From the NCBI RefSeq assembly GCF_000426625.1, contig NZ_KE384548.1, positions 806,001-870,000 on the forward strand: a stretch of 64,000 bases of DNA. Direction: 5' to 3'. This stretch comes from Psychrilyobacter atlanticus DSM 19335. GTDB lineage: Bacteria > Fusobacteriota > Fusobacteriia > Fusobacteriales > Fusobacteriaceae. This document shows, piece after piece, positions 1 to 64,000 of this stretch. The notes below the pieces were generated by a model. It was given only the letters and a program-made list of their open reading frames with translations. It was not told the DNA's origin and ran no database searches. Each line of letters opens with the position of its first letter. Position 1 is the stretch's first letter. The translations under genes and the position numbers were made by a program.

Positions 1-2
1 GT

Positions 3-737
3 AAGATAAAAGATCTATTTGATCAATCTAATGATCTAATTTTAGAATTAGTAAACCTTATTATGCAGTTCGCTCCCATTGGTGTCTTCTGCCTTATTGC
101 TACAACATTTTCTACACTGGGATATCAAGCTATGATTCCTCTATTTAAATATATAGGAACTACACTTTTAGCACTATTAATCCATGTTTTAATTACATAT
201 CAAGGCCTTTTATGCCTGGTAGCTAAAATAAATCCAATTGTATTTATAAAAAAATTCATTCCTGCTATCTCTGTAGCATTTTCTACATCAAGCAGTGGAG
301 CCACTATACCTGTTAACTTAGAGATCCTTAGGGAAAAATTTGGTGTTTCAAAATCTACAAGTTCATTTACAATACCCCTTGGAGCTTCTATTAATATGGA
401 CGGAACTTCTATTATGCAGGGGGTCGCTGTGGTATTTATAGCTACTGCTTATGGGATTCAATTAGATATGGGTGATTATATGATGGTTATTTTAACTGCT
501 ACACTGGCATCTATAGGTACAGCAGGTGTTCCAGGAGCTGGTCCAATAATGCTTTCAATGGTCCTTACCCAAGTTGGTCTTCCTATCGAAGGAATAGCTC
601 TTATCATGGGAGTAGATAGGATAATAGATATGAATAGAACTGCTGTAAACATAACTGGAGACGCTGTCTGCACCCTGATTATTGCCAAAACTGAGGGTGA
701 AGATATCGGAAAAGAGATTAAAGCAGAATTAATTTAA
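3..737 (+). CDS. Dicarboxylate/amino-acid:cation symporter (DAACS family), 3' part
   Basis: The reading frame is open to the window edge, so the N-terminus is missing. The visible part has the family hallmarks: a serine-rich re-entrant hairpin (SSSGATIPVN), the NMDGT cation/substrate motif in a hydrophobic helix, and the C-terminal DRIIDMNRTAVNITGD substrate-binding segment. This family uses Na+ or H+ gradients to import glutamate, aspartate or C4-dicarboxylates across the inner membrane. Substrate cannot be read from this fragment. A hairpin terminator follows 14 bases after the stop. Confidence 0.9.
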   Translation, partial: KIKDLFDQSNDLILELVNLIMQFAPIGVFCLIATTFSTLGYQAMIPLFKYIGTTLLALLIHVLITYQGLLCLVAKINPIVFIKKFIPAISVAFSTSSSGATIPVNLEILREKFGVSKSTSSFTIPLGASINMDGTSIMQGVAVVFIATAYGIQLDMGDYMMVILTATLASIGTAGVPGAGPIMLSMVLTQVGLPIEGIALIMGVDRIIDMNRTAVNITGDAVCTLIIAKTEGEDIGKEIKAELI

Positions 738-750
738 AGGAAATTTCATA

Positions 751-803
751 AAAAAAGCCAATTTATTAAGTAGTAACTTTACTTTAGAATTGGCTTTTTT
801 TAT
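751..803 (+). terminator. Rho-independent terminator of the symporter gene
   Basis: Inverted repeat AAAAAAGCCAATT (751-763) pairs with AATTGGCTTTTTT (788-800) and runs into T-rich sequence. It separates the symporter from adenine deaminase. Confidence 0.85.
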
Positions 804-853
804 TATTTCAAAATTCATACAACTACATGTTATTTTCATTGAAGGAGGTTATT

Positions 854-2575
854 ATGAATAACTTATCTGAATTTATAGATGTTTTAACTAAGAGAAAAAA
901 ATCGGATCTAGTTTTTAAAAATGCAAAAATTATAAATGTATTCAGTCATGAAATTATAGAGGGGGACTTAGCTGTCCATGGAGACCAGATCGTAGGAATC
1001 GGTGATTTCTCTGGAATTTCTGAGATAGATCTTTATGGTGCCTATATTTCACCAGGTCTAATGGATGCCCATGTTCATATAGAATCCTCCATGCTGACCC
1101 CTGAAAATATGGCAAATTTAATCCTCCCCCGAGGGACTACGACTATTATAGCTGATCCTCATGAGATAGCTAACGTTTCTGGGATGAAAGGTATAGAATA
1201 TATGTTAAAAGCCACTGAAAACATTCCCTTAAATGTTTTTATCAACCTCCCATCCTGTGTTCCTGCTACGACCTTTGAATCTTCAGGGGCTATTTTAGGA
1301 GCAGATGATCTAAAAAAACTTATTCACCATAAAAGAGTTTTGGGTCTGGCAGAATTTATGGATTTCCCAGGGATTTTAAAAAAAGATCCTGCGGTTTTAA
1401 AAAAATTAGATCTAGCTCAGAAAAATAATAAAATTATCGATGGTCATGCACCGAATATGAAGGCCAAAGATATTCGTACCTACGCAGGAATAGGTGTATC
1501 CACCGATCATGAATCTGAAACCTACAAGGAATTATTAGATAAAATAAGAAACGGAATTTATGTATTGATGAGAGAGGGATCAGGAGCTAAAAATTTAGAA
1601 GCCTTAGCTAATGGTGTTTCTACTAACCTCTCCCTTGCAAGATGGTGCTGCCTGTGTACAGATGATTCTCATCCAGAAACTCTGATCAGACAGGGACATA
1701 TAGACCACCTCTTAAAAAAATTAGTGAAATTAAATATAGATCCCATTACTGCTGTCCAAATGGCAACTATAAATACTGCAAAATGCTATGGTTTAAGTAA
1801 ATTAGGAGCTATAGCTCCTGGCTATAAAGCCGATTTAGTTATTTTCCAGGATCTCGTTGACTTCAAAGTATTAAAAACCTATAAAGGCGGCAGAGAAATC
1901 TATAACGGTATAGATGAGGTGAAAATCCAAAATACCTATATAGACAAAAGTTTACTCTCCACTGTAAATATCAATATAGATAAAAAGGATCTAAAAATAC
2001 TTTCAAAGGATGAAAAAGTAAACCTAATTGAGCTTATCCCTGGAAGTTTACTCACTAAAAAAACTGTTTCTCAAATAATTTTAGAAGATGGAGAATTTAA
2101 AACAAGAAATAACCCAGACATTTTAAAGTTATTTGTAATTGAACGTCATCATGGAACAGGAAATATCGGAAAAGGTCTAGTTAAGAATTTTGGTGATTTT
2201 AAAGGCGCTATAGCATCTACAATCTCTCATGACTCCCACAATCTAGTAGTTATAGGAGATTCAGATGAAGATATTAATCTCGCTGTTGAGGAGATTAAAA
2301 GAATTCAAGGAGGTCTTTGTTTAGTTCATAATAAAAAAATAATATATTCCATTCCTCTCGAAATAGGAGGTATTATGACACAACTTCCCGGAGAAGAGGT
2401 TGCACTGAAAGTAAAAAAAATCTTAGACTCAGCTTATAAATATGGAGTAAATAGAGAATTAGACCCATTAATGAACCTAGCTTTTTTAGCCCTCCCAGTT
2501 ATCCCGGAAATAAAATTAACTGATCGTGGTTTATTTGATTTTGAATCTTTTAGACATATATCTTTAGAGTTATAA
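854..2575 (+). CDS. ade: Adenine deaminase
   Basis: Cytosolic amidohydrolase that converts adenine to hypoxanthine and ammonia in purine salvage. The protein is 573 aa from this start, the usual length for the bacterial AdeC family. Metal-binding motifs are visible: DAHVHIE near the N-terminus, DPHEIANVSG, and CTDDSHPE. The C-terminal half has the family-specific HHGTGNIGKG and STISHDSHN stretches. The frame is open upstream to 827, but ATG 854 was chosen because GAAGGAGG lies directly before it. It stands alone between the symporter and the tRNA gene. Confidence 0.93.
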   Translation: MNNLSEFIDVLTKRKKSDLVFKNAKIINVFSHEIIEGDLAVHGDQIVGIGDFSGISEIDLYGAYISPGLMDAHVHIESSMLTPENMANLILPRGTTTIIADPHEIANVSGMKGIEYMLKATENIPLNVFINLPSCVPATTFESSGAILGADDLKKLIHHKRVLGLAEFMDFPGILKKDPAVLKKLDLAQKNNKIIDGHAPNMKAKDIRTYAGIGVSTDHESETYKELLDKIRNGIYVLMREGSGAKNLEALANGVSTNLSLARWCCLCTDDSHPETLIRQGHIDHLLKKLVKLNIDPITAVQMATINTAKCYGLSKLGAIAPGYKADLVIFQDLVDFKVLKTYKGGREIYNGIDEVKIQNTYIDKSLLSTVNINIDKKDLKILSKDEKVNLIELIPGSLLTKKTVSQIILEDGEFKTRNNPDILKLFVIERHHGTGNIGKGLVKNFGDFKGAIASTISHDSHNLVVIGDSDEDINLAVEEIKRIQGGLCLVHNKKIIYSIPLEIGGIMTQLPGEEVALKVKKILDSAYKYGVNRELDPLMNLAFLALPVIPEIKLTDRGLFDFESFRHISLEL

Positions 2576-2609
2576 GTATAAAAAATTACAACTTTATTAA
2601 AAAAAAGAC

Positions 2610-2638
2610 TTGCTTTTCTTTGGGAGTTCTAGTATAAT
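2610..2638 (+). promoter_or_regulatory. Sigma70-type promoter of tRNA-Leu
   Basis: TTGCTT (2610-2615) and TATAAT (2633-2638) are separated by 17 bases, 13 bases before the mature tRNA 5' end. Confidence 0.75.
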
Positions 2639-2651
2639 AATTTTTGTAGAT

Positions 2652-2737
2652 GCCTGAGTGATGGAATGGTAGACATAGGGGACTCAAAATCCCCCGGGCG
2701 TATGCCCTTAAGGGTTCAAGTCCCTTCTCAGGTACCA
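2652..2737 (+). tRNA. tRNA-Leu (anticodon CAA)
   Basis: An 86-nt class II tRNA can be folded. Acceptor GCCTGAG (2652-2658) pairs with CTCAGGT (2727-2733), followed by discriminator A and an encoded CCA. The anticodon stem GGGGA/TCCCC encloses loop CTCAAAA, giving anticodon CAA, which decodes UUG. A long variable arm and the GGTTCAAG T-loop are present. The 3' end is the left boundary of the prophage; the gene itself stays intact after integration. Confidence 0.93.
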
Positions 2738-2738
2738 T
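2727..2738 (+). repeat. attL core: 12-bp direct repeat with attR
   Basis: CTCAGGTACCAT covers the 3' acceptor strand of the tRNA plus one base. It recurs exactly at 53027-53038. The integrase gene lies next to it and contiguous phage genes fill the interval. Sequence to the right (inverted repeat CCTCTA...TAGAGG at 2745-2760) would be a phage arm. Confidence 0.8.
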
Positions 2739-2792
2739 ATAACCCCTCTACGTTTAGAGGAGTCATCACAAAAATTAATTGAATAACAATAT

Positions 2793-2826
2793 AAAAAAAG
2801 AAGTATTAATTAATACTTCTTTTTTA
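2793..2826 (-). terminator. Terminator behind the integrase gene
   Basis: A perfect palindrome (AGAAGTATTAA with TTAATACTTCT) flanked by A and T runs ends within the integrase stop codon. It could work in both directions and would separate integrase transcription from the tRNA. Confidence 0.75.
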
Positions 2827-4239
2827 GTATTCTAAAACTATGTCATACTCAAAATTCTTCCTATTATTTATATTCTTTACCACTATCTCTTTTATTATCA
2901 TTCTTAGAAGTTCTCGGAGATCCATAATATCATAATTTTTATAGTTATTTGCAACTTCTACCAATATCTCAAAGTTTTCATCTGATCCATCTTCTTTCTT
3001 TCTCATAGTTTCTTCTATAACAGATATTTCCTTTATTACAATTTCTAAATCTTTACCTATTTTTTCTCTATTCTTAGTAAATTCAGATTCATCTATCAAC
3101 TCTTTCAAAAGTAGTGAAAGCAGCCTATCCTTTTCTTTTAATATACTGGCCCTTCTATTTTTATATACTTCTAAATTCTTTTCTAGCTCTAGACTATCCA
3201 AAGACACATCATTTATTTCTCTTAATTGTTCAAATTCTTTCAACCTTTCAAAGATCTCTCCCTCTATTATATCTGCGTCAATTTTCTTTTTACAATTGTC
3301 ACACTGATAACTCCTGTATAACCTATCATATTTTTTTACATAGTTTCCATTCCCATACATCTTTTTCATACAACTACATCTGATCAACCCTCCTAATATG
3401 AAATTAGATTTTTTTATGTTTTTTTTATTTAAAACACGATTCCCTTTTATATATAACTGTACCCTGTCGAACATTTCTTTGTCTATAATAGGTTCCTGGG
3501 TACCATCTACTAATAGATATTCTCCTTTTCTCTGCTTTTTTTTATTATGAAGATTATTTTTCCTTACACCAAATCTATATTTCCCTATATAAAAAGGATT
3601 CGTTAAGATCCACCTCATACTTTCTACAGATCTCCCGAACAAATCAGAAGTTTTTTTTAAGGATCGATTTCCTATAAAGGTCATAAAAAAGTTTCTTACC
3701 TGTCTTGCTCCTACTTCGTTTATAACAATATTCTTTTCTTCATCCCTCTTATATCCTATGGGAAGCTGCCCTGCCATCCAATGGCCTTTTTTAGCCCTCT
3801 CATATGCACTAGATTTTACTCTAGTTGATATTTGTTCCCTCTCATATTGGGCTAACCCAGCATTTATAGTGAAGAACAACCTTCCTGTGGATGTAGTAGT
3901 ATTAAGATCCGGCTGTGAGATTGAAACAAAATCCACATTTTTTTCTATTATATTTGAAATAAATGAAATCATTGTACTACTTTTTCTAGATATCCTGGAA
4001 GTTTCATAAACTAATAATATATCAATTCGCCCATTATCTATATCTCTTTGTAATTCCTTAAAACCTTTTCTTTCATCATCTCCTCCACTCCCAACATCTT
4101 CATAGATCATATGAAGATCATAATCATGAAGCTCACAAAATGATTCTATTTTTGATATCTGAGTCTTTAAGGAATCATTTTCTTCCTGCATACTGGTAGA
4201 AACTCTCACATAAGCTCCTACTTTCTTTTTACTTCTCAT
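2824..4239 (-). CDS. int: Large serine recombinase, prophage integrase
   Basis: Catalyses site-specific integration and, with a directionality factor, excision. The 471-aa protein starts with a resolvase/invertase catalytic domain (about 1-150) with nucleophile Ser14 in YVRVST and the arginine-rich ETSRISRKS and EREQISTR segments. A recombinase domain follows (about 160-280), then a zinc ribbon (Cys288, Cys290, Cys313, Cys316) and a coiled-coil region (about 330-420), the layout of large serine integrases. It sits 86 bases from attL. Targeting a tRNA 3' end is more usual for tyrosine integrases. A 22-codon reading frame overlaps its start and may couple its translation. Confidence 0.93.
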   Translation of the reverse strand: MRSKKKVGAYVRVSTSMQEENDSLKTQISKIESFCELHDYDLHMIYEDVGSGGDDERKGFKELQRDIDNGRIDILLVYETSRISRKSSTMISFISNIIEKNVDFVSISQPDLNTTTSTGRLFFTINAGLAQYEREQISTRVKSSAYERAKKGHWMAGQLPIGYKRDEEKNIVINEVGARQVRNFFMTFIGNRSLKKTSDLFGRSVESMRWILTNPFYIGKYRFGVRKNNLHNKKKQRKGEYLLVDGTQEPIIDKEMFDRVQLYIKGNRVLNKKNIKKSNFILGGLIRCSCMKKMYGNGNYVKKYDRLYRSYQCDNCKKKIDADIIEGEIFERLKEFEQLREINDVSLDSLELEKNLEVYKNRRASILKEKDRLLSLLLKELIDESEFTKNREKIGKDLEIVIKEISVIEETMRKKEDGSDENFEILVEVANNYKNYDIMDLRELLRMIIKEIVVKNINNRKNFEYDIVLEY

Positions 4240-4297
4240 CTTTCTTCCTCATTTTTTTTAATAATTTTACTATATTAACTTTTCTTTCATTACTCAT
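4229..4297 (-). CDS. 22-aa basic micro-ORF overlapping the integrase start
   Basis: ATG follows a strong AAGGAGG site with normal spacing. The frame encodes a short lysine-rich peptide beginning MSNERKVNIVKLLKK and ends at a TAA inside the integrase start region (11-nt overlap). The integrase ATG lacks an equally good site of its own, so the arrangement suggests a translational coupler or leader. Upstream, near 4390, another GGAGGTGAT-ATG opens a frame that stops after six codons but continues open in the neighbouring frame past a seven-A run. No function is recognised. Confidence 0.5.
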   Translation of the reverse strand: MSNERKVNIVKLLKKMRKKDEK

Positions 4298-4431
4298 AAT
4301 TAATTTCCTCCTTATATAAATTTTCGACTTAAATCTATAGCATACACCTTAGTTCCAGATTTTATAGTGTCAAAATATTCTTTTTTTCATGATCACCTCC
4401 TAACAAATTCTTATTTGTTTCTATAAATAAA

Positions 4432-4458
4432 AAGCACACTATTTTAAATAGTGTGCTT
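4432..4458 (-). terminator. Terminator of the NTP pyrophosphatase / SH3 operon
   Basis: AAGCACACTATTT and AAATAGTGTGCTT pair around one base. On the minus strand the hairpin is followed by a T-rich run. It overlaps the stop codon of the pyrophosphatase gene. Confidence 0.8.
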
Positions 4459-5061
4459 AAAACTTTCTTTAAAAAATTTTCTAACTCTTTCGTTCATACG
4501 ATTTTCTTGCTCATCTGGTTCCTTTTCTTCAAGATAGTATTTATTAGTCATAATATTTTTAGATAATGAATCTAGCGGAAAACCTTTTATTTTTTTGTTA
4601 TAAGGTTTTTCTGATATTATAAAATTACTAAGAGATATTTCAGGTCCTTGATATTCAAAGCTAGTATTTTCATCTATTTTTAGATAGATAGCATTTTCAT
4701 AGCGACTAATAATTTCGCCACCATTCTTTTTCGCAATTTTTGAATAATATTCTATCATTTCATCGTCAGAAAGTTCTCTTCCTTTAACCCTTCTTATATA
4801 AACTCCAGGTTGATCTATATCCTTTACTCCTTCGAAATAGAGTCCTGAATCACAAGAAAAAACTGGAATTTTAAATTCTTGAAAATATGTCTCAGCTTTT
4901 TTCTTGGCGTTTTCTAATGGAGTTTCCCCATCTTCAATTACTTTAGGTATTTTTTTTTTAATATCGTTTAACCCAATGATTTCAATATCCATACCATTTA
5001 ACGCCTCTTTCATCTCTTTTACCTTGGCATCATTTGTTGTACCATAAATGATTTTTTTCAT
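4444..5061 (-). CDS. Divergent non-canonical purine NTP pyrophosphatase (RdgB/HAM1-like)
   Basis: Family enzymes hydrolyse ITP, XTP and their deoxy forms to monophosphates. The N-terminal half fits well: GTTNDAKVKEM (phosphate-binding loop), ETPLENAKKKAE, and the catalytic-region FSCDSGLYFEG with Asp71, then QPGVYIRR. The C-terminal half diverges. The usual GFGYDP-type motif appears as GFPLDS, and the conserved SHRG-type end is replaced by an acidic NRMNERVRKFF tail, so specificity may differ. At 205 aa it has normal length. It lies 18 bases downstream of the SH3 gene in a two-gene unit beside the integrase, a typical place for phage cargo. Confidence 0.72.
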   Translation of the reverse strand: MKKIIYGTTNDAKVKEMKEALNGMDIEIIGLNDIKKKIPKVIEDGETPLENAKKKAETYFQEFKIPVFSCDSGLYFEGVKDIDQPGVYIRRVKGRELSDDEMIEYYSKIAKKNGGEIISRYENAIYLKIDENTSFEYQGPEISLSNFIISEKPYNKKIKGFPLDSLSKNIMTNKYYLEEKEPDEQENRMNERVRKFFKESFKHTI

Positions 5062-5079
5062 TAATTTCTCCCTTTGCTT

Positions 5080-5433
5080 TTATTTTAGAATCTCTATATG
5101 GTTTAATGGAGCCCATCCTTTCTTTTGTGGTTCTTTTTCTTTATAACCCCAAATCCATCCATTTAAAGCTTTTTCTTCCACTAAAATTTCTCCCATTTCA
5201 AGATTAAATTCTGTAGCGTCATAATTTTCTAATATAATTCCTTTATCATTATTTTGATCAATAATTTGTTGTGGGATCCACCCTTCATTATTAATAGTTT
5301 TACAAAAAATCCAACCTTTCCAATCACCATTTTCATTAGACTCTTCGATGCATTTAACTTTTTCTCCTTTTAAAACTTTAATAGGATTTGGAAACTCTGA
5401 TTCTCTTCCTTTCTCAACTAAATATTTATTCAT
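5080..5433 (-). CDS. Small protein with two SH3-like domains
   Basis: The 117-aa protein has two SH3-like repeats. The first (about 17-55) has VLKGEKVKCIEE, WKGWIFCK and GWIP; the second (about 65-115) has MGEILVEEK, GWIWGYKE and GWAP. No signal peptide is seen, so it is probably cytosolic and may bind a protein partner. ATG 5433 was preferred to a TTG four codons upstream because GGGGG lies before it. It is the first gene of a leftward pair with the pyrophosphatase. Function is unknown. Confidence 0.65.
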   Translation of the reverse strand: MNKYLVEKGRESEFPNPIKVLKGEKVKCIEESNENGDWKGWIFCKTINNEGWIPQQIIDQNNDKGIILENYDATEFNLEMGEILVEEKALNGWIWGYKEKEPQKKGWAPLNHIEILK

Positions 5434-5541
5434 TACAACCCCCAATAATAATTTATACTACAAGTATAGCCTATAAAGTAATTTTTAAGCACACTATTTA
5501 ATTTTTAATGTCCACCAAACAAATAATAATTTGTTTCTCTC

Positions 5542-5709
5542 CTACATCTTAAATTTTATCGCTTCTCTTACTAAATATGACTCCCTTGCATATTTTTTTA
5601 TACTCTTTTCATCTGTATAGATCTCTCCCATGAATTGAAGTTCTTTGATGCTATCAAGCATAATGGTGCTGAATTTTACCCAATTTGAAATAGTTCCTTG
5701 AAATTCCAT
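5542..5709 (-). CDS. 55-aa phage protein of unknown function
   Basis: A strong GGAGGGATAAAG precedes ATG. The frame begins MEFQGTISNWVKFST and ends EAIKFKM. It is the last gene of the leftward early operon. About 100 bases of its 5' region are conserved in the decayed remnant at about 56.6-56.7 kb, which suggests an early phage gene with a meaningful leader. No family is recognised. Confidence 0.55.
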   Translation of the reverse strand: MEFQGTISNWVKFSTIMLDSIKELQFMGEIYTDEKSIKKYARESYLVREAIKFKM

Positions 5710-5743
5710 CTTTATCCCTCCTAAATTAAATACAATTTTTATA

Positions 5744-5770
5744 TTAGCTGCTATAATCCAGGTAGATCAT
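5744..5770 (-). other. Possible 8-codon leader peptide in the early operon
   Basis: TTAGGAGTGCTAATG opens a frame MIYLDYSS-stop. In the remnant at 56641-56667 the same site, start and stop are kept (MICLGYSN-stop) although codons differ. It precedes the 55-aa gene by 34 bases. It may be a translated leader or chance conservation of an mRNA element. Confidence 0.25.
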
Positions 5771-5816
5771 TAGCACTCCTAATATTTTTTCTTTGGTCGG
5801 AAATTTTAATTTTGTG

Positions 5817-6086
5817 CTATAATTTACCTGTAGGAGTGGTTTTCATACCTCTATTTTTTTCTTTGGTCGGATAAATTTTAGATGTTGATTGCTCCTGCTT
5901 TTTTAATTCTTTTTTAGACTTCCAATTTTTTACTGCCCAAAAGAATGTTTTTTCTGTAATTCCCAAAGCATCGCAGTACATTTTAATTTCGTACTCTGGG
6001 AGATTTCCTCTAAGTTCTATGATACTTATCTTAAAGCGATCCTTCAGTTCATCAATTAAGCCATTCGGTGTCATTATCTCATCCAT
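5817..6086 (-). CDS. Hypothetical early phage protein, 89 aa
   Basis: ATG 6086 overlaps the stop of the upstream replication-type gene as TGATG, with GAGGGGG before it, so translation is probably coupled. The N-terminal 60 residues are helical and include ALGITEKTFFWAVKNW, which resembles a helix-turn-helix; the tail is lysine-rich. Its last codons carry one copy of a roughly 25-bp direct repeat (GACCAAAGAAAAAA core) repeated just past the stop. A DNA-binding role is possible but not shown. Confidence 0.55.
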   Translation of the reverse strand: MDEIMTPNGLIDELKDRFKISIIELRGNLPEYEIKMYCDALGITEKTFFWAVKNWKSKKELKKQEQSTSKIYPTKEKNRGMKTTPTGKL

Positions 6087-7078
6087 CAATTCCCCCTCTG
6101 AAGCTTGTTATATCTCCTGCAAAAAATATTTTCTAACTCAGTATTTACTATATTTTCATCACTTTTACTCAGGTTGTTATATTCTTCATACCCAAATGAT
6201 TTAGCTATCTGCTTACATAGGTCATCAATTTCATCCTGTGTAGTGATTTTCAGCATATGGGCTACTTTATCAGCCTTAGGAACCTTTTTTAAATCTATCG
6301 GCTCAACTATCTTGTGATCTCCATCTTTGAGAATTGCTACTAAGGTTTTAGAATTTATAGCTTTATTTTTTAGTTTCATAAATTCAATTACTTTTTTAAC
6401 CTCTTCCAGTGATCCCTTTGAATAATTTTTAATATTTTTTAGGGTCTGGGAATTATAGTTTTTAAAATTATTTTTAATGAGTAGATCTTTTAGATTTTGA
6501 AAAAAAGTTTCATCAGAGGCAGCAGCGGGATTTGATTCTGTGCTACTACTATCTTTTTGTGGGAGTATCTTTATAGGAGTATTATCAGACGACTTTTGAG
6601 ACGGTGTAGAGGCTACTTTTGAGTCGAAACCACACGACTTTTGAGACGGGTGCGGAGTTTGTTGACCTAAAAGACCCATCTTTTTTTTCATCTCTTCTAT
6701 CTCATCTTCTGTATCTTCTATTTTATTAAATTCAAATAAGGTATTGAACTTTTCTTCCAAGAAGATAAAGTTATATGATCCGTAAACCAAATTTTTATGT
6801 AGGTGTCTTTTTATTAATCCTAAATTCTGATATTTTTTTAATCTTCTAGACAGTACATCGTTTGTAGTGATTTTTAATGCAGGAAGATAAGAGAGTAATT
6901 TAGAATAATCAACCCACATATATACATCCCCATTTACAGTTTTTTCTAAAAGATTTTTCCAAGTCTTCATATCTTTTAGGTAAGAAATGATAAAAGCATC
7001 TTTTATATCTAATCCTAAGTCTATAAGTTTATCCTGCTGAACTTCAGCTATGGTATATTTCACAGTTTCTTTATTCAT
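6086..7078 (-). CDS. Putative phage replication protein with N-terminal winged helix
   Basis: The 330-aa protein has an N-terminal region (about 10-120) rich in helix and ending in a winged-helix pattern (TTNDVLSRRLKKYQNLGLIKR, split by a turn), as in phage replisome organisers and Rep N-domains. A low-complexity Ser/Pro/Lys linker (about 135-190) joins it to a helical C-terminal domain with LIKNNFKNYNSQTLKNIKNY and an LRxKxK-like helix, reminiscent of DnaD-type loaders. It overlaps both neighbours by a few bases in the leftward early operon, the usual place for replication genes. The assignment rests on pattern and position. Confidence 0.5.
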   Translation of the reverse strand: MNKETVKYTIAEVQQDKLIDLGLDIKDAFIISYLKDMKTWKNLLEKTVNGDVYMWVDYSKLLSYLPALKITTNDVLSRRLKKYQNLGLIKRHLHKNLVYGSYNFIFLEEKFNTLFEFNKIEDTEDEIEEMKKKMGLLGQQTPHPSQKSCGFDSKVASTPSQKSSDNTPIKILPQKDSSSTESNPAAASDETFFQNLKDLLIKNNFKNYNSQTLKNIKNYSKGSLEEVKKVIEFMKLKNKAINSKTLVAILKDGDHKIVEPIDLKKVPKADKVAHMLKITTQDEIDDLCKQIAKSFGYEEYNNLSKSDENIVNTELENIFCRRYNKLQRGN

Positions 7079-7536
7079 ATCTTTCCTCTCTTTTTACCTA
7101 AATTTTCTTTAATAAGTTTCTTTTCAATATTAGAATTTTCTATCTTCAGCTTTTCTCTGCAGCTGACAGCATATTCTAGGAGCCATACTCTTACTTCATC
7201 ATCCAAAGCTTCATACTGGACCTCTAAGGCATCTATCTGTTTTCTTTTCTCAAAATATGTTTCATTGAAATCATTTATTTTTTCATCTAGATCTTCCAGG
7301 GCTTTTTTCATAGATAAGAGATCTTTTAATTTTAGGATCTTGGATCTAGTTTTAGTAAATGATTTCTGCATATCTTCATTCCATTTATTTAGATTGAAAC
7401 TCTTTACCCTTCTCTCATCATCGAGATCGTCTATTACTCCTGCATGCCTCAGATGTTCTTCAAATGTTTCTACTCTTACCTGCATATTCATACTTCTTTC
7501 TAGCTCTAAGGATAGAGCTGAATCTGGTCTAGCCAT
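7075..7536 (-). CDS. Hypothetical coiled-coil early phage protein
   Basis: 153 aa, almost entirely charged helix. Residues about 60-130 have heptad-like spacing, for example LKLKDLLSMKKALEDLDEKI, suggesting a coiled coil. AGGGAGG precedes ATG 7536. The stop overlaps the start of the replication-type gene (ATGA), so the two are translationally coupled. No catalytic motif or membrane segment is seen and no family is recognised. Confidence 0.6.
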   Translation of the reverse strand: MARPDSALSLELERSMNMQVRVETFEEHLRHAGVIDDLDDERRVKSFNLNKWNEDMQKSFTKTRSKILKLKDLLSMKKALEDLDEKINDFNETYFEKRKQIDALEVQYEALDDEVRVWLLEYAVSCREKLKIENSNIEKKLIKENLGKKRGKI

Positions 7537-7548
7537 AGTTATCCTCCC

Positions 7549-7689
7549 TTAAAATAATTTATATTGCTTCTCCCCAGTAGGAGTAAGATCATAGGTCAGC
7601 TTTTTTACTTTCTTTATAAATTCATTCTTTTTTATCTTATCTTTATTCCTAAATACAGTTTTTATAACCTTAGCATTTGAAATTTCCAT
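7549..7689 (-). CDS. 46-aa basic early phage protein
   Basis: AAGGGGGGAACT precedes ATG 7689. The peptide begins MEISNAKVIKTVFRNK and is very lysine-rich. Its stop lies inside the ribosome binding site of the next gene. The tight spacing and strong site support it as a real gene; function is unknown. Confidence 0.55.
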   Translation of the reverse strand: MEISNAKVIKTVFRNKDKIKKNEFIKKVKKLTYDLTPTGEKQYKLF

Positions 7690-7754
7690 AGTTCCCCCCT
7701 TGTTATTAAATAAAATATTATTTTTTCAAAATAAAATCTATTTGCAATTGTAAT

Positions 7755-7937
7755 TTATTTTTTGAAAAAATTTTTAGATAAATTTAATGCTACTTCGATT
7801 TTCTCTATCACAAAAGGATTGTTTTTATTAATATGATAATACATGTTTTCTCTACTAATCCCTATGTTTTCTGATAAAGAAGTTAAAGTCGTATCATTTT
7901 TTACAGCTTCTATTTTTATTTTTTGAATAAGCTTCAA
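7755..7937 (-). CDS. Cro-like helix-turn-helix regulator
   Basis: A 60-aa protein with a single HTH: TTLTSLSENIGISRENMYYHI followed by a second helix pair. Position opposite the CI gene, with shared operator-like repeats between them, fits Cro or an early-operon activator. TTG 7937 was chosen as start because AGGGGGTGA lies five bases upstream; the frame is open back to another TTG at 7961 that has no good site. It is first in the leftward early operon. Confidence 0.75.
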   Translation of the reverse strand: MKLIQKIKIEAVKNDTTLTSLSENIGISRENMYYHINKNNPFVIEKIEVALNLSKNFFKK

Positions 7938-7959
7938 TAAATCACCCCCTACCGCTTTC

Positions 7960-8042
7960 AATTGTAAGTCTACTACATAAATTTGCGTTTGTAAATACTT
8001 TTTAGAAATAAACTTACAAATGTAAAGTTAGCATAATATAAT
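7960..8042 (+). promoter_or_regulatory. Lysis-lysogeny switch: operators and the CI promoter
   Basis: A CI promoter is visible: TTACAA (8014-8019), 17 bases, TATAAT (8037-8042). The imperfect palindrome ACTTACAAATGTAAAGT (8012-8028) overlaps its -35. Half-sites of the same type occur at 7960-7971 (CAATTGTAAGTC) and 7988-7998 (GTTTGTAAATA). Three related sites between divergent Cro- and CI-type genes match a classical operator region; which protein binds which site is inference. Confidence 0.65.
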
Positions 8043-8071
8043 ATTAAAGAAGAACAGGAGGTTTTTGATTC

Positions 8072-8746
8072 ATGATTAAAAGTTATGATGTACCAGAGAA
8101 GAAAAGAAAAGAACTAGGAAACTATATAAAAAGTCTTAGAGAGAAAAGAAAATATGGATTTAATCAATTTGCACTAAAATCAAATTTGAATGTTGCAGAT
8201 TTAAATAGAATTGAAAAGGGAGATAAAAAGAAAATAAATGCTTTTCAATTAAGAAATATTGCAACTGCTCTAAGAATTGATTATAAAGAATTATATAAAA
8301 TAGTTGGATACTTAGAAGAGGATGATTGTCTTCCAGAAGGAAATATAGATTTAGATTGTAATTTTAAAAAAATTCCTCTTTATAACTCTATTTCAGCAGG
8401 AGCAGGCCTAGAAGATTTAGAGGATGAAGAGGTTCAATTTATAACTGTTCCTGATATTAAGCAGTTCTCAGGAAACGTTGTTGCTATCAAGGTTTCTGGG
8501 GATTCAATGGAGTATACTATTGAGAATCGTTCTATAGTCTTCATAAGGAAAGATGTAGAAGTTCCTAATAAAAAAGTAGGAGCATTTATACATAATAATA
8601 AAGCATTACTTAAAAGATATATATGTCAAGAAGATCACTGTTTCTTAAGGTCAGATAATAGAGACTATCCAGATGTTGAAATTAAAGAAAGTGACGAGTT
8701 TGTTATAGTTGGTCGTTTTATAGGGCAGTTGAACGAGGAAGAGTAA
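8072..8746 (+). CDS. CI-type repressor with LexA-like S24 peptidase domain
   Basis: Maintains lysogeny by repressing early genes; RecA-stimulated self-cleavage would induce the prophage. Residues about 12-80 form an XRE-type HTH (LGNYIKSLREK...LNRIEKGDKK). The C-terminal half is an S24 peptidase with a probable Ala-Gly cleavage site in SISAGAG (about 107-112), nucleophile Ser145 in VSGDSM and general base Lys181 in ALLKRY. AGGAGG precedes the ATG. Three further genes follow in the same direction with short gaps and would be expressed in the lysogen. Confidence 0.9.
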   Translation: MIKSYDVPEKKRKELGNYIKSLREKRKYGFNQFALKSNLNVADLNRIEKGDKKKINAFQLRNIATALRIDYKELYKIVGYLEEDDCLPEGNIDLDCNFKKIPLYNSISAGAGLEDLEDEEVQFITVPDIKQFSGNVVAIKVSGDSMEYTIENRSIVFIRKDVEVPNKKVGAFIHNNKALLKRYICQEDHCFLRSDNRDYPDVEIKESDEFVIVGRFIGQLNEEE

Positions 8747-8777
8747 ATAAAATTAAGTTTTAAAAGAGGTTAGAGAT

Positions 8778-9398
8778 ATGAACATAGAAAATATTATTGA
8801 TAATTTTTTAGAAAATGAGTATAAGTATAAAAAATTTTTTCCTATTATTTTAAATGATTTTAATAAATTATCTATTGAAAAAAAAGAAAAACTTTGTTTA
8901 GAAACTAAAAATTCTTACCATAAAGGCATGTTTTATTCCTCGGCGGATAGAACTCTAGAAGCTCTTTATTATTTAAAAGAATATTTTAATTGTAAAATTA
9001 AATTTAAGGATGCAGAACTTCTTAATTTTTGTTTAGTAATAGCGAGATCAGGAGCTTTAAATTATTTAAAAGGTCCTATTGTTGAAAAATTTAATAAAAT
9101 GGAGCACTCAAATATTGAAAGAGTAAATTTCATGCTCGCTCTAGCTGATCGAAAGAACAAAGAAGTAAAAAGAATTTTAGAATATTACATCAATAATAAA
9201 ATTGATTTAATAGATTTAGATTACCCTTTGATTAATGACGCTTTATTATTTATTTCTAAAGATGGTGAATCCCTTTATAGCGAACTTTTATCTTTGGAGG
9301 GTTTTGATTTTAATAAATTAGATAAGAGTGTTCAAAAGCACTATATTAAAAAATATTTTATTAAAAAATTATTATTCTGTTTGAATTTAAAGGAGTGA
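8778..9398 (+). CDS. Hypothetical protein in the CI operon
   Basis: 206 aa, helical, no membrane segment, no recognised motif. It lies 31 bases after the repressor and 4 bases before the first HEPN-type gene, so it belongs to the same lysogenic transcript. Its base composition is even richer in A and T than the structural genes, as in the neighbouring immunity genes. Helical repeat-like stretches (LVIARSGALNYLK, RVNFMLALADRK) could form an armadillo-like scaffold, but this is only an impression. Confidence 0.6.
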   Translation: MNIENIIDNFLENEYKYKKFFPIILNDFNKLSIEKKEKLCLETKNSYHKGMFYSSADRTLEALYYLKEYFNCKIKFKDAELLNFCLVIARSGALNYLKGPIVEKFNKMEHSNIERVNFMLALADRKNKEVKRILEYYINNKIDLIDLDYPLINDALLFISKDGESLYSELLSLEGFDFNKLDKSVQKHYIKKYFIKKLLFCLNLKE

Positions 9399-9402
9399 AA
9401 AA

Positions 9403-10401
9403 ATGTTTTTAGTAACTAGATTAGTAGCACATAATACAATTCTTCTTCCTCATCCTAGAATATATGGAAATGTTGAAATAAAAAAAATAAAAACTCTTTT
9501 TAAAAAAGAAAAAGAGTTGTTTGAAGAATCTGCTAAAAGTTTTGAAGAAACAATTCCTAAAGTAGTTTCTCAAATAATTTCTATTTTTATAGAAGCTTCT
9601 ACACCTAAAGACGCTGATGAAAAAGCAGAAAAAGAATTTTTAAAAGTTTTAGATTTATATGATGGATTAAAATATGGAATAATGTCTAATAGCAGTTTAA
9701 AAGAAGCTGGTATCATTAGAAATTTTGAAACAAATAAATTATATTCTAGAAAAAGAAATGGTACTGGTTACCAAACTGCTTTCGAAATGGGAAGGAATTT
9801 TATAAATCCTATAGATAATGCCCAAATATATATTCACTATGCAACTGAGAATGAACTAAAAAAAGATTATTTTAAGTTTTTACATTGGATGAGACTTATC
9901 AAAGAAGAAAAAAATTATCACATGAAGTTTTTAAAATACTGGTTTGCATTTGAGGGGATTGTAAAAATAAAAGGAGATGATCTAATAACGTCTAAATTAG
10001 CTGGAATTGCTGGCTTTTCAGAAGGGTTTTTAGGCCAACATTTAAATAAAGAAACAATAAAGATAGTAGTTTCTAGAAATGATTACCGAAAAAATAGAAA
10101 GAAAACTAAAGAAATCTTAGAACAATTTAAAACTTTAAGAGATAAAACTGTACATGAAAGTATAGAAACTTTTCAAATTAGAGAATACTATAAAGAACCA
10201 CTTGGTTTGTTACAGCATATTTCAAATAATATAAAACGTTATATAGAACAGGCTTTAGCGCAAGATGTTTCTTCGAAGAAAGAATTTTGGGAATATTTCC
10301 CAATTTTATATACCGAATTTATTAATACAGATAATTTTCGACTTCCTTTTGAAAATAATTTTTATTTAACAGAAGAGGTTAGATATGACGAAGAAAGTTA
10401 A
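9403..10401 (+). CDS. HEPN-domain protein, candidate RNase effector
   Basis: The 332-aa protein has a C-terminal helical domain with FLKYWFAFEGIVKI and, later, LRDKTVHES. In the latter Arg246 and His251 form the Rx4H motif of HEPN ribonucleases. The acidic residue in the first HEPN helix (Glu184) is also in place, as in Apea-like HEPN proteins. The N-terminal 160 residues are unrecognised. HEPN proteins commonly act as toxins or abortive-infection RNases. Placement behind CI and before another HEPN gene suggests a lysogen-expressed immunity module. Confidence 0.65.
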   Translation: MFLVTRLVAHNTILLPHPRIYGNVEIKKIKTLFKKEKELFEESAKSFEETIPKVVSQIISIFIEASTPKDADEKAEKEFLKVLDLYDGLKYGIMSNSSLKEAGIIRNFETNKLYSRKRNGTGYQTAFEMGRNFINPIDNAQIYIHYATENELKKDYFKFLHWMRLIKEEKNYHMKFLKYWFAFEGIVKIKGDDLITSKLAGIAGFSEGFLGQHLNKETIKIVVSRNDYRKNRKKTKEILEQFKTLRDKTVHESIETFQIREYYKEPLGLLQHISNNIKRYIEQALAQDVSSKKEFWEYFPILYTEFINTDNFRLPFENNFYLTEEVRYDEES

Positions 10402-10432
10402 AGAAAATATTTTTAAGTTATAGGAGAAAAAA

Positions 10433-11194
10433 ATGAAAAAAGTTAGAAAGCAAAACAAACATTTAATAAAAGAATTAATAGATCTAAGGAAAAGTAGAAA
10501 ATCTATTAAAGATTTTAATTTCAATTTTCTTGCTAATTTTAGTGAAAATACAATACTAATGCATAGTCACTTAGGGAAAGAGGAATTAAAAAAAGATTTA
10601 GTAAAAATTGCGAGTAGACAATATTTCGTATTTCTTATAAGTTGTTGGGAAACTTTCTTTAGAGACATCTTTATTTTTATCTACTCAGAAGATGAGGAAA
10701 GTATAAAAAAGTTGTTTGCAAAAATGAAAATCACAGAGGACTCTATGGAACTTGAAAACATTACATTAATAGAATTATTGAGTAAAAGTTTTAATTTTCA
10801 AAATCTAAATGATTTAGAAGATGCTTATTCTAGCTTATGGGGCTCAAATTTCTTTGAATATGTGTGTGTAACAAAGATTGATCTTTTTGGTTTTAATGGA
10901 AAATTTGTTAAGGAATCTTCTATTTCTTCATTGTTCCCTGAGTGGTTGGAAATAATTAAAAAATCATTTAGTATAAGACATAAGATTGTACATGATGCAA
11001 ATTATCGAATTGATTTAGATATTAATTTTATTCGAAAATTTGAAACTTTATTTTTAATAATTCCACAATTTGTCACATACTTTACAGCTAAACGTTTTAA
11101 GTTAGACCATATTGTTTTATCTGATGGAAGAAACACTGTCCCTTATATCTTCTCAATTCATGATATTTTAGCTAATGATTGGGAAGTTCTTTAA
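10433..11194 (+). CDS. Second HEPN-domain protein
   Basis: 253 aa. A helix with ISCWETFFRDIF (acidic Glu73) is followed, about 110 residues later, by FSIRHKIVHDAN, where Arg182 and His187 give the Rx4H RNase motif. This arrangement is typical of RiboL-PSP-HEPN or MAE_28990-like proteins. It lies 31 bases after the first HEPN gene. The two may act together, one possibly as antitoxin or regulator, or form two effectors. Subfamily is uncertain. Confidence 0.65.
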   Translation: MKKVRKQNKHLIKELIDLRKSRKSIKDFNFNFLANFSENTILMHSHLGKEELKKDLVKIASRQYFVFLISCWETFFRDIFIFIYSEDEESIKKLFAKMKITEDSMELENITLIELLSKSFNFQNLNDLEDAYSSLWGSNFFEYVCVTKIDLFGFNGKFVKESSISSLFPEWLEIIKKSFSIRHKIVHDANYRIDLDINFIRKFETLFLIIPQFVTYFTAKRFKLDHIVLSDGRNTVPYIFSIHDILANDWEVL

Positions 11195-11242
11195 TTATTT
11201 ATATTTATAAATTAAACAGTTTAAAAGATGATAGTAAAACAA

Positions 11243-11459
11243 AAGGAAATAGCTATCTTGGGATTATAGGAGAGGACAGAAAAATAAAACTATCTCCAAT
11301 AACAGCTCACCAAAGAACTTAGATTCTGTAGTATATGTAACCAAAAGTGGGAAGAAGTATCATAGAGAGAGCTGTAGGTATAATAAAAATGCTACGGCTA
11401 TGGGTATAGATCAGGCTAAAGGAAGAGGATTAGAAGCTTGTAAGGTTTGCAAACCATAG
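11243..11459 (+). pseudogene. Truncated 3' copy of the secreted nuclease gene
   Basis: The DNA matches 14605-14810 closely (for example TTAGATTCTGTAGTATATGT). Residual coding can be read as NLDSVVYVTKSGKKYHRE...GLEACKVCKP before TAG 11457. The catalytic nuclease domain is absent. Unlike the intact gene, this copy keeps a CxxC at its end (CKVC), the full form of an Ada-like metal-binding tail. The rest of 11195-11555 holds no gene. The copy and the intact gene form a direct repeat around three cargo genes. Confidence 0.85.
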
Positions 11460-11555
11460 GATAAAAGGAGATGGTAAATTAATAACAGAAGAATAACTTA
11501 TCGATATATATAATTAGTCTTTATTAAAATTTTAATTTTTAAATGGAGGTACTAA

Positions 11556-11819
11556 ATGTCTAGTAAAGTTGCAATTAAAGGTGTTATGAAAATGTTAGAT
11601 GAAGGAAATATTTCTACGGAGGATCTCCTTTCAGATGAATTTTTTAAGAGGTATTCCTCAGTGAGATCTCTGGAAGAATTTGAAAGTAAATTTGATACCG
11701 GCCCTGGAAAAGGGGTAACAAAAGAAAAATATGCACAAGAAATTATTAGAGCACATACCGAATTTAAAAATATTGATGAAATGAAGAATAAAGCTATTGA
11801 ATTTTATGCTGAGGAGTAG
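11556..11819 (+). CDS. Small hypothetical cargo protein, 87 aa
   Basis: GGAGGTACTAA precedes the ATG. The protein is acidic and helical (SVRSLEEFESKFD, AQEIIRAHTEFKN). It lies 3 bases before the next gene, so the two are co-translated. No family is recognised. The pair precedes the KAP NTPase within the block flanked by the duplicated nuclease tail. Confidence 0.6.
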   Translation: MSSKVAIKGVMKMLDEGNISTEDLLSDEFFKRYSSVRSLEEFESKFDTGPGKGVTKEKYAQEIIRAHTEFKNIDEMKNKAIEFYAEE

Positions 11820-11822
11820 GAG

Positions 11823-12413
11823 ATGAATGTAAATCTATCAAGAGAAACATTGGACTTAATATCTTATGTCCCAAAACTTGGGGGTATAATATCTCCAATC
11901 TTAGCAATTCATGATTTAGGATATTCAATACAAGAAAAATTATTTAATAAAAAATTATATACTTTTTTATATTCTTTAAAAGAAAAAGATTTTGAAGAAA
12001 GAGTAAAATTTTTATCAAACTATGTAAACGGTGATGAAGAAAGATTTTTTGAAAGAGTTATATCTGTATTATCTAGTGCTGATTCCAGAGATAAAGCATA
12101 TTATGTTTCTCAAGCATTTCATGGTTTTTTGTATGAAAAAATAACCCAAAAAGAATTTTTTAAACTATTAAAGGTTATAGATGAAACTTTATTAGAAGAT
12201 TTAGAAGAATTTTTAAAAATTAAAAATTTTCCAGAAAGCTATACAAATGAAGAATTAGGTGAAAAAAAAGAAATGATGCTTGAATTTATCCTGTCCAAAA
12301 ATGATATTTTTTATTATGAAGCCGGTTATGGGAATATGAGGTGGAATAATTCTTGTAAAAAGTACTTACTCACTGATTTTGGGAAAAAAGTTTATGAAAC
12401 TTTAAATAATTAG
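11823..12413 (+). CDS. Hypothetical cargo protein with a hydrophobic N-terminal helix
   Basis: 196 aa. Residues about 15-33 (VPKLGGIISPILAIHDLGY) form an amphipathic to hydrophobic helix with glycines, which could insert in a membrane. The middle is helical and acidic. The C-terminus (KYLLTDFGKKVYETL) resembles the wing of a winged helix. Coupled to the 87-aa gene upstream. An effector role beside the KAP NTPase is possible, but no family is recognised. Confidence 0.6.
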   Translation: MNVNLSRETLDLISYVPKLGGIISPILAIHDLGYSIQEKLFNKKLYTFLYSLKEKDFEERVKFLSNYVNGDEERFFERVISVLSSADSRDKAYYVSQAFHGFLYEKITQKEFFKLLKVIDETLLEDLEEFLKIKNFPESYTNEELGEKKEMMLEFILSKNDIFYYEAGYGNMRWNNSCKKYLLTDFGKKVYETLNN

Positions 12414-12528
12414 AATTAAATCAATAGCAAGACTAGGTGATAATCATCAATATCCACCTATTGTTTTGAGAAAAGATGATACCTACCATGAGTATGGTAG
12501 GGTTGCTAAGATGATATTAGATTTGTAG
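12412..12528 (+). pseudogene. Gene fragment between cargo genes
   Basis: A frame without a start codon encodes ARLGDNHQYPPIVLRKDDTY and HEYGRVAKMILDL before TAG 12526. It reads like the C-terminus of a protein whose 5' part was lost. No family is assigned. Confidence 0.35.
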
Positions 12529-12545
12529 GAAATAAAGGGGAGCAA

Positions 12546-14072
12546 ATGTCTAAATTTAATAAGTTAACATCAGAAAGAAAAAATTTTTTAGAACAACTTT
12601 ATTCATTAATTTCTTTAGAATTTGAAGATCAAAAAGGTAATATAGAAAAAGATGAATATGAAAAAATAAGGACCATCTCGATTAATGCTACATGGGGAAT
12701 GGGAAAAAGCTTATTTGCAGAAGCATTAGAAGAATATATTATATATAATAATGTGGATGAATTTAACATCGAAGTTTTAAAATATAACGCTTGGCAAAAT
12801 GATTGCTTTAGTGATCCCATGAAAACGATAATAGGAGAATTAAATGAGCAATTAACCTTAAGTTTTGAATTAAAAGAGAAAGCAGAAATAGTTTTAAAAA
12901 ATATTGCTAAAAAAGGGTTAAAAGCATTATTTGAAATTATACTTAAAAATTTTAAAATGACAGATAAAGATATTGAAAATTTAAAAGAATTATTTACAGG
13001 TATTAATGAAAGTTCTTTAACAGAGTATAAAGAATACAAAAAAATGATAAATGATTTTAAAATTGCTTTATCACAAGAAGCTGTTATAGGGACTAGTTTT
13101 AAACCTAAAGTCATATTAGTCGATGAATTAGACAGATGTAGGCCTGATTTTGCTATTGAAGTTTTAGAAACAATAAAACATATATTTGATGTAAATAACA
13201 TAATATTCATTTTTTTAATAAATAAGTCACAGTTAAAATCTAGTGTAAGTAATATCTATGGAGAAGATTATGGGAATGAAGATTACTTTAAAAAGTTTTT
13301 TAATTTAGAGTTGAATCTCCCAGAATTAAATTATCATGAGTTTAAGGAAATTGAATATACAAATTTAAAAAATAATATTATAAAAGAGACTGAAAATAGA
13401 CAGTATATAGCTGATTTAAATGAATTTAATAAGGGATTATTTTTAAATTGTTTAAAAAACTTAACTATAGAAACTTCTACAAGACAAAGAAAAATGATGC
13501 TTAAAAAATTTGAATTATTGCTTAAAACAATGAATAATATTCAAAAAAACAATTTGATATTATCGATAGCATTAATTAACTATTTTATATATCAAGAGGT
13601 TGGAAAAGAAAGAACTGAAAAAAAAGTAGGAGGAGAAGTATCATTTGATGAATGGTTTGATTTTTTTTGGTATGAAGAAACTCCCGATAATGACGATAAT
13701 GTAAAAAAAATCAAAAGTGAAATAGAATATTTTGATGAAATCATCTCCCTTTTTAGGGAACATTTACAGAAACAAAATAATGGAGAAACTAATAACTCTG
13801 AATATAGAATAGTTCAAGCATATTGTAATAATTCTTTAGGGTTTGATGACTGTTCTATCTGTGAATCAAGCAATTGTGGGAAATATGGTGCCAACCAAGT
13901 TATTTATGAGAGAAAAAATTTAAAAAATTTACATATAGGTGCAACAAGTATACGCCGTACTTATCAAATAGTCTTACCACTAGAAGATAGATACTTCAAT
14001 AGTTATAATGGTGTAAATATGGTTATTCAGTGGTGTAAAGATAAATATAATTTTATATCTTCAATAGGATAG
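12546..14072 (+). CDS. KAP-family P-loop NTPase
   Basis: 508 aa. Walker A is ATWGMGKS (48-55); KYNAWQND (79-86) is the KAP motif; Walker B is KVILVDELDR (188-197), followed by the LETIKHIF and FIFLINKSQL sensor strands. KAP NTPases are often membrane-linked and several act in phage exclusion, such as PifA of the F plasmid. Here the usual transmembrane insertion is weak or absent. A C-terminal cysteine group (CNNSLGFDDC, CESSNC) may bind zinc. AGGGGAGC precedes the ATG. The gene ends the cargo block flanked by nuclease-tail repeats. Confidence 0.8.
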   Translation: MSKFNKLTSERKNFLEQLYSLISLEFEDQKGNIEKDEYEKIRTISINATWGMGKSLFAEALEEYIIYNNVDEFNIEVLKYNAWQNDCFSDPMKTIIGELNEQLTLSFELKEKAEIVLKNIAKKGLKALFEIILKNFKMTDKDIENLKELFTGINESSLTEYKEYKKMINDFKIALSQEAVIGTSFKPKVILVDELDRCRPDFAIEVLETIKHIFDVNNIIFIFLINKSQLKSSVSNIYGEDYGNEDYFKKFFNLELNLPELNYHEFKEIEYTNLKNNIIKETENRQYIADLNEFNKGLFLNCLKNLTIETSTRQRKMMLKKFELLLKTMNNIQKNNLILSIALINYFIYQEVGKERTEKKVGGEVSFDEWFDFFWYEETPDNDDNVKKIKSEIEYFDEIISLFREHLQKQNNGETNNSEYRIVQAYCNNSLGFDDCSICESSNCGKYGANQVIYERKNLKNLHIGATSIRRTYQIVLPLEDRYFNSYNGVNMVIQWCKDKYNFISSIG

Positions 14073-14174
14073 AGATAACATTTTATAAATTTGAAGATAA
14101 GCTAATACATGTGAAAGAATCCTGAGCTACTGTCGAGTCACAAGCTGAATGGGGGAAAAATATTTGGAGGAGCC

Positions 14175-14813
14175 ATGAAAAAAATAATTATCCTTTTAAA
14201 TTTTCTATTTGTTTTTACAATTTTAAGTGCCCAGACTCTTACAGGTAATGTTTCTTATGTAAGTGATGGAGATACAATCCATATAGTAGCTAATAACCAG
14301 AAATATAAGATCAGGTTTTATGGAATCGATACTCCTGAAAAAACTCAAGAATACGGATTAGAAGCCAAAGAGTTTGTGCATAAAAGAATAGCAAATAGAA
14401 ATGTAAAAGTAGAAGTAATGGATACAGATCGTTATGGCAGGAAGGTAGGGAAGGTCTACTATAATGGAAAGTATCTAAATAAAGAAATTGTAAAAAATGG
14501 GTATGCCTGGTGGTATAAAAATTATGCTAGAAATGATAAAGATCTGGAGAATGCAGAAAAATATGCCAGGGTTAATAAATTAGGATTATGGAAATCATCT
14601 AATCCAATAGCTCCCTGGGATTATAGAAGAGGTAAGAAAAATAAAACTACTTCTACCAGCAGTTCATCAAAGAATCTAGATTCTGTAGTATATGTGACTA
14701 AAAGCGGTAAGAAGTATCATAGAAAAGGATGTAGATATCTGAAAAGTATAGGAGGGAGTTATCCTCTGAAGGAAGCGGAAGCACTGGGGTATGAAGCTTG
14801 TAGTAAGTATTAA
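14175..14813 (+). CDS. Secreted thermonuclease-type nuclease with Ada-like C-terminal tail
   Basis: A Sec signal peptide (about 1-20, cleavage near LSAQ) precedes a staphylococcal-nuclease fold. Metal and catalytic residues are in place: Asp31, Asp33 and Thr34 (DGDT), Arg47 and Asp52 (IRFYGIDTPE), Glu55, and Arg86/Arg89 (DRYGR). Such enzymes cut DNA and RNA using calcium. After a Ser/Thr/Lys linker (about 152-167), residues 170-212 resemble an Ada-like metal-binding domain (YHRKGCRYLK...GYEACSKY), but the final cysteine is missing. GGAGG lies nine bases before the ATG. A terminator follows. Confidence 0.88.
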   Translation: MKKIIILLNFLFVFTILSAQTLTGNVSYVSDGDTIHIVANNQKYKIRFYGIDTPEKTQEYGLEAKEFVHKRIANRNVKVEVMDTDRYGRKVGKVYYNGKYLNKEIVKNGYAWWYKNYARNDKDLENAEKYARVNKLGLWKSSNPIAPWDYRRGKKNKTTSTSSSSKNLDSVVYVTKSGKKYHRKGCRYLKSIGGSYPLKEAEALGYEACSKY

Positions 14814-14858
14814 AAAAATTGCAGTTGGTTCTACACCAAGTGTTATGATAATTAAAAA

Positions 14859-14888
14859 GAAAAAGACAGTACTAACTGTCTTTTTTTG
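14859..14888 (+). terminator. Terminator of the nuclease gene
   Basis: AAAAGACAGT (14861-14870) pairs with ACTGTCTTTT (14875-14884), followed by more T. It insulates the following TIR/macro operon. A similar, degenerate copy lies near 57.2 kb in the remnant. A possible -10 (TATAAT, 14973-14978) for the next operon lies 92 bases before its first start, without a clear -35. Confidence 0.8.
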
Positions 14889-15070
14889 TACAAAAAAATT
14901 GAAAATAATACAGGGATTTATAAAAATTAAACTAAATTAATTGTAAAATAACTAAAAAAAAGTTAATATAGATATAATTAACCAACTATAGACTAAGGAA
15001 AACTTGGAAAAGAGGAAGATAGTTTTGATCTATGAAATGGAAAAAATATTTAAAGGAGGATATAAACAAA

Positions 15071-16030
15071 ATGGCTAAACCAAGAATTTTTATAAGTTCA
15101 ACATTTTATGATCTAAAACAGATTAGATCAGACTTAGATTCTTTTATCCAAACTTTAGGGTATGAATCAATTAGAAATGAAGAAGGTAATATTCCTTATG
15201 GAAAAGATGAAGCCCTTGAAGAATATTGCTATAAAGAGATAAAAAATGTTGATATTTTAATTTCCATTATAGGTGGACGTTATGGGAATGAAGGTAAAAT
15301 TAAAAATAATTCGATTTCTCAAATAGAATTAGAAACAGCGTATAAAGAAGATAAACAAGTTTATATTTTTATTGAAAAAAATGTTTTATCAGAATATGAA
15401 ACATACCTTTATAATAAAGATAATGATATAAAATATCGTTATGTTGACGATAAAAAAATTTATGAATTTATAGAAAAGTTAAAAGCTAAAGAGAAAAATA
15501 ATAATATAAAAAGTTTTGAGTCGTCATCGGATATAAGCAAATATTTAAAAGAGCAATTTGCTGGATTATTTCGAAATTTTTTAGAACAACAAACAAGAAA
15601 CAAAGAGATCAAATTAATAGAAAAATTAGAAAATAATATCTCTAATCTAGATAAACTAGCTACATTTCTTAATGAAGCGAATAAAGATAAATCCGAAGAA
15701 GTAAATAAAATTATTAGTATCAACCATCCACTAATAGAAGCGTTAAAAGAAAGATTACTAATAGAATATAATTTTTACATTGAAGGAATAGAAGATTTAA
15801 AAAAATTATTAAAAGATAAGCATTATTACGAGGGAAGTGATATCGATTTTGATTATTTAGTATTTACAGGGACTAATCCAACACATAAATATACAATTAA
15901 AATTAGCCGTAACTTATTCGATAAAGAAAAAAAGCTTAGATATATAAAAAAAACGGATTGGGATAGAAATTATTTAATATATGAAAGCACTCTTATTTCT
16001 AATAATGATGATGTTGAGGCCATATTTTAA
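15071..16030 (+). CDS. DUF4062 TIR/SLOG-like protein, first gene of the TIR-macro operon
   Basis: 319 aa. The N-terminus RIFISSTFYDLKQIRSDL followed by LGYESIRNE and VDILISIIGGRYG is the signature of DUF4062, a TIR/SLOG-related fold found in nucleotide-signalling immunity proteins. Residues about 150-215 are charged helix, and the C-terminal third is unrecognised. The frame is open to 15032, but ATG 15071 follows AAGGAGGA. The gene starts an eight-gene run with short gaps. Role as a sensor or nucleotide binder is inference. Confidence 0.75.
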   Translation: MAKPRIFISSTFYDLKQIRSDLDSFIQTLGYESIRNEEGNIPYGKDEALEEYCYKEIKNVDILISIIGGRYGNEGKIKNNSISQIELETAYKEDKQVYIFIEKNVLSEYETYLYNKDNDIKYRYVDDKKIYEFIEKLKAKEKNNNIKSFESSSDISKYLKEQFAGLFRNFLEQQTRNKEIKLIEKLENNISNLDKLATFLNEANKDKSEEVNKIISINHPLIEALKERLLIEYNFYIEGIEDLKKLLKDKHYYEGSDIDFDYLVFTGTNPTHKYTIKISRNLFDKEKKLRYIKKTDWDRNYLIYESTLISNNDDVEAIF

Positions 16031-16074
16031 TAAAATATAAAGAGAACACACACTAAAAAAGGAGAAAAGAAAAT

Positions 16075-16947
16075 ATGTTTAAAAAGATAAAAAATATGAA
16101 AATTAAAGTTAATTTTTTTGAAAGAAACCTAAGATCAAGGTATTTAAATTTAGTAGCATTTATTTCAACGGTAGCTTCCTTTGGCTTAATTTTTGTAGAT
16201 ATCCAAGGGAAAGAAAAATGGATAGGTTTAATATTTTTATTTGTTTTGATGGGTGTGTATATAACCTTATGGTATAAAGCTAACACATTAGAAGAAGTTA
16301 CTTTAAAAATAAATAATTCAGTAATTGAAATCAAAGTTGCAGATATATTTGAAGAAGAAGGATATAAAGTTATTGCATTTAACGAATATTTTGATACCAC
16401 AACTGATCACGAAATTATTTCTAAAGAAAGCTTAAATGGTCAATATATCGAAAATAAATTATATATAAAAACTGGTTCTATCAATTCTATTGAAGACCTC
16501 GATTCTAAGATTGAAGAATCAACCTTTTTATCAAATAAAAAATTAGAAGTTAATAGCAAGAGAAATAATGGAAAAAAACAAAAGTATAAATTGGGATCTA
16601 TTTTTAAATTAGAAAATTACCTATTGACCGCAATGACAAAATTTGATAACGAGAATAGAGCATATTTATTACAAATTGATTTTATTAATTTTTTATTTGA
16701 ATTCTGGGATAATATAGATACTGTTTATAATGGTAATACTATTGTTCTCCCTGTATTTGGTAGTGGGATGACTAGGTTCAAGGAAAATATCGGTATATCT
16801 GATCAAGAATTATTAAACATTATTATTTGGTCTTTTAAAATTAGCAAGACAAAATTAACTTATCCTTCTAAATTAAAAATTGTTATATATGAAAAGAAAA
16901 AAGACAAGATAAATTTCTACCAATTAAAACAATTAGAAACAATTTAA
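16075..16947 (+). CDS. Membrane-anchored macro-domain protein (TM-macro, type II Thoeris effector-like)
   Basis: 290 aa. Two transmembrane helices (about 24-43 and 49-67) precede a cytosolic macro-like domain of the DUF6430 type. Visible segments are VIAFNEYFDT (99-108), ISKESLNGQYI (115-125), YKLGSI (171-176), LLTAMTKFD (183-191) and VLPVFGSGMTRF (224-235), the last being the ligand-binding glycine loop. In type II Thoeris the effector has this same two-helix plus macro layout and is activated by a TIR-made signal, reported as His-ADPR. Neighbours are TIR-like genes. A second, divergent copy lies at 19333-20172. Confidence 0.78.
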   Translation: MFKKIKNMKIKVNFFERNLRSRYLNLVAFISTVASFGLIFVDIQGKEKWIGLIFLFVLMGVYITLWYKANTLEEVTLKINNSVIEIKVADIFEEEGYKVIAFNEYFDTTTDHEIISKESLNGQYIENKLYIKTGSINSIEDLDSKIEESTFLSNKKLEVNSKRNNGKKQKYKLGSIFKLENYLLTAMTKFDNENRAYLLQIDFINFLFEFWDNIDTVYNGNTIVLPVFGSGMTRFKENIGISDQELLNIIIWSFKISKTKLTYPSKLKIVIYEKKKDKINFYQLKQLETI

Positions 16948-16968
16948 TAAATAAAGGGAGGCATAAAA

Positions 16969-17529
16969 ATGGCAGGAACATCTTATAGAACAGGTACATA
17001 TGTTGCTTTTGATGGAAATGGAGAAAAAGATCCGGTAAAAAGTGATTTTAGATGCTATGGCTTAATTAAGGCTTGGAATAAATCAGATAAAATTGATTTT
17101 AGATTCACTGATAGCCATGAAAAAACTTATAAAGTTAAAGATGGAAGTTTAAAAAGAACATTAGAAACTAGATTAAAAGAAAGATTCTCTAGATCAAAAA
17201 ACATGGTAATTCTTTTATCTGCTGACACTAACTGGGATAGAGGAGCTTTAAATTGGGAAATAGAACAGGCAGTAGACGTCTATGACTTGCCTATAATCAT
17301 TGTATATATTGGTTATAAGTATATCTTAAAACCCGAAGCTTGTCGTAAATATTGGCCTAAAAGTTTAGCTAAAAGAATTGATAATGATACTGCGAAGTGC
17401 ATTCATATTCCTTTTAAAAAAGAACCATTATTTACGGCTGTTAATCAATTTACAGTTCAAAATCAGGAATTAACATTAGGTGTTCATTATTATAATGCAG
17501 AAACTTATGAAGAATGGGGATTAAAGTAA
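16969..17529 (+). CDS. ThsB-like TIR protein (DUF1863 / MTH538 type)
   Basis: 186 aa. The start TYVAFDGNGEKD, the central FRFTDSH and LKERFSRSKNMVILLSADT, then WEIEQAVDVYDLPIIIVY, fit the Thoeris ThsB family of TIR-like proteins, which detect phage and make an NAD-derived signal. The Glu in NWEIEQA is the candidate catalytic residue. It is only 21 bases downstream of the first TM-macro gene, as thsB lies beside thsA in known systems. GGGAGG precedes the ATG. A 125-base gap separates it from the next gene. Confidence 0.78.
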   Translation: MAGTSYRTGTYVAFDGNGEKDPVKSDFRCYGLIKAWNKSDKIDFRFTDSHEKTYKVKDGSLKRTLETRLKERFSRSKNMVILLSADTNWDRGALNWEIEQAVDVYDLPIIIVYIGYKYILKPEACRKYWPKSLAKRIDNDTAKCIHIPFKKEPLFTAVNQFTVQNQELTLGVHYYNAETYEEWGLK

Positions 17530-17654
17530 AATCAATTTCAATTAGAGCCTATTTAAAGTGCATCTATTAAAGATACAATCTCTAGATGATTTTTGCATGA
17601 ATGTTATTTAAATGGTTCTAAAAACTTTTATAAAAACTATAAGGAGAAGATATT

Positions 17655-18365
17655 ATGGAAAAAGGATATTCAATAAATATAAAAAACTTAGAAGGAGATG
17701 TTAAATTAAACAGTAAAAGTGATAATTCTAAAAAATTTACTCCAAACCTTTCTAAATTAATAAAAGAATTTAAGGAAAAAGAAATTTTAGATGGAGATAT
17801 GATCGAAAATTTATTTTTTCCAACTCAAGAAATATACGATATTTTTATCTCTCATTCTCATACTGACAAAGAAATTGCGAAAAATTTTGCAGCCTATTTA
17901 ACAAACGAAGGATACAAAGTTTTTTTAGATTCAAAAATATGGGGTTCAGCAGATGAGTTATTAAAATTAATAGATGATCGATATAGTAAAAATATAAATG
18001 ATGATTACTATTCTTATGAAAAAAGGAATTTCTCAACCTCTCATATTCATTCTTTATTAAATAGTGCTTTATCAAAAGCAGTTGAGAATAGTAGAGTATC
18101 AGTATTCATAACAGGAGAAAATTCAATTAACAATTCTGGAAATGAATTAGAAACAAAAGTTAAGTCTCCATGGATATACCAAGAGTTGAATATTTATAAT
18201 TTAATCATGAGGCAAAAACCAGGATTTGGTTTGGAAGTTAAAAAAACTGCATTAATTGAAAATTGTTTACAAATAGAAAGAGATGCAGACATGTCTAACT
18301 TAGAAATATGCTCTAGTTTAAATGCTTTATTATCAGAATTAGATAGAATTAAACCAACTAAATAA
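17655..18365 (+). CDS. TIR-domain protein with an N-terminal extension
   Basis: 236 aa. After about 58 unrecognised residues comes a canonical TIR domain: YDIFISHSHTDKEIAKNFA (61-79), LTNEGYKVFLD (82-92), and WIYQELN where Glu178 is the expected catalytic glutamate. The section around 110-135 (a charged insert) is unusual. Such domains hydrolyse or cyclise NAD. It follows the ThsB-like gene in the operon and is a candidate second sensor. AAGGAG precedes the ATG. Confidence 0.78.
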   Translation: MEKGYSINIKNLEGDVKLNSKSDNSKKFTPNLSKLIKEFKEKEILDGDMIENLFFPTQEIYDIFISHSHTDKEIAKNFAAYLTNEGYKVFLDSKIWGSADELLKLIDDRYSKNINDDYYSYEKRNFSTSHIHSLLNSALSKAVENSRVSVFITGENSINNSGNELETKVKSPWIYQELNIYNLIMRQKPGFGLEVKKTALIENCLQIERDADMSNLEICSSLNALLSELDRIKPTK

Positions 18366-18392
18366 ATACTTGAAACAGTTAAATAAGGAGAG

Positions 18393-18644
18393 ATGAAAAT
18401 GGTAAAAGCAAATGTGTCAATACAACATGTTATGCCTAATCTTAAAGGAGGATGGAGCGTAAAAAAAGATGGTTCACTACGCGCTACCAAAACATTTAAA
18501 GAAGTAAAAGAAGCTATTTTATATGCAGAAAAAATAGCCATCAATCAAAAAGGAGATATAATTGTTCATAAAAAAAATGGAGCGGTTGCAAAAAGTATTC
18601 CCTATGCTAAAAATAGCATTCTATTAAAAGGTATAAAAAAATGA
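18393..18644 (+). CDS. DUF2188 small protein
   Basis: 83 aa. The pattern VMPNLKGGWSVKKDGSLRA followed by TFKEVKEAILYAEKIA and GDIIVHKKNGAV is the DUF2188 signature, small proteins of unknown role. Its stop overlaps the start of the next TIR-like gene by four bases (ATGA), so the two are translationally coupled. An accessory or inhibitory role for that TIR-like protein is a reasonable guess. GGAG lies before the ATG. Confidence 0.75.
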   Translation: MKMVKANVSIQHVMPNLKGGWSVKKDGSLRATKTFKEVKEAILYAEKIAINQKGDIIVHKKNGAVAKSIPYAKNSILLKGIKK

Positions 18645-19276
18645 GCTATCAAAAGTCTGTTTTTATAAATTGTCCATTTGATAAAAAGTATGAAGATAAT
18701 CTACGGGAATTAGTTTTTACAATTATATCTTTAGGTTATGTTCCCAGATTAGCAATAGAGTCTTCTGATTCAGGAACAGTTAGATTTAATAAAATAGTAG
18801 ACTTAATTAAAAAATCAAGCATAAGTATTCATGATTTATCTCGAATTAAGTCCGAAACAGTAGCAGAATTTTTTAGAATGAATATGCCTTTTGAACTAGG
18901 AATAGATTTTGGTTGTAGAGAATATTCTGGAAAAATAGAGCATAATAATAAAAAATATTTAATTCTAGGAGAAAAAAAATACGAATATATGAAGGCTCTT
19001 TCTGATATTTCAGGAATGGATATTAAATACTATACTCCAAATGTTAAAATTATAGCAGTCACAAGAGATTGGTTTGTAGAAAATATTACTAGGGATTTTG
19101 ATACACCAAGCCCTAATATGATTTGGAATAAATTTATGGATTATAATTCATATTATTTGGAATTTGCAAAAAGTAGAGGGTATTCAGATAAAGAGATTTT
19201 TAAAATGCCTCTAATCGAACAAATTAATACTATAAAGAGATTTTTAATTTCAAATCCATATGCTAAAAAAATATAA
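18641..19276 (+). CDS. TIR-like protein (FINCPFD type)
   Basis: 211 aa. The opening SVFINCPFDKKYEDNLREL resembles the first strand and helix of a TIR-like fold. SISIHDLSRI (61-70) is the expected second strand. RMNMPFELGIDFG carries Glu85, in the place of the catalytic glutamate of NAD-hydrolysing TIRs. The C-terminal 80 residues form a helical domain (VTRDWF, MIWNKFMDYN). It is coupled to DUF2188 and lies 56 bases before the second TM-macro gene. NAD hydrolase or signal synthase activity is inference. Confidence 0.68.
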   Translation: MSYQKSVFINCPFDKKYEDNLRELVFTIISLGYVPRLAIESSDSGTVRFNKIVDLIKKSSISIHDLSRIKSETVAEFFRMNMPFELGIDFGCREYSGKIEHNNKKYLILGEKKYEYMKALSDISGMDIKYYTPNVKIIAVTRDWFVENITRDFDTPSPNMIWNKFMDYNSYYLEFAKSRGYSDKEIFKMPLIEQINTIKRFLISNPYAKKI

Positions 19277-19332
19277 TTTTATAAGGAAAAGATATAAATA
19301 AAAGAATTATTTAAAAGGGAGAATATAAGAAA

Positions 19333-20172
19333 ATGAAATGGAAAATGTATCAGTTATTTAAAGCAAAAATTAATATTTTAAAAATGTATTTTATGATAGT
19401 AGGAGTTATTTCGTCATTTGCAACGATAGTTACCTCCATTTTTCCAGATGTTAGTAACTACTTTATTGGATATGGAATTAAATCTCTACTTCTATTCTTT
19501 GGAGGATTACTTATATGTGCTATAATTTTTGAATTAAATTTATTATTTCAAGTAATTAAATTTCAAGTAACTAAAAAAATAGAAATGGGAATATCAGTAG
19601 GCAATATCTTAAAAAAAAATAGTATTATAGTAATACCTGTTAATGAGTATTTTGATGTCGTTGTAGATGACAATATAATTGCAAAAGAAAGTTTACATGG
19701 TCAATTTATTACTAACTTTTTTGGTGGAAATACTGAAGAATTAAAAAATAGAATCAAAGCAAAATTAGATGGGAAAGTCGGTCTATTAGGAAATAGAAAT
19801 GAAAAAAAATATCCTTTAGGGACTGCTATAAAACTAAAAGAAGAAGGAAAAACGTTTTTTTTGATAGCACTTTCAAAATTTGATGAAAATGATAAAGCAT
19901 ACTCAAGTATGGAAGAATATAAAAAAGTTTTAGAATCTTTGATCTCATATATCCATATAAATTCAAATGCTAAAAAAGTATGTATTCCTTTAATAGGTGC
20001 AGGGCAGAGTGGAATAGAATTAACAGAGCAAGGAATTTTAGAAAATTTAATACATATGTTTAAATTAAGGGGAGAAGTAACTGTCTCAGGAGGAATAGAA
20101 ATAGTAGTATATACAGGCGATGCTTGCAAAATAAATTTAGCAAGAATAAGGTCAATAGTAAACGAACAATAA
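19333..20172 (+). CDS. Second TM-macro protein (type II Thoeris effector-like)
   Basis: 279 aa. Two hydrophobic helices (about 18-37 and 48-72) precede a macro-like domain. IIVIPVNEYFDVVVDD (98-113), IAKESLHGQFI (116-126), YPLGTAI (160-166), FFLIALSKFD (175-184) and CIPLIGAGQSGI (217-228) align with the same landmarks in the copy at 16075. Overall residues differ widely, so this is an old paralogue and not a recent duplication. The domain plan is that of a membrane effector gated by a TIR-made nucleotide. It lies between two TIR-type genes. Confidence 0.78.
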   Translation: MKWKMYQLFKAKINILKMYFMIVGVISSFATIVTSIFPDVSNYFIGYGIKSLLLFFGGLLICAIIFELNLLFQVIKFQVTKKIEMGISVGNILKKNSIIVIPVNEYFDVVVDDNIIAKESLHGQFITNFFGGNTEELKNRIKAKLDGKVGLLGNRNEKKYPLGTAIKLKEEGKTFFLIALSKFDENDKAYSSMEEYKKVLESLISYIHINSNAKKVCIPLIGAGQSGIELTEQGILENLIHMFKLRGEVTVSGGIEIVVYTGDACKINLARIRSIVNEQ

Positions 20173-20203
20173 AAATTAGAAATAACAGAAGGAGGATTAG
20201 AAT

Positions 20204-21013
20204 ATGAAAGTTTTTATCAGTTGGTCTGGTGTAAGAAGCCAAAAGGTAGCTGAATTACTTAACGATTGGATGCAATGTGTTATTCAAGCTGTCAATCCAT
20301 GGATGTCTTCAAAAGACATTGATAGGGGTTCTTTATGGTTTTCTGAAATTAACGACCAACTATCAGATACAAATGTGGGGATTATATGCTTAACACAAGA
20401 AAATAAAAATAAACCTTGGATACTATTTGAAGCGGGAGCTTTAGCTAAAGGAATTAATTCTAGTAGAGTTTGTACATTTTTAATTGATTTACAATCATCT
20501 GATGTTGGAAATCCATTGGCACAATTTAATCATACATTTCCAGAAAGAGAAAGTGTTTTGGGATTAGCAAGAACTATAAATGCTTCACTGAAGGAAAAAG
20601 CGTTAAAAGAATCAATTCTTGAAAAAGTTTTTGATACATATTGGTCTAAATTTAAATCTGATTTTGAAAAAATCATATCAGAAACACCTGATGAAGAAGT
20701 TGTAAGTGAAAGGACTGAAAATGAAATTCTCCGTGAAATTTTAGATTCTACACGTGGAACCGATAGAAGATTAAGAGCACTGGAAAATAAAAATAATCGA
20801 GGTGAATTGATTAAAGAAGAATCTCAAAATACATTAGAATCTATTAAACAAAATAAATCTGTGTCACTTCAAATGCTTCGTAGTAAGGTAAAAAACTTAT
20901 TATCCTATGGTTTTACAGCTGAGGAAATTTTTCAGGAATTATCGATGTATAATTGTACTTTAAATACAATAAATAAACTTATAGATACAATTGAGAATTC
21001 ATCAAAGATATAA
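20204..21013 (+). CDS. TIR-domain protein with a helical C-terminal region
   Basis: 269 aa. The N-terminus MKVFISWSGVRSQKVAELL, then PWMSSKDIDRGSLWFSEI, VGIICLTQEN and PWILFEAGAL form a TIR domain, with Glu76 as likely catalytic residue. Residues about 165-270 are helical (TEDEILREIL-like and AEEIFQELSMYN) and may sense or oligomerise. GGAGG precedes the ATG. It closes the eight-gene operon and a terminator follows 51 bases after its stop. Confidence 0.82.
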   Translation: MKVFISWSGVRSQKVAELLNDWMQCVIQAVNPWMSSKDIDRGSLWFSEINDQLSDTNVGIICLTQENKNKPWILFEAGALAKGINSSRVCTFLIDLQSSDVGNPLAQFNHTFPERESVLGLARTINASLKEKALKESILEKVFDTYWSKFKSDFEKIISETPDEEVVSERTENEILREILDSTRGTDRRLRALENKNNRGELIKEESQNTLESIKQNKSVSLQMLRSKVKNLLSYGFTAEEIFQELSMYNCTLNTINKLIDTIENSSKI

Positions 21014-21063
21014 AAAAGTTAGAAAAGTCTAATAAAATCAAAGATGATAAAAACTAAGACACT

Positions 21064-21095
21064 AAGAGTCAAAATAATTTTGGCTCTTTTTTTAT
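21064..21095 (+). terminator. Terminator of the TIR-macro operon
   Basis: AAGAGTCAAAAT (21064-21075) pairs, with one G-T, with ATTTTGGCTCTT (21077-21088) and is followed by a T run. Confidence 0.8.
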
Positions 21096-21177
21096 TTTAT
21101 ACTTAACAGGAAAAAATATTTATGCTATTCTTAAAATAAGACCGAAGAAAAAAGTTTAATTGAGGAGGATATTTTAT

Positions 21178-21324
21178 ATGGAAAAAAAAAACAAAGACAA
21201 GACCGAAAAAATGTGTGAAGTTATCAAAAAGCAAAAGACCAATAAATTCACAGGGAAAATGGAGATCAATTTCTTTAATGGAGTTCCTGAAACAATAAAA
21301 AAAACAAGTTGTGAAAAAGTTTAG
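21178..21324 (+). CDS. 48-aa basic phage protein
   Basis: TTGAGGAGGATATTTTAT precedes the ATG. The peptide starts MEKKNKDKTEKMCEVIKKQ and has a short beta-like end (FTGKMEINFFNGVPE). It is the first gene after the immunity operon. Just upstream, GACCGAAGAAAAAA resembles the repeat near the early-operon end (GACCAAAGAAAAAA). The function is unknown. Confidence 0.5.
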   Translation: MEKKNKDKTEKMCEVIKKQKTNKFTGKMEINFFNGVPETIKKTSCEKV

Positions 21325-21471
21325 TTGCGAACTGAATAAAAATAATGTATATTTAAATTATAGTAAATAAAATTAAATAATTAAGTGGAAGGTTGAATTT
21401 CAAATTGAGCTAATCGATAAAAAGAAAGCAGATTTGTCAGCATAAGACCTTTGACCATGAACCAAACGTAT

Positions 21472-21528
21472 AAAGCCGGGGTACATGATATAGACGATAT
21501 AAGTCTATACATGTACTTCGGCTTTTTT
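21472..21528 (+). terminator. Long hairpin terminator, possibly of a small RNA
   Basis: AAAGCCG, GTACATG and ATATAGAC on the left pair with GTCTATA, CATGTAC and CGGCTTT on the right, giving a long stem ending in a T run. It closes the transcript of the 48-aa gene. The 140 bases between that stop and the hairpin have no frame and could be a 3' UTR or a small RNA. Confidence 0.7.
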
Positions 21529-21615
21529 TATTTTTTATAAGGGAAATAGTTAATTTAACGGGAAACTATTCAACATTGAGAAGGTGGGAACTCAATTACC
21601 CGATAGGGGGAGAAG

Positions 21616-21864
21616 ATGAATTGGAAAGAACAAAGGGAATTAAGACAAAGTCAGATGAAAGCCCTGGAAGATGAAAGAAAGGATCTTGCCAAGATAGGGT
21701 GGAAATCTATGGGGAAGATAGAAAGAGATCAATTATACAAGAAAATAAATTTTGATTGGGATAATATGCATAAATTTATAAGGGATAGAATACCTTCCAA
21801 AGAGGGATATGTAGCATTAGAGATAGAAAACTATTGTGTAGAGAAAGCTAGGAAACTAAAATAA
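21616..21864 (+). CDS. Hypothetical phage protein, 82 aa
   Basis: GGGGGAGAAG precedes ATG. The protein is charged and helical (MNWKEQRELRQSQMKALEDE, then DNMHKFIRDRIPSKEGYVAL). No family is recognised. A decayed copy of its 5' part lies near 57.24-57.33 kb in the remnant, in the same order relative to the following hairpin, so the gene is a stable part of this phage lineage. Confidence 0.6.
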   Translation: MNWKEQRELRQSQMKALEDERKDLAKIGWKSMGKIERDQLYKKINFDWDNMHKFIRDRIPSKEGYVALEIENYCVEKARKLK

Positions 21865-21883
21865 AAAATTTATGTATTTTTAA

Positions 21884-21934
21884 AGATATTGCAATGAAGT
21901 GGACCTCCTAAAACAAATCACTATTGCAGTATCT
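21884..21934 (+). promoter_or_regulatory. Conserved RNA hairpin with an anti-Shine-Dalgarno-like loop
   Basis: AGATATTGCAAT and ATTGCAGTATCT pair, extended by GTG/CAC, around a loop containing GGACCTCCTAAAAC. The remnant keeps the same stem at 57659-57703, including a pair that reads T-G here and T-A there. The CCTCC in the loop could pair with the GGAGG before the next gene. In the remnant that loop is AACCTGTAAAC, so only the stem is conserved. Confidence 0.5.
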
Positions 21935-21974
21935 CTATGAATATATAAATTAAATGAGGAGGTGAACCTATGAA

Positions 21975-23030
21975 ATGCTAAACAGAGATAAGTTAGAAAG
22001 AATTGGAATAGATAAACTGGTCCTCTCCGGGATAAAAATAGAAACAGATAAAAAATCATTGTTTACTGAAGGTCAGGGATGGGTAGAAGAGAAGTTTGAA
22101 ATCAAAGAAGAACTCTTCAGTATAGAGAAAACTATTAAGCTCTATGAAAGCGGGGAAGTCAGAGAAGTTACATATCTAAGGTTTAATCCAAATAAACTCC
22201 TACACGGACACAATATATATAATGCAAGAAATTTTGAACTAAAAGAATCTATTAACAGATTAATGAGTTTATTAAATGACAAGAAGATCTATATAGATCT
22301 TTCTGAAGCTAAAATCAGTGAGATAGAGATAAATATAAACCTGGATCTGATCTTTGAAGAATATAAAGAAGTATTTACTCTTTTATTCCTGAAGCTGCCT
22401 AAATTAAGAAAGATAGGTAACATTAATTTAAATGAATCATATAAAAAACTATTTGCTGATTCTACACTAGATGGTGGATGGAAGAACCATAAGGTCAGAG
22501 TCTATGACAAAAAAAGGGAAGTAGATGATAGCAATCTTTTAAATTTTGAATTAACCAGGCTTGAATGGTGGTTGTCCAGTTCAACATATAAATACTATGC
22601 CACTGAAAGGTTTAATATCGATAATACCCTAGAAGCATTATTAGAAGACCATAATATCTTAGACAATATATTTATTGAGTTATGCCGTGAAAAACTATTT
22701 AAAGAAGCATATAGATACCTGGAAAAAGAATTAGTACCAAACTTAGAACTGAGTTACTTAGACTTTAAAAGATCGAATAAGCTGGCTAGGACTACTGGTA
22801 GAAAAGCAAATACAAATGTATATAAATATCTGGAAGATAACTCCTGGATATTTGATTCATTAAATTTAATAGAGATAGTTAAAATCCATGATAAAAAGCA
22901 TCGTGGAAGGGAAATAAAGAGAATAAAAGATAAATATCCTCACTTAAATAACAAAGGAAAGTTAAGTTATTTAGTGAGTATAATTTTGCCCCACAAATCC
23001 CAATTAGTGGGGCAAAATAAAAAGGACTAA
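21975..23030 (+). CDS. Putative replication-initiator-like protein (Rep/G2P type)
   Basis: 351 aa. The central part has KVRVYDKKREVDDSN followed by LNFELTRLEWWL, similar to the strands of phage and plasmid Rep/G2P proteins, and LRFNPNKLLHGHNIYN upstream is compatible. No clear HUH or catalytic tyrosine motif could be placed, so the call is tentative. GAGGAGGTGA precedes two overlapping ATGs: the first (21970) gives only MKC-stop, the second (21975) opens this gene. A 12-bp perfect inverted repeat lies in its last codons. Confidence 0.4.
   Translation: MLNRDKLERIGIDKLVLSGIKIETDKKSLFTEGQGWVEEKFEIKEELFSIEKTIKLYESGEVREVTYLRFNPNKLLHGHNIYNARNFELKESINRLMSLLNDKKIYIDLSEAKISEIEININLDLIFEEYKEVFTLLFLKLPKLRKIGNINLNESYKKLFADSTLDGGWKNHKVRVYDKKREVDDSNLLNFELTRLEWWLSSSTYKYYATERFNIDNTLEALLEDHNILDNIFIELCREKLFKEAYRYLEKELVPNLELSYLDFKRSNKLARTTGRKANTNVYKYLEDNSWIFDSLNLIEIVKIHDKKHRGREIKRIKDKYPHLNNKGKLSYLVSIILPHKSQLVGQNKKD
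22983..23018. repeat. Perfect 12-bp inverted repeat in the 3' coding end
   Basis: ATTTTGCCCCAC (22983-22994) and GTGGGGCAAAAT (23007-23018) are exact reverse complements around a 12-base loop. They are inside codons of the Rep-like gene, so they are not free of coding constraint. No T run follows. It could be an attenuator, a binding site or an origin hairpin. Confidence 0.6.
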
Positions 23031-23177
23031 TTTCTTTTCAAAGTCATATAAATTAAAGTTTTGAGAAGAAATGAAAAAAAATAATTGTGACACAGTTTCC
23101 CTATATAATGAGGCAGAAAATTTAAAGTGATTTATGACATTATTATGACATAAAAATGAAGTTTGGAGGTGAGAGTC

Positions 23178-23480
23178 ATGATGCTAAAAATGAATGACAA
23201 AGATTTTACTGAAATGATAGAGAGTGCAGAGAAGTTTAAGATCTCATCTTTTCAAACAGATAGATCGTTAGAAACTATAAATATCTTTGCAAACAGTTAT
23301 GTATATTCTTTTAATAGTCCTGGCTTTGATGTTGTAAGTAATAAAGATCCATCTAAGCTCATGGAAGCAATCATAAAGAAGATAAATACGGAAGCAGTAA
23401 TGGGGAAGTTACTTATAGATCTAATAGAAAAAAGATCTGGAGTAGATCTAAGTGGTCAAAGGCTGATTACTGATGAATAG
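23178..23480 (+). CDS. Hypothetical phage protein, 100 aa
   Basis: ATG 23178 (or 23181) follows GGAGGTGA; the frame is open to a TTG at 23163, which lies too close to the site. The protein begins MMLKMNDKDFTEMIESAEK and has an alpha/beta pattern with no recognised motif. Its end overlaps the next gene by eight bases. Position before the terminase genes suggests an early-late or packaging-related role. Confidence 0.6.
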   Translation: MMLKMNDKDFTEMIESAEKFKISSFQTDRSLETINIFANSYVYSFNSPGFDVVSNKDPSKLMEAIIKKINTEAVMGKLLIDLIEKRSGVDLSGQRLITDE

Positions 23481-23979
23481 ATACAGAAAAATTAATAATG
23501 ATAAAAAGAAAGACATGAGAAAAGCATATGAAGCCGGAATGGATCTACTGGATATATCAATTGAGTATATGGTCAACTATGGAACCCTTAGGAACATTTC
23601 CAGTAAAGAAAGTTGGAGTAAAGGAAAGACTAAAGCAATATTACAACAGGCATTTATTGAAGATGATATTACCAAAAGAGTTAAATTAAGAGATAAAGTC
23701 ATTACTGATTACAGGACTCTTCACCAGTCTAATTTATCTTATCTCATGGAATTGAATACTAGTGGAACGAAGCCAAAGGTCAAAGCTCATGAAGAAGCTC
23801 TAAGGAATCGAATAGCAGCCACTACAGAACTGTATAAGCTAGGTAAGGAACTATTCAGTCTTCAGACATCTACAGAACAAATAGACTATAAGTTAAAGCA
23901 AATTAAATATGAAGAATCAAAGAAAGTTGTTACAAAAGAAAAAGGTGTGATGTTTATGGATGAAGAAGAGGATGGATAA
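23473..23979 (+). CDS. HTH protein, DUF1804-like, packaging-associated
   Basis: 168 aa. Residues about 10-50 (KDMRKAYEAGMDLLDISIEY then NYGTLRNISSKESWSKGK) look like a resolvase-type HTH as in DUF1804 or Mu-like small-terminase proteins. The rest is charged helix, with the basic RNRIAATTELYKLGKELFSL. A separate Nu1-like small terminase lies downstream, so this may be an accessory regulator. The stop is close to a minus-strand terminator. Confidence 0.55.
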   Translation: MNRYRKINNDKKKDMRKAYEAGMDLLDISIEYMVNYGTLRNISSKESWSKGKTKAILQQAFIEDDITKRVKLRDKVITDYRTLHQSNLSYLMELNTSGTKPKVKAHEEALRNRIAATTELYKLGKELFSLQTSTEQIDYKLKQIKYEESKKVVTKEKGVMFMDEEEDG

Positions 23980-23983
23980 AAAT

Positions 23984-24010
23984 AAAAAGGGCTAAAGAGC
24001 CCTAATTATT
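23984..24010 (-). terminator. Terminator of the minus-strand Cys-rich gene
   Basis: AGGGCT (23988-23993) pairs with AGCCCT (23998-24003). On the minus strand it is followed by a T-rich run; on the plus strand the tail is weaker. It lies between convergent genes. Confidence 0.65.
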
Positions 24011-24197
24011 TCTGAGTATTAATACTTGAACAACAATACCAACAACCATCAGCGTTACAATATCCTTCGTCTTTAGCATCTGTTAGTGCATCATCATCAT
24101 CTAGATACATTCCTAGCATATTCATCTCTACTAAAGATATATGCGGACACACTGATTTGTGAATAGTATGAGTTATATCGTCAATAAAATAAGTCAT
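24006..24197 (-). CDS. Small Cys/His-rich protein (Ada-like metal-binding family)
   Basis: 63 aa on the strand opposite to its neighbours. The pattern is FIDDITHTIHKSVCPH, then ALTDAKDEGYCNADGCWYCC: a His and Cys near the start and a Cys pair at the end. This matches the spacing of Ada-like metal-binding tails and of two intact relatives in the remnant (57757 and 58244). GGGGAGGGTG precedes the ATG. A single-gene minus-strand unit here looks like a lysogen-expressed moron. Function is unknown. Confidence 0.65.
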   Translation of the reverse strand: MTYFIDDITHTIHKSVCPHISLVEMNMLGMYLDDDDALTDAKDEGYCNADGCWYCCSSINTQK

Positions 24198-24308
24198 AAA
24201 AACACCCTCCCCAAGGTAGAAAAAATACTACTCATCCTAATCTTAACACAAAAAAAAGTAAAGTCAACTTAAAAAAAAAAGGTACTGTGAGAGCTTTAAA
24301 AAAAAGCT

Positions 24309-24339
24309 TTGCGGTGGGTCGGCGCGGAACTTTGACCGT
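24309..24339 (+). other. Candidate cos/packaging site
   Basis: GCGGTGGGTCGGCGCGGAAC is a sharply GC-rich patch in very AT-rich intergenic DNA, followed by TTTGACCG. It lies 45 bases before the Nu1-like small terminase start. Lambda-type terminases cut a GC-rich cosN upstream of nu1 (lambda overhang GGGCGGCGACCT). Position and composition support it; the cut is not determined. Confidence 0.5.
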
Positions 24340-24383
24340 AACAAAATTTTTATTCGGGACTTCCAAAATTTTTAGGAGGATAT

Positions 24384-24836
24384 ATGGGACAAATAATTTT
24401 AATCAGTGAAAAACAGTTAGCCAAACAGTTTTTAATTACTGAAAGACAAGTAAGAACTCTATTTAAGAATTTCAAATATGCTCCTGGAGAATATCTCTAT
24501 GGGAAATGTGTTAAGGAGTATATTAAACAGATCAAAAGTAAAAATGGAGATCATAATCTTGGAGATCAAAAGTTAAAAAAAGCAAAAAGAGAAACACAGG
24601 AATTTAATTTAAAAATATTAAAAGATGAATATTACCCTGATCATGTAGTCAGAGGGGCCTTGTCTGATATGTTCATAAAATTTAAATCTCAGCTTCTCAG
24701 TACCAGTAGAAAAATAACCATTGAGATAGAGCAAAATGAAAAACCAAATATTAAAAAAATTGTAGAAAAACATGTATTAAAAGCCTTGGAAGAATTAGAA
24801 AAATATGATCCTCCAAGTAATAAAGGTGATAAATAA
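24384..24836 (+). CDS. Terminase small subunit, Nu1-like
   Basis: 150 aa. The N-terminus (LISEKQLAKQFLITERQVRTL) is a winged-helix DNA-binding start as in lambda gpNu1. The middle has DQKLKKAKRETQEFNLKILK and a later helical dimerisation region. The protein recognises the cos region and stimulates the large subunit. AGGAGG precedes ATG, and the stop overlaps the terminase large-subunit start by one base. Confidence 0.8.
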   Translation: MGQIILISEKQLAKQFLITERQVRTLFKNFKYAPGEYLYGKCVKEYIKQIKSKNGDHNLGDQKLKKAKRETQEFNLKILKDEYYPDHVVRGALSDMFIKFKSQLLSTSRKITIEIEQNEKPNIKKIVEKHVLKALEELEKYDPPSNKGDK

Positions 24837-26620
24837 TGAGTGGTAAGAAAAAAGTAAGAAAGTTATTAAAAGAATGCCTGGAACTGTTAAAGCCACCACT
24901 TAAATTAAGTATCAGTGAATGGGCAGATGCAAATAGGATCTTATCTTCTGAAGGTTCTAAAGAAATTGGAGCCTGGGAAACTAAGAGAACTCCATACATG
25001 ATAGAGATCTATGAAAGACTAGAATCTGGAGAAGTTAGAGAAGTAATACTTATGATGGCTTCGCAACTCGCGAAATCAGAATTTATTAATAATATCTTCG
25101 GAAAATATGCACATCTAGATCCTTGTCCAATGCTCTTGGTACAGCCGACAGATACCATGGCAATAGCATATTCCAAGGAGCGGATAGCTCCAATGATAAG
25201 AGATACTTATGTTTTAAAAACTAGGATTAAAGATGCTAATTCAAAAAACTCAGGGAATACAGTTTCACACAAGATGTTTCCGGGAGGATATCTTGCTTTT
25301 ATAGGATCTAATTCACCAAGTAAGTTAGCAGCCAGGCCAATCAAATTAATTTTCTTTGATGAAGTAGATCGGTATCCGGAGTCTTCAGGTAGAGAAGGGG
25401 ATGTAATATCTCTTGGGAGAAAGAGACTGACAACCTATGGTGATGAAAGTAAATGTATTATAACTGGAACACCTACCGTAAAGAATAAAAGTGCCATAGA
25501 AAAAGAATTTGCAAACGGATCACAAGCAGTATGGAAGTTACCTTGTCCCCACTGCGGAGAGTACCAGGTATTAGATTTTAAAAATTTAAAGTGGATTGAT
25601 GATGATCACGAAACAGTAGAGATGGTTTGTAATGAATGTGGAGCTTTATCACATGAAAAAGAGTGGAAAAAAGGAAATCAGTCTAAAGGGAAATGGATAC
25701 ATAAGTTTCCTGAAAAGAAAAAAAAGTTAAGCTATCACCTAAGTGCATTAGCTAGTCCATGGAGAACCTGGGAATCAATTGTTGAAGAATGGATAGAATC
25801 CCAGGGTGATATGGAGAAAATAAAAACTTTTAAAAATACTGTCCTAGCTGAAACATGGGAAGAACAGAACATCAAAACGATAGACTATATGACTCTATTT
25901 AAAAGAAGAGAAAGCTATAAAGCAGAAATACCTGAAGGAGTGCTACTACTAACTGCAGGAGTCGATGTGCAGCATAACAGAATAGAATTAGAACTTGTAG
26001 GATGGGGATTAGGTCGTGAAAGTTGGGGAATTACATACCAGGTGTTTTATGGAAACCCTTCAAAAGAAGAAGTTTGGAATGAACTGTATGAGTTTTTAAA
26101 ATCAGATTTCTACTTTGAAGATGGAACTCCATTAAAGATCTTTACAACTTGTATCGATACTGGTTACAACACACAAAATGTATATAACTTTGTATCTGAT
26201 AAAGAGGATGAAAGGATCTTTGGAATTAAGGGGCAGGGTGGAATAGTACCAATAAATAACGGATTTAGAAAAACTAAGAATAATGAAATTAACCTTTATT
26301 CTGTAGGAGTCAATGCACTAAAAGATTCAACTATGAGTAAATTGAGGATAAAAAAGAAAGGAAAAGGATATTGTCATTTTCCTAAAAGCCCAACAAGAAA
26401 CTACACAGAAGAATATTTTATGAGTTTAACTGCCGAAGTGAGAGATCCTAGTAGCAATAAATGGATAAAAATCAGAGAAAGAAATGAAGGTTTAGACCTT
26501 AGAAACTACTCTGAAGCAGCATTGGAAATATATGACTATGATATGAAAATTTTAGCAGCATTATCTAAAGAAGATTTAAGTTTATTATCTAAAGTTGGAT
26601 ATCTAGAAAGGGAGGAGTAA
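24836..26620 (+). CDS. Terminase large subunit, lambda GpA family
   Basis: 594 aa ATP-driven packaging motor and nuclease. The Walker A-like region is MMASQLAKSE (73-82); Walker B is LIFFDEVDR (171-179); GRKRLTTYGDESKCIITGTP is the coupling segment. A zinc finger is formed by Cys237, Cys240, Cys265 and Cys268 (CPHC, CNEC). The nuclease domain begins at TAGVDVQHNRIELELVGW (Asp377). The length is close to lambda gpA (641). One-base overlaps join it to both neighbours. Confidence 0.93.
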   Translation: MSGKKKVRKLLKECLELLKPPLKLSISEWADANRILSSEGSKEIGAWETKRTPYMIEIYERLESGEVREVILMMASQLAKSEFINNIFGKYAHLDPCPMLLVQPTDTMAIAYSKERIAPMIRDTYVLKTRIKDANSKNSGNTVSHKMFPGGYLAFIGSNSPSKLAARPIKLIFFDEVDRYPESSGREGDVISLGRKRLTTYGDESKCIITGTPTVKNKSAIEKEFANGSQAVWKLPCPHCGEYQVLDFKNLKWIDDDHETVEMVCNECGALSHEKEWKKGNQSKGKWIHKFPEKKKKLSYHLSALASPWRTWESIVEEWIESQGDMEKIKTFKNTVLAETWEEQNIKTIDYMTLFKRRESYKAEIPEGVLLLTAGVDVQHNRIELELVGWGLGRESWGITYQVFYGNPSKEEVWNELYEFLKSDFYFEDGTPLKIFTTCIDTGYNTQNVYNFVSDKEDERIFGIKGQGGIVPINNGFRKTKNNEINLYSVGVNALKDSTMSKLRIKKKGKGYCHFPKSPTRNYTEEYFMSLTAEVRDPSSNKWIKIRERNEGLDLRNYSEAALEIYDYDMKILAALSKEDLSLLSKVGYLEREE

Positions 26621-26856
26621 TGAGTGTAACAGGAATAACCTTGGAGATGTGCCAGGAAAAATTAAAGATGTATTTAAAAGCTGAAGAAAAAGTCTTACTA
26701 GGCCAGGCATATAACATCGATGGAAAAGAAGTTACTAGAGCAGATCTAGGAAGAATTTTAAAAGGAATTGAACTGTGGGAAGAAAGATGTAGAAAATATG
26801 GAAATCCCAATGATGTGGGAATGATAATAGAAAATATAATACCAGGAAGACATTAG
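26620..26856 (+). CDS. Small head-joining protein (DUF6148, gpW-like position)
   Basis: 78 aa. GITLEMCQEKLKMYLKAEE then GQAYNIDGKEVTRADLGRIL and IELWEERCRKYG is the DUF6148 pattern. In lambda-type head operons this slot holds gpW, which closes the filled head before tail joining. ATG overlaps the terminase stop by one base. Confidence 0.75.
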   Translation: MSVTGITLEMCQEKLKMYLKAEEKVLLGQAYNIDGKEVTRADLGRILKGIELWEERCRKYGNPNDVGMIIENIIPGRH

Positions 26857-26881
26857 GAGGATAAATATAGAATTAATAAAA

Positions 26882-27565
26882 GTGGATAAAAATATAACAA
26901 TAACAAGTAATATGATCGCAGAATTGACAGGGAAAGAACATAAAAATGTAATGAGAGATATACAAACAATTATTGAAAATATTGGTACTAAAGAGGTGAG
27001 CTCAGATTTGAGCCCATCTAATTATATTGATAAATTAAACCGAACAAAGCGAAACTATACTTTATCTAAAGATGGTTTAATGTTGGTTATTACAAAATAT
27101 TCAGATATCCATAGAATGAAATTAATAAAGTATGCTAGATCTCTAGAAGCACAACCAAAAGAGTTATCAGTTGTAGAAATACTAGAGCAGTCAACTAAGA
27201 TGCTAAAGCAATTAAACAATAAAAATATAGTTTTAGAAAATAAAATTGAAAAAGATAAACCTCGGGTATCTTTTGCAGAAACTATTGAAAAATCTAGTGA
27301 GTGTATCTTGATCAGAGAGTATTCTAAGATCCTAGCTAACGAAGGAATCAAGTTAGGAGAACGAAAGCTATATGCTTGGTTAAGAAATAAAGGATACATT
27401 CAAAAAAATAGTACTGAGCCAACTCAAAGAGCTGTTGAGCAAGGGTTATTTAAAGTATCCGAAAGAATTGTTAAAACAGTTAAAGGAGAGATCCTAAGTC
27501 AAACAACTAAATTGACAGGTAAAGGCCAAATATTCTTCATAGAAAAACTAAAAATTAGTTCTTAG
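26882..27565 (+). CDS. Phage antirepressor (Rha-type N-domain, KilAC C-domain)
   Basis: 227 aa from GTG. ITITSNMIAELTGKEHKNVMRDI and NRTKRNYTLSKDGLMLV form a Rha/Ant-type domain. LIREYSKILANEGIKLGERK and YAWLRNKGYIQ form a KilAC DNA-binding domain. Such proteins counter repressors. The site is odd: it sits inside the head operon between the joining protein and the portal. GGAGG ends 21 bases before GTG but only six bases before an in-frame ATA at 26867, so the real start may be ATA, adding five residues. Confidence 0.85.
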   Translation: MDKNITITSNMIAELTGKEHKNVMRDIQTIIENIGTKEVSSDLSPSNYIDKLNRTKRNYTLSKDGLMLVITKYSDIHRMKLIKYARSLEAQPKELSVVEILEQSTKMLKQLNNKNIVLENKIEKDKPRVSFAETIEKSSECILIREYSKILANEGIKLGERKLYAWLRNKGYIQKNSTEPTQRAVEQGLFKVSERIVKTVKGEILSQTTKLTGKGQIFFIEKLKISS

Positions 27566-27574
27566 GAGGTAAGA

Positions 27575-29098
27575 ATGGAACTATCATTAAAAAAAATGTT
27601 CCCTGGATTAGCAGCTAGGAGAATAAGAGCAGAGACAAAGCTTTATCATGCTGAGAAAAGCTATGAAAATATAGTCCAATATCATAACCATGGAGCAGGA
27701 ACTCAAAATGCTATGGATTATGACGATGAAATAAATAGTGCTGATGTGGATATTGGAGAATCGAAAGATACCCTTGTGGCTAGATCCAGAGATGAATTCA
27801 TGGGAAACGCCATAGCAAATGGAGCTATAAAAAGAATTAGATCTAATGTTGTAGGTGTTGGAATAAAGCTTAAAGCATCTATAGACAATAGTATCCTAAA
27901 CCTCGAGCAAGAAAAGAAAGAGGAGATAGAAAAAAACATAGAGAACCTATGGAGAATGTGGGCAGGATCAACTGAATGTGATTGGGGAAGACAATCTAAA
28001 TTAAGTCATATTCAATCACTAGCTATCTTAACATCTCTAATTGATGGAGAATGTTTTGCAGCGCTATCATTTAAACTTCATCCGGGTGAGTTATTTGGTT
28101 TGAAAGTAAGGCTATTAGATCCTGCTAGTTGTATTAATCCTTCAGACGCTGGAGAAAAAGATATTAAAAACGGTGTAGAAAAGGATAAAAACGGGATAAT
28201 AACTGCTTATCACTTTAAAAAGAATAAAGATGGATCTGAAACTACTAAGATTCAAGTTCATGGGAGTAAAACAGGAAGAAAAAATTTATTGGTTCTCATG
28301 GATAAAGAAAGAATAGGTCAGAGAAGAGGTATTCCCCTAATTGCTCCAGTTCTTGAGATCCTCCATCAAATGAGAAAGTTTACCCATGCGGAACTTATGG
28401 CAGCTACTATAAATTCATATTTTACAGCTTTCTTAGAAAATGAAACACAGGAAACTAAACAAAAAAGTCCTTTTAAAAGTAAAAATGGAAAAGATTTTAA
28501 GCTTAAAAGTGGAGCTTTTAACCACTTGGCTCCTGGACAAAAAATAGTATTTCCTGATTCTAACAGACCTAATTCAGGGTTTACTAAATTTATGGATACT
28601 ATGTGTGTTCATTTAGGCGCAGCTTTAGAATTAGCTCCTGAGCAATTACTTCTTAAGTTTTCTAATAACTATTCGGCTTCAAAAGGAGCCTTATTGGAGT
28701 CCTGGAAGATGTTAAAAACTAGAAGGCAGTGGTTTACAGATGATTTTATGCAGCCTATCTATGAGGAGTTTTTAGATTATTGTGTGGCCATGGACTATAT
28801 CGACCTTCCTGGATATGAAGACCCTTTTAAAAGAAGAGCATATCTTAAAACACAATGGTTTGGACAAGCTCAGGGGTCATTAGATCCGAAAAAAGAGGCT
28901 CAAGCTGCAGAAATTAGAATCAAAAATAATTTGAGTACAGGTGGAAGAGAAAGTATGGAGCTCAATGGTAGTGATATTGATGATAATATCGAGCAACGTG
29001 GAAGAGAAGTAAAGAAAATAAAAAAATATGGATTAGCAAATAAGGGAGAACCTAAAAAAGAAAAAACTAAAGAAGGTGAGGAAGATGAGCTTACTTAA
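27575..29098 (+). CDS. Portal protein, lambda family
   Basis: 507 aa forming the dodecameric vertex ring through which DNA passes. Family landmarks are SRDEFMGNAIANGAIKRI, NVVGVGIKLKA, an LTSLIDGECFAAL segment, and GQRRGIPLIAPVLEIL-type sequence before MRKFTHAELMAAT. Near the end, LAPEQLLLKFSNNYSASKGA is typical of lambda gpB relatives. AGGAGGTAAGA precedes ATG. The last 14 bases overlap the protease gene. Confidence 0.92.
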   Translation: MELSLKKMFPGLAARRIRAETKLYHAEKSYENIVQYHNHGAGTQNAMDYDDEINSADVDIGESKDTLVARSRDEFMGNAIANGAIKRIRSNVVGVGIKLKASIDNSILNLEQEKKEEIEKNIENLWRMWAGSTECDWGRQSKLSHIQSLAILTSLIDGECFAALSFKLHPGELFGLKVRLLDPASCINPSDAGEKDIKNGVEKDKNGIITAYHFKKNKDGSETTKIQVHGSKTGRKNLLVLMDKERIGQRRGIPLIAPVLEILHQMRKFTHAELMAATINSYFTAFLENETQETKQKSPFKSKNGKDFKLKSGAFNHLAPGQKIVFPDSNRPNSGFTKFMDTMCVHLGAALELAPEQLLLKFSNNYSASKGALLESWKMLKTRRQWFTDDFMQPIYEEFLDYCVAMDYIDLPGYEDPFKRRAYLKTQWFGQAQGSLDPKKEAQAAEIRIKNNLSTGGRESMELNGSDIDDNIEQRGREVKKIKKYGLANKGEPKKEKTKEGEEDELT

Positions 29099-30209
29099 TG
29101 CGGTAATGATAAGCAAAAAGAAAGCAGAAATAAGGATCTATGGTGTCATAGGTGAGGGTTGGTTTGCCGACGCTACTCCTAAGAGCGTCAATGAAGAATT
29201 AGATACATTAGGAGATATCAGTGAGATAGATGTAAGGATCAATTCTCGAGGTGGAGGAGTATTTGCAGGGTGTGCTATATATAACAGTTTGAAAAGGCAT
29301 CCAGCTAAAGTAAATATATTTATCGATGGTATTTGTGCCTCTATTGCCACTGTAGTAGCCATGGCAGGGGACACGATACATATGAGTAAGGTTTCTATGA
29401 TGATGATCCACAACCCATATTATGGGGCGACTGGTGGAGAAGCTAAAGAACTTAGAAAACAAGCTGATGACCTGGATCAATTTAGAGAAGTATCCATAGA
29501 AGCCTATCTAAGCAAAGTTAACATAACTCGTGATGATCTTATAGAGAAAATGGATGCAACTACCTGGATGACCGCTAAGACAGCTTTAGCCCATGGTTTT
29601 GTAACTAACATAGAGAATGAAAGTAAAGCTCAAATGAGTTTTCAGAATAATATGCTTATGTGCGGTAGTGAAGAAATTTTAAATGTATCAGAATTTAAAA
29701 ATCTAGATGAATTTTTAGAAAAAGAAAATATTAAAAATAGTATGAAAAAAATAGAAGATCCAATAAACAAGAATTTAGAAGATAAAAAAGGAGCTGATAA
29801 AATGAATTTAGAGCAATTAATGCAAGAACATCCGGAACTATATAAACAAATAGTTCAAGTAGGAGTTAGCCAGGAAAGAATAAGAATTCAAAACCTAGAA
29901 ACAATAGAACAAAGAGCAGGAAGGCCATTGGATTGTATCCAAAAAGCCAAGTTTGAAACTCCAATAGAAGCTACTAATCAGGAGTTAATTAATGATGTTC
30001 TTCAAGAGATGGCAACTCAGCCTAAAAATACTGAAGTCCCACCTAAAGTTGAGAATAAAATGGAGATCTTACTAAACAAAATCGATGATGCAAAAACCGG
30101 AGGAGTCCAAGAACAAATATTAGATGGAATGACTCCAGAAGAGATGAAGATAAAGCAGGAAGAGGAAGAGATAGATGACATAGTAGCGTTAGCAAATGGA
30201 ATCGAATAA
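29085..30209 (+). CDS. Capsid maturation protease (S14/ClpP type) fused to scaffold
   Basis: 374 aa. A ClpP-like fold covers about 12-195, with SRGGGVFAGCAIYNSL, nucleophile Ser86 (GICASIATV) and His109 (MMMIHNP). The protease processes the procapsid. The C-terminal third, after about residue 239, is a helical scaffold. ATG 29085 is preferred to a GTG nine bases upstream because GGTGAGG lies before it. As in lambda C/Nu3, the scaffold part has its own internal start. Confidence 0.9.
   Translation: MSLLNAVMISKKKAEIRIYGVIGEGWFADATPKSVNEELDTLGDISEIDVRINSRGGGVFAGCAIYNSLKRHPAKVNIFIDGICASIATVVAMAGDTIHMSKVSMMMIHNPYYGATGGEAKELRKQADDLDQFREVSIEAYLSKVNITRDDLIEKMDATTWMTAKTALAHGFVTNIENESKAQMSFQNNMLMCGSEEILNVSEFKNLDEFLEKENIKNSMKKIEDPINKNLEDKKGADKMNLEQLMQEHPELYKQIVQVGVSQERIRIQNLETIEQRAGRPLDCIQKAKFETPIEATNQELINDVLQEMATQPKNTEVPPKVENKMEILLNKIDDAKTGGVQEQILDGMTPEEMKIKQEEEEIDDIVALANGIE
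29802..30209 (+). CDS. Nested scaffold protein (Nu3-like), in-frame internal start
   Basis: AAAGGAG (29787-29793) lies eight bases before an in-frame ATG inside the protease gene. The product is 135 aa, starting MNLEQLMQEHPELYKQIVQ, highly charged and helical, with MTPEEMKIKQEEEEIDDI near the end. Lambda Nu3 is made in just this way from within C. No other scaffold gene is present in the operon. Confidence 0.75.
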   Translation: MNLEQLMQEHPELYKQIVQVGVSQERIRIQNLETIEQRAGRPLDCIQKAKFETPIEATNQELINDVLQEMATQPKNTEVPPKVENKMEILLNKIDDAKTGGVQEQILDGMTPEEMKIKQEEEEIDDIVALANGIE

Positions 30210-30224
30210 GGAGAGTGATTTTAA

Positions 30225-30548
30225 ATGGGTAAAGAAACAATAACACCTGAAAACCTGAAAGCCGGAGGAGTAGTTCCCTATCTAGTAGAACCTATGGGAT
30301 TTATTGCAGGGACTTATACTAGAGGGATGCTCTTAGAGTTAGATCCTGCCACTTTAAAACTATCAAAGTGTACAAATGAAACTAAATTCTTTGGAGTATT
30401 GAGTGAAGATGTAGTGGTAGCAACAACAGAAACAGCAATGGTTTACGTCAGCGGGATGTTCTATAAAAATGGAGTTATCAAAGAAGATGCTACAGATATA
30501 GAAAAGATAAGAATACACGGTATTCCTAAAAATATCTATATGAGATAA
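30225..30548 (+). CDS. Head decoration protein (lambda gpD-like)
   Basis: 107 aa, beta-rich. LKAGGVVPYLVEPMGFIAGT and FGVLSEDVVVATTETAMVYV match the gpD fold, in which trimers stabilise the expanded capsid. It occupies the gpD position between scaffold and major capsid genes. GGAGAGTG precedes ATG. Confidence 0.8.
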   Translation: MGKETITPENLKAGGVVPYLVEPMGFIAGTYTRGMLLELDPATLKLSKCTNETKFFGVLSEDVVVATTETAMVYVSGMFYKNGVIKEDATDIEKIRIHGIPKNIYMR

Positions 30549-30579
30549 AAATTTAAATAAGAATAAGGAGTGATTTAGA

Positions 30580-31608
30580 ATGGCAGGACCATATGAGGCA
30601 AGAAAGATAACCGCAGCAATAGAAAGAGTAAAAAGACCAGTTAATTTCCTATGGAACATCTTAATTGGTAAAGAGATAGAGGAAGTAGTCCAGGAGATCG
30701 AGATCCACTCAAAAGACAATGGAAGAGTAAGAGCAGCATTTGTAGGGCCTTTATCTAATGGAATACTTATTGAAAGAGATGGATTTGCAGTTGAGAGATA
30801 TAAGCCGCCGTTTATCTCTTTAAAGATACCTGCGACTGCTGACTCAGCATATCATCAGCAATTTGGTGAAGGAATCTATGTTACTGGTAAAAAAGATCTG
30901 AATAAGATCTTAAAGAAACAGGTAGCAGAAGATTTAAAGACTTTAAAAACAATAGCCCATAGAACTAAGATCTGGGCATTATCTCAATTGATAATGACTG
31001 GAGTATTCCCTATGGGGAATGGAAAAGAAGGGATTAGATATGGAAATTTTGCATTAAAGGTATTAACAGGATCAGATAAGTTTGATGCGGTTGATTCAGA
31101 TATCATTGGATGGTTAAGTAATCAAAAACTTGAGGTCCAAAAGAACACAGGAAATGTTGTTGATACAGTAATTGTTACTCCAGATGTAGCCAGATCTATT
31201 ATCAACAATAAAGTTCTTATGGAAAAAATAAAAATTCTAAATAGTACTCTTATTGATCTTAATCCAAAAGAAAAAGAACCAGGTGTTTCATACATTGGGT
31301 ATATCCCAGAGATAGACACCAAGATCTATTCATACATGGATTGGGTAAAAGAATATGGTAAAGCTACTGAAGAGCCTATCTTGCCTGATGGAACACTTTT
31401 ATACTTTAAAGCTAAGAGTTTTAGAGTAAATTATGGAAGTTTCCCATTCAGAGAAAAAATCACTGATAGAGCAAAAATATTTGTTGGAAAAGAAGCAGTA
31501 AAAACTGTTCCTTCATCTGAAGGTAATACAGATCTATTAGAAATTAGATCTTCACCATTAATCATACCGGAAGATGCTCAAGGCTGGGTCGCAGCTAAAG
31601 TAATATAG
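30580..31608 (+). CDS. Major capsid protein E
   Basis: 342 aa, the length of lambda gpE. Family features are VKRPVNFLWNILIG near the start, FISLKIPATADSAYHQ, and the C-terminal region with LLYFKAKSFRVNYGSF and IRSSPLIIPEDAQGW. It forms the shell hexamers and pentamers. GGAGTGATTTAG precedes ATG. Confidence 0.92.
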   Translation: MAGPYEARKITAAIERVKRPVNFLWNILIGKEIEEVVQEIEIHSKDNGRVRAAFVGPLSNGILIERDGFAVERYKPPFISLKIPATADSAYHQQFGEGIYVTGKKDLNKILKKQVAEDLKTLKTIAHRTKIWALSQLIMTGVFPMGNGKEGIRYGNFALKVLTGSDKFDAVDSDIIGWLSNQKLEVQKNTGNVVDTVIVTPDVARSIINNKVLMEKIKILNSTLIDLNPKEKEPGVSYIGYIPEIDTKIYSYMDWVKEYGKATEEPILPDGTLLYFKAKSFRVNYGSFPFREKITDRAKIFVGKEAVKTVPSSEGNTDLLEIRSSPLIIPEDAQGWVAAKVI

Positions 31609-31618
31609 GGAGGTAACA

Positions 31619-31930
31619 ATGAAAAAATGTAAAGTTAAATTAACAGCCATTGAATATAAGGGAAAGACGTATAAGCCAGGGAAAGTAATCGAATTAGATG
31701 ATAAAGATGCAGCAGATCTTATTAAATCTGATTTTGTAGCTGAGATAAAACCTCACTTCCAGGAAGAGAAAACTCCTGAAGAGTTAGCCCAGGAAGAAAG
31801 AAGAAAAGAACTGGATGATCTAACTATTCCTGAATTAAAAGAGATGGCAGTGGATATGGAACTACAATTAGAAGTAACTAAAAAAGCTGAGATTATAGAA
31901 GTTATTATGGAAGCTGAAGATGAACTTTAA
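31619..31930 (+). CDS. Small head-completion protein with HeH/SAP-like C-terminus
   Basis: 103 aa. The N-terminus is a short beta region (KLTAIEYKGKTYKPGKVIEL). The C-terminal 35 residues (LDDLTIPELKEMAVDMELQL) form a helix-extended loop-helix like HeH/LEM/SAP domains. The position, directly after the capsid gene, is that of packaging protein gpFI. It overlaps the next gene by 11 bases. Confidence 0.6.
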   Translation: MKKCKVKLTAIEYKGKTYKPGKVIELDDKDAADLIKSDFVAEIKPHFQEEKTPEELAQEERRKELDDLTIPELKEMAVDMELQLEVTKKAEIIEVIMEAEDEL

Positions 31931-32237
31931 AGATATGATGGATGAAGATTTGGATCTCCTCTTTGACCCTGAAGAGATAGGAGAAAAGGTTATCTTTGAA
32001 GATAATGAAATCGTGGTGGTTAAATCTTCAGAAACCTTTAGGACAAAGTATAAAGGTAAAGCTGAAGAGATGGGGATCTATACCAATGGAGTCTGTGTAT
32101 CTATCAGGAAAACAGACTTTCCATCAGGTTTAGCACCTAATGACAGAGTAGAGATGGACAATGAATCCTATGAAATTCTAGATATAGAAGATCTGGGGAA
32201 CACATACCGGATAGATATAGCTACTAATTATAGATAA
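31920..32237 (+). CDS. Head-tail joining protein (lambda gpFII-like)
   Basis: 105 aa. After a helical start, the beta-rich GVCVSIRKTDFPSGLAPNDR and YEILDIEDLGNTYRIDI are the features of the gpFII neck family, which forms the tail-docking surface on the head. The start is inside the previous gene, implying coupling. Confidence 0.75.
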   Translation: MNFKDMMDEDLDLLFDPEEIGEKVIFEDNEIVVVKSSETFRTKYKGKAEEMGIYTNGVCVSIRKTDFPSGLAPNDRVEMDNESYEILDIEDLGNTYRIDIATNYR

Positions 32238-32259
32238 TTCCTACTGAAGGTGAAATTTT

Positions 32260-32811
32260 ATGATTGAGATCGATAGTAAATTAATGGATAAAATTAAAAA
32301 AGAACTGGAAGGCATAACAGATGGTATTGAAAGTGTAGTTTCAGGTGCTGCTAATAAGGCAGCCCTGGAAGCTAAAAGAGATATTGTGAGTCGTATTATT
32401 GATGAATTCTATATCGATAAGAAGCCCATAAATGCCAGTATCACAATAAAAAAAGCCAATGAAAGTAATACAGTAGCCCAGGTTAAAAACAACAGGAAAA
32501 AGGATACATTTACTCTTAAAAGATTTAAAGTAGATATCCCAAGTAATGGTCCCATCAAGGTAGCTCAAAGCAGAAGTGGTGGGATAAAAGAGTTAAAAAG
32601 AGGGTTTGTTAATGCTCCTAAGAATCAACCTGGAAACCTTCAGGTATTCAGAAGAGATGGAAAGAAAAGAAATCCAATTAGTTTACAAAGAGGATACTCT
32701 ACCGGTGGAATGTTAGAGACAAATAATGTAATCGAATTTATTGAGGATCTTATTCAAGAGAAACTAGAAAATAACTTAGGTACACAAGTAGAAAAATTCT
32801 TTGAAAAATAG
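32260..32811 (+). CDS. Minor tail / tail-completion protein (gpZ-like)
   Basis: 183 aa. Early helices GAANKAALEAKRDIVSRI, then IDKKPINASITIKKAN, basic central strands (GIKELKRGF) and a C-terminal helix LIQEKLENNLGTQVEKFF follow the lambda gpZ family. These proteins act where tail meets head. AAGGTGAAATTTT precedes ATG. Confidence 0.75.
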   Translation: MIEIDSKLMDKIKKELEGITDGIESVVSGAANKAALEAKRDIVSRIIDEFYIDKKPINASITIKKANESNTVAQVKNNRKKDTFTLKRFKVDIPSNGPIKVAQSRSGGIKELKRGFVNAPKNQPGNLQVFRRDGKKRNPISLQRGYSTGGMLETNNVIEFIEDLIQEKLENNLGTQVEKFFEK

Positions 32812-32820
32812 GAGAAACCT

Positions 32821-33300
32821 ATGTCAGTTAGAAACCTAGAGCAAGAGATAAAAAGAAGAATAACTGAAGCAGTAAAAGGTATTCAGTTGATAAATGATAA
32901 AGGTGAATTTGTCTTACCGCTAGTTGAAACAGGTGCATTGCCTAAATCAGCAGTAAGAGGTGAGCCATATATATTAATCCAAACTACCCATATTGAAGAT
33001 AAAGAACTAAGTGGTATCGCAGATATCAATATTTTGTATGGAACTATTGGATTAAGTAAAAAAGATGAAAATCAAGAGGATTTAGTTAAACAAACTCATG
33101 CTACCGGTCATTGGGATGTACTCTCAGTGATAGATAAAATCAGGGAGGATTTCTTCAAAGATACAAACTTTCAGTTTGGAATATTAAAGAGATCTATGAA
33201 GCATGAGGTATACGGAGAAATTAAATTCCCTCATTACCTAGGTGAAACTAAATGTACCTTTGAAATAGCAGTAACGCAGCCACAAGATGACTATCTGTAA
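32821..33300 (+). CDS. Putative tail terminator protein
   Basis: 159 aa. NLEQEIKRRITEAVKG and, later, YILIQTTHIEDKELSGIADI, IREDFFKDTNFQFGIL and KCTFEIAVTQPQDDY look like the alpha/beta fold of tail-end proteins. The slot between gpZ-like and sheath genes supports this. Precise family is not recognised. Confidence 0.55.
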   Translation: MSVRNLEQEIKRRITEAVKGIQLINDKGEFVLPLVETGALPKSAVRGEPYILIQTTHIEDKELSGIADINILYGTIGLSKKDENQEDLVKQTHATGHWDVLSVIDKIREDFFKDTNFQFGILKRSMKHEVYGEIKFPHYLGETKCTFEIAVTQPQDDYL

Positions 33301-33309
33301 GGAGGAATG

Positions 33310-33600
33310 ATGGCAGTAAAAAAAGTAACTAAAAAGAAAAAAATAGAAGAACCAAAAGAGATAAAAAAAGAAAGCACATTTTATATAGGTCCAAGAGTAC
33401 AAAGAGGGATTTTAGATAAAGGAACTATCTTTCGGGGAGATCTTCCTGAAGAAGTAAAAAAATTAAAAGAAAAATATCCATCTATAGCTTCTCTATTTGT
33501 TTCTGAAGATCAATATGTAGAATCATTAAATGAAATAGATCAACCAGGAACTATAACAAACATCCTTTTTAATAAAGCATTAGAGGAGGTAATGAAATAA
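33310..33600 (+). CDS. Hypothetical tail-region protein, 96 aa
   Basis: The lysine-rich start (AVKKVTKKKKIEEPKEIK) is followed by FYIGPRVQRGILDKGTIFRG, a short beta segment. The second ATG (33310) has better spacing from GGAGG than 33307. The stop overlaps the sheath start by one base. Proteins in this slot are small and unassigned in many myophages. Confidence 0.6.
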   Translation: MAVKKVTKKKKIEEPKEIKKESTFYIGPRVQRGILDKGTIFRGDLPEEVKKLKEKYPSIASLFVSEDQYVESLNEIDQPGTITNILFNKALEEVMK

Positions 33601-35048
33601 TGGGATCTATAAATCATGGAGTAAAAACAAGTGAATCTTCTACCTCTATAGCAAGTGTAATAGAAAGTGGTAATTGCGCAGTAATTATAGGAACTGCACC
33701 AGTAAATCTAGCAAAGTCACCTAAGATAAATACCCCCGTTCTTTGCTATTCAGAAAGAGAAGCAATAGAAGCTTTTGGATATTCAGATGAATGGGCCAGT
33801 TATACCCTTTGTGAAGCTATAGATGTATTCTTCAGGCTATTCAAAGTAGGACCGGTAGTCTTTATAAATGTTTTAGATCCTGCTACTCACAAGGAAGCTG
33901 TCAGTGATGGAGCTATCACATTTACTAAGAAAAAAGGAATTATAGCAGACAAAGGAATCCTGTTACCTAGTCTATCTTTAAAACAATCTGATGATAGTCC
34001 AGTTCCTAAAGATAAATACACAGCAGTATTCAATGAGGATGGTTCTGTAAGTATCATAGTTATAGATGAAACATTAGCAGAAACTCTAAACACAGGGAAA
34101 GTAAGCTACGATAAACTAAAGCCTAGCTTAGTAACTGAAACAGATATTATTGGAGGTATTGATACAACTACTCTTAAAACTGAAGGAATAGCTTTAATAA
34201 ATCAGGTATTTCCTAAATTTAATAAGGTTCCTAATATCGGATTAGCTCCTGGATGGACAGATAAAAGTAAGGTTATGACATCCCTAGTATCTGCTATGAA
34301 AAGTATAAATGAAGTTTTTACTGGAATAGCATTAGCTGATATAGATGCAACTACTATCGATAAGTATAACAAAGTTCCTGCATGGAAAAACGATAATAGT
34401 TATATCCATGAGAATTTGTATAACTTTTGGCCAATGGCTTTAATCGATAAAACTCTTTATCACATCTCTACTCTAGTAGCAGCTTCTATTTACGCAGTAG
34501 ATACCAAAAACGGAGATATTCCATATGAATCACCTTCCAATAAGCCTCTTAATATTACAGGGATATGCCTAAAGAATAAAACAGAGGTCGATCTCCTATT
34601 AACCCAGGCAGATTATCTAAATGATAATGGAGTAGCAACTTCTATTAACTTTAATAATGGTTGGAGACTATGGGGGAATAGAACCGGATGTTACCCATCT
34701 AACACAGATATCAAAGATAATACTATTTCTTGTAAGAGAATGTTTATCTGGGATAACAACAACTTTACTTTGACTTACTGGTTAGATGTAGATAAGCCGG
34801 CTAACAATAAGCTCATGGATAAGATAGTAGACAGCTATAACGACTACTACAATGGTCTAGTCACTACAGGAGCTATATTAGGTGGAAGGATTGAGTTTAA
34901 TAAACAGGATAATCCTACTACTAAGTTAATGGATGGGAAGTATAACTTCAAAAGATATATGACTCCAGTAGGAGTAGCAGAAAAGATCGAATCAGCTCTA
35001 GAGTATGATACAGAATACTTAAAGAAACTATTTGGAGGTGGTAAGTAA
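33600..35048 (+). CDS. Tail sheath protein (P2 gpFI family)
   Basis: 482 aa contractile sheath subunit. Landmarks are SVIESGNCAVIIGTAPVNLA, PVLCYSEREAIEAFGYSDEW, and GPVVFINVLDPATHK in the N-part. C-terminal regions are LWGNRTGCYPSNTDIKD, RRMFIWD-like KRMFIWDNNNFTL and GALEYDTEYLKK-like end. Its presence defines a contractile tail. Overlap with the tube gene is one base. Confidence 0.93.
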   Translation: MGSINHGVKTSESSTSIASVIESGNCAVIIGTAPVNLAKSPKINTPVLCYSEREAIEAFGYSDEWASYTLCEAIDVFFRLFKVGPVVFINVLDPATHKEAVSDGAITFTKKKGIIADKGILLPSLSLKQSDDSPVPKDKYTAVFNEDGSVSIIVIDETLAETLNTGKVSYDKLKPSLVTETDIIGGIDTTTLKTEGIALINQVFPKFNKVPNIGLAPGWTDKSKVMTSLVSAMKSINEVFTGIALADIDATTIDKYNKVPAWKNDNSYIHENLYNFWPMALIDKTLYHISTLVAASIYAVDTKNGDIPYESPSNKPLNITGICLKNKTEVDLLLTQADYLNDNGVATSINFNNGWRLWGNRTGCYPSNTDIKDNTISCKRMFIWDNNNFTLTYWLDVDKPANNKLMDKIVDSYNDYYNGLVTTGAILGGRIEFNKQDNPTTKLMDGKYNFKRYMTPVGVAEKIESALEYDTEYLKKLFGGGK

Positions 35049-35563
35049 TGAATGGATTTCCAATATCCCTAAAGGGATTTACTCTATATATAAATGCATT
35101 ATTAGAAGTAGGAACTGTAGATGTAGAACTGCCTAATATTCAATTTATGACCGATACAGTTACAGGATCAGGAATAGGAGGAGAGTTAGAAGTTCCTATT
35201 GCAGGACTAACTAAATCAATGACTATGAAGATCAAGAAAAGAGCAGTTAACAGTCAATTCACAACACTCGTTGCGCCTATCATCCACCAATTAGCTTTTA
35301 GAGGTAAAATTCAAATGGCTGATCCTGGAAGTGCAATAGGTAGAGTTAAAGAAAGAACTATAAGGATCATGGCTAAAGTAATGCCTAAGAGTAAGAATTT
35401 AGGGAAAGCAGAAACAGCTAAAGCTATGGATACAGAAGCAGAATTTGAAGTAATTAGTATAAGAATATTTGTAGATGAGATTCCAACTCTTCATATCGAT
35501 AAATTAAATAATATATTTGCAGTAGATGGAATTAATTATCTAGACGATGATGACTTCCTATAA
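35048..35563 (+). CDS. Major tail tube protein (P2 gpFII family)
   Basis: 171 aa. The start FPISLKGFTLYINALLEVGT, then VELPNIQFMTDTVTGSGIGGE and IAGLTKSMTMKIKKR are typical. The C-terminal IRIFVDEIPTLHIDKLNNIF fits too. It polymerises in the sheath to form the DNA channel. A strong terminator follows. Confidence 0.92.
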   Translation: MNGFPISLKGFTLYINALLEVGTVDVELPNIQFMTDTVTGSGIGGELEVPIAGLTKSMTMKIKKRAVNSQFTTLVAPIIHQLAFRGKIQMADPGSAIGRVKERTIRIMAKVMPKSKNLGKAETAKAMDTEAEFEVISIRIFVDEIPTLHIDKLNNIFAVDGINYLDDDDFL

Positions 35564-35567
35564 AGGC

Positions 35568-35602
35568 AAAAGAGTTCTTGTATAGTCAACAAGAACTCTT
35601 TT
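35568..35602 (+). terminator. Terminator after the tail tube gene
   Basis: AAAAGAGTTCTTG (35568-35580) pairs with CAAGAACTCTTTT (35590-35602). It probably reduces read-through between abundant tube and low-abundance chaperone messages. A TATAAT at 35657-35662 may restart transcription; no clear -35. Confidence 0.8.
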
Positions 35603-35705
35603 CAAGAAATAAATAACGGTATTAATATTTACTGTGGTTTTATATTAATACATTAGTATAATTACCTTGAAAAATACTGAAAGTCAAGTAAAAAAGGAGA
35701 AATTA

Positions 35706-36059
35706 ATGAAAGAAAATGAAGAACTTAAATTAGCAGAAGATAAAAAGAAAAAAGACTATGTAACTGTAGTCGGTGGAGTAACTACTATTAATTTAAAACA
35801 TCCTATTAAATTTAATGATGTGGAGATCAAAGAAGTTAAGATGGATTTTAATTCTTTGACTGGAGCAAAGTTATGCGAAGCAGAGGTAGTCTCTCAGGGT
35901 AAATATTACAGTCCTAGTTCAGAGATTAAATTCGGACAGGCATATCAAGCTGCAGTAGGAGCAGCTGCAGCAGACCTTCCATATGAAGCAATCTTAGAAT
36001 TAAAACATTCTGATTTTGATATCTTAGCAGAAGTGGTAAAGGGTTTCTTATTAGCTTAG
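35706..36059 (+). CDS. Tail assembly chaperone, P2 gpE-like (0-frame product)
   Basis: 117 aa. TVVGGVTTINLKHPIKFNDV and EIKEVKMDFNSLTGAKLCEA are typical of gpE. The frame reaches back to a TTG at 35667, but ATG 35706 follows AAAAAGGAG. The 3' end contains a slippery decamer from which translation can enter a second frame and make a longer E-E' protein. The chaperone coats the tape measure before tube assembly. Confidence 0.82.
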   Translation: MKENEELKLAEDKKKKDYVTVVGGVTTINLKHPIKFNDVEIKEVKMDFNSLTGAKLCEAEVVSQGKYYSPSSEIKFGQAYQAAVGAAAADLPYEAILELKHSDFDILAEVVKGFLLA

Positions 36060-36202
36060 ATTTAAACAGCACTGAGAAGCTTTTAAAACTAAGAACTATG
36101 ATGATAAAAATCGGTCAAGTTACTAAAACAGGAATAGAATTTTTTAGTGATTTAAAACTGAGAGATTTCGTTAAATGGATGGAGGCGATACCTGATGAAT
36201 AG
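35706..36202 (+). CDS. E-E' tail chaperone fusion by -1 frameshift
   Basis: The -1 frame is open from the slippery sequence to TAG 36200 and encodes ISLDLNSTEKLLKLRTMMIK, then FFSDLKLRDFVKWMEAIPDE, as P2-like E' extensions do. It has no start codon of its own that would fit and ends eight bases inside the tape-measure gene. The fusion would be about 165 aa. A T-rich/stem context was not examined for a stimulator. Confidence 0.75.
36038..36047 (+). promoter_or_regulatory. Programmed -1 frameshift site AAAGGGTTTC
   Basis: In the 0-frame this contains two overlapping X-XXY-YYZ heptamers: A-AAG-GGT (36038-36044) and G-GGT-TTC (36041-36047). The 0-frame stop is only four codons further on. Position matches the conserved frameshift in phage tail chaperones (lambda G/GT, P2 E/E'). 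Confidence 0.72.
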
Positions 36203-38591
36203 AGATTTTATTATTAAGATAGGTGGAACCCTTAATCCATCAGTAAAGAAGAGTTTTAGTAAGGCTAGTAAGGAACTAGAAAAATTAGGCTTGGAAATGA
36301 AGCAGATGAAAACAAGGAGTAAAGCTTTAGGAAAAGCCAAACAGGAAAGCTCTAAACTAGAAAATCAATTCATTAAAAGTCGTTCTCAATTTCAAAAAAA
36401 TAGCAAGGAATCAGAAATTTTAGCAGATAAGATTGAGCAATTAAAGATTCAGGTTAATGGATCGGGAAAAGCCAGTAAAGCCGCAACTATTGAATTTAAA
36501 AAAGCATTACAAACACAGAAACAATTAGATAAGAATCTGGTTAAATCAAAAGAATCAACAGAAAGATATAGTAATGAATTATCTAAAGCTAAATCAAGGG
36601 TATGGATGCTATCTAAAGGTGAAAAAGAACTTGGAGACAAGATGCAGAGAAATCTTAAGATCCAGGAAAAAATGAGAAAAAGTCAGAAGCGATTTAAAAG
36701 CCATAAAGAGAATGGCCAAAAAAGAATGAAGAAAATGATCCCTCCTGCTCTCATGATCGGAGTAGGAGTTAAATTAGCTATAGATGATGAAGCTGCATTT
36801 GCAGATGTGAAAAAACAATTAAGTATCAGTGATCCTAAAGAGATCCAAAAATTTAGAAAAGAACTATTGCAGACAACAAAGGATATTCCTTTGATGAACA
36901 CTGAGATATATGAAATAGCTGCAGCTGCAGGTCAAGCTGGTATAGAGCAAAAAGAACTGGCTAAATTTACCGCTGATACTGCAAAGGTAGCCGTTGCTTT
37001 TGGTGTTGATGCAGATAAAGCCGGCGGGAATCTTGCTACCTGGAGAACTTCCCTTAAGATGACTCAAACAGAAGTCATGGGATTAGCAGATCAGATAAAT
37101 ACATTGGGAGATAATATTAAAGTTACTCCCGCTCAAGTAAGTGATATTGTAACAGCCATGGGACCTTTAGGAAAAATGGCTAATGTTACAGTATCGGAAA
37201 CCGCTGCTTTAGGCGCAAGTCTTATTGATTTTGGTGTTAAAGATGCAAGTACTGCCAGTACTGCACTAAGAAAACTATATTCCACTATGAGTAGTGGAGA
37301 ATCAGCCAGTAAAAGTAGAAAAGAAGCATTTAAGGCACTAGGATTTGACTCAGGACAGATTGCAAGAGATATGCAAAAAGATTCTATGGGAACTATAAAG
37401 AAGGTTCTAGGAGCATTTGAAAATGTAGATAAGAGTAAACGAATGTCTATAGGAACCATGCTATTTGGTGAAGAAGCAGTGGGAGCACTCCTGCCTTTAA
37501 CCAATCAGTTAGGGAAATTGCAGAATAACTTGGATCTTATAAATGATAAGAAAAAAGTGGCTAATAGTGTTAATAATGAATTTAACAATGTGAATGGCAC
37601 TGCTTCAGCTCAATTGAAAATATTAGGAAAATCACTACTTAATCTAGGTCTGGCTTTTACTAATTTCTTACTTCCCCCTTTAAAAGTTCTGACTAAATTA
37701 TTTACTAAAGGCTCACAGATAATTACAGGATTTTCACAAAAATTCCCAGGACTAACAGAGTTTCTAACTCTAACAGCAACAGGATTTGTAGGAGTAAATT
37801 TAGCTATTGGAGCAGCTACTTTTGGAGTAGGTGCTCTGGGTACAGCTTTTACTGCACTAATGTCTAATCCGATCCTTTTAATTTTAGCTGCAGTTGCAGC
37901 AGGTGGATATTTAATCTATAAGAACTTCGATAAGATCGAATCTAAAACTATAGAACTATGGAATGGATTTAAAACCAATATAGGAAAGATGAAAGATAAA
38001 ACTTTAGAGTTATGGGATGTATTTGAAAAATCCCCAATATTTAAAGTATTTGAGTACAGTCCTTTAGGAATGTTTTTAAAGGGTATTAAAAGAATATATA
38101 CTTGGTATAAGAAATTTAAAGGTGAAAAAGGAGAAGAAAATCAAGTTACTTTTAGCAAAAAAGTTAATTCTCAATACAGTTTAAACGGTAAACCAAGATT
38201 AAACCCCAATATTCCTAAATATGCTACAGGAGGAACAGTCACTACCCCTCATTTAGCCATAGTAGGAGATGCCCCAGAAACTATAGTTCCTCATGATGGA
38301 ACCAGACAATCAAAAAGCCTTTGGTATCACGCAGGAGCTAAGTTAGGAATGTTTGCTGGAGATGGGATCCCATCCTTAACTTCCAAAGTTGAGAAGAAAT
38401 TAGTTAATAATTCTACCGATAAAAAGATAGAGATTAAGGTAGATTTTAATCCTACTATCCAAGGTAATGTAAATAATATCAGTGAGATCCTAAAAAAATC
38501 AAGTGAGGATCTAGCACAAATAATCAAGAAAATTGTTAAAGATACAATTGCTGAAGAAACTAAATTAGAGAGGAGGCTAAGTTTTGATTAG
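36195..38591 (+). CDS. Tail tape measure protein
   Basis: 798 aa, near P2 gpT (815), so the tail should be of similar length. The first 170 residues are lysine-rich coiled coil. Residues about 180-430 hold the TP901-type core (FRKELLQTTKDIPLMNTEIY, then AAAAGQAGIEQKELAKF). Hydrophobic segments (about 495-580, e.g. ILLILAAVAAGGYLIYKNF) follow. A small C-terminal domain with ATGGTVTTPHLAIVGDAPE is typical. It is the scaffold that sets tail length. Confidence 0.92.
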   Translation: MNRDFIIKIGGTLNPSVKKSFSKASKELEKLGLEMKQMKTRSKALGKAKQESSKLENQFIKSRSQFQKNSKESEILADKIEQLKIQVNGSGKASKAATIEFKKALQTQKQLDKNLVKSKESTERYSNELSKAKSRVWMLSKGEKELGDKMQRNLKIQEKMRKSQKRFKSHKENGQKRMKKMIPPALMIGVGVKLAIDDEAAFADVKKQLSISDPKEIQKFRKELLQTTKDIPLMNTEIYEIAAAAGQAGIEQKELAKFTADTAKVAVAFGVDADKAGGNLATWRTSLKMTQTEVMGLADQINTLGDNIKVTPAQVSDIVTAMGPLGKMANVTVSETAALGASLIDFGVKDASTASTALRKLYSTMSSGESASKSRKEAFKALGFDSGQIARDMQKDSMGTIKKVLGAFENVDKSKRMSIGTMLFGEEAVGALLPLTNQLGKLQNNLDLINDKKKVANSVNNEFNNVNGTASAQLKILGKSLLNLGLAFTNFLLPPLKVLTKLFTKGSQIITGFSQKFPGLTEFLTLTATGFVGVNLAIGAATFGVGALGTAFTALMSNPILLILAAVAAGGYLIYKNFDKIESKTIELWNGFKTNIGKMKDKTLELWDVFEKSPIFKVFEYSPLGMFLKGIKRIYTWYKKFKGEKGEENQVTFSKKVNSQYSLNGKPRLNPNIPKYATGGTVTTPHLAIVGDAPETIVPHDGTRQSKSLWYHAGAKLGMFAGDGIPSLTSKVEKKLVNNSTDKKIEIKVDFNPTIQGNVNNISEILKKSSEDLAQIIKKIVKDTIAEETKLERRLSFD

Positions 38592-38799
38592 AGAAGTGGA
38601 TATATACAAAACTATCCAGGGAGATACCTGGGATAATATTAGTTTCAAAGTATATGGAGAAGATAAATTCTCTAAATCATTAATAAGAGCTAACCCAAGA
38701 TATATGAATATAGCCATCTTCAGTGGTGGGATAGAGTTGATATGTCCAGATATCCCTAATACTAGAAACTTAATCCTTCCACCTTGGAGGCAGCCATGA
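38584..38799 (+). CDS. Tail protein X (LysM-like)
   Basis: 71 aa starting at TTG after GGAGG. YKTIQGDTWDNISFKVYGED and LIRANPRYMNIAIFSGGIEL form a LysM-like motif as in P2 gpX, which sits at the end of the tail hub. Starts eight bases inside the tape-measure gene and overlaps the next start as ATGA. Confidence 0.85.
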   Translation: MIREVDIYKTIQGDTWDNISFKVYGEDKFSKSLIRANPRYMNIAIFSGGIELICPDIPNTRNLILPPWRQP

Positions 38800-39830
38800 T
38801 ATCCAGGAGAACCTATATAATCGTTACTTATGAAGGTAAGGATATCACAGGAGACATATCTTCATATATTCAAGGGTTCTCATACACAGATAACCTAGAT
38901 AAAGGTGATAGTGTGACCCTCAGCCTCACAGGGGATAAATGGATAAAAGAATGGGCTATCTTAAAAGGAGATAAGCTCAAAGTCGAATTAGGAGTAATTA
39001 ATTGGAGAAATGAAGGAGATAACAGGATCTTAAAATGTGGAACTTTTACCATAGATGACCTTTCTTTTTCAGGGACACCAGACACTATGCATATCTCAGG
39101 AACTTCTATAGATATAACTAAAGATCTAAAAGGAGTAAAAAAAGACAATACTTGGGAGAATGTATCTTTAAGAGAGATTGCTCAAGAGATATCAAATATT
39201 TATTCCATGGATCTATTCTATGACTGCTCTAAAGAATTTACCTTTGACAAGGTGAATCAACTAAAAGAGTCAGATGCTAGTCTACTAGCGAGATTATCAA
39301 AAGAACAAGGGATGGCCTTGAAGATAACTATGGATAAAATCATTCTTTTTGATGAAAAGACATATGAAGACAAAGAAACCGTAGTTACTTTTAATAAATC
39401 AGATCTAATGAGCTATGACCTTCAATGTGACGATCTAGAGGTCTATGATGGATGTGAACTTACATTCTATGATCCGGTCTTGGGAGAACTCCTAAAAGGA
39501 AAATATGAAGCTCCTATGAGTTCTTTCTATAAAGTAAAAACAGGAAAGATCCTCCATAAAAATGTAGATACAAAAGTTACAGGAACTACTAAAGAAGAAA
39601 AAGAAAAGTTTTTAAATGAACGAGCAAAAAAGATACTTAGAAATATGAATAAAAATGAAACAAAAATGAAAATATCTCATATGGGAGACCCGGAATATTT
39701 AGCAGGTTTAACAACTAAAATTTTAGGTTTTGGAAGATATGATGGAGTCTATCTAATAACTTCAGTTACCCATGATATTACCAGGGAATATACCTGCGGT
39801 TTAAATATGAGAAGGAGGTTGGACTTTTAA
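38796..39830 (+). CDS. Tail hub protein D (P2 gpD, late control D)
   Basis: 344 aa. ATG 38796 follows TTGGAGG and is preferred to an earlier in-frame TTG. The sequence SYIQGFSYTDNLDKGDSVTL, IDDLSFSGTPDTMHISGTS and the central EQGMALKITMDKIILFDEK region are typical of hub gp27-like proteins. It forms the baseplate centre with V. A shortened, broken copy lies at about 58.9-59.1 kb. Confidence 0.88.
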   Translation: MISRRTYIIVTYEGKDITGDISSYIQGFSYTDNLDKGDSVTLSLTGDKWIKEWAILKGDKLKVELGVINWRNEGDNRILKCGTFTIDDLSFSGTPDTMHISGTSIDITKDLKGVKKDNTWENVSLREIAQEISNIYSMDLFYDCSKEFTFDKVNQLKESDASLLARLSKEQGMALKITMDKIILFDEKTYEDKETVVTFNKSDLMSYDLQCDDLEVYDGCELTFYDPVLGELLKGKYEAPMSSFYKVKTGKILHKNVDTKVTGTTKEEKEKFLNERAKKILRNMNKNETKMKISHMGDPEYLAGLTTKILGFGRYDGVYLITSVTHDITREYTCGLNMRRRLDF

Positions 39831-40429
39831 TGGAGTTTAGGTTTTTAAGGACTGGAAAGGTATCATCTATAAGTTATAAGATGACTACAGCAAGGGTAGA
39901 ATTTGATGACACTCCTGGGAAAATATCTAAACCTTTACAAGTTCTAACAGATCATACGAATAAAGAAAGAAGTTATTCAATGCCTAGTCTAAAAGAAAAT
40001 GTAGTTTGTATTTTTTTGCCAGGCTCAAATGAGGGAGCAGGCTTTATTTTAGGTAGTTATTCAAGTGAAAAGAATCTACCAAAAGATACCGGTAAGATAA
40101 AATATATTATCTTTCCTGATGGAACTAAGGTCAAATATAACTTTGAAACCCATCTATTAGAAGTTGATTGTATAGGAGATATAGATATAAAGGGAGCTAA
40201 TAACGTAAATATATCTTCTAAAAACATAGTGATTACTAGCGATAATCTAACTATTAACTCAAAAGCTACTTCTATTGCAGGAACTTCACTAGCTATAGAT
40301 GCAATAACAACAGCTAAAAATATCACAGCTGAAGAAGTAGGAGTAAGCAAATTAACCACTCCTAAAGGAGATGTAGACCTCCATAAACATAAAGATGCAG
40401 AAAATAGACCAACTACAGTACCAGAATAG
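39830..40429 (+). CDS. Baseplate assembly/spike protein V
   Basis: 199 aa. An OB-like N-terminus (about 1-90: FLRTGKVSSISYKMTTARV, VCIFLPGSNEGAGFILGSY) is followed by a beta-helical spike (DIDIKGANNVNISSKNIVIT) and a C-terminal histidine cluster (HKHKD), as in P2 gpV where such residues bind metal. It punctures the outer membrane. A pseudogene copy is at 59096-59650. Confidence 0.88.
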   Translation: MEFRFLRTGKVSSISYKMTTARVEFDDTPGKISKPLQVLTDHTNKERSYSMPSLKENVVCIFLPGSNEGAGFILGSYSSEKNLPKDTGKIKYIIFPDGTKVKYNFETHLLEVDCIGDIDIKGANNVNISSKNIVITSDNLTINSKATSIAGTSLAIDAITTAKNITAEEVGVSKLTTPKGDVDLHKHKDAENRPTTVPE

Positions 40430-40443
40430 CATTTTTATATAGT

Positions 40444-40474
40444 AAAAGCCTTAACTTCGCAAGTCAAGGCTTTT
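40444..40474 (+). terminator. Terminator after the spike gene
   Basis: AAAAGCCTTAACTT and AAGTCAAGGCTTTT pair around a short loop. The remnant retains equivalents at 59665-59696 and about 59829-59861. A second weaker hairpin (AATAAGAA/TTCTTATT) lies at 40487-40515. Confidence 0.8.
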
Positions 40475-40591
40475 AAAAGGTATTTGAATAAGAAAATCTG
40501 AAGGTCTTCTTATTTAAAGTCTGCATCATAAATTACAAAAAGTCAAATTTATGAGGAATATTATGTAAGTAACGAAATCGAGGTGATAACA

Positions 40592-41101
40592 ATGATAGGA
40601 AAGTTAGGAGATATTCCCTTTGAAGTCTCCTTTGATGGGAAGAATAAGAAAATATTAAATTTTAGTAACTTAAAATTAAATAGCGGGGCTAACTATGGAA
40701 AACATACCCAGAAAGGGCAGAAACCTGCTCTGGAATTTATAGATCTAAAATCCGATATTCTTACTTTTAAGATGACTTTCAGAAGTGACTTTGGGATAGA
40801 TCCCCAAGAACTTCTAAAAAAATTAAATGAGTATAAAAATAATGGTGAGACATTAGATTTTAGTTTAGGAAATAACCCTGTAGGAAGTGGCCAATATGTT
40901 ATTACTTCCTATGATGCAGGATATGAATATATTACCAATGGCGGAAAGATAAGAAAGATAGATATTTCCCTTACTTTAGAAGAGTATCTGGAGATGATAT
41001 ACAAAAATATAGATATTGTAGTGAAACCTAAAAAAGCTACCAAGAAAAAGAGTGTCTCTCAAGGATTTAATCAAGGGATGATAGATAGAGGTGAGGGATA
41101 G
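40592..41101 (+). CDS. Tail protein U (P2 gpU-like)
   Basis: 169 aa. The start IGKLGDIPFEVSFDGKNKKI and later EFIDLKSDILTFKMTFRSDF, DPQELLKKLNEYKNNGET and ISLTLEEYLE are typical of gpU, which terminates the tail. ATG 40592 follows GAGGTGATAAC. The remnant has the first few codons of a copy near 59980. Confidence 0.85.
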   Translation: MIGKLGDIPFEVSFDGKNKKILNFSNLKLNSGANYGKHTQKGQKPALEFIDLKSDILTFKMTFRSDFGIDPQELLKKLNEYKNNGETLDFSLGNNPVGSGQYVITSYDAGYEYITNGGKIRKIDISLTLEEYLEMIYKNIDIVVKPKKATKKKSVSQGFNQGMIDRGEG

Positions 41102-41401
41102 ATGATCTATACATTAGAGCCACAAAGTAAAGTCAATCTAAAAGCTACCGGAATAGACAGAATCCTTCAAAATGGAAGGAATATCCTCTCTGTAGTAATA
41201 GGGGAAGTTATCCTAGCCAGAGGAATTGGAATAAATGGAGATATAGTAGATTCACCACTAAATAGGAGTGCTGCCTTAATGGATATACAAACCCAGTTTA
41301 AAAAATATGAACCGAGATTAAAGATTCATAAGGTTACATATCTAACAGATCATCAAAGGGGAACTTTAAAGCCCATTATGGAGGTGAGTATTATTGAATG
41401 A
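41102..41401 (+). CDS. Baseplate wedge protein W (gp25-like)
   Basis: 99 aa. GIDRILQNGRNILSVVIGEV and DIQTQFKKYEPRLKIHKVTY fit the gp25/P2 gpW fold, an essential part of the contractile baseplate. One base separates it from U, and its end overlaps J by eight bases. Confidence 0.85.
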   Translation: MIYTLEPQSKVNLKATGIDRILQNGRNILSVVIGEVILARGIGINGDIVDSPLNRSAALMDIQTQFKKYEPRLKIHKVTYLTDHQRGTLKPIMEVSIIE

Positions 41402-42491
41402 TTTAAATATACATAATGAAAGTTCAGAAGAGATCCTCGGAAGGATGGTTAAAAAGTATGAAGAGTTAAGCGGTGTTTCTTTAGGGTTAGCAGATGAAAG
41501 AAGATGGCTTCTGCAGACAGTTGCTTATTCTTTATTTGTCAGAAATGAAACTACCAATGAGGGACTTAAAATGAATTTGCTCCGATATACAAAGGGAGAT
41601 TATGCCACAGAGATGGGAGCCTTTACAGACACAGAGAGGTTGAGTGCTAAAAAAGCCAGTGTACTTTTAAAATTTGAAATAGAGGAAGAAAAGGAACATC
41701 TTTTAGGAGTTAATTCAGTGAGGGTAACACCAGGAAATAACATGTATTTTTTAACACCATATTTTGAGTTTAAGCCAGGAGAAACTATTAAAGAAGTTAT
41801 TGCTATTTGTACTAAAGAAGGAATAGTTGGCAACGGATATCTTCCAGGAGAAATAAATAAGATAGTTGATCCTTTTCCATTTTTTAAATCAGTAATAAAT
41901 ATGGAAATATCCCAAGGAGGAGCTGAGATAGAATCAGACAGCAGTCTAAAAGAAAGGATCCGAACAGCTCCAAGTAAATTTTCAACTGCAGGTCCAGGAG
42001 ACGGATATATCTATTGGGCAAAAACTGCTAACCAGGAGATTATAGATGTAAATGTAGAAATGACCACACCAGGAACAGTCCGGATAACTCCTCTAATGAA
42101 AGGCGGAGAACTTCCTACAGATAGTATACTTCAAGATGTATTAACTATTTGTAGTGCAGATAAGAAAAGACCACTGACAGATAATCTAATAGTAAATAAA
42201 CCTACGCAAATAGATTATGATATAGATTTTACCTACTACATTTCTAGTAAAAATATAGGGCTGGTAAATGAGATCCAAGACCAAGTTAATAAGGCAGTTA
42301 GTGAATATGTTTCCTGGCAAAAAGGAGCTCTTAAAAGAGACATAACCCCTACTGAATTAATCTACTTAGTTAGGAACGCAGGAGCTAAAAGAGTTAATAT
42401 TGTATCTCCAGCTTTTAAAATTGTTAACTCATTTGAAGTGGCCAAGGAAAGTGGTTTAAACATTAGATATGGAGGAGTAGAAGATGATTAA
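41394..42491 (+). CDS. Baseplate protein J
   Basis: 365 aa. TTG 41394 is the probable start: GGAGGTGAG lies five bases upstream. LADERRWLLQTVAYSLFVRN, NLLRYTKGDYATEMGAF, and SDSSLKERIRTAPSKFSTAG, GPGDGYIYWAKTANQEIIDV are hallmarks of the baseplate J family. It forms the wedge together with W and I. Confidence 0.92.
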   Translation: MNDLNIHNESSEEILGRMVKKYEELSGVSLGLADERRWLLQTVAYSLFVRNETTNEGLKMNLLRYTKGDYATEMGAFTDTERLSAKKASVLLKFEIEEEKEHLLGVNSVRVTPGNNMYFLTPYFEFKPGETIKEVIAICTKEGIVGNGYLPGEINKIVDPFPFFKSVINMEISQGGAEIESDSSLKERIRTAPSKFSTAGPGDGYIYWAKTANQEIIDVNVEMTTPGTVRITPLMKGGELPTDSILQDVLTICSADKKRPLTDNLIVNKPTQIDYDIDFTYYISSKNIGLVNEIQDQVNKAVSEYVSWQKGALKRDITPTELIYLVRNAGAKRVNIVSPAFKIVNSFEVAKESGLNIRYGGVEDD

Positions 42492-43089
42492 AATAGATGA
42501 CATTTCAATTTTGAGACTCCTCCCTAATTTCCTTCAGGAAGATAAAGAGATAAAACTATTAATCCAGGTTATCCAGGAAGAGCTAGTCCTGATTAATACC
42601 AGGGAAAAGAATCTTTTTCTCTATGGGGATTTCAAGGTATTGGATGAGTCTATCCTAGATGAATTAGCATATCAATGGAGAGTTGAGGGGTATGAACAGA
42701 CTTTATCTAAAGCAGTTAAAGCCAGTTTAGTAGAAACAGCATATATCGTAAGGAAAACCAAAGGAACTAGGTATGCAGTAGAAAAAACTATGAAAGATAT
42801 TCATGGTGATTTTGAACTTTTAGAATGGCAGGAGTATGGAGGATCTCCATATCACTTTAAGATCATTGGGAGTACCTCACCAACCAGTGAAAAATTAAAA
42901 GAACTATATAAATCAATCAATATGACTAAAAATGAAAGAAGTTCCCTCGATGGAATAATAATCAGCAGCCAATGGGAAGGGACAAACTACTCTGGAACTA
43001 TCTTTCATTCATCACTCTATGAAGTTATTCCATTAGACCCTAATGTAGCTTCAGATTTTGAAAAATATTTAGGAGGAAGAAATGGCTAA
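42484..43089 (+). CDS. Tail protein I (P2 gpI-like)
   Basis: 201 aa. ISILRLLPNFLQEDKEIKLL and LDELAYQWRVEGYEQTLSKA, then RKTKGTRYAVEKTM and ELLEWQEYGGSPYHFKI are typical of gpI, which links the wedge to tail fibres. It overlaps J and H by eight bases on each side. Confidence 0.9.
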   Translation: MIKIDDISILRLLPNFLQEDKEIKLLIQVIQEELVLINTREKNLFLYGDFKVLDESILDELAYQWRVEGYEQTLSKAVKASLVETAYIVRKTKGTRYAVEKTMKDIHGDFELLEWQEYGGSPYHFKIIGSTSPTSEKLKELYKSINMTKNERSSLDGIIISSQWEGTNYSGTIFHSSLYEVIPLDPNVASDFEKYLGGRNG

Positions 43090-44296
43090 ATATACAGGAA
43101 CAGTCCTTACTAATAAAGGGAAAAAGCTATTAGCTAGAGCGATCTTGGGAGAGGTAATAGTTTTTACCAAAGTAGAAATAGGAGAAGGGATCCTTTCTCC
43201 AGGAACAGATAAAGAAACTTTAACTTCCCTAGTAGATAGTTTTAAAATTTTAAGTATTACCAGTTCATCCAAACTACCTAATGGAGGATATAGGATAAGG
43301 ATATCCTTTAATAATAAAGGTTTTATAGATGATACATACCTAAGAGAAGTAGGAGTTTATGCCAGGGGAGAAGATGGAGTAGAGATACTTTATTCTTACT
43401 GTAATACAGATACACCTAACTTAATCCCCAATGAATCCAGTGGAATCATAGAATCCGTAGAAGATATTATCACCTATATATCAAGTGCAGCAACTATCAA
43501 TGCAGTTATAGATCAAAGTAATGTCTATGCTACCATAAAAGACCTTGTAGAAGGTCTCGCAACTAAGGAAGATAAGTTTAATAAGAATGATGCTTTTAAT
43601 AAATCATTTGGGACTATTACCGGAACAGTAATGGAAGGAGATAAAAGAGCTACCGATCTAGGAGGAGAGGGAGCTTTTAATAAAAACAGCGGATTCAATA
43701 AAAATAAGAGTGATGCAGTAAACTCAAATGATTCTAATACTTTGGCTACCAGTAAAGCAGCAAAAACTGCCTATGACAGAGGAACTAGCGGAGTTACTAA
43801 AGCGGATGCTGCTCAAAATTCAGCAAATTCAGCACAGACAAAAGCAAACCAGGCTTACACTTTAGCAAATGAAAAAGAACCTAAATTCAGTAAGAAAACA
43901 GGTTGGAATTTAGATATATCACATCTAATAAATTCATCCAGTAAAACATTAGTTGCTTCAGCATTAGCGGTTAAAATTGCTTATGATAAAGCCTTAGAAG
44001 CTCTTGGGTTAGCTAATACAAACAAGAATGCAATACAAAATAATACAGAACAAATAGAGAATTTAACAAAAGTAGTAAAAGTGAGTGGGAGTGATTTTCA
44101 AAAGTTAATTAGTATTCCTTATCCAACAGGATTCACAAGAAATAACTGTAAGGTGTCTTTTCAAGACATGGGTTCAGTTGTACATTTCATACAAGGATAT
44201 AAGGTTACAACAGATGGAAGGAACTACATAGTTAATAGATTATTAGGAACTTCAAGTGATTATATTGCAGAGATTACTTTTACAAAACAATTCTAA
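43082..44296 (+). CDS. Tail fibre protein (gpH-like)
   Basis: 404 aa. The N-terminus (YTGTVLTNKGKKLLARAILG and FTKVEIGEG) is the tail-collar attachment region (DUF3751). A middle region has repeats of FNKN and ANSAQTKANQAYTLANEK in coiled-coil form. The last 75 residues, beta-rich (NNCKVSFQDMGSVVHFIQGY), should bind the host receptor. Confidence 0.88.
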   Translation: MAKYTGTVLTNKGKKLLARAILGEVIVFTKVEIGEGILSPGTDKETLTSLVDSFKILSITSSSKLPNGGYRIRISFNNKGFIDDTYLREVGVYARGEDGVEILYSYCNTDTPNLIPNESSGIIESVEDIITYISSAATINAVIDQSNVYATIKDLVEGLATKEDKFNKNDAFNKSFGTITGTVMEGDKRATDLGGEGAFNKNSGFNKNKSDAVNSNDSNTLATSKAAKTAYDRGTSGVTKADAAQNSANSAQTKANQAYTLANEKEPKFSKKTGWNLDISHLINSSSKTLVASALAVKIAYDKALEALGLANTNKNAIQNNTEQIENLTKVVKVSGSDFQKLISIPYPTGFTRNNCKVSFQDMGSVVHFIQGYKVTTDGRNYIVNRLLGTSSDYIAEITFTKQF

Positions 44297-44333
44297 ATTT
44301 GTTTTGGTTGATAGATAAAAAGAGAGGTGGAAA

Positions 44334-44861
44334 ATGAAATATAACTTATTAAAAAAAGAAGCAGCCAATACTTGGGAAGAGGCTAAAGAAAAACATATAA
44401 AATCTGTTTCTTTGAATGAAAATAGAATCAATGGGGAATATGAAAAAGTATTTCCATATGACTATGATCCGGAAGTTCATTTTGTATATGAGGGGAAAAT
44501 AACAGGACCATATACTATTCAACCTGACTTTACTCTGTATTTTCTAAATGATAGAGAGCAAATAGAAAAAGAATATAAAGCCCTTGAAATTGGTGAGATC
44601 TTAGAAGGGGACGAAATAAAAAATATTCCCTCTCCTGGAGAATTTTATACCTGGAATAATAACACATGGATCTATGATAAACAAAGGGAGATAGATAGTA
44701 TAAATAATAGAATAAAATCCATTGAAGTTGATTTAGAAAATAAACAGGCTAGATTAGATTCCAGAGAGAAACTAGGTATGAAAGTATCTAAACCAGACCC
44801 TGAAATAGTAAGACTATTACAGCTCCATGCTGATACTTCTCAAGAACTTACTTTAATCTAA
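44334..44861 (+). CDS. Putative tail fibre assembly / fibre-associated protein
   Basis: 175 aa. FVYEGKITGPYTIQPDFTLY followed by GEFYTWNNNTWIYDKQREI and a C-terminal coiled coil resembles fibre assembly chaperones and DUF4376-like proteins. Its place directly after the fibre gene supports this. AGAGAGGTGG precedes ATG. Confidence 0.6.
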   Translation: MKYNLLKKEAANTWEEAKEKHIKSVSLNENRINGEYEKVFPYDYDPEVHFVYEGKITGPYTIQPDFTLYFLNDREQIEKEYKALEIGEILEGDEIKNIPSPGEFYTWNNNTWIYDKQREIDSINNRIKSIEVDLENKQARLDSREKLGMKVSKPDPEIVRLLQLHADTSQELTLI

Positions 44862-44876
44862 ATTAGGAGGGATTAT

Positions 44877-45176
44877 TTGGAATACAATATTACATTAGAC
44901 TTAATAACATATATTATAGTCTTAATAGCATTCGGAACTATAGGAAGTTGTTACCAGGCATATAAAGACCAGGGAACTACTAAGCCATTTTGGGCTAGGG
45001 TTATATGCGGAGCATTTGCTGGATCAGTTACAATGCTTGTTGTGTTTATATTAGGACTAGAAGGAACTCAGGCTTTTATTCATTTTGGTATCGCAGCTCT
45101 TTTAGGTCTTCTATCTGAAAAAGGAGAAACACAAAAAATAGTAGATTTGATCTTTAACAGAGGAGGAAGAACATGA
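44877..45176 (+). CDS. Holin
   Basis: 99 aa with three hydrophobic segments (about 9-27, 42-62 and 67-82) and a charged C-terminus. TTG 44877 follows AGGAGGG. The size and the overlapping endolysin gene (four bases) fit a class I holin that permeabilises the inner membrane at lysis. Confidence 0.8.
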   Translation: MEYNITLDLITYIIVLIAFGTIGSCYQAYKDQGTTKPFWARVICGAFAGSVTMLVVFILGLEGTQAFIHFGIAALLGLLSEKGETQKIVDLIFNRGGRT

Positions 45177-45688
45177 AAATATCTAAACGAGGGATAGACC
45201 TTTTAAAGCATTTCGAGAGTTACGAAATGAAGGCATATAAGTGTCCTGCAGACGTTTGGACCATTGGTTGGGGATTTACTCGGGTTGATGGTGTAAAAGT
45301 CAAAGAAGACGATATTATGACCTCAGAAGAGGCCAATCTAGAACTAATAAAGCAACTAAGAACTTATGAGAATGTAGTTAAGAAAGCCATTATGATAAAA
45401 AAGATAAACCAGAACCAGTATGATGCCTTGGTCTCTCTTTGCTATAACATTGGAGGATCCAGTTTTAGGAGATCCGATATAGTTAAACTGGTCAATAATA
45501 GAAATTTTATAGGTGCATGTCGGATCTTTAATCTATGGTCCAAGGCAGCTAAAAAAAGATCCAAAGGATTATTGAGAAGAAGGATGGCAGAAAGGAATTT
45601 ATTCTGTAGTTGGCCAGACCCAATTGTAAAAGTTGTTCCTAAAAATTACCAGGAAACATTAGAGAACTATAAGGAGAGTGAAAAATGA
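45173..45688 (+). CDS. Endolysin, T4-lysozyme type (GH24)
   Basis: 171 aa muramidase. GIDLLKHFESYEMKAYKCPA has the catalytic Glu15, and DVWTIGWGFTRVDGVKV contains the GWG region of the active site. LVSLCYNIGG and RRMAERNLFCS are family features. No signal peptide is present, so release depends on the holin. It overlaps the flanking genes by four bases each. Confidence 0.92.
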   Translation: MKISKRGIDLLKHFESYEMKAYKCPADVWTIGWGFTRVDGVKVKEDDIMTSEEANLELIKQLRTYENVVKKAIMIKKINQNQYDALVSLCYNIGGSSFRRSDIVKLVNNRNFIGACRIFNLWSKAAKKRSKGLLRRRMAERNLFCSWPDPIVKVVPKNYQETLENYKESEK

Positions 45689-45987
45689 AAGAACTATTAG
45701 GAAATGCATTACTATGGCAGGTATTATTGGGGATTATATTATTAATCTTACCATCACCACTACTGAAGAAAGCAGGAGATCAGGTAGGAGATGCCATTGA
45801 AGGAGTAGGAGGAGAAAAAGCCAGGAATGTAGCTTACAAAATTCTTACTGACTTTGCTGAAGGATTAAAGAAATCTAAACATAATGGAGATATTAATTTA
45901 ACCTCTAATTATCAGATAGACAGTGAATTGGATAAATATAAGGTGTCATTGGGTTTGGAAGATTTAAAATCAAAGGTAAAGGATTAG
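45685..45987 (+). CDS. Small membrane protein in the lysis cassette
   Basis: 100 aa. One hydrophobic segment near the N-terminus (LLWQVLLGIILLILPSPLL) is followed by a soluble part. It may be a lysis accessory protein, an anti-holin or a spanin-like protein, but no lipobox or proline-rich region is seen. Its start overlaps the endolysin stop (ATGA). A terminator follows at 46095. Confidence 0.55.
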   Translation: MKELLGNALLWQVLLGIILLILPSPLLKKAGDQVGDAIEGVGGEKARNVAYKILTDFAEGLKKSKHNGDINLTSNYQIDSELDKYKVSLGLEDLKSKVKD

Positions 45988-46094
45988 AATTTAAGATAGA
46001 CCTAATTCATCATAAAACCAAGTTATTTCAGTTTAAGATTTTTAGGAGAGCTAATTCAATAAGAGAATTGTTTTGGAGATATAAAAGATAGATT

Positions 46095-46127
46095 AAAGGG
46101 ATATTAATTTATATCCCTTTTTTTTAA
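46095..46127 (+). terminator. Terminator of the late operon
   Basis: AAAGGGATAT (46095-46104) pairs with ATATCCCTTT (46111-46120) and is followed by a T run. It ends the morphogenesis and lysis genes. Confidence 0.85.
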
Positions 46128-46199
46128 AATTGAAATTTTAAATATTATCAAGCATACTTAAATGACAATGAAAATGAAAATCAAAGGAGGGGGATAATA

Positions 46200-46904
46200 A
46201 TGAATAAAATATTATTAATATTGATAATTAGTATCAGTTTAACGAGTTATGGGAAATCAATTAACATAGAGCAATTAGAAACACGAAACGGTATAGATTA
46301 TGAGATAAGTGAAGAAACTCCATACACAGGAACAGCTATTAGGTATTACGAAAATGGTCAAATCGAATTTAAATCAAATTATAAAAATGGATTAATAAAT
46401 GGAGAATGGGTTTTTTATTATGAAAATGGTCAAATTAAATTAAAAGGAACTTGTAAAGATGGGGTACTAAATGAACAACGAAATTATTACGCAACTGGAA
46501 AAATCAGAGATAAAAAAAATTATAAAGATGGAGAACTAAATGAATGGATTTTTTATTATGAAAATGGAAAAATTAAAAGAAAATGGAATTATAAAGATGG
46601 GGGAAAAAATAGGGAATCGATTTCTTATTACACAACTGGAAAAATCAAATCTAAATGGAATTATAAAGATGAGGAAATAAATGGGGAATCGATTTCTTAT
46701 TATGAAAATGGAAAAATCAAATCTAAAGAGAATTATAAAGATGGGAAAAAAAATGGGGAATCGATTTCTTATTATGAAACTGGAAAAATCGAATCTAAAG
46801 GGAATTATAAAGGTGGAGAAAAAAATGGGGAATATATTTTATATTACAGAACTGGAAAAATCAAATCTAAAGGGAATTATAAAGATGGGAAACGAATGAA
46901 CTAA
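46200..46904 (+). CDS. Secreted MORN-repeat protein
   Basis: 234 aa with a signal peptide (MNKILLILIISISLTSYGKS). From residue 49, eight MORN2-type repeats of 23-24 residues follow, such as YYENGKIKSKENYKDGKKNG. The protein ends at GKRMN, inside a repeat, which suggests that the last repeat was cut by a frameshift or unequal crossing-over. MORN2 proteins are expanded in fusobacteria. A similar domain appears in the host protein at 60279. AAGGAGGGGGAT precedes ATG. Confidence 0.82.
   Translation: MNKILLILIISISLTSYGKSINIEQLETRNGIDYEISEETPYTGTAIRYYENGQIEFKSNYKNGLINGEWVFYYENGQIKLKGTCKDGVLNEQRNYYATGKIRDKKNYKDGELNEWIFYYENGKIKRKWNYKDGGKNRESISYYTTGKIKSKWNYKDEEINGESISYYENGKIKSKENYKDGKKNGESISYYETGKIESKGNYKGGEKNGEYILYYRTGKIKSKGNYKDGKRMN
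46344..46901 (+). repeat. Tandem 69-72-bp repeats encoding MORN units
   Basis: About eight units. The last four are close at the DNA level (GGGGAATCGATTTCTTATTA recurs), showing recent expansion. Unit lengths are multiples of three, so copy number can change without a frameshift. Confidence 0.8.
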
Positions 46905-46939
46905 TATAAAAGTCATGAAAGTTCCGTAGGAAATGGTTT

Positions 46940-47026
46940 GGAACTTTCATTTGAAAGCTTAATAAAATCAATCTTAAAAGGACGCTGCAAATTTAGCGTT
47001 CTTTCGATTTAAATTGAAAATTTTAT
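46940..47026 (+). repeat. Cassette-end sequence, copy A (with terminator)
   Basis: GGAACTTTCATTTGAAAGCT leads into AATAAAATCAATCTTAAAAG and a hairpin (AAAGGACGCT/AGCGTTCTTT). Related copies are at 48299-48374 and 51887-51924. The 310 bases up to the next gene contain no reading frame of note. Confidence 0.75.
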
Positions 47027-47215
47027 AAAAAAAAGTTTTCAATGAAATCAAAGACAGTAATTAAGAATTAAAAAAAGTCATTAGTAAGGATAACTTTTTG
47101 TTTGATGGAGAGGAAAATATAAAAATAAAGATATAAATATATATAAAGCTTTATTGAGCTAAATATTATATTAGTTTTACTTTATTATCAAAAACATAAC
47201 AAAGGAGGTATTAAA

Positions 47216-48181
47216 ATGAATAAAAGAATCAAAATAAAAAAAGAGTCTTTTTATATTCCATTCCGTGAGCATCTAGTTGATATTTTCGGAACCTTAGTTC
47301 CTGGAATTTTATTCTTAAATTTCACTATTTTTACTTTAGCTTGGCCTATATGGGCGATATTGGCAGAATTTGATGATAAGAGGTTAATGACTTATGAAAT
47401 CGCCAAAAGAATAATTAAATTTACTAAGTTTTTTAAGAGTGAAATAGGAATTGTTTTGATAATTATTAGTTATGCATTTGGGCGTATTTTCTTTCGTCTT
47501 AATAAAGACAAGGTTGATGAAGATAGTTATAGATATATTGCTCGAAAAAAACTCCTCAATAAAGAAACGTTAGAAAATTGGGTAGTTAGAAAGAAAGGAG
47601 AGGTTTCAGAAAACTGGATAGTTAGAAAAATAAAAGAAATTTCAGAATATTGGGTGATTAGAAGTACAAAAAATGAGTCACCAATTTGTGACTACCCTTA
47701 TTATTATTTATATGAATATTTAGAATCAAAAGGAATGAGTCATTTAACTAAATTTGTCCCTTGGAGGGGTGAAGATGAAGAAACATATAAATACCGAGCA
47801 ACACATCGAATTAATGCTATAAAAATTAGGCTTATGTATTATGAACCATATAGTTTCACTTATATTTTTAGAAATGAAGCACATATTCGTATGATGTCTT
47901 CAATTTGGTATGTGATGACATACATTTTAAGGCTTGGGTTAATTTTGATAATAATAAGTATAATTTTACTTTTATACTTTCCAATTGATCCAAGCTATTT
48001 AGTGACTAGACGTATTATACCTATTTTAACAAGCTTTATTATGCTAGTACTCGCATTTATTATAAAAAGGGCAATTAAAAAAATTTATCATTTCATGCGA
48101 GTAAGGGAAATTGTTCTTATATTAGAAGGTGCTTACATTGCATCAATTGAAAATCCAGATTTTCTTAAAGGGTTGAATTAA
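47216..48181 (+). CDS. Multi-pass membrane protein of unknown function
   Basis: 321 aa. Hydrophobic segments at about 25-50, 80-95, 238-258 and 262-285 suggest four membrane spans. Residues 119-148 contain three imperfect repeats (NWVVRKKGEVSE, NWIVRKIKEISE, YWVIRSTKNES). A central soluble part (about 150-230) contains several paired Tyr and Arg residues. AAAGGAGGT precedes the ATG. It is flanked by copies of the cassette-end repeat, so it is accessory cargo. A membrane effector is possible. Confidence 0.6.
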   Translation: MNKRIKIKKESFYIPFREHLVDIFGTLVPGILFLNFTIFTLAWPIWAILAEFDDKRLMTYEIAKRIIKFTKFFKSEIGIVLIIISYAFGRIFFRLNKDKVDEDSYRYIARKKLLNKETLENWVVRKKGEVSENWIVRKIKEISEYWVIRSTKNESPICDYPYYYLYEYLESKGMSHLTKFVPWRGEDEETYKYRATHRINAIKIRLMYYEPYSFTYIFRNEAHIRMMSSIWYVMTYILRLGLILIIISIILLLYFPIDPSYLVTRRIIPILTSFIMLVLAFIIKRAIKKIYHFMRVREIVLILEGAYIASIENPDFLKGLN

Positions 48182-48298
48182 TCAATAATATTAAAACAAT
48201 CTACATTTAAAAATTCTAGTATGGAGAAAGCGTTGTTCATAAATGTAAATTAGAAATTTATAATTAATAGCTAATGAACATTCCTAAATAATTCTTTC

Positions 48299-48374
48299 GG
48301 AACTTTCATAATTAACATCAATGAAATCAATCTTAAAAAGACACTAAATTTAGTGTCTTTTTATTTAAATTTTG
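48299..48374 (+). repeat. Cassette-end sequence, copy B (with terminator)
   Basis: Aligns with copy A over about 75 bases. The hairpin here is AAAAGACACT/AGTGTCTTTT. Two base pairs differ from copy A in both arms (G-C to A-T), so the stem is conserved by compensatory change. Confidence 0.75.
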
Positions 48375-48461
48375 TATGAGATTTTTTTTTTAATAATATA
48401 AACATAATGTAGATAATTACTCTTTTATGAATACTGTTACCGTCTGTTTATATCGTTTACT

Positions 48462-48998
48462 CTATAGATCTTGGCGATAACCAAACTCACTCGATAGATT
48501 TTTTATTAATAATGAGTACTTCTCTATGATAACTTTCATCTCAGTCGGCACATTAGAAAATAATTTTTCCCAGCTTTCTTCCCAATTTGGAAGTGTCTTA
48601 AGTTGATACGTGTTAGTCTTTATTTTCGCATTAGACCCTACACCTGTATAGGTTTCAAAGGCTATATTCATAAATTCTGTATATGATAAGAAAGCACTAT
48701 CAGACCAATAAGGTCGACTTATATACATGTTCCGATCAATATCTCTTTTTTTCTCTATAATTTGATTTGGAGAAAATTCCTTCCAGTCTCCAACTTGCAG
48801 TAGATATACAAAAATATCGTTCAAATCCTTACCAATAGTTTCATATATATCTACACGTTTTTTAATAATACGGTCATTCAAACTGGCCCGTTTTTCATAG
48901 TTAATCGCAATGTTTTTTGCCCAAATTCCTAATAATAGAATTATTATAGGTGTGGCAAATGGCACAATAATATCAATAATAATTTTACTAATACTCAT
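48462..48998 (-). CDS. Single-span membrane protein of unknown function
   Basis: 178 aa. ATG 48998 follows AGGGAG at normal spacing; an earlier in-frame start at 49019 is less likely. One N-terminal transmembrane segment (IIIDIIVPFATPIIILLLGI) is followed by a helical cytosolic part (YEKRASLNDRIIKKRVDIYE). It is the only minus-strand gene in the right accessory block. No family is recognised; similar small anchored helical proteins occur in phage exclusion. Confidence 0.55.
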   Translation of the reverse strand: MSISKIIIDIIVPFATPIIILLLGIWAKNIAINYEKRASLNDRIIKKRVDIYETIGKDLNDIFVYLLQVGDWKEFSPNQIIEKKRDIDRNMYISRPYWSDSAFLSYTEFMNIAFETYTGVGSNAKIKTNTYQLKTLPNWEESWEKLFSNVPTEMKVIIEKYSLLIKNLSSEFGYRQDL

Positions 48999-49244
48999 AT
49001 TAATACTCCCTTTAGACATATTTTATTTCAAGACTTAACTTTCAAATATATCTTTCATTATAAATTTAACTTTGTCAAATAAACATATGAATTTTTGCTT
49101 GATATCCATAAACCTTATTTTATCCTCACTTTTTTTGAATTTATCCATAATTATTTGATTTTATATATATTTTAATGCAAACTTAAATAAGGGTAAATAA
49201 TTTTAAATGATAGAAAAAATACTATTATAAAAAGGAGGTTTTTT

Positions 49245-50225
49245 ATGGAAAAGAAATGGTGGTATGCACCGGATTCTTTTATTAACGAAGAATCCAATTT
49301 TCAAAGTACAACAAAACGATGTAGTGAAGATAATAAATTTAAAAATGCTCAAAAATTAAGAATTACTGTAGAAGGAGCTTGGATCCATGAAAATATGGAT
49401 CGGTTAATGTGGACTAAAACTAATGACCTCATTATTTTTAGTCAAATTGGATACGGCAGTAAACCCCCAATAAAAAAAGTTCATTTCTATGAAAAAAACG
49501 TGAAAGAAAAGAAATGGATTCCCATCGTATTTCATCCTGATATTTATGCAACCTCTGATTTTAATGAATCAATAGAAGAAATAAATATAGGAATATTTGT
49601 CTATGATGAAGACGGATTAAATAAAAGTAAAGCTAGTGAGCTTTCTTCAAACTTTGCTTCCGCAGCTTCCATAGCAGCTATTGCCTTTCCTGTGCTCTTA
49701 CCTTATTCGCCTCTAATATCTAGTGTAGGGAAATCCTTAATAGGGATAATTAGTAATATGGATGACCATGATGAAATAATCAATGGAAATATAAGGTTAG
49801 CAGTTAATAAATCCTCTGATGAGGCCTACAATTTATTACAACCTGGATTTTTTGTTTGTTTTGCAGAACCAGTAGAGATAAAAAATTTAATTCTCAAAGA
49901 AGATAAGAAAGTTTATACAAAAAAAGGAGATCTGTACACTCATAATTCATATATTGTATTACGAGTAACTAAAGATACTTCAATTTCCTCTGAGTTTCTT
50001 ATTAATCAACGAATGGCAACACTCTTATCTGAACTTGAAAAAGGGAAGGGTGAAAATTCTATTCAAGCTTTAGATTTTCTTCAGGATACAATGAGTTCTT
50101 ATTCACTAATGAAAAAATTAAAACGTTATAAGGAACTCAAAAAAAAATCTATCCGTACAGAGGACGAAGAAAATCTATATCATGAATTAAGTAATGATGA
50201 TGAATTATCTGAATATTATTTGTAA
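49245..50225 (+). CDS. Unknown protein with a hydrophobic central hairpin
   Basis: 326 aa. The N-terminal half is beta-rich (LRITVEGAWIHENMDRL). The centre (about 135-175: ASAASIAAIAFPVLLPYSPL then SSVGKSLIGIISNM) is a long hydrophobic stretch like the membrane-inserting helix of a pore-former. The tail is acidic helix. AAAAGGAGG precedes the ATG. It lies 19 bases before the amidase-like gene, so they form a pair. Function is not recognised. Confidence 0.6.
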   Translation: MEKKWWYAPDSFINEESNFQSTTKRCSEDNKFKNAQKLRITVEGAWIHENMDRLMWTKTNDLIIFSQIGYGSKPPIKKVHFYEKNVKEKKWIPIVFHPDIYATSDFNESIEEINIGIFVYDEDGLNKSKASELSSNFASAASIAAIAFPVLLPYSPLISSVGKSLIGIISNMDDHDEIINGNIRLAVNKSSDEAYNLLQPGFFVCFAEPVEIKNLILKEDKKVYTKKGDLYTHNSYIVLRVTKDTSISSEFLINQRMATLLSELEKGKGENSIQALDFLQDTMSSYSLMKKLKRYKELKKKSIRTEDEENLYHELSNDDELSEYYL

Positions 50226-50244
50226 AACAAAAGGAGGGCAAAAA

Positions 50245-50841
50245 ATGAAATATAATGATTTGAAAAAACTAAAACTTAGTCCAGAAATTTGGACATTAAT
50301 CCAAAAAGGGTTGAATCATGCTGGATTTTATAACGGAACTTATTTTGGAAAACCTGGTCCTAAAACAGAAAAAGCTTACAATGCTTATATTAATAATGAT
50401 GTTAGCGAACCAAAATGGATGTCTGTAGCAAGAAACGAAATAGGAGTTAAAGATTATTCTGGCAGTGCTGATAATCCTGATGTTCTTAAATATCTTAAAA
50501 GTGTTGATACTCTCAGTGTGAGTGCTCAAAGGAGAGATGAAACTGCTTGGTGTAGTGCTTTTGTTAACTGGTGTATGGAAGAAGTTGGGATAAAGGGAAC
50601 AGAAAAAGCTAATGCTAGATCTTGGCTTAAATGGGGTAAAAAATTAGAAGTTCCTAAAATAGGTTGTGTTACTATTCTGTGGAGAGGAGACCCTAAAGGA
50701 TGGCAAGGACATGTTGGATTTTTTATAAAAGAAACTACTTCACATGTATATCTATTAGGCGGAAATCAAAGTGATGAAGTAAAAATTAAAAGATATCCTA
50801 AAGAGCGTATTCTAGGATATAGGGATATATCCCAAGTGTAA
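50245..50841 (+). CDS. TIGR02594-type peptidoglycan amidase (CHAP-like)
   Basis: 198 aa. A short peptidoglycan-binding-like start (GLNHAGFYNGTYFGKPGPKT) is followed by a cysteine peptidase/amidase: AWCSAFVNWCMEEVGIKGT with the catalytic Cys and GHVGFFIKETTSHVYLLGGN with the His. The frame is open upstream, but AAAGGAGG directly precedes ATG 50245. It has no signal peptide, so it needs help to reach the wall; the upstream pore-like protein could provide this. It is separate from the lysis cassette. Confidence 0.8.
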   Translation: MKYNDLKKLKLSPEIWTLIQKGLNHAGFYNGTYFGKPGPKTEKAYNAYINNDVSEPKWMSVARNEIGVKDYSGSADNPDVLKYLKSVDTLSVSAQRRDETAWCSAFVNWCMEEVGIKGTEKANARSWLKWGKKLEVPKIGCVTILWRGDPKGWQGHVGFFIKETTSHVYLLGGNQSDEVKIKRYPKERILGYRDISQV

Positions 50842-50969
50842 TTCTATGAGTAGAAAAAACCTTATCTAATACAAACCACAGGGACTAATATCTAGTAAAA
50901 AAACTAAATTTAATAAGGTATGCTTTCGCCAATATATAAATATTAACTGAGCTTAGGAGGAAGATGATT

Positions 50970-51824
50970 ATGGATAAGTTAAGTCCGGACACAAAATCAA
51001 AAAATACGGTTAATACAGAATTAACTAGAGAAGAAGTTGAACAGCTTCACCAAATAAAGCTCCTCGAAGAAATAAAGCGGGAATTAATTGTATGGGCCAA
51101 GCGTCAAGTATGGTTATTTTTAATTGTGATATCTATTTTAGTCGCTTTTGGTATTCATCAGACTATTGATATTTTAGTTGATCGTAAAATAAAACAGAAT
51201 ATAGCTGAGAAAGAAGCAATTATTACGCATAGTTTAGACATTATGCACGACGCTACTGTTGAAGGGACTGTTGAAGCAAAGAGAATCAAGGCTACACTAT
51301 TCAGTTTGGAAGAGATGAGATCCAGTGCTCAAGAAAGTTTAGATTTATTAAAAATAGAGGCTAATCAACTTCAAAAAGATTTTGCAAATATTAATGCAAA
51401 CATCAATAGCCTACGGGAAGGACTTAAGAAGAATACTGAAAATTTACAGATTCAAATAGGAGGGATAGCTTCTAAAACCAGCGTTGATATTTCTTCCTCA
51501 AAACAAAAAATTTTAAATTTTGAAGCTAATTCAGAATATACTGTATTGGTGTTTTATACACTTTCTCAGAAGGTTATAGCTAATGATCTTAAAGAGAGTC
51601 TTCTATCCGAAGGGTATCGTTCTTCTAGTACTGCCACAGATTTTTCAGAGCTTTCAAAGGTGTATTCATCTGGAACTATCTCTATAAATTATACAAATCG
51701 AGGAACTAATGTAGTAGAGAAGATTGAAGAAATGCTGACTAAAAAGGGTCTATCAGGCTCTTTCAAGATTCAAAAAAGTATTACTCCATTACGACGCGGC
51801 GATGTGCAAATTTTAATCTTCTGA
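50970..51824 (+). CDS. Membrane-anchored coiled-coil protein
   Basis: 284 aa. A charged N-terminus is followed by one transmembrane span (VWLFLIVISILVAFGIHQTI, about 48-67). A long coiled coil follows (about 95-175) and a C-terminal alpha/beta domain (about 190-284: YTVLVFYTLSQKVIANDLKE, LRRGDVQILIF) that resembles LytR_C or SPOR-like folds. ATG 50970 has better spacing from GGAGG than 50964. It may form a unit with the preceding pore-like and amidase genes. Confidence 0.6.
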   Translation: MDKLSPDTKSKNTVNTELTREEVEQLHQIKLLEEIKRELIVWAKRQVWLFLIVISILVAFGIHQTIDILVDRKIKQNIAEKEAIITHSLDIMHDATVEGTVEAKRIKATLFSLEEMRSSAQESLDLLKIEANQLQKDFANINANINSLREGLKKNTENLQIQIGGIASKTSVDISSSKQKILNFEANSEYTVLVFYTLSQKVIANDLKESLLSEGYRSSSTATDFSELSKVYSSGTISINYTNRGTNVVEKIEEMLTKKGLSGSFKIQKSITPLRRGDVQILIF

Positions 51825-51886
51825 TACGAATAATTACACATGGCACTTATAATATTAGCTAGAATGTATTTAATATTATTTTTTTT

Positions 51887-51924
51887 AACTTTTATTTGAA
51901 AGGCTAATAAAATCAACTTTAAAA
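51887..51924 (+). repeat. Cassette-end sequence, copy C
   Basis: AACTTTTATTTGAAAGGCTA leads into ATAAAATCAACTTTAAAAG, matching the first half of copy A; the hairpin part is lost. It is followed by GCAAGCTTAAATAAG, which recurs as GCAAACTTAAATAAG before 49245. The stretch 51825-52111 contains no gene. Confidence 0.65.
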
Positions 51925-52111
51925 GAATATTGATTTTAAGGCAAGCTTAAATAAGACTCTTCTAAAGATAATCAATATTTAGGTTTGTTTTTCTAAAAAG
52001 TTATGAATTTTTATCATAGAATATATGTAAGAAAGTTAGGGAGAATATATACTTATTTAATATCTGAATATAAAATAATTTTTTAAATAAACTTAAAAAA
52101 GGAGGAGAACT

Positions 52112-52897
52112 ATGAAAGCAGAAAGTATAAAAGAATTAAAATATTACAAGAATAAAAACTCTAAAGCTTTAACAATTTTGGCAGAAGGCGATTCTTGGTT
52201 TGATTATCCTAGAAATATGTTTTTTCTAGGTCCAGATGCTAATATAATCGATCATCTTTATGATAAAAAAGATTTAATCATCTATAATATGGCTAGTAAT
52301 GGAGATGAAGCTGTCGAGATGCTTTCTGGAGAAAATAAATTTAAATTAATTAAAGCATTAGAAAGCTATAAATTTGATATATTACTTTTTTCTGGTGGCG
52401 GAAATGATATTGTAGGAGGTTATGATTTTAATTTTATTTTAAATGAAAAAAAAGACAGTATGAAATGGAAAGATTGCATTAACTTAGAAAGATTAGAAAT
52501 TAAAATAGATCAAATTAAAAGCTCGTATAAATTTTTATGTGAGATAGCAAAGGATTATCCAAATATAAAAATAGTTTCTCACACTTATGATTTATGTCCT
52601 CCAAGTAAAACTGGTTTTAAACCAATAAAATTTTTACCTACCACTTTTGGAGATGGATGGTTAAAAGTTTATTTAACAGAAAAAAAAATTTATAATTATG
52701 ATGATCAAAAAAATATTATAGATTACATTTTGAAAGCTTTAAGAGAAATTCTAATTGAAATTGATAAAAAATATGATAATTTTACAGTTGTCGACACTCA
52801 AGGAACATTAGGTGATAAACATTGGAGAGACGAATTACATCCTAATTCAGTGGGATTTGAATTAATTTCACAAAAAATATATAAAGCTTTGGTTTAG
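52112..52897 (+). CDS. SGNH/GDSL-type hydrolase
   Basis: 261 aa without a signal peptide. The SGNH blocks are AEGDSWFDYPR (nucleophile Ser), NMASNGDEAVEM, SGGGNDIVGG (Asn) and DELHPNSVGF (Asp/His). The enzyme family cleaves esters of lipids, sugars or nucleosides. GDSWFDYP-type members often occur as cargo in mobile elements and immunity loci. The substrate is unknown. AAAAGGAGGAG precedes ATG. It is the last gene before attR. Confidence 0.82.
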   Translation: MKAESIKELKYYKNKNSKALTILAEGDSWFDYPRNMFFLGPDANIIDHLYDKKDLIIYNMASNGDEAVEMLSGENKFKLIKALESYKFDILLFSGGGNDIVGGYDFNFILNEKKDSMKWKDCINLERLEIKIDQIKSSYKFLCEIAKDYPNIKIVSHTYDLCPPSKTGFKPIKFLPTTFGDGWLKVYLTEKKIYNYDDQKNIIDYILKALREILIEIDKKYDNFTVVDTQGTLGDKHWRDELHPNSVGFELISQKIYKALV

Positions 52898-53026
52898 GTG
52901 TTATAAATTTTCTTGTAAAATAATAGAAGTAAACTAGTGATCATATATAAGAAATTCATGATATAATGTTAAAGAAAATAATTATTTATTTAGATACATA
53001 AACTTAGAGGTCAAAAACGGTATTTA

Positions 53027-53038
53027 CTCAGGTACCAT
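53027..53038 (+). repeat. attR core: 12-bp direct repeat with attL
   Basis: CTCAGGTACCAT repeats the 3' end of tRNA-Leu. TTAGAGG at 53004-53010, on the phage side, could pair as an arm with CCTCTA at 2745-2750 in a reconstructed attP. The rest of 52898-53371 holds only a small hairpin, the terminator at 53078 and no convincing gene. Confidence 0.8.
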
Positions 53039-53077
53039 GTCGAACCTTAAGTTTTTACGAAAACTTTATACTATATA

Positions 53078-53108
53078 AAAAGAGGAGTGCTTCGGTACTC
53101 CTCTTTTT
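53078..53108 (+). terminator. Probable original tRNA-Leu terminator, displaced by the prophage
   Basis: AAAAAGAGGAGT and ACTCCTCTTTTT pair around GCTTCGGT. It is 40 bases past the attR core, where the tRNA transcript would have ended before integration. Confidence 0.8.
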
Positions 53109-53371
53109 ATTGCTACAGCATAATCTCATACTTATCCCCTCTTAAAATAAAAAAAGAATGGAGTTTAACTTCCACCCTTTCAAAACCTTTATTCAACTCA
53201 ATATTCTATTTTATTCATACTATCAGCATAAATTACCCTTCCCAGATTCTTTATTTTAAATGTAGCATATTATTCACCCCAAAACAAGAGATCCTCATCT
53301 ATTAAGTTTTGTTTTAATGAAATAAAAATTATGATAAGATCTAATAAATAATAAAATAAAAGGTGGATAGA

Positions 53372-53872
53372 ATGATTTATGAATTAGAACCAATGATTGT
53401 TGAAGATGCAAAGAATTTACATGAATTTTTTAACCAAATAGCAAGAGAAACGAACTTTGTAACTTTTGAAGAATTTGAATCTCCAAGTGAAAAAGTGTGT
53501 AAATCAATAATAGAATCAGCTAAGGAAGCTCCCAATTATGCTTATTGTATAAAAAAAGATGGGAAAATAATTACTAGTTTAATAGCTACTACTAGAAATG
53601 GTAGATTAAGAGAGAGACATAAATCAAATTTTGGTATAGCAGTTTCTAAAAAACACTGGGGAAAAGGTATAGGTTCGTTACTTATAGAAAAAGTAATCGA
53701 TGAATCTAAAAAAAATTCTATATCTAAGATAACTTTAAAAGTTAATGAAAAAAATACTAGAGCCATAAAGCTATATAAAAAATATGGATTCGAGATAGAA
53801 GGTATCTATAAAAAGGACAGACTTGTCAATGGGGTAATGGAAACAGGAATTTCAATGGCACTATTTTTATAA
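53372..53872 (+). CDS. GNAT-family N-acetyltransferase
   Basis: 166 aa. The acetyl-CoA loop is HWGKGIGSLLIEKVIDES; NEKNTRAIKLYKKYGFEIEG is the typical RimI-like end. FGIAVSKKHWGKGIG marks strand 4. Substrate is unknown. ATG 53372 follows AAGGTGG; an earlier GTG at 53363 lies inside that site. It is a host gene just outside attR. Confidence 0.88.
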   Translation: MIYELEPMIVEDAKNLHEFFNQIARETNFVTFEEFESPSEKVCKSIIESAKEAPNYAYCIKKDGKIITSLIATTRNGRLRERHKSNFGIAVSKKHWGKGIGSLLIEKVIDESKKNSISKITLKVNEKNTRAIKLYKKYGFEIEGIYKKDRLVNGVMETGISMALFL

Positions 53873-53983
53873 AAACAACAAAATTATAAAAAAAAAGACT
53901 TTATTTTTCAAAAATTTTTATTAAGTAAGTCCCTATAAAATATTCTAATGTTTTGAATATTCATAATTTCTATCATACTAAAA

Positions 53984-54031
53984 AAATTGAAATAAAAAAG
54001 CTGGCTTTGGCCAGCTTTTTTATTTCAATTT
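53984..54031. terminator. Bidirectional terminator between GNAT and ABC-F genes
   Basis: A perfect 22-bp stem (53984-54005 with 54010-54031; core AAAAAAGCTGGC) surrounds TTTG. It has A and T runs on both sides and serves both convergent genes. Confidence 0.9.
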
Positions 54032-55639
54032 TTAACCTCTTTCTTTCTCTCTAAATAATCTATCTCTAATATCAAACATTTCAAAATTAATCATTCTTAA
54101 TAATTCTTTGTCATGAGTTACTAAGACAACGGCACCGTGATATTCATTTAACATATTTGCAATTGTAGACCTAGAGTAACTATCCATATAAGTAGAAGGT
54201 TCATCTATTACAAGTAAGTGAGTTTCAGCTAAGATGTTAGTAAATATTTCTAACCTCTTTTTCTCTCCACCACTTAACATATACAATTTTTTACTTCTAA
54301 ATTCTTCTTCGTAATTGAAAAGAGAGTCAATAGCTCCTTCAATAAAGTCTTGGTTTAGACCAGTTTTATCCTGAATATATTCTGTAATCTTCATATTTTC
54401 ATCTTCTAAGATAGTTTCTTGCTCTATATAAGAGAATTTTGCCTTAGGGTTTATATCAATAGTTCCTGTAGTAGGGACTTCTTCTCCTAAAATCATCTTT
54501 AATAAAGTTGACTTTCCAGCTCCATTTTCTCCTACGATACATATTTTACTGTTTTTTAATATATCAAAGTTAACATCTTTATATAATATTTTTTCAGGGA
54601 ACTCCTTAGAAACATTATTAACTGAAGCTATTACATCACCAATATCTTTATTAATTGTAAAATATTCTTTAGGACTAGAGTCATAAGCATATTCAGATTC
54701 TTTAGAATGTACATTTTTCCCTTTTTCTAACTTTTCTAATTCTCTTTCTAACCTTCTTAAGATTACAGCATGGGAACGGTTATTTCCAACACCTTGAACT
54801 AATATTTCCTTTTTCTGTAGTCTTTCACGGGTTTTTTCTATTTCAAATTCTTTTTCTCTATTTTCTTTCTTTTCTTCCTTTAGTTGTATCTTTTTGTCCT
54901 TTTGGTAAGTTCTATAATCCCCTTCATATGTAGTTACTTTAAAATTATCTACATCAAAGAATTTATTAGAAAATGATCTAATAAAATCAACACTATGAGA
55001 AATCACTAAAAATGCTTTAGAACTTTTAGTAATAAAGTTAGCTAACCAAGCAGTCTTCTTTTTATCAAAATATGATAATGGTTCATCTAAGATTACAAGG
55101 TTAGATTCTTTGAATAAAGCTATTGCAAGTCTTACATATTGCTTTTCTCCACCACTTAAATCTTTAAATTCTCTATCTAACTTACTACCTAATTCGAATA
55201 CATCTATAAATTCAGATTGTAAATGAATATAGTCATATGCTCCTAAACTTTCAAAAAGGTCTGAAGCTTTTTGAAATTCTTCCATTACTTTTTCATCATT
55301 GTCTGCTTCACCAGTAAACTGAGTCGAAACTTCTTCTAAGTGAACTTGAGCTTTTACTATATGCTCAAATGGTGAGTCTAATAACTCTTTTACTGATTTA
55401 TCTAAACTTGTTTCTCCAAATTGATCAAAGTAAGCAATTTGTGCTTCCTCTTCAATTACTATATCTCCATAAGTTGGATATTCATCTTCATTTATTAATT
55501 TTAATAAAGTTGATTTTCCGCTTCCATTATTACCAACAATAGCAACCTTGTCTCCCTTGTTGATCTCTAAATTAACATTTTCATATAACTTTTGAGTTAA
55601 ATGTGATTTTGCTACATCTTTAAATTCAATAATATTCAT
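54032..55639 (-). CDS. ABC-F family ATPase
   Basis: 535 aa with two ABC domains and no membrane part. Walker A motifs are GNNGSGKST (36-44) and GENGAGKST; signature motifs are LSGGEKQ and LSGGEKK; Walker B strands are LVILDEPLSYFD and LLVIDEPSTYMD. The linker between domains is charged helix (KKIQLKEEKKENREKEFEIE). Such proteins act on ribosomes, as translation factors or in antibiotic protection. It has no antibiotic-specific motif that can be read by eye. GGAGAAGAGAT precedes the ATG. Confidence 0.9.
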   Translation of the reverse strand: MNIIEFKDVAKSHLTQKLYENVNLEINKGDKVAIVGNNGSGKSTLLKLINEDEYPTYGDIVIEEEAQIAYFDQFGETSLDKSVKELLDSPFEHIVKAQVHLEEVSTQFTGEADNDEKVMEEFQKASDLFESLGAYDYIHLQSEFIDVFELGSKLDREFKDLSGGEKQYVRLAIALFKESNLVILDEPLSYFDKKKTAWLANFITKSSKAFLVISHSVDFIRSFSNKFFDVDNFKVTTYEGDYRTYQKDKKIQLKEEKKENREKEFEIEKTRERLQKKEILVQGVGNNRSHAVILRRLERELEKLEKGKNVHSKESEYAYDSSPKEYFTINKDIGDVIASVNNVSKEFPEKILYKDVNFDILKNSKICIVGENGAGKSTLLKMILGEEVPTTGTIDINPKAKFSYIEQETILEDENMKITEYIQDKTGLNQDFIEGAIDSLFNYEEEFRSKKLYMLSGGEKKRLEIFTNILAETHLLVIDEPSTYMDSYSRSTIANMLNEYHGAVVLVTHDKELLRMINFEMFDIRDRLFREKERG

Positions 55640-56272
55640 ATCTCTTCTCCTATTTTAACGATTCGCTATAAATAACCTAAATACTATTATAACGCATATT
55701 TGATAAAATTCAAAATTAAACTATAAAAATATTATGTTGTTTTGTTTAAGAGGAGTTATAAATCCAGATTTTACTATAAAATATACTTAGATGTCTTTAA
55801 CATATTTATCTTCTATATGTTTTAATTTTTCGTAGCAACCTCCATGTATTATTTAAATTTTAATCTAGCCCTCTATATAAACAAATAATAATTTGTTTGT
55901 ATTTTTTCTTACGATAAGATATTCTTAAGCTTAATTTTCTTTAAGTTTGATATCATTTTTTTTACAGGTAAAGGAATGATTTCTCAACTTTCTTTCATCC
56001 TACAAAGGTATGATTCCAAGCAGTTTTTAGCCTTATAATAGGCTTATTTTGGTGTGATTCCAAAAGTAAAACCTTGGTCTAGATTAGGAAATCCTATTGA
56101 AATATCATCATCAATAGCAGCATATGAAAAACGTTTTTTAATTAAAACTAATTTAATGGTAAGATAAAACTAAATAGTTTTTATTTTATTAGTCCTCCTA
56201 AATAATTCTCTCTATTACTTTCTATAAGGAAAGTTAAGTGCTATACTTTATTAGAGTCGGAAAAGGAGCGTT

Positions 56273-56563
56273 ATGAAAATTTTTAACAATAAAATAAAGT
56301 ATAGTGGAGTAATAAGCACCGATACTTTAATCGGCGGAAGTTCTAAAGGGCACCTTACTTTAAATAACTGCAGTGTAATCATTAACGGAATGCATAAAGG
56401 TACAATTAATTGTACTCCAAACTCGAAACTTGAAGTAAATGGTATGTTGAAAGGAACCATTACCAATAGTGGAGGTTATGTTAAAATAACTGGAATTATT
56501 AATGGCAAAGTTAATACTATTACTGGTAAAACAATAATTGATCAAACAGCTATAATAAAATAA
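56273..56563 (+). CDS. Bactofilin-like small beta-helical protein
   Basis: 96 aa. After a short start, repeated Gly/Asn/Thr-rich short strands (INGMHKGTINCTPNSKLEVN, GMLKGTITNSGGYVKITG) have the period of a right-handed beta helix, as in bactofilins. AAAGGAGCG precedes ATG. It is intact inside the decayed region, so it may be a host or cargo gene. A structural or scaffold role is possible. Confidence 0.5.
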   Translation: MKIFNNKIKYSGVISTDTLIGGSSKGHLTLNNCSVIINGMHKGTINCTPNSKLEVNGMLKGTITNSGGYVKITGIINGKVNTITGKTIIDQTAIIK

Positions 56564-56775
56564 TAAATGATGCCGACTCTTAATACTTTTTTTAGTTTTC
56601 ATAAATTTAGAACCTCCTAAATTAAATATAGTTTTTATATTAGTTGCTATAACCTAGGCAGATCATTAGAACTCCTAATATTTTCTTTGGTAGAAAATCA
56701 ATAGAATTAAAGTATAGAGTTAATTTCTGAAAAAATATTGTATATACATTTAGTAAAAGCAATTAAGGAGGAGAT

Positions 56776-57120
56776 ATGGGGCTAAACTGAACTGAACGGC
56801 AAAAAATTATTGAAAACATTCAATATGAAATACTTAATTTAGAAAAATATGAAGAATACAGAGGAAGCAGTAAAGAAAAAAAATTTATTGATGAAGCCTC
56901 TAATCCAGTCATCAGTATAACAAAAGATCTATTCTTTCATAACTTACATGCATATTCTAAAAATCTTGAAGAAGAGTTCCAAATTCGAGAAATAGATATT
57001 ATAAAAGAAGAAATAAAAAAAGAATTGCTTTTATTTATAAAACGAAAAAAATGGATAAATAAAGAACGAATAAAGAAAATCGTAAAAAGTAATGTGCATG
57101 ATGGTATAGAAACTGTCTAA
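56776..57120 (+). pseudogene. Gene with an in-frame TGA at codon 5
   Basis: AAGGAGGAGAT precedes ATG 56776; the frame reads MGLN-stop(TGA)-TERQKIIENIQYEILNLEK and then stays open to TAA 57118 (about 114 codons). The product would be a charged helical protein with IKEEIKKELLLFIKRKKWIN. The early stop probably inactivated it. No selenocysteine hairpin is evident after the TGA. Family is not recognised. Confidence 0.55.
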
Positions 57121-57234
57121 AAAATATAAAAGAATTAATAAAGTTAAAGTTGGTCTGGCATCAAGTGCTATTATAGTGCCGTGAGGAGAAGATGGTGAAA
57201 ACTATCTTTTTTTATACAAAAAAATGGAAATAAT

Positions 57235-57330
57235 ACAGAATCAAATGAAAGTCCTGGAAGATAAAAGAAAAGATCCTGCCAAAAAAGGATAGCTAAAAAA
57301 ACTTATTAGTTTTTGTTAGGATAAAATTCC
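57235..57330 (+). pseudogene. Broken copy of the 82-aa phage gene
   Basis: TCAAATGAAAGTCCTGGAAG and AAAGATCCTGCCAA align with 21650-21700 but with stops and small changes. The 57121-57756 interval otherwise holds a nuclease-terminator-like piece, a short hairpin near 57.4 kb and no intact gene. Confidence 0.7.
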
Positions 57331-57658
57331 AAACTATACTAAAGGTAATTATATCCGATTAAAAATCAGAAACACTGTTTAAATTTTCCCAAAAACTAAA
57401 AAAAACCCAAAATAAAATGGGTCTTTTTAAAGATCAAAAAATCTGTTGAGGATAGATTTTTCTAGGTAGATTCTATTTTTTAACTAGACTAGAATCTAAT
57501 TCACATGAAATTTAGGAGAGAGAGTCTTAAAAACATGTGTTTCGAATCCACTTACTAATATTTTATTACTAAACGCCTAAAAAAACAACATTGATTAATT
57601 AAATAAACTATTAACTAACTAAACTAAATATTTTCTTATTTTTAAAAAAATTTTTTAA

Positions 57659-57703
57659 ACATTGCAATGAAGTGAACCTGTAAACAAATCACTGTTGCAA
57701 TAT
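57659..57703 (+). promoter_or_regulatory. Remnant copy of the conserved hairpin
   Basis: ATTGCAATGAAGTG and CACTGTTGCAATAT pair as at 21884-21934; the loop is AACCTGTAAACAAAT and lacks CCTCC. The gene that should follow is gone. Confidence 0.6.
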
Positions 57704-57756
57704 CGCTAAGAATAAGAGAAGGAGCTACAGAGCAGCCCAAAATTATTATTTTAAAA

Positions 57757-57942
57757 CTATATATTGCAAGAATTGCAAATAGAAGTATTTATAAACCCTT
57801 TAGACTTAGCATGAATTAGTGCCACCTCTAAATTTCTATAGATACCTAAATAGATATTATCTTCAATTGGTATATGATTACATCCAAATTGATGAATTTC
57901 GTTAGTTTTAGTATCGATATAAAAATCAACATAAACTGTCAT
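57757..57942 (-). CDS. Small Cys/His-rich protein, paralogue 2
   Basis: 61 aa from ATG 57942, which follows AAAAGGAGGTGA. FYIDTKTNEIHQFGCNHIP and NLEVALIHAKSKGFINTSIC lead to a CNSC end. Conserved His and Cys positions match the gene at 24006 and that at 58244. It is intact in otherwise decayed DNA. A small metal-binding protein is likely; function is unknown. Confidence 0.65.
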   Translation of the reverse strand: MTVYVDFYIDTKTNEIHQFGCNHIPIEDNIYLGIYRNLEVALIHAKSKGFINTSICNSCNI

Positions 57943-58243
57943 TGAAATCACCTCCTTTTATTTTAAAAAATAATACCATAAAATTCATACAAATGAAAAT
58001 TATAGAATTTAATTAGATAAATATGAAAATCATTAGAATTAATTATGGATAAGAAAAAATGGACAGAGCAATATATCTAATGGAGTTTAATCAAAATATA
58101 TATGCAATAACTAAAGAAGATATAGTACATATTAGAGGTCGTCAAAAATATTCTTGGGATGAAGTTTAAAAAATTTAGAGTAAATAAAAAAAGAGCCAAT
58201 AAATAGCTCCAATTATTATCCTAAGATAATTGAATATTGTAAG

Positions 58244-58465
58244 TTACCAGTCTATGAAAGTACAACAGCAAGAAGATCCTTTAGCGTTAACATAACCTTG
58301 AGTAATCCCCATTAGTACAGCAGATTCTAAATTTTTATGAAGTCCTAAATTAATATAAAATTTAAATTTAGTACGAAAAATTGGTAGTATATCAAGATGC
58401 TTTCTTAGTTTAGAACATTGTTTTGCATGAATCTTATGAGTTTTAGTATCGATATAAAAAATCAT
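58244..58465 (-). CDS. Small Cys/His-rich protein, paralogue 3
   Basis: 73 aa. FYIDTKTHKIHAKQCSKLRK, then LGLHKNLESAVLMGITQGYV and SSCCCTFIDW. The third relative of the Ada-like small family, with a GGAGGATTAAAT site before ATG. It is also intact, 300 bases from paralogue 2. Between them, a 36-codon frame at 58059-58169 lacks a good ribosome binding site. Confidence 0.65.
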   Translation of the reverse strand: MIFYIDTKTHKIHAKQCSKLRKHLDILPIFRTKFKFYINLGLHKNLESAVLMGITQGYVNAKGSSCCCTFIDW

Positions 58466-58904
58466 ATTTAATCCTCCTATAGTGTTTTTTGAAATTATAG
58501 CATAAAAACAAATGAAAAACTAAGAATATAAATATAATTCTAAGATATAAAATGAGTGCTCTAACTATTTATAGCTAAAGAAAAGATAGATAAATTGACT
58601 AAGGAACAATTAGCAGCGCTAGAGCTATATAATTTAGGAGAAACTCAGAAAATAGGTGGCTATTCAAGACTATCCCCTATGATATAGAACGATCGAAAAA
58701 TCTGACTTAAACGATAGAAGACTTATCAGTGATACAAAACCGGGAGTATCCACATAGATCAACAATCTAAAGGATTTTAGAAAAATACTCAGGAAGGTGT
58801 GATAAAAACGGAGAACGTAGAAAAAAATACACTAGATGGGAGAAAAGTAAAGAAGGTTGTAAAAAATAAGAAGTTTTATAGGCAGAGATCAATGTTATAA
58901 AGAG

Positions 58905-59095
58905 GCATGAGCTTCAATATGATGATTTAAAGGTCTATGGTGCCTGTGAACTAACATTCTATGGTCCAATCTTAGGGAAACCCTTAAAAAGCAAATATGA
59001 AGATCCTCTATAAAAATTAAAATATCTCATACGGGAGATCTAGAATACTTAGCAGGTCTACAATTAAAATTTTAGGATTTGGAAGGTTTAATAAA
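58905..59095 (+). pseudogene. Fragment of tail hub gene D
   Basis: CTTCAATATGATGATTTAAA and GTGAACTAACATTCTATGGT match 39419-39475; a deletion then joins to a copy of 39665-39750. Stops interrupt the frame. The interval 58466-58904 has only short frames and no clear gene. Confidence 0.85.
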
Positions 59096-59650
59096 GTCTA
59101 GGTTTTTAAGGACTGGAAAGGCATCACCTATAAATTATAAGACAACTATAGCAAGGGTAGAATTTGAAGCCGCTCTTGGATTCATATCTAAGCCTTTACA
59201 AGTTTTAATAGGTCATACAAAAATAAATTATTCAATGCCTAGTTTTCCTGTGTCTTTTTACCCAATTCATCCGAAGGAGCAGGTTTTATCTTAGGGAGTT
59301 GTTCCAGTGAAAAAACTTCCTAAAGATACCAGTAAGACAAAATATATGATTTTTCCATATGAAACCGAGGTTTAATATAACTTTGAAACACATTTATTGG
59401 AAGTCGATTGTGTCGGAGATATCGATATAAAGGAAGCTAGTAGCATAAATATATTTTCTAATAATATAGTGATGACAACAAATAGCTTAACTTAAATTCA
59501 AAAGCTGCTTTTATTGAAGGAACTTCATTGAATATAAATGCAATAACAATAGCTGGAAAAGTAGGAGGAGGTAAATTAACTACTCCTAAAAATGTAGATC
59601 TCCATAAGCATAGAGATACAGAAAGCAGTCTAACTACAATACCGGAATAG
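59096..59650 (+). pseudogene. Decayed copy of spike gene V
   Basis: The copy aligns with 39838-40429 from TAGGTTTTTAAGGACTGGAA to CCGGAATAG. It has several indels and in-frame stops (for example GAGGTTTAATATAACTTTG). It lies directly after the D fragment, as in the intact phage. Confidence 0.9.
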
Positions 59651-59664
59651 TATTTTTATATAGT

Positions 59665-59696
59665 AAAAGCCTTAACTCTAGGAAATTAAGGCTTTT
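59665..59696 (+). terminator. Remnant terminator after the V pseudogene
   Basis: AAAAGCCTTAA and TTAAGGCTTTT pair, as at 40444-40474. A second copy (AAAAGCCTTAACTTTAGAAG with CCTTCT-like complement GGTTAAGGCTTT) follows near 59829-59861. The stretch to 60126 holds the start of a U copy and no gene. Confidence 0.7.
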
Positions 59697-60126
59697 AAAA
59701 AGATTATAAACATAATAATTAAACCTGAAGGGTGTTTAATTACTTGAAGTCTTCCCTATAAAATAAGAAAAATAAAATTTATTTTTAATAAATAATAAAG
59801 CATTCTAACAATAATTATTTATCAATGGCAAAAGCCTTAACTTTAGAAGGTTAAGGCTTTCACAAAAATACACATACGATGATTAAACTTTGGGGAAGTT
59901 TAATCACTCAGATTATTACTTATAAATCAAAAAAAGTCAAATTTAAAATTTATATTTTTTGAGTAACGAAATCGAGATGATGACAATGATAGGATTAAAC
60001 CTCTTATTTTTTTGATAAAAAAAGGAAATAAAAGAAAAATAGATAATAAATTAAATATAAAATTTAATTTTTGATTATTTTTTCGGTTCCAATAAAAATA
60101 AAATATTCTCGAAGAGGTGATAACCG

Positions 60127-60282
60127 ATGGTGAAAAAAAGTACCATCAGGATAAATGTCCATATGCTAAAAAATTTAAAATCAATGTCTCTAGAAGATAC
60201 TATCAAAGAAGAATATACTCCATGTAAGTTTTATAATGAAAAAATATATAGAAAAAGATTAAAAAAGAGGGTGGAGGAATGA
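60127..60282 (+). CDS. 51-aa basic protein coupled to the MORN gene
   Basis: GAAGAGGTGATAACCG precedes ATG. The start MVKKSTIRINVHMLKNLKSM looks like a short strand and helix, possibly ribbon-helix-helix-like; the tail is KRLKKRVEE. Its stop overlaps the next start as ATGA, so they are translationally coupled. No family is recognised. Confidence 0.5.
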   Translation: MVKKSTIRINVHMLKNLKSMSLEDTIKEEYTPCKFYNEKIYRKRLKKRVEE

Positions 60283-60992
60283 AAAAAATTATATTAATGA
60301 TGCTTTTGTTATGTAGAGTCGTATTTGGAGCAGAGTGGGAATTGGTTAAGCTAGTTGATGAATTTGGAGACAAAACTGGAGATGTTGTAATAATAACAAG
60401 TATAGAAAATGGAATTTTTTCTAATACCGCAACAAGCAATTCTAAGTTAGATGGATTTGTAAAAGTTGGGACTAACTCTATATCTTTTAATACTTATGAA
60501 TATGGATATTCTAGAGGAGTTAAATCAGATATGAAAGACATCACCGTTAAGATGAAGAATTTAGACAATGAAATTTTAAGTATAGGATTAAGCTCTATGT
60601 ATGTTTTTGATTTTCCACGATATAACAGTTATAATGCAAAAAAAATTAAAAATTTTATAAAAAAAAGTAACGGAAACATTAAAGTTATTATCTATGGAAA
60701 GTACTCTAAAGTCCAAAAATTTAGTTTTAATGCCAACGGTTTTACAAAAAATTTAAAATTAATTAAAAATAAAAAAAAGAAGGTAGTGTTACAATATAAG
60801 GATGGTCTAGCATATGAAAAAAATAAAGGAACTCCATACACAGGAGAATGGCTTGGCTATTATGAAAACGGGCAAGTTTTAGTAGAAGTTAATTTTAAAA
60901 ATGGGAAACGAGATGGGGAGCGAGTTATATATGATAAAGATGGGGAGGTTGAATTCAAAACAACTTTTAAAGATGGAAAAATAATCGACTAA
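60279..60992 (+). CDS. Secreted protein with C-terminal MORN repeats
   Basis: 237 aa with a signal peptide (IILMMLLLCRVVFGA). The N-terminal domain (about 20-160) is beta-rich and unrecognised. The C-terminal end has two to three MORN2 repeats (YYENGQVLVEVNFKNGKRDG, VIYDKDGEVEFKTTFKDGK) and the typical lead-in KGTPYTGEW shared with the prophage MORN protein (EETPYTGTA). GGTGGAGG precedes ATG. It is probably surface or periplasmic. Confidence 0.75.
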   Translation: MKKIILMMLLLCRVVFGAEWELVKLVDEFGDKTGDVVIITSIENGIFSNTATSNSKLDGFVKVGTNSISFNTYEYGYSRGVKSDMKDITVKMKNLDNEILSIGLSSMYVFDFPRYNSYNAKKIKNFIKKSNGNIKVIIYGKYSKVQKFSFNANGFTKNLKLIKNKKKKVVLQYKDGLAYEKNKGTPYTGEWLGYYENGQVLVEVNFKNGKRDGERVIYDKDGEVEFKTTFKDGKIID

Positions 60993-61021
60993 CATTTTTT
61001 GGAATAAAGCACGAATATCAA

Positions 61022-61060
61022 AAATAACTATTGCAAAAATTTCGTAATAGTTATTTTTTT
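61022..61060 (+). terminator. Terminator of the MORN gene
   Basis: AAATAACTATT (61022-61032) pairs with AATAGTTATTT (61046-61056), followed by T. Confidence 0.8.
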
Positions 61061-61223
61061 TAATTGTATTACTTTTAACTCAATTTCAAAGTATGTCAAA
61101 TTTATTAGAATATCCTATAATACAATATTTTAGTATACTAAATTTAATAAATGATAAAATATGATAGAATATGAAAAGAAGAAAAAGTTTAATTAGAAAA
61201 ATATTAGAATAAAAAGGTGGCCT

Positions 61224-61790
61224 ATGATGAGTAACTATAAAAAAAGTGTTAGAAAAACTATTATCTCCCAAAGAGATCTTCTTAAACTTAATGATATAAA
61301 GGAGAAAAGTAATAAAATCATTAACAAGCTCTATAATACTTCAAACTTTATTAAAGCTAACACCATTTTTATTTTTGTTTCTTTTGGAAGTGAAGTAGAT
61401 ACAAGAGAAGCTATTAAATATATGCTATCTTTAGGCAAAACAGTGTGTGTTCCTAAAGTTATGGGGAAATTGGATATGAGAGCTATAAAAATAAGTACAA
61501 TAGAAGATTTAGCTATTAATAAGATGGGAATACTCGAACCTAGATGTGGAGTAGAGATAGATTCTACAATTATTGATATGGTTGTAGTTCCTGGAGTTGC
61601 CTTTGATAAAAAGGGATATCGTATTGGATATGGAGGAGGATTCTATGATATTTTTATGAGTAAATTGCAAGGTCATACTTCTAAGGTAGGCATTGCATTT
61701 GATCTACAAGTGATTGAAGATATCTCCTATGATAGTTTTGATATGAAAATTGATAGTCTGCTTACAGAGACAGCTCACTTTATATTTTAA
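61224..61790 (+). CDS. 5-formyltetrahydrofolate cyclo-ligase
   Basis: 188 aa. Converts 5-formyl-THF to 5,10-methenyl-THF using ATP. YKKSVRKTIISQRDLL at the start, FVSFGSEVDTREAIKYM, VVVPGVAFDKKGYRIGYGGG FYD (split around the ATP-binding glycine loop) and the C-terminal SLLTETAHFIF are family features. ATG 61224 and 61227 are both possible after AAGGTGG. A monocistronic host gene. Confidence 0.92.
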   Translation: MMSNYKKSVRKTIISQRDLLKLNDIKEKSNKIINKLYNTSNFIKANTIFIFVSFGSEVDTREAIKYMLSLGKTVCVPKVMGKLDMRAIKISTIEDLAINKMGILEPRCGVEIDSTIIDMVVVPGVAFDKKGYRIGYGGGFYDIFMSKLQGHTSKVGIAFDLQVIEDISYDSFDMKIDSLLTETAHFIF

Positions 61791-61857
61791 TTATTATAAA
61801 AGCTACTAAAAAAGATAAATTGGATGAATTTAACAATCATAAAAAGTTATTTTTATA

Positions 61858-61937
61858 TAAAAAAAGTGCGATACAAAAGTATCGCACAAGTGTTGAAGTA
61901 ACTCGGTACCTCAACTTATAGGACAGGCTAACGTCTC
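61858..61937 (-). ncRNA. Candidate small RNA, about 80 nt
   Basis: On the minus strand, a promoter is followed by GAGACGTTAGCCTGTCC, a nine-pair hairpin GTTGAGGTA/TACTTCAAC (61892-61915) with loop CCGAGT, and a strong terminator GTGCGATAC/GTATCGCAC (61866-61887) with a T run. The first stem contains a G-T pair only on this strand, which supports the direction. No frame or ribosome binding site is seen. It lies between convergent genes, after rubredoxin. Confidence 0.65.
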
Positions 61938-61943
61938 AAAAGC

Positions 61944-61972
61944 ATTGTATCATTTTTAATAAAAAAAAACAA
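61944..61972 (-). promoter_or_regulatory. Promoter of the candidate small RNA
   Basis: On the minus strand, TTGTTT (61967-61972) and TACAAT (61944-61949) are 17 bases apart. The start would be near 61937. Confidence 0.65.
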
Positions 61973-62021
61973 GTTATATCTATCATAAAGTTTAAAAACA
62001 TCCTATATTTCAAAGTTGTAA

Positions 62022-62183
62022 TTATTCTGTCTTTTCAAAATCTTCCTTCGACGCTCCACATAAAGGACACACCCAGTCTTCGGGTAAATCTTCAAACTTC
62101 ACACCTGGTCCTATATCATTATTATCATCCCCAATTTCAGGGTCATAAATATAACCACAAGGTAAGCACATCCATTTTTTCAT
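62022..62183 (-). CDS. rub: Rubredoxin
   Basis: 53 aa iron protein with two CxxC knuckles: [19 protein letters not shown] (Cys6, Cys9) and [18 protein letters not shown] (Cys39, Cys42). It carries one electron in the cytosol. It starts 15 bases after the Hcp stop, with GGAGGAATCAT before ATG, so it is co-transcribed and is a likely electron donor to Hcp or to peroxide/NO-reducing enzymes. Confidence 0.95.
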
Positions 62184-62198
62184 ATGATTCCTCCTTTT

Positions 62199-63944
62199 TT
62201 ATAAGAATTTAGCTAAATCACTATCTACATCGCTGATAGTTCCAACGCCAAATTTTTCAACTAAAACATTAGTAACATTTGGTGATAAAAATGCAGGAAG
62301 AGTTGGCCCTACATGAACATTTTTTATACCTAGATGTAATAGTGCTAATAATACTAAAACTGCTTTTTGTTCGTACCACCCAATATTAAATACAATAGGA
62401 AGGTCATTTATATCATCTAATCCGAAAACTTCTTGTAGTTTCATAGCCACAACTGCTAAAGAATAAGAGTCATTACATTGACCAGCATCTAAGACTCTTG
62501 GAATTCCACCAATATCTCCTAAATCTAATTTATTATATCTAAATTTAGCACATCCAGCAGTTAGAATTACAGTATCCTTTGGTAACTTTTCAGCAAACTC
62601 AGTATAATATTTTCTATCCTGCATTCTAGCGTCACAACCTCCCATAACGAAGAACTTTTTGATTGCACCAGATTTAACTGCTTCAACTACTTTATCAGCA
62701 ACAGCTAGTATTTGGTTGTGAGCAAAACCACCTGTAACAGTACCAGTTTCTATCTCTATAGGGGAGGCACATTTTTTAGCATGTTCTATAATTGCAGAAA
62801 AATCTTTTTTTCCATCTTTATCTTTAAGGATATGTTTAGCTCCTGTCAATCCGGCTGAATTAGTAGTGTATATTCTATCAATGTATTCCGATGCTTGCCC
62901 TCTAGGAGGGACTATACAGTTACTGGTAAACAAAACTGGACCATTAAATGAAATAAATTCTTTAGTTTGGTGCCACCAAGAACCACCATAGTTTCCAGCT
63001 AGATTATCGTATTTTTTAAATGCAGGATAGGAGTTAGCAGGTAACATTTCAGAGTGAGTATATACATCTACTCCTGTTCCCTTTGTCTGTTCTAACAGCT
63101 GCTCCAAATCTTTTAAATCATGTCCTGATATTAATATACCTGGATTATTTTTTACGCCAATATTTACTTGAGTTGCCTCAGGGTTTCCATATGTACTAGT
63201 ATTTGCACCATCAAGAAGTGCCATAGCTTCTACACCATACTTTCCTGTTTCTAAAGTAAGAGCTACCAATTCATCTACAGATAAAGTATCATTATCTAAT
63301 TCAGCCAATGCTCTAGTCATAAAACTATATATTTTGCAATTTTCTGAACCAAGGTTCATAGCGTGTTCAACATAAGCACTCATCCCTTTTAGACCATAGG
63401 TAATAAGTTCTCTTAATGACCTGATGTCCTCATTCTCAGTTCTCAGTACCCCTACTTTTTCTCCAAATTCAATCATACTTTCTTTAGAAGAAATATTACA
63501 AGCACGGTCTAAGAGTGGGTTATTCTCGTTTGGTGCAGAAATTCCTTTCTCATCAAAATCTATACTATCGTCTTCAGAAGTAATATGGTAAGTACATTGT
63601 AAAAATTGAAGATATTTATCAGGAATAGTTATTCCTAGTTCGTTAACTTTTACTCCTAATTCTTTTTTATAAGCATGACCTTTTCTTATTTCAGCCATAA
63701 TAGCTTCATCATCAAAATTTGAATTAGTTATAGTCGTAAATAAAGCATTAATAACCCATTTATATTTGTCTCCTGATAATTCGGTTTTACCTTCTAATAT
63801 ATTGCAGTATGCCGAAACTCCCTTAGCCATATAGATAAGTAAATCTTGTAATTTAGCAGTTTCCGGAGTCTTTCCACAGACCCCCCTGATAGTACAACCT
63901 TTATTCATTGCTGTTTCCTGGCACTGGTAACAAAACATTGACAT
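62199..63944 (-). CDS. hcp: Hydroxylamine reductase / hybrid cluster protein
   Basis: 581 aa. The N-terminal cysteines Cys5, Cys8, Cys17 and Cys23 ([15 protein letters not shown]) bind a cubane cluster. Downstream, hybrid-cluster regions are [31 protein letters not shown] and [17 protein letters not shown]. Hcp reduces hydroxylamine and nitric oxide, protecting against nitrosative stress. AGGAGGAGATGTTAT precedes ATG. It heads an operon with rubredoxin. Confidence 0.95.
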
Positions 63945-64000
63945 ATAACATCTCCTCCTAAATATATTATAATATAAAAATTATTCTGCCGAAACTATAC

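Follow-up and report, generated by a model that had tools for sequence, protein, structure and literature searches.

The prophage and its variable right end

Three open reading frames on the forward strand, gene 1 (49245-50225), gene 2 (50245-50841) and gene 3 (50964-51824), are followed by a GDSL/SGNH hydrolase gene (52112-52897, same strand) in the window, i.e., the whole stretch of 64,000 nucleotides analysed here, which belongs to contig C3 of a host genome of 3.54 Mb; kin groups and prophage context suggest a marine member of the Fusobacteriota, possibly Psychrilyobacter. An earlier, sequence-only reading had proposed the first three as an envelope effector system lying apart from the lysis cassette. 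The three frames and their common direction are confirmed; the GDSL gene and the status of all four genes as prophage cargo were absent from that reading.

The region is contained in a contractile-tailed prophage, whose recognisable proteins include a terminase, a tail sheath, a tape measure, a repressor of the S24 type and a serine integrase. The prophage occupies approximately positions 2727-53038 (50.3 kb) and includes genes 1-3 at its right end, as is evident from the 12-bp core CTCAGGTACCAT present at both ends and from a core and right flank shared with a related prophage. The left core (2727-2738) coincides with the 3' end of a tRNA-Leu gene and the right core lies at 53027-53038; exactly two copies occur in the window, where none is expected by chance. 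The serine integrase gene (2824-4239, reverse strand; phrog_95, 3.8e-96) encodes Resolvase and Recombinase domains and adjoins the left core. In the sister genome G007, a related prophage terminates in the identical core and is followed by the matching right flank (85% over 53027-53252), and the tRNA-Leu of that genome has TCAGGTACCA of the 12-bp core. The IMG/VR prophage UViG 2524614854_000003 represents the same sequence, its stored end being the end of the GDSL gene. A locus of G007 (L136) was considered as an empty attachment site and set aside as not simple, since there the tRNA is separated from another integrase by a GNAT gene; the prophage boundaries are therefore based on the core and the shared right flank. 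The GNAT gene is placed between tRNA-Leu and the prophage integrase in G007 (L136, L156) but beyond attR in the window, a difference that reads as an attachment site rearranged or used twice.

The phage's own lysis module is located at 44877-45987 (forward strand) and comprises a holin-like protein of 99 aa (from 44877), a phage lysozyme of 171 aa (from 45173; Phage_lysozyme 2.8e-36, phrog_7) and a hydrophobic protein of 100 aa (from 45685), which places the trio outside the lysis cassette, as had been proposed. Five related prophage ends of the genus were compared, one of which lies in this genome too (C3:209-221 kb). The lysis module is kept among them, and DNA similarity ends near 46085-46125 or earlier. 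Beyond approximately 46125 matches are confined to short intergenic segments and, for G007, a MORN stretch, and the cargo differs in each of the five. The zone between the lysis genes and attR, in which genes 1-3 and the GDSL gene are situated, is a variable cargo zone. No trace of gene 2 was found in the five related prophages. Likewise, in a search of 98 Fusobacteriota genomes, genes 1 and 3 and any TIGR02594 gene of the gene 2 type were confined to this genome, the remaining TIGR02594 matches being mostly domains within proteins of approximately 800-1400 aa. The seven other genomes of the genus lack the GDSL gene.

Other elements of this zone deserve mention. A MORN-repeat protein is encoded at 46200-46904 with eight units of approximately 72 nt, and the G007 prophage has a shorter MORN gene in its own cargo zone. 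A 44-nt intergenic repeat (approximately AACTTTCATTTGAAAG..TAATAAAATCAATCTTAAAAG) is found at 46937-46980, 48296-48339 and 51882-51925, i.e., after the MORN gene, a gene for a 321-aa membrane protein and gene 3, respectively, with further copies elsewhere in the host genome and in three more genomes of the genus; it may be linked to terminators and help to shuffle cargo. A divergent gene (48462-49019, reverse strand; 185 aa) is separated from gene 1 by 225 bp of intergenic DNA that the two share. Its product displays one TM helix (KD 2.55) and a cytosolic domain, has remote relatives in Burkholderia replicons (25-27% identity) and is a possible regulator or immunity protein.

Genes 1 to 3

The best start of gene 2 is the ATG after AAAGGAGG at 50245, which yields a protein of 198 aa; a longer start at 50194 would overlap gene 1. 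The protein matches TIGR02594 (6.7e-37, 126.8 bits, curated cut-off 70.55) and CHAP (9.5e-7), and Cys105, His158 and Asn176 (numbered on the 200-aa translation from 50239) are invariant in eight aligned sequences. An N-terminal fragment weakly resembles PG_binding_1 (0.0021, sub-threshold), and the N-terminus is not hydrophobic. The prediction of a TIGR02594/CHAP peptidoglycan hydrolase is sound, and the earlier recognition of the middle frame as a TIGR02594 enzyme devoid of a signal peptide is upheld.

The closest relative of gene 2 derives from a Desulfobacteraceae MAG and is 67% identical over nearly the whole length, with an N-terminus common to both. Relatives occur as baseplate lysozymes, as endolysins beside holins, as T6SS-linked effectors or as solitary genes. 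A hydrophobic N-terminus was found in none of 73 viral and in one of 57 genomic relatives. Judged from these proteins, the absence of a signal peptide appears to be the rule for the TIGR02594 family, so that this absence alone is no reason to postulate a pore. Two settings of wall hydrolases are described here in their own right. In Tenacibaculum (L051, L053, L088, L102, L106), the TIGR02594 gene is preceded by a conserved set of three consecutive genes that begins with one for a DUF2589 protein. In locus L067 (5483-8722), a lysozyme-LysM-CHAP protein of 688 aa is encoded directly upstream of a TIR-domain gene, which again hints at a place of wall hydrolases in conflict loci.

The T6SS-linked relatives raise the question of whether gene 2 is directed against other cells, as a delivered effector such as T6SS cargo, with a neighbouring gene for an immunity protein. 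In Burkholderia and Stenotrophomonas, effectors of the TIGR02594 family are associated with VgrG (L008; PMC13055248, PMC13340143), but gene 2 sits in prophage cargo and has no VgrG, PAAR or RHS gene beside it, and we consider such a role highly improbable.

The phage relatives suggest a different role, in which gene 2 serves its own phage as an accessory endolysin, expressed late, released by the holin and aiding the lysozyme at 45173, while genes 1 and 3 and the GDSL gene are unrelated cargo. TIGR02594 endolysins adjoin holins in Pseudomonas phage 73 and Stenotrophomonas DLP_2, a small TM protein lies beside 30 of the 73 viral relatives of gene 2, and the presence of a holin removes the need for a signal peptide. 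However, gene 2 is located more than 4 kb downstream of the lysis module, past other cargo and a terminator-like site (48334-48363), it is untraceable in the five related prophages, no holin adjoins it, and it is closely coupled to gene 1. We regard an accessory endolysin as rather unlikely on balance.

Gene 1 encodes an orphan protein of 326 aa with a probably helical C-terminus. It has one moderately hydrophobic stretch (residues 137-170), whose best segment (residues 140-158) reaches a KD of 1.75 and is no more hydrophobic than the 1.74 of a soluble prismane enzyme encoded in the same window. No family was found in profile searches (including Pfam, PADLOC and phrog sets), and no known pore-former profile matched. 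The AlphaFold2 single-sequence model has a mean pLDDT of 38 and is too poor for interpretation; a fold search returned only common helical arrangements. The description of gene 1 as pore-like is consequently not borne out. A match of its C-terminus to RsbU_N (19.9 bits) was rejected, as it falls under the cut-off of 25.5.

Gene 3 encodes 286 aa with an N-terminal membrane anchor, formed by a single strong TM helix (residues 50-68, KD 2.12), a predicted long coiled coil and a C-terminal domain, in agreement with the earlier reading of a membrane coiled-coil protein. The single-sequence AlphaFold2 model displays helices at residues 22-171 and a mixed C-terminus at low confidence (pLDDT 56), and the fold search based on it returned only common helical arrangements. 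A PADLOC match to ZorB (E 0.0076) covers residues 50-203 only, i.e., the TM helix, the coil and the start of the C-terminus, and was rejected; it is weak, it is the only PADLOC match among the six cargo proteins, and no other Zorya protein is present among them. A resemblance of the C-terminus to SPOR or LytR_C, seen by eye, was likewise dismissed, with no match in Pfam or PDB. Neither gene 1 nor gene 3 matched a holin in the profile search.

No relatives of gene 1 or gene 3 were detected in 72,556 plasmids, 50,697 phage records, IMG/VR (pattern-based) or 389 genomes. For gene 1 the same applies to 40 genomes holding relatives of gene 2, to 369 genomes of the Psychromonas class and to a scan of GTDB contigs, which is pattern-based and finds close relatives only. 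Weak matches of gene 1 in G075, G066, G073, G059 and G369 were judged to be chance: they comprise stop-riddled stretches and two proteins that resemble, by eye, MoeA and glutamyl-tRNA reductase, respectively.

The gap of 19 bp between genes 1 and 2 and the absence of a predicted plus-strand terminator from the end of gene 1 to gene 3 make a single transcript of genes 1-3 plausible. A structured element between genes 2 and 3 was considered and discarded, its folding being no better than that of shuffled sequences.

The question of whether the trio is conserved receives a divided answer. Among 160 loci of gene 2 relatives (80 genomic and 80 viral, including that of the 67% identical Desulfobacteraceae relative), not one has a neighbour resembling gene 1 or gene 3. 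For gene 2 this is the independent occurrence in relatives by which the earlier reading would be refuted in its own terms. As gene 2 travels alone and genes 1 and 3 are orphans, the trio does not appear to be a conserved unit; joint or separate travel of genes 1 and 3 cannot be shown, as they have no detectable relatives. These observations bear on the model in which a pore made by gene 1 lets gene 2 through to the wall and gene 3 regulates or anchors it, the three constituting an altruistic-lysis system. Co-directional genes, the tight linkage of genes 1 and 2, one membrane protein and an amidase-type enzyme lacking a signal peptide are in its favour, but given a gene 1 without pore signature, a trio that is not conserved and a signal-peptide absence that is general in the TIGR02594 family, the pore as a route for the amidase is unsupported and the model as a whole very unlikely.

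The GDSL esterase and its relatives

The GDSL/SGNH hydrolase gene is the last gene before attR. Its product matches Lipase_GDSL (PF00657; 6e-6, 27 bits, cut-off 23.6) and carries the motifs EGDSW, G64, GGGND and DELHP, of which S28, G64, N98 and H243 are invariant in 12 relatives, while D240 is replaced by Asn in some. The gene starts 287 bp after gene 3, with a genus-wide repeat in between, and 1.27 kb after the end of gene 2. It has a third-position GC of 0.145, the lowest of the four genes (0.16-0.25 in the others).

Relatives of this protein were found on plasmids in 36 cases, repeatedly in the company of enzymes acting on the wall. Fusions of GDSL with Amidase_3 and M15 domains are present in R. 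etli and S. meliloti, and a GDSL-Amidase_3-M74-S8 fusion in Rhizobium TH2; others are GDSL-caspase and trypsin-GDSL proteins. Further relatives adjoin genes for CHAP, cell-wall hydrolase, GH19, amidase or murein endopeptidase. At L255, L259, L261 and L262 a homologue of gene 2 is located in the same locus, within approximately 6 kb, and in L261 and L262 the order is TIGR02594 - X - GDSL, which matches the order gene 2 - gene 3 - GDSL in the window. The two such arrangements are those of S. meliloti M162, annotated as TIGR02594 - C1-type peptidase - GDSL-caspase, and of Rhizobium CC1099, where the gene sizes and order are the same. At least three TIGR02594 places were seen within 6 kb of the 36 GDSL places against approximately 0.014 expected under a naive uniform model, a probability not to be taken literally, because the loci are interrelated and three of the four were opened on account of both matches being already known to lie near each other; moreover, this pairing is shown only for Rhizobiaceae plasmids and its cases are not independent. 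As no obvious wall hydrolase is located near the GDSL genes of L258 and L260, the pairing of GDSL and wall hydrolase appears to be frequent, not universal. A clear hydrophobic N-terminus is present in none of the 12 GDSL relatives and four TIGR02594 neighbours inspected. Conversely, this GDSL protein was found in none of the 160 TIGR02594 loci from genomes and viral contigs.

The pairing has consequences for a reading of the cargo genes as independent morons, collected by chance at the prophage end and not working together. We judge this unlikely, though several points favour it: the cargo of the related prophages is wholly different, the relatives of gene 2 are usually solitary or in other settings, and composition changes from gene to gene. 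Genes 1 and 2, however, are only 19 bp apart, and the association of GDSL esterases with wall hydrolases recurs elsewhere. Because of the GDSL neighbour, the stretch is still plausible as envelope-effector cargo; of the earlier proposal of an envelope effector set separate from the lysis cassette, the effector character is strengthened by the adjacent esterase, and the trio as its unit is not established.

A putative envelope-hydrolase cargo and its known counterparts

We favour the interpretation that 49245-52897 is a prophage cargo block encoding a cytosolic envelope-hydrolase kit for the lysis of an attacked lysogen, to which we assign a probability of roughly 0.4. It is supported by the cargo position, the intact TIGR02594 and GDSL motifs and the recurrent pairing of GDSL proteins with wall hydrolases. 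The core of the kit would be a pair of unsecreted envelope hydrolases, the TIGR02594 peptidoglycan hydrolase of gene 2 and the GDSL/SGNH esterase, the latter probably directed against membrane lipid or O-acetyl groups of the wall. Gene 3 would contribute a coiled-coil partner anchored in the membrane, whereas gene 1 is an orphan. Both enzymes would be stored in the cytoplasm until the inner membrane is breached, be it by the holin of a competing phage, by membrane damage or by triggered genes 1 and 3, which may supply membrane access or sensing. After such a breach the enzymes would meet the wall and the cell would lyse before the cycle of the invader is completed. The benefit of the cargo would accordingly be abortive or competitive lysis, i.e., host suicide, which we consider its probable function. 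Against the kit count the demonstration of the pairing in Rhizobiaceae plasmids only, the absence of this GDSL protein from the 160 TIGR02594 loci, a cargo in which neither protease nor NTPase nor sensor was recognised, the low third-position GC of the GDSL gene, the PADLOC result with its single weak ZorB match, and the distance of 287 bp with the intervening repeat, by which the GDSL gene may be a separate unit.

A more specific version, in which genes 1, 2, 3 and GDSL form a compact phage-borne death device and the two new proteins release the unsecreted enzymes onto the wall upon infection, is distinctly doubtful. If true, the device would be a reduced relative of the GDSL/amidase/caspase clusters that are coupled to proteases in Alphaproteobacteria, and wall hydrolysis would be the killing step of an abortive-infection system. 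The effectors of abortive infection mostly target nucleic acids, NAD, protein synthesis or the inner membrane; intracellular wall hydrolases have, to our knowledge, been proposed as effectors and little tested. A prophage cargo of four genes with the recurrent GDSL and wall-hydrolase pairing, free of proteases, provides a small, clonable test case.

Among known systems, the TIGR02594/CHAP (NlpC/P60-like) hydrolases of phages and T6SS resemble gene 2 in domain, catalytic residues and lack of a signal peptide, with approximately 45% identity to phage baseplate lysozymes. Gene 2 differs from them as a free-standing protein of 198 aa with a weak PG-binding-like N-terminus, carried as prophage cargo. 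The canonical holin-endolysin module likewise combines a wall hydrolase devoid of a signal peptide with nearby membrane proteins, but gene 2 is separate from the phage's own module and has no recognisable holin.

The rhizobial clusters (S. meliloti pSymA M162, Rhizobium CC1099, R. etli IE4803) contain the same GDSL subfamily (EGDSW, GGGND, ELH), near or fused to wall hydrolases and with no clear signal peptides; in two clusters the genes are arranged as TIGR02594 - X - GDSL. They carry proteases (caspase, C1, trypsin, S8), whereas the window has genes 1 and 3 instead; a Pfam scan of the cargo proteins revealed no protease domain (caspase, trypsin, S8, C1, C25), and the cargo of the window showed no recognisable protease, NTPase or sensor. 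Peptidoglycan-attacking effectors alongside proteolytic activation have been proposed for conflict systems of Alphaproteobacteria (Kaur et al. 2020, PMC7159879). The Peptidase-NucA conflict systems (system 3, PMC7159879), defined by a core of NucA endonuclease and trypsin (PMC7159879), are similar in their peptidoglycan-attacking effectors and differ in the NucA nuclease, trypsin, EAD1 and STAND protein, none of which was recognised in the cargo of the window. A dense wall-hydrolase operon is found on a Geminocystis plasmid (L265, 1468-7431), where a trypsin-GDSL fusion is followed by genes for GH19, TPR, amidase and murein endopeptidase proteins.
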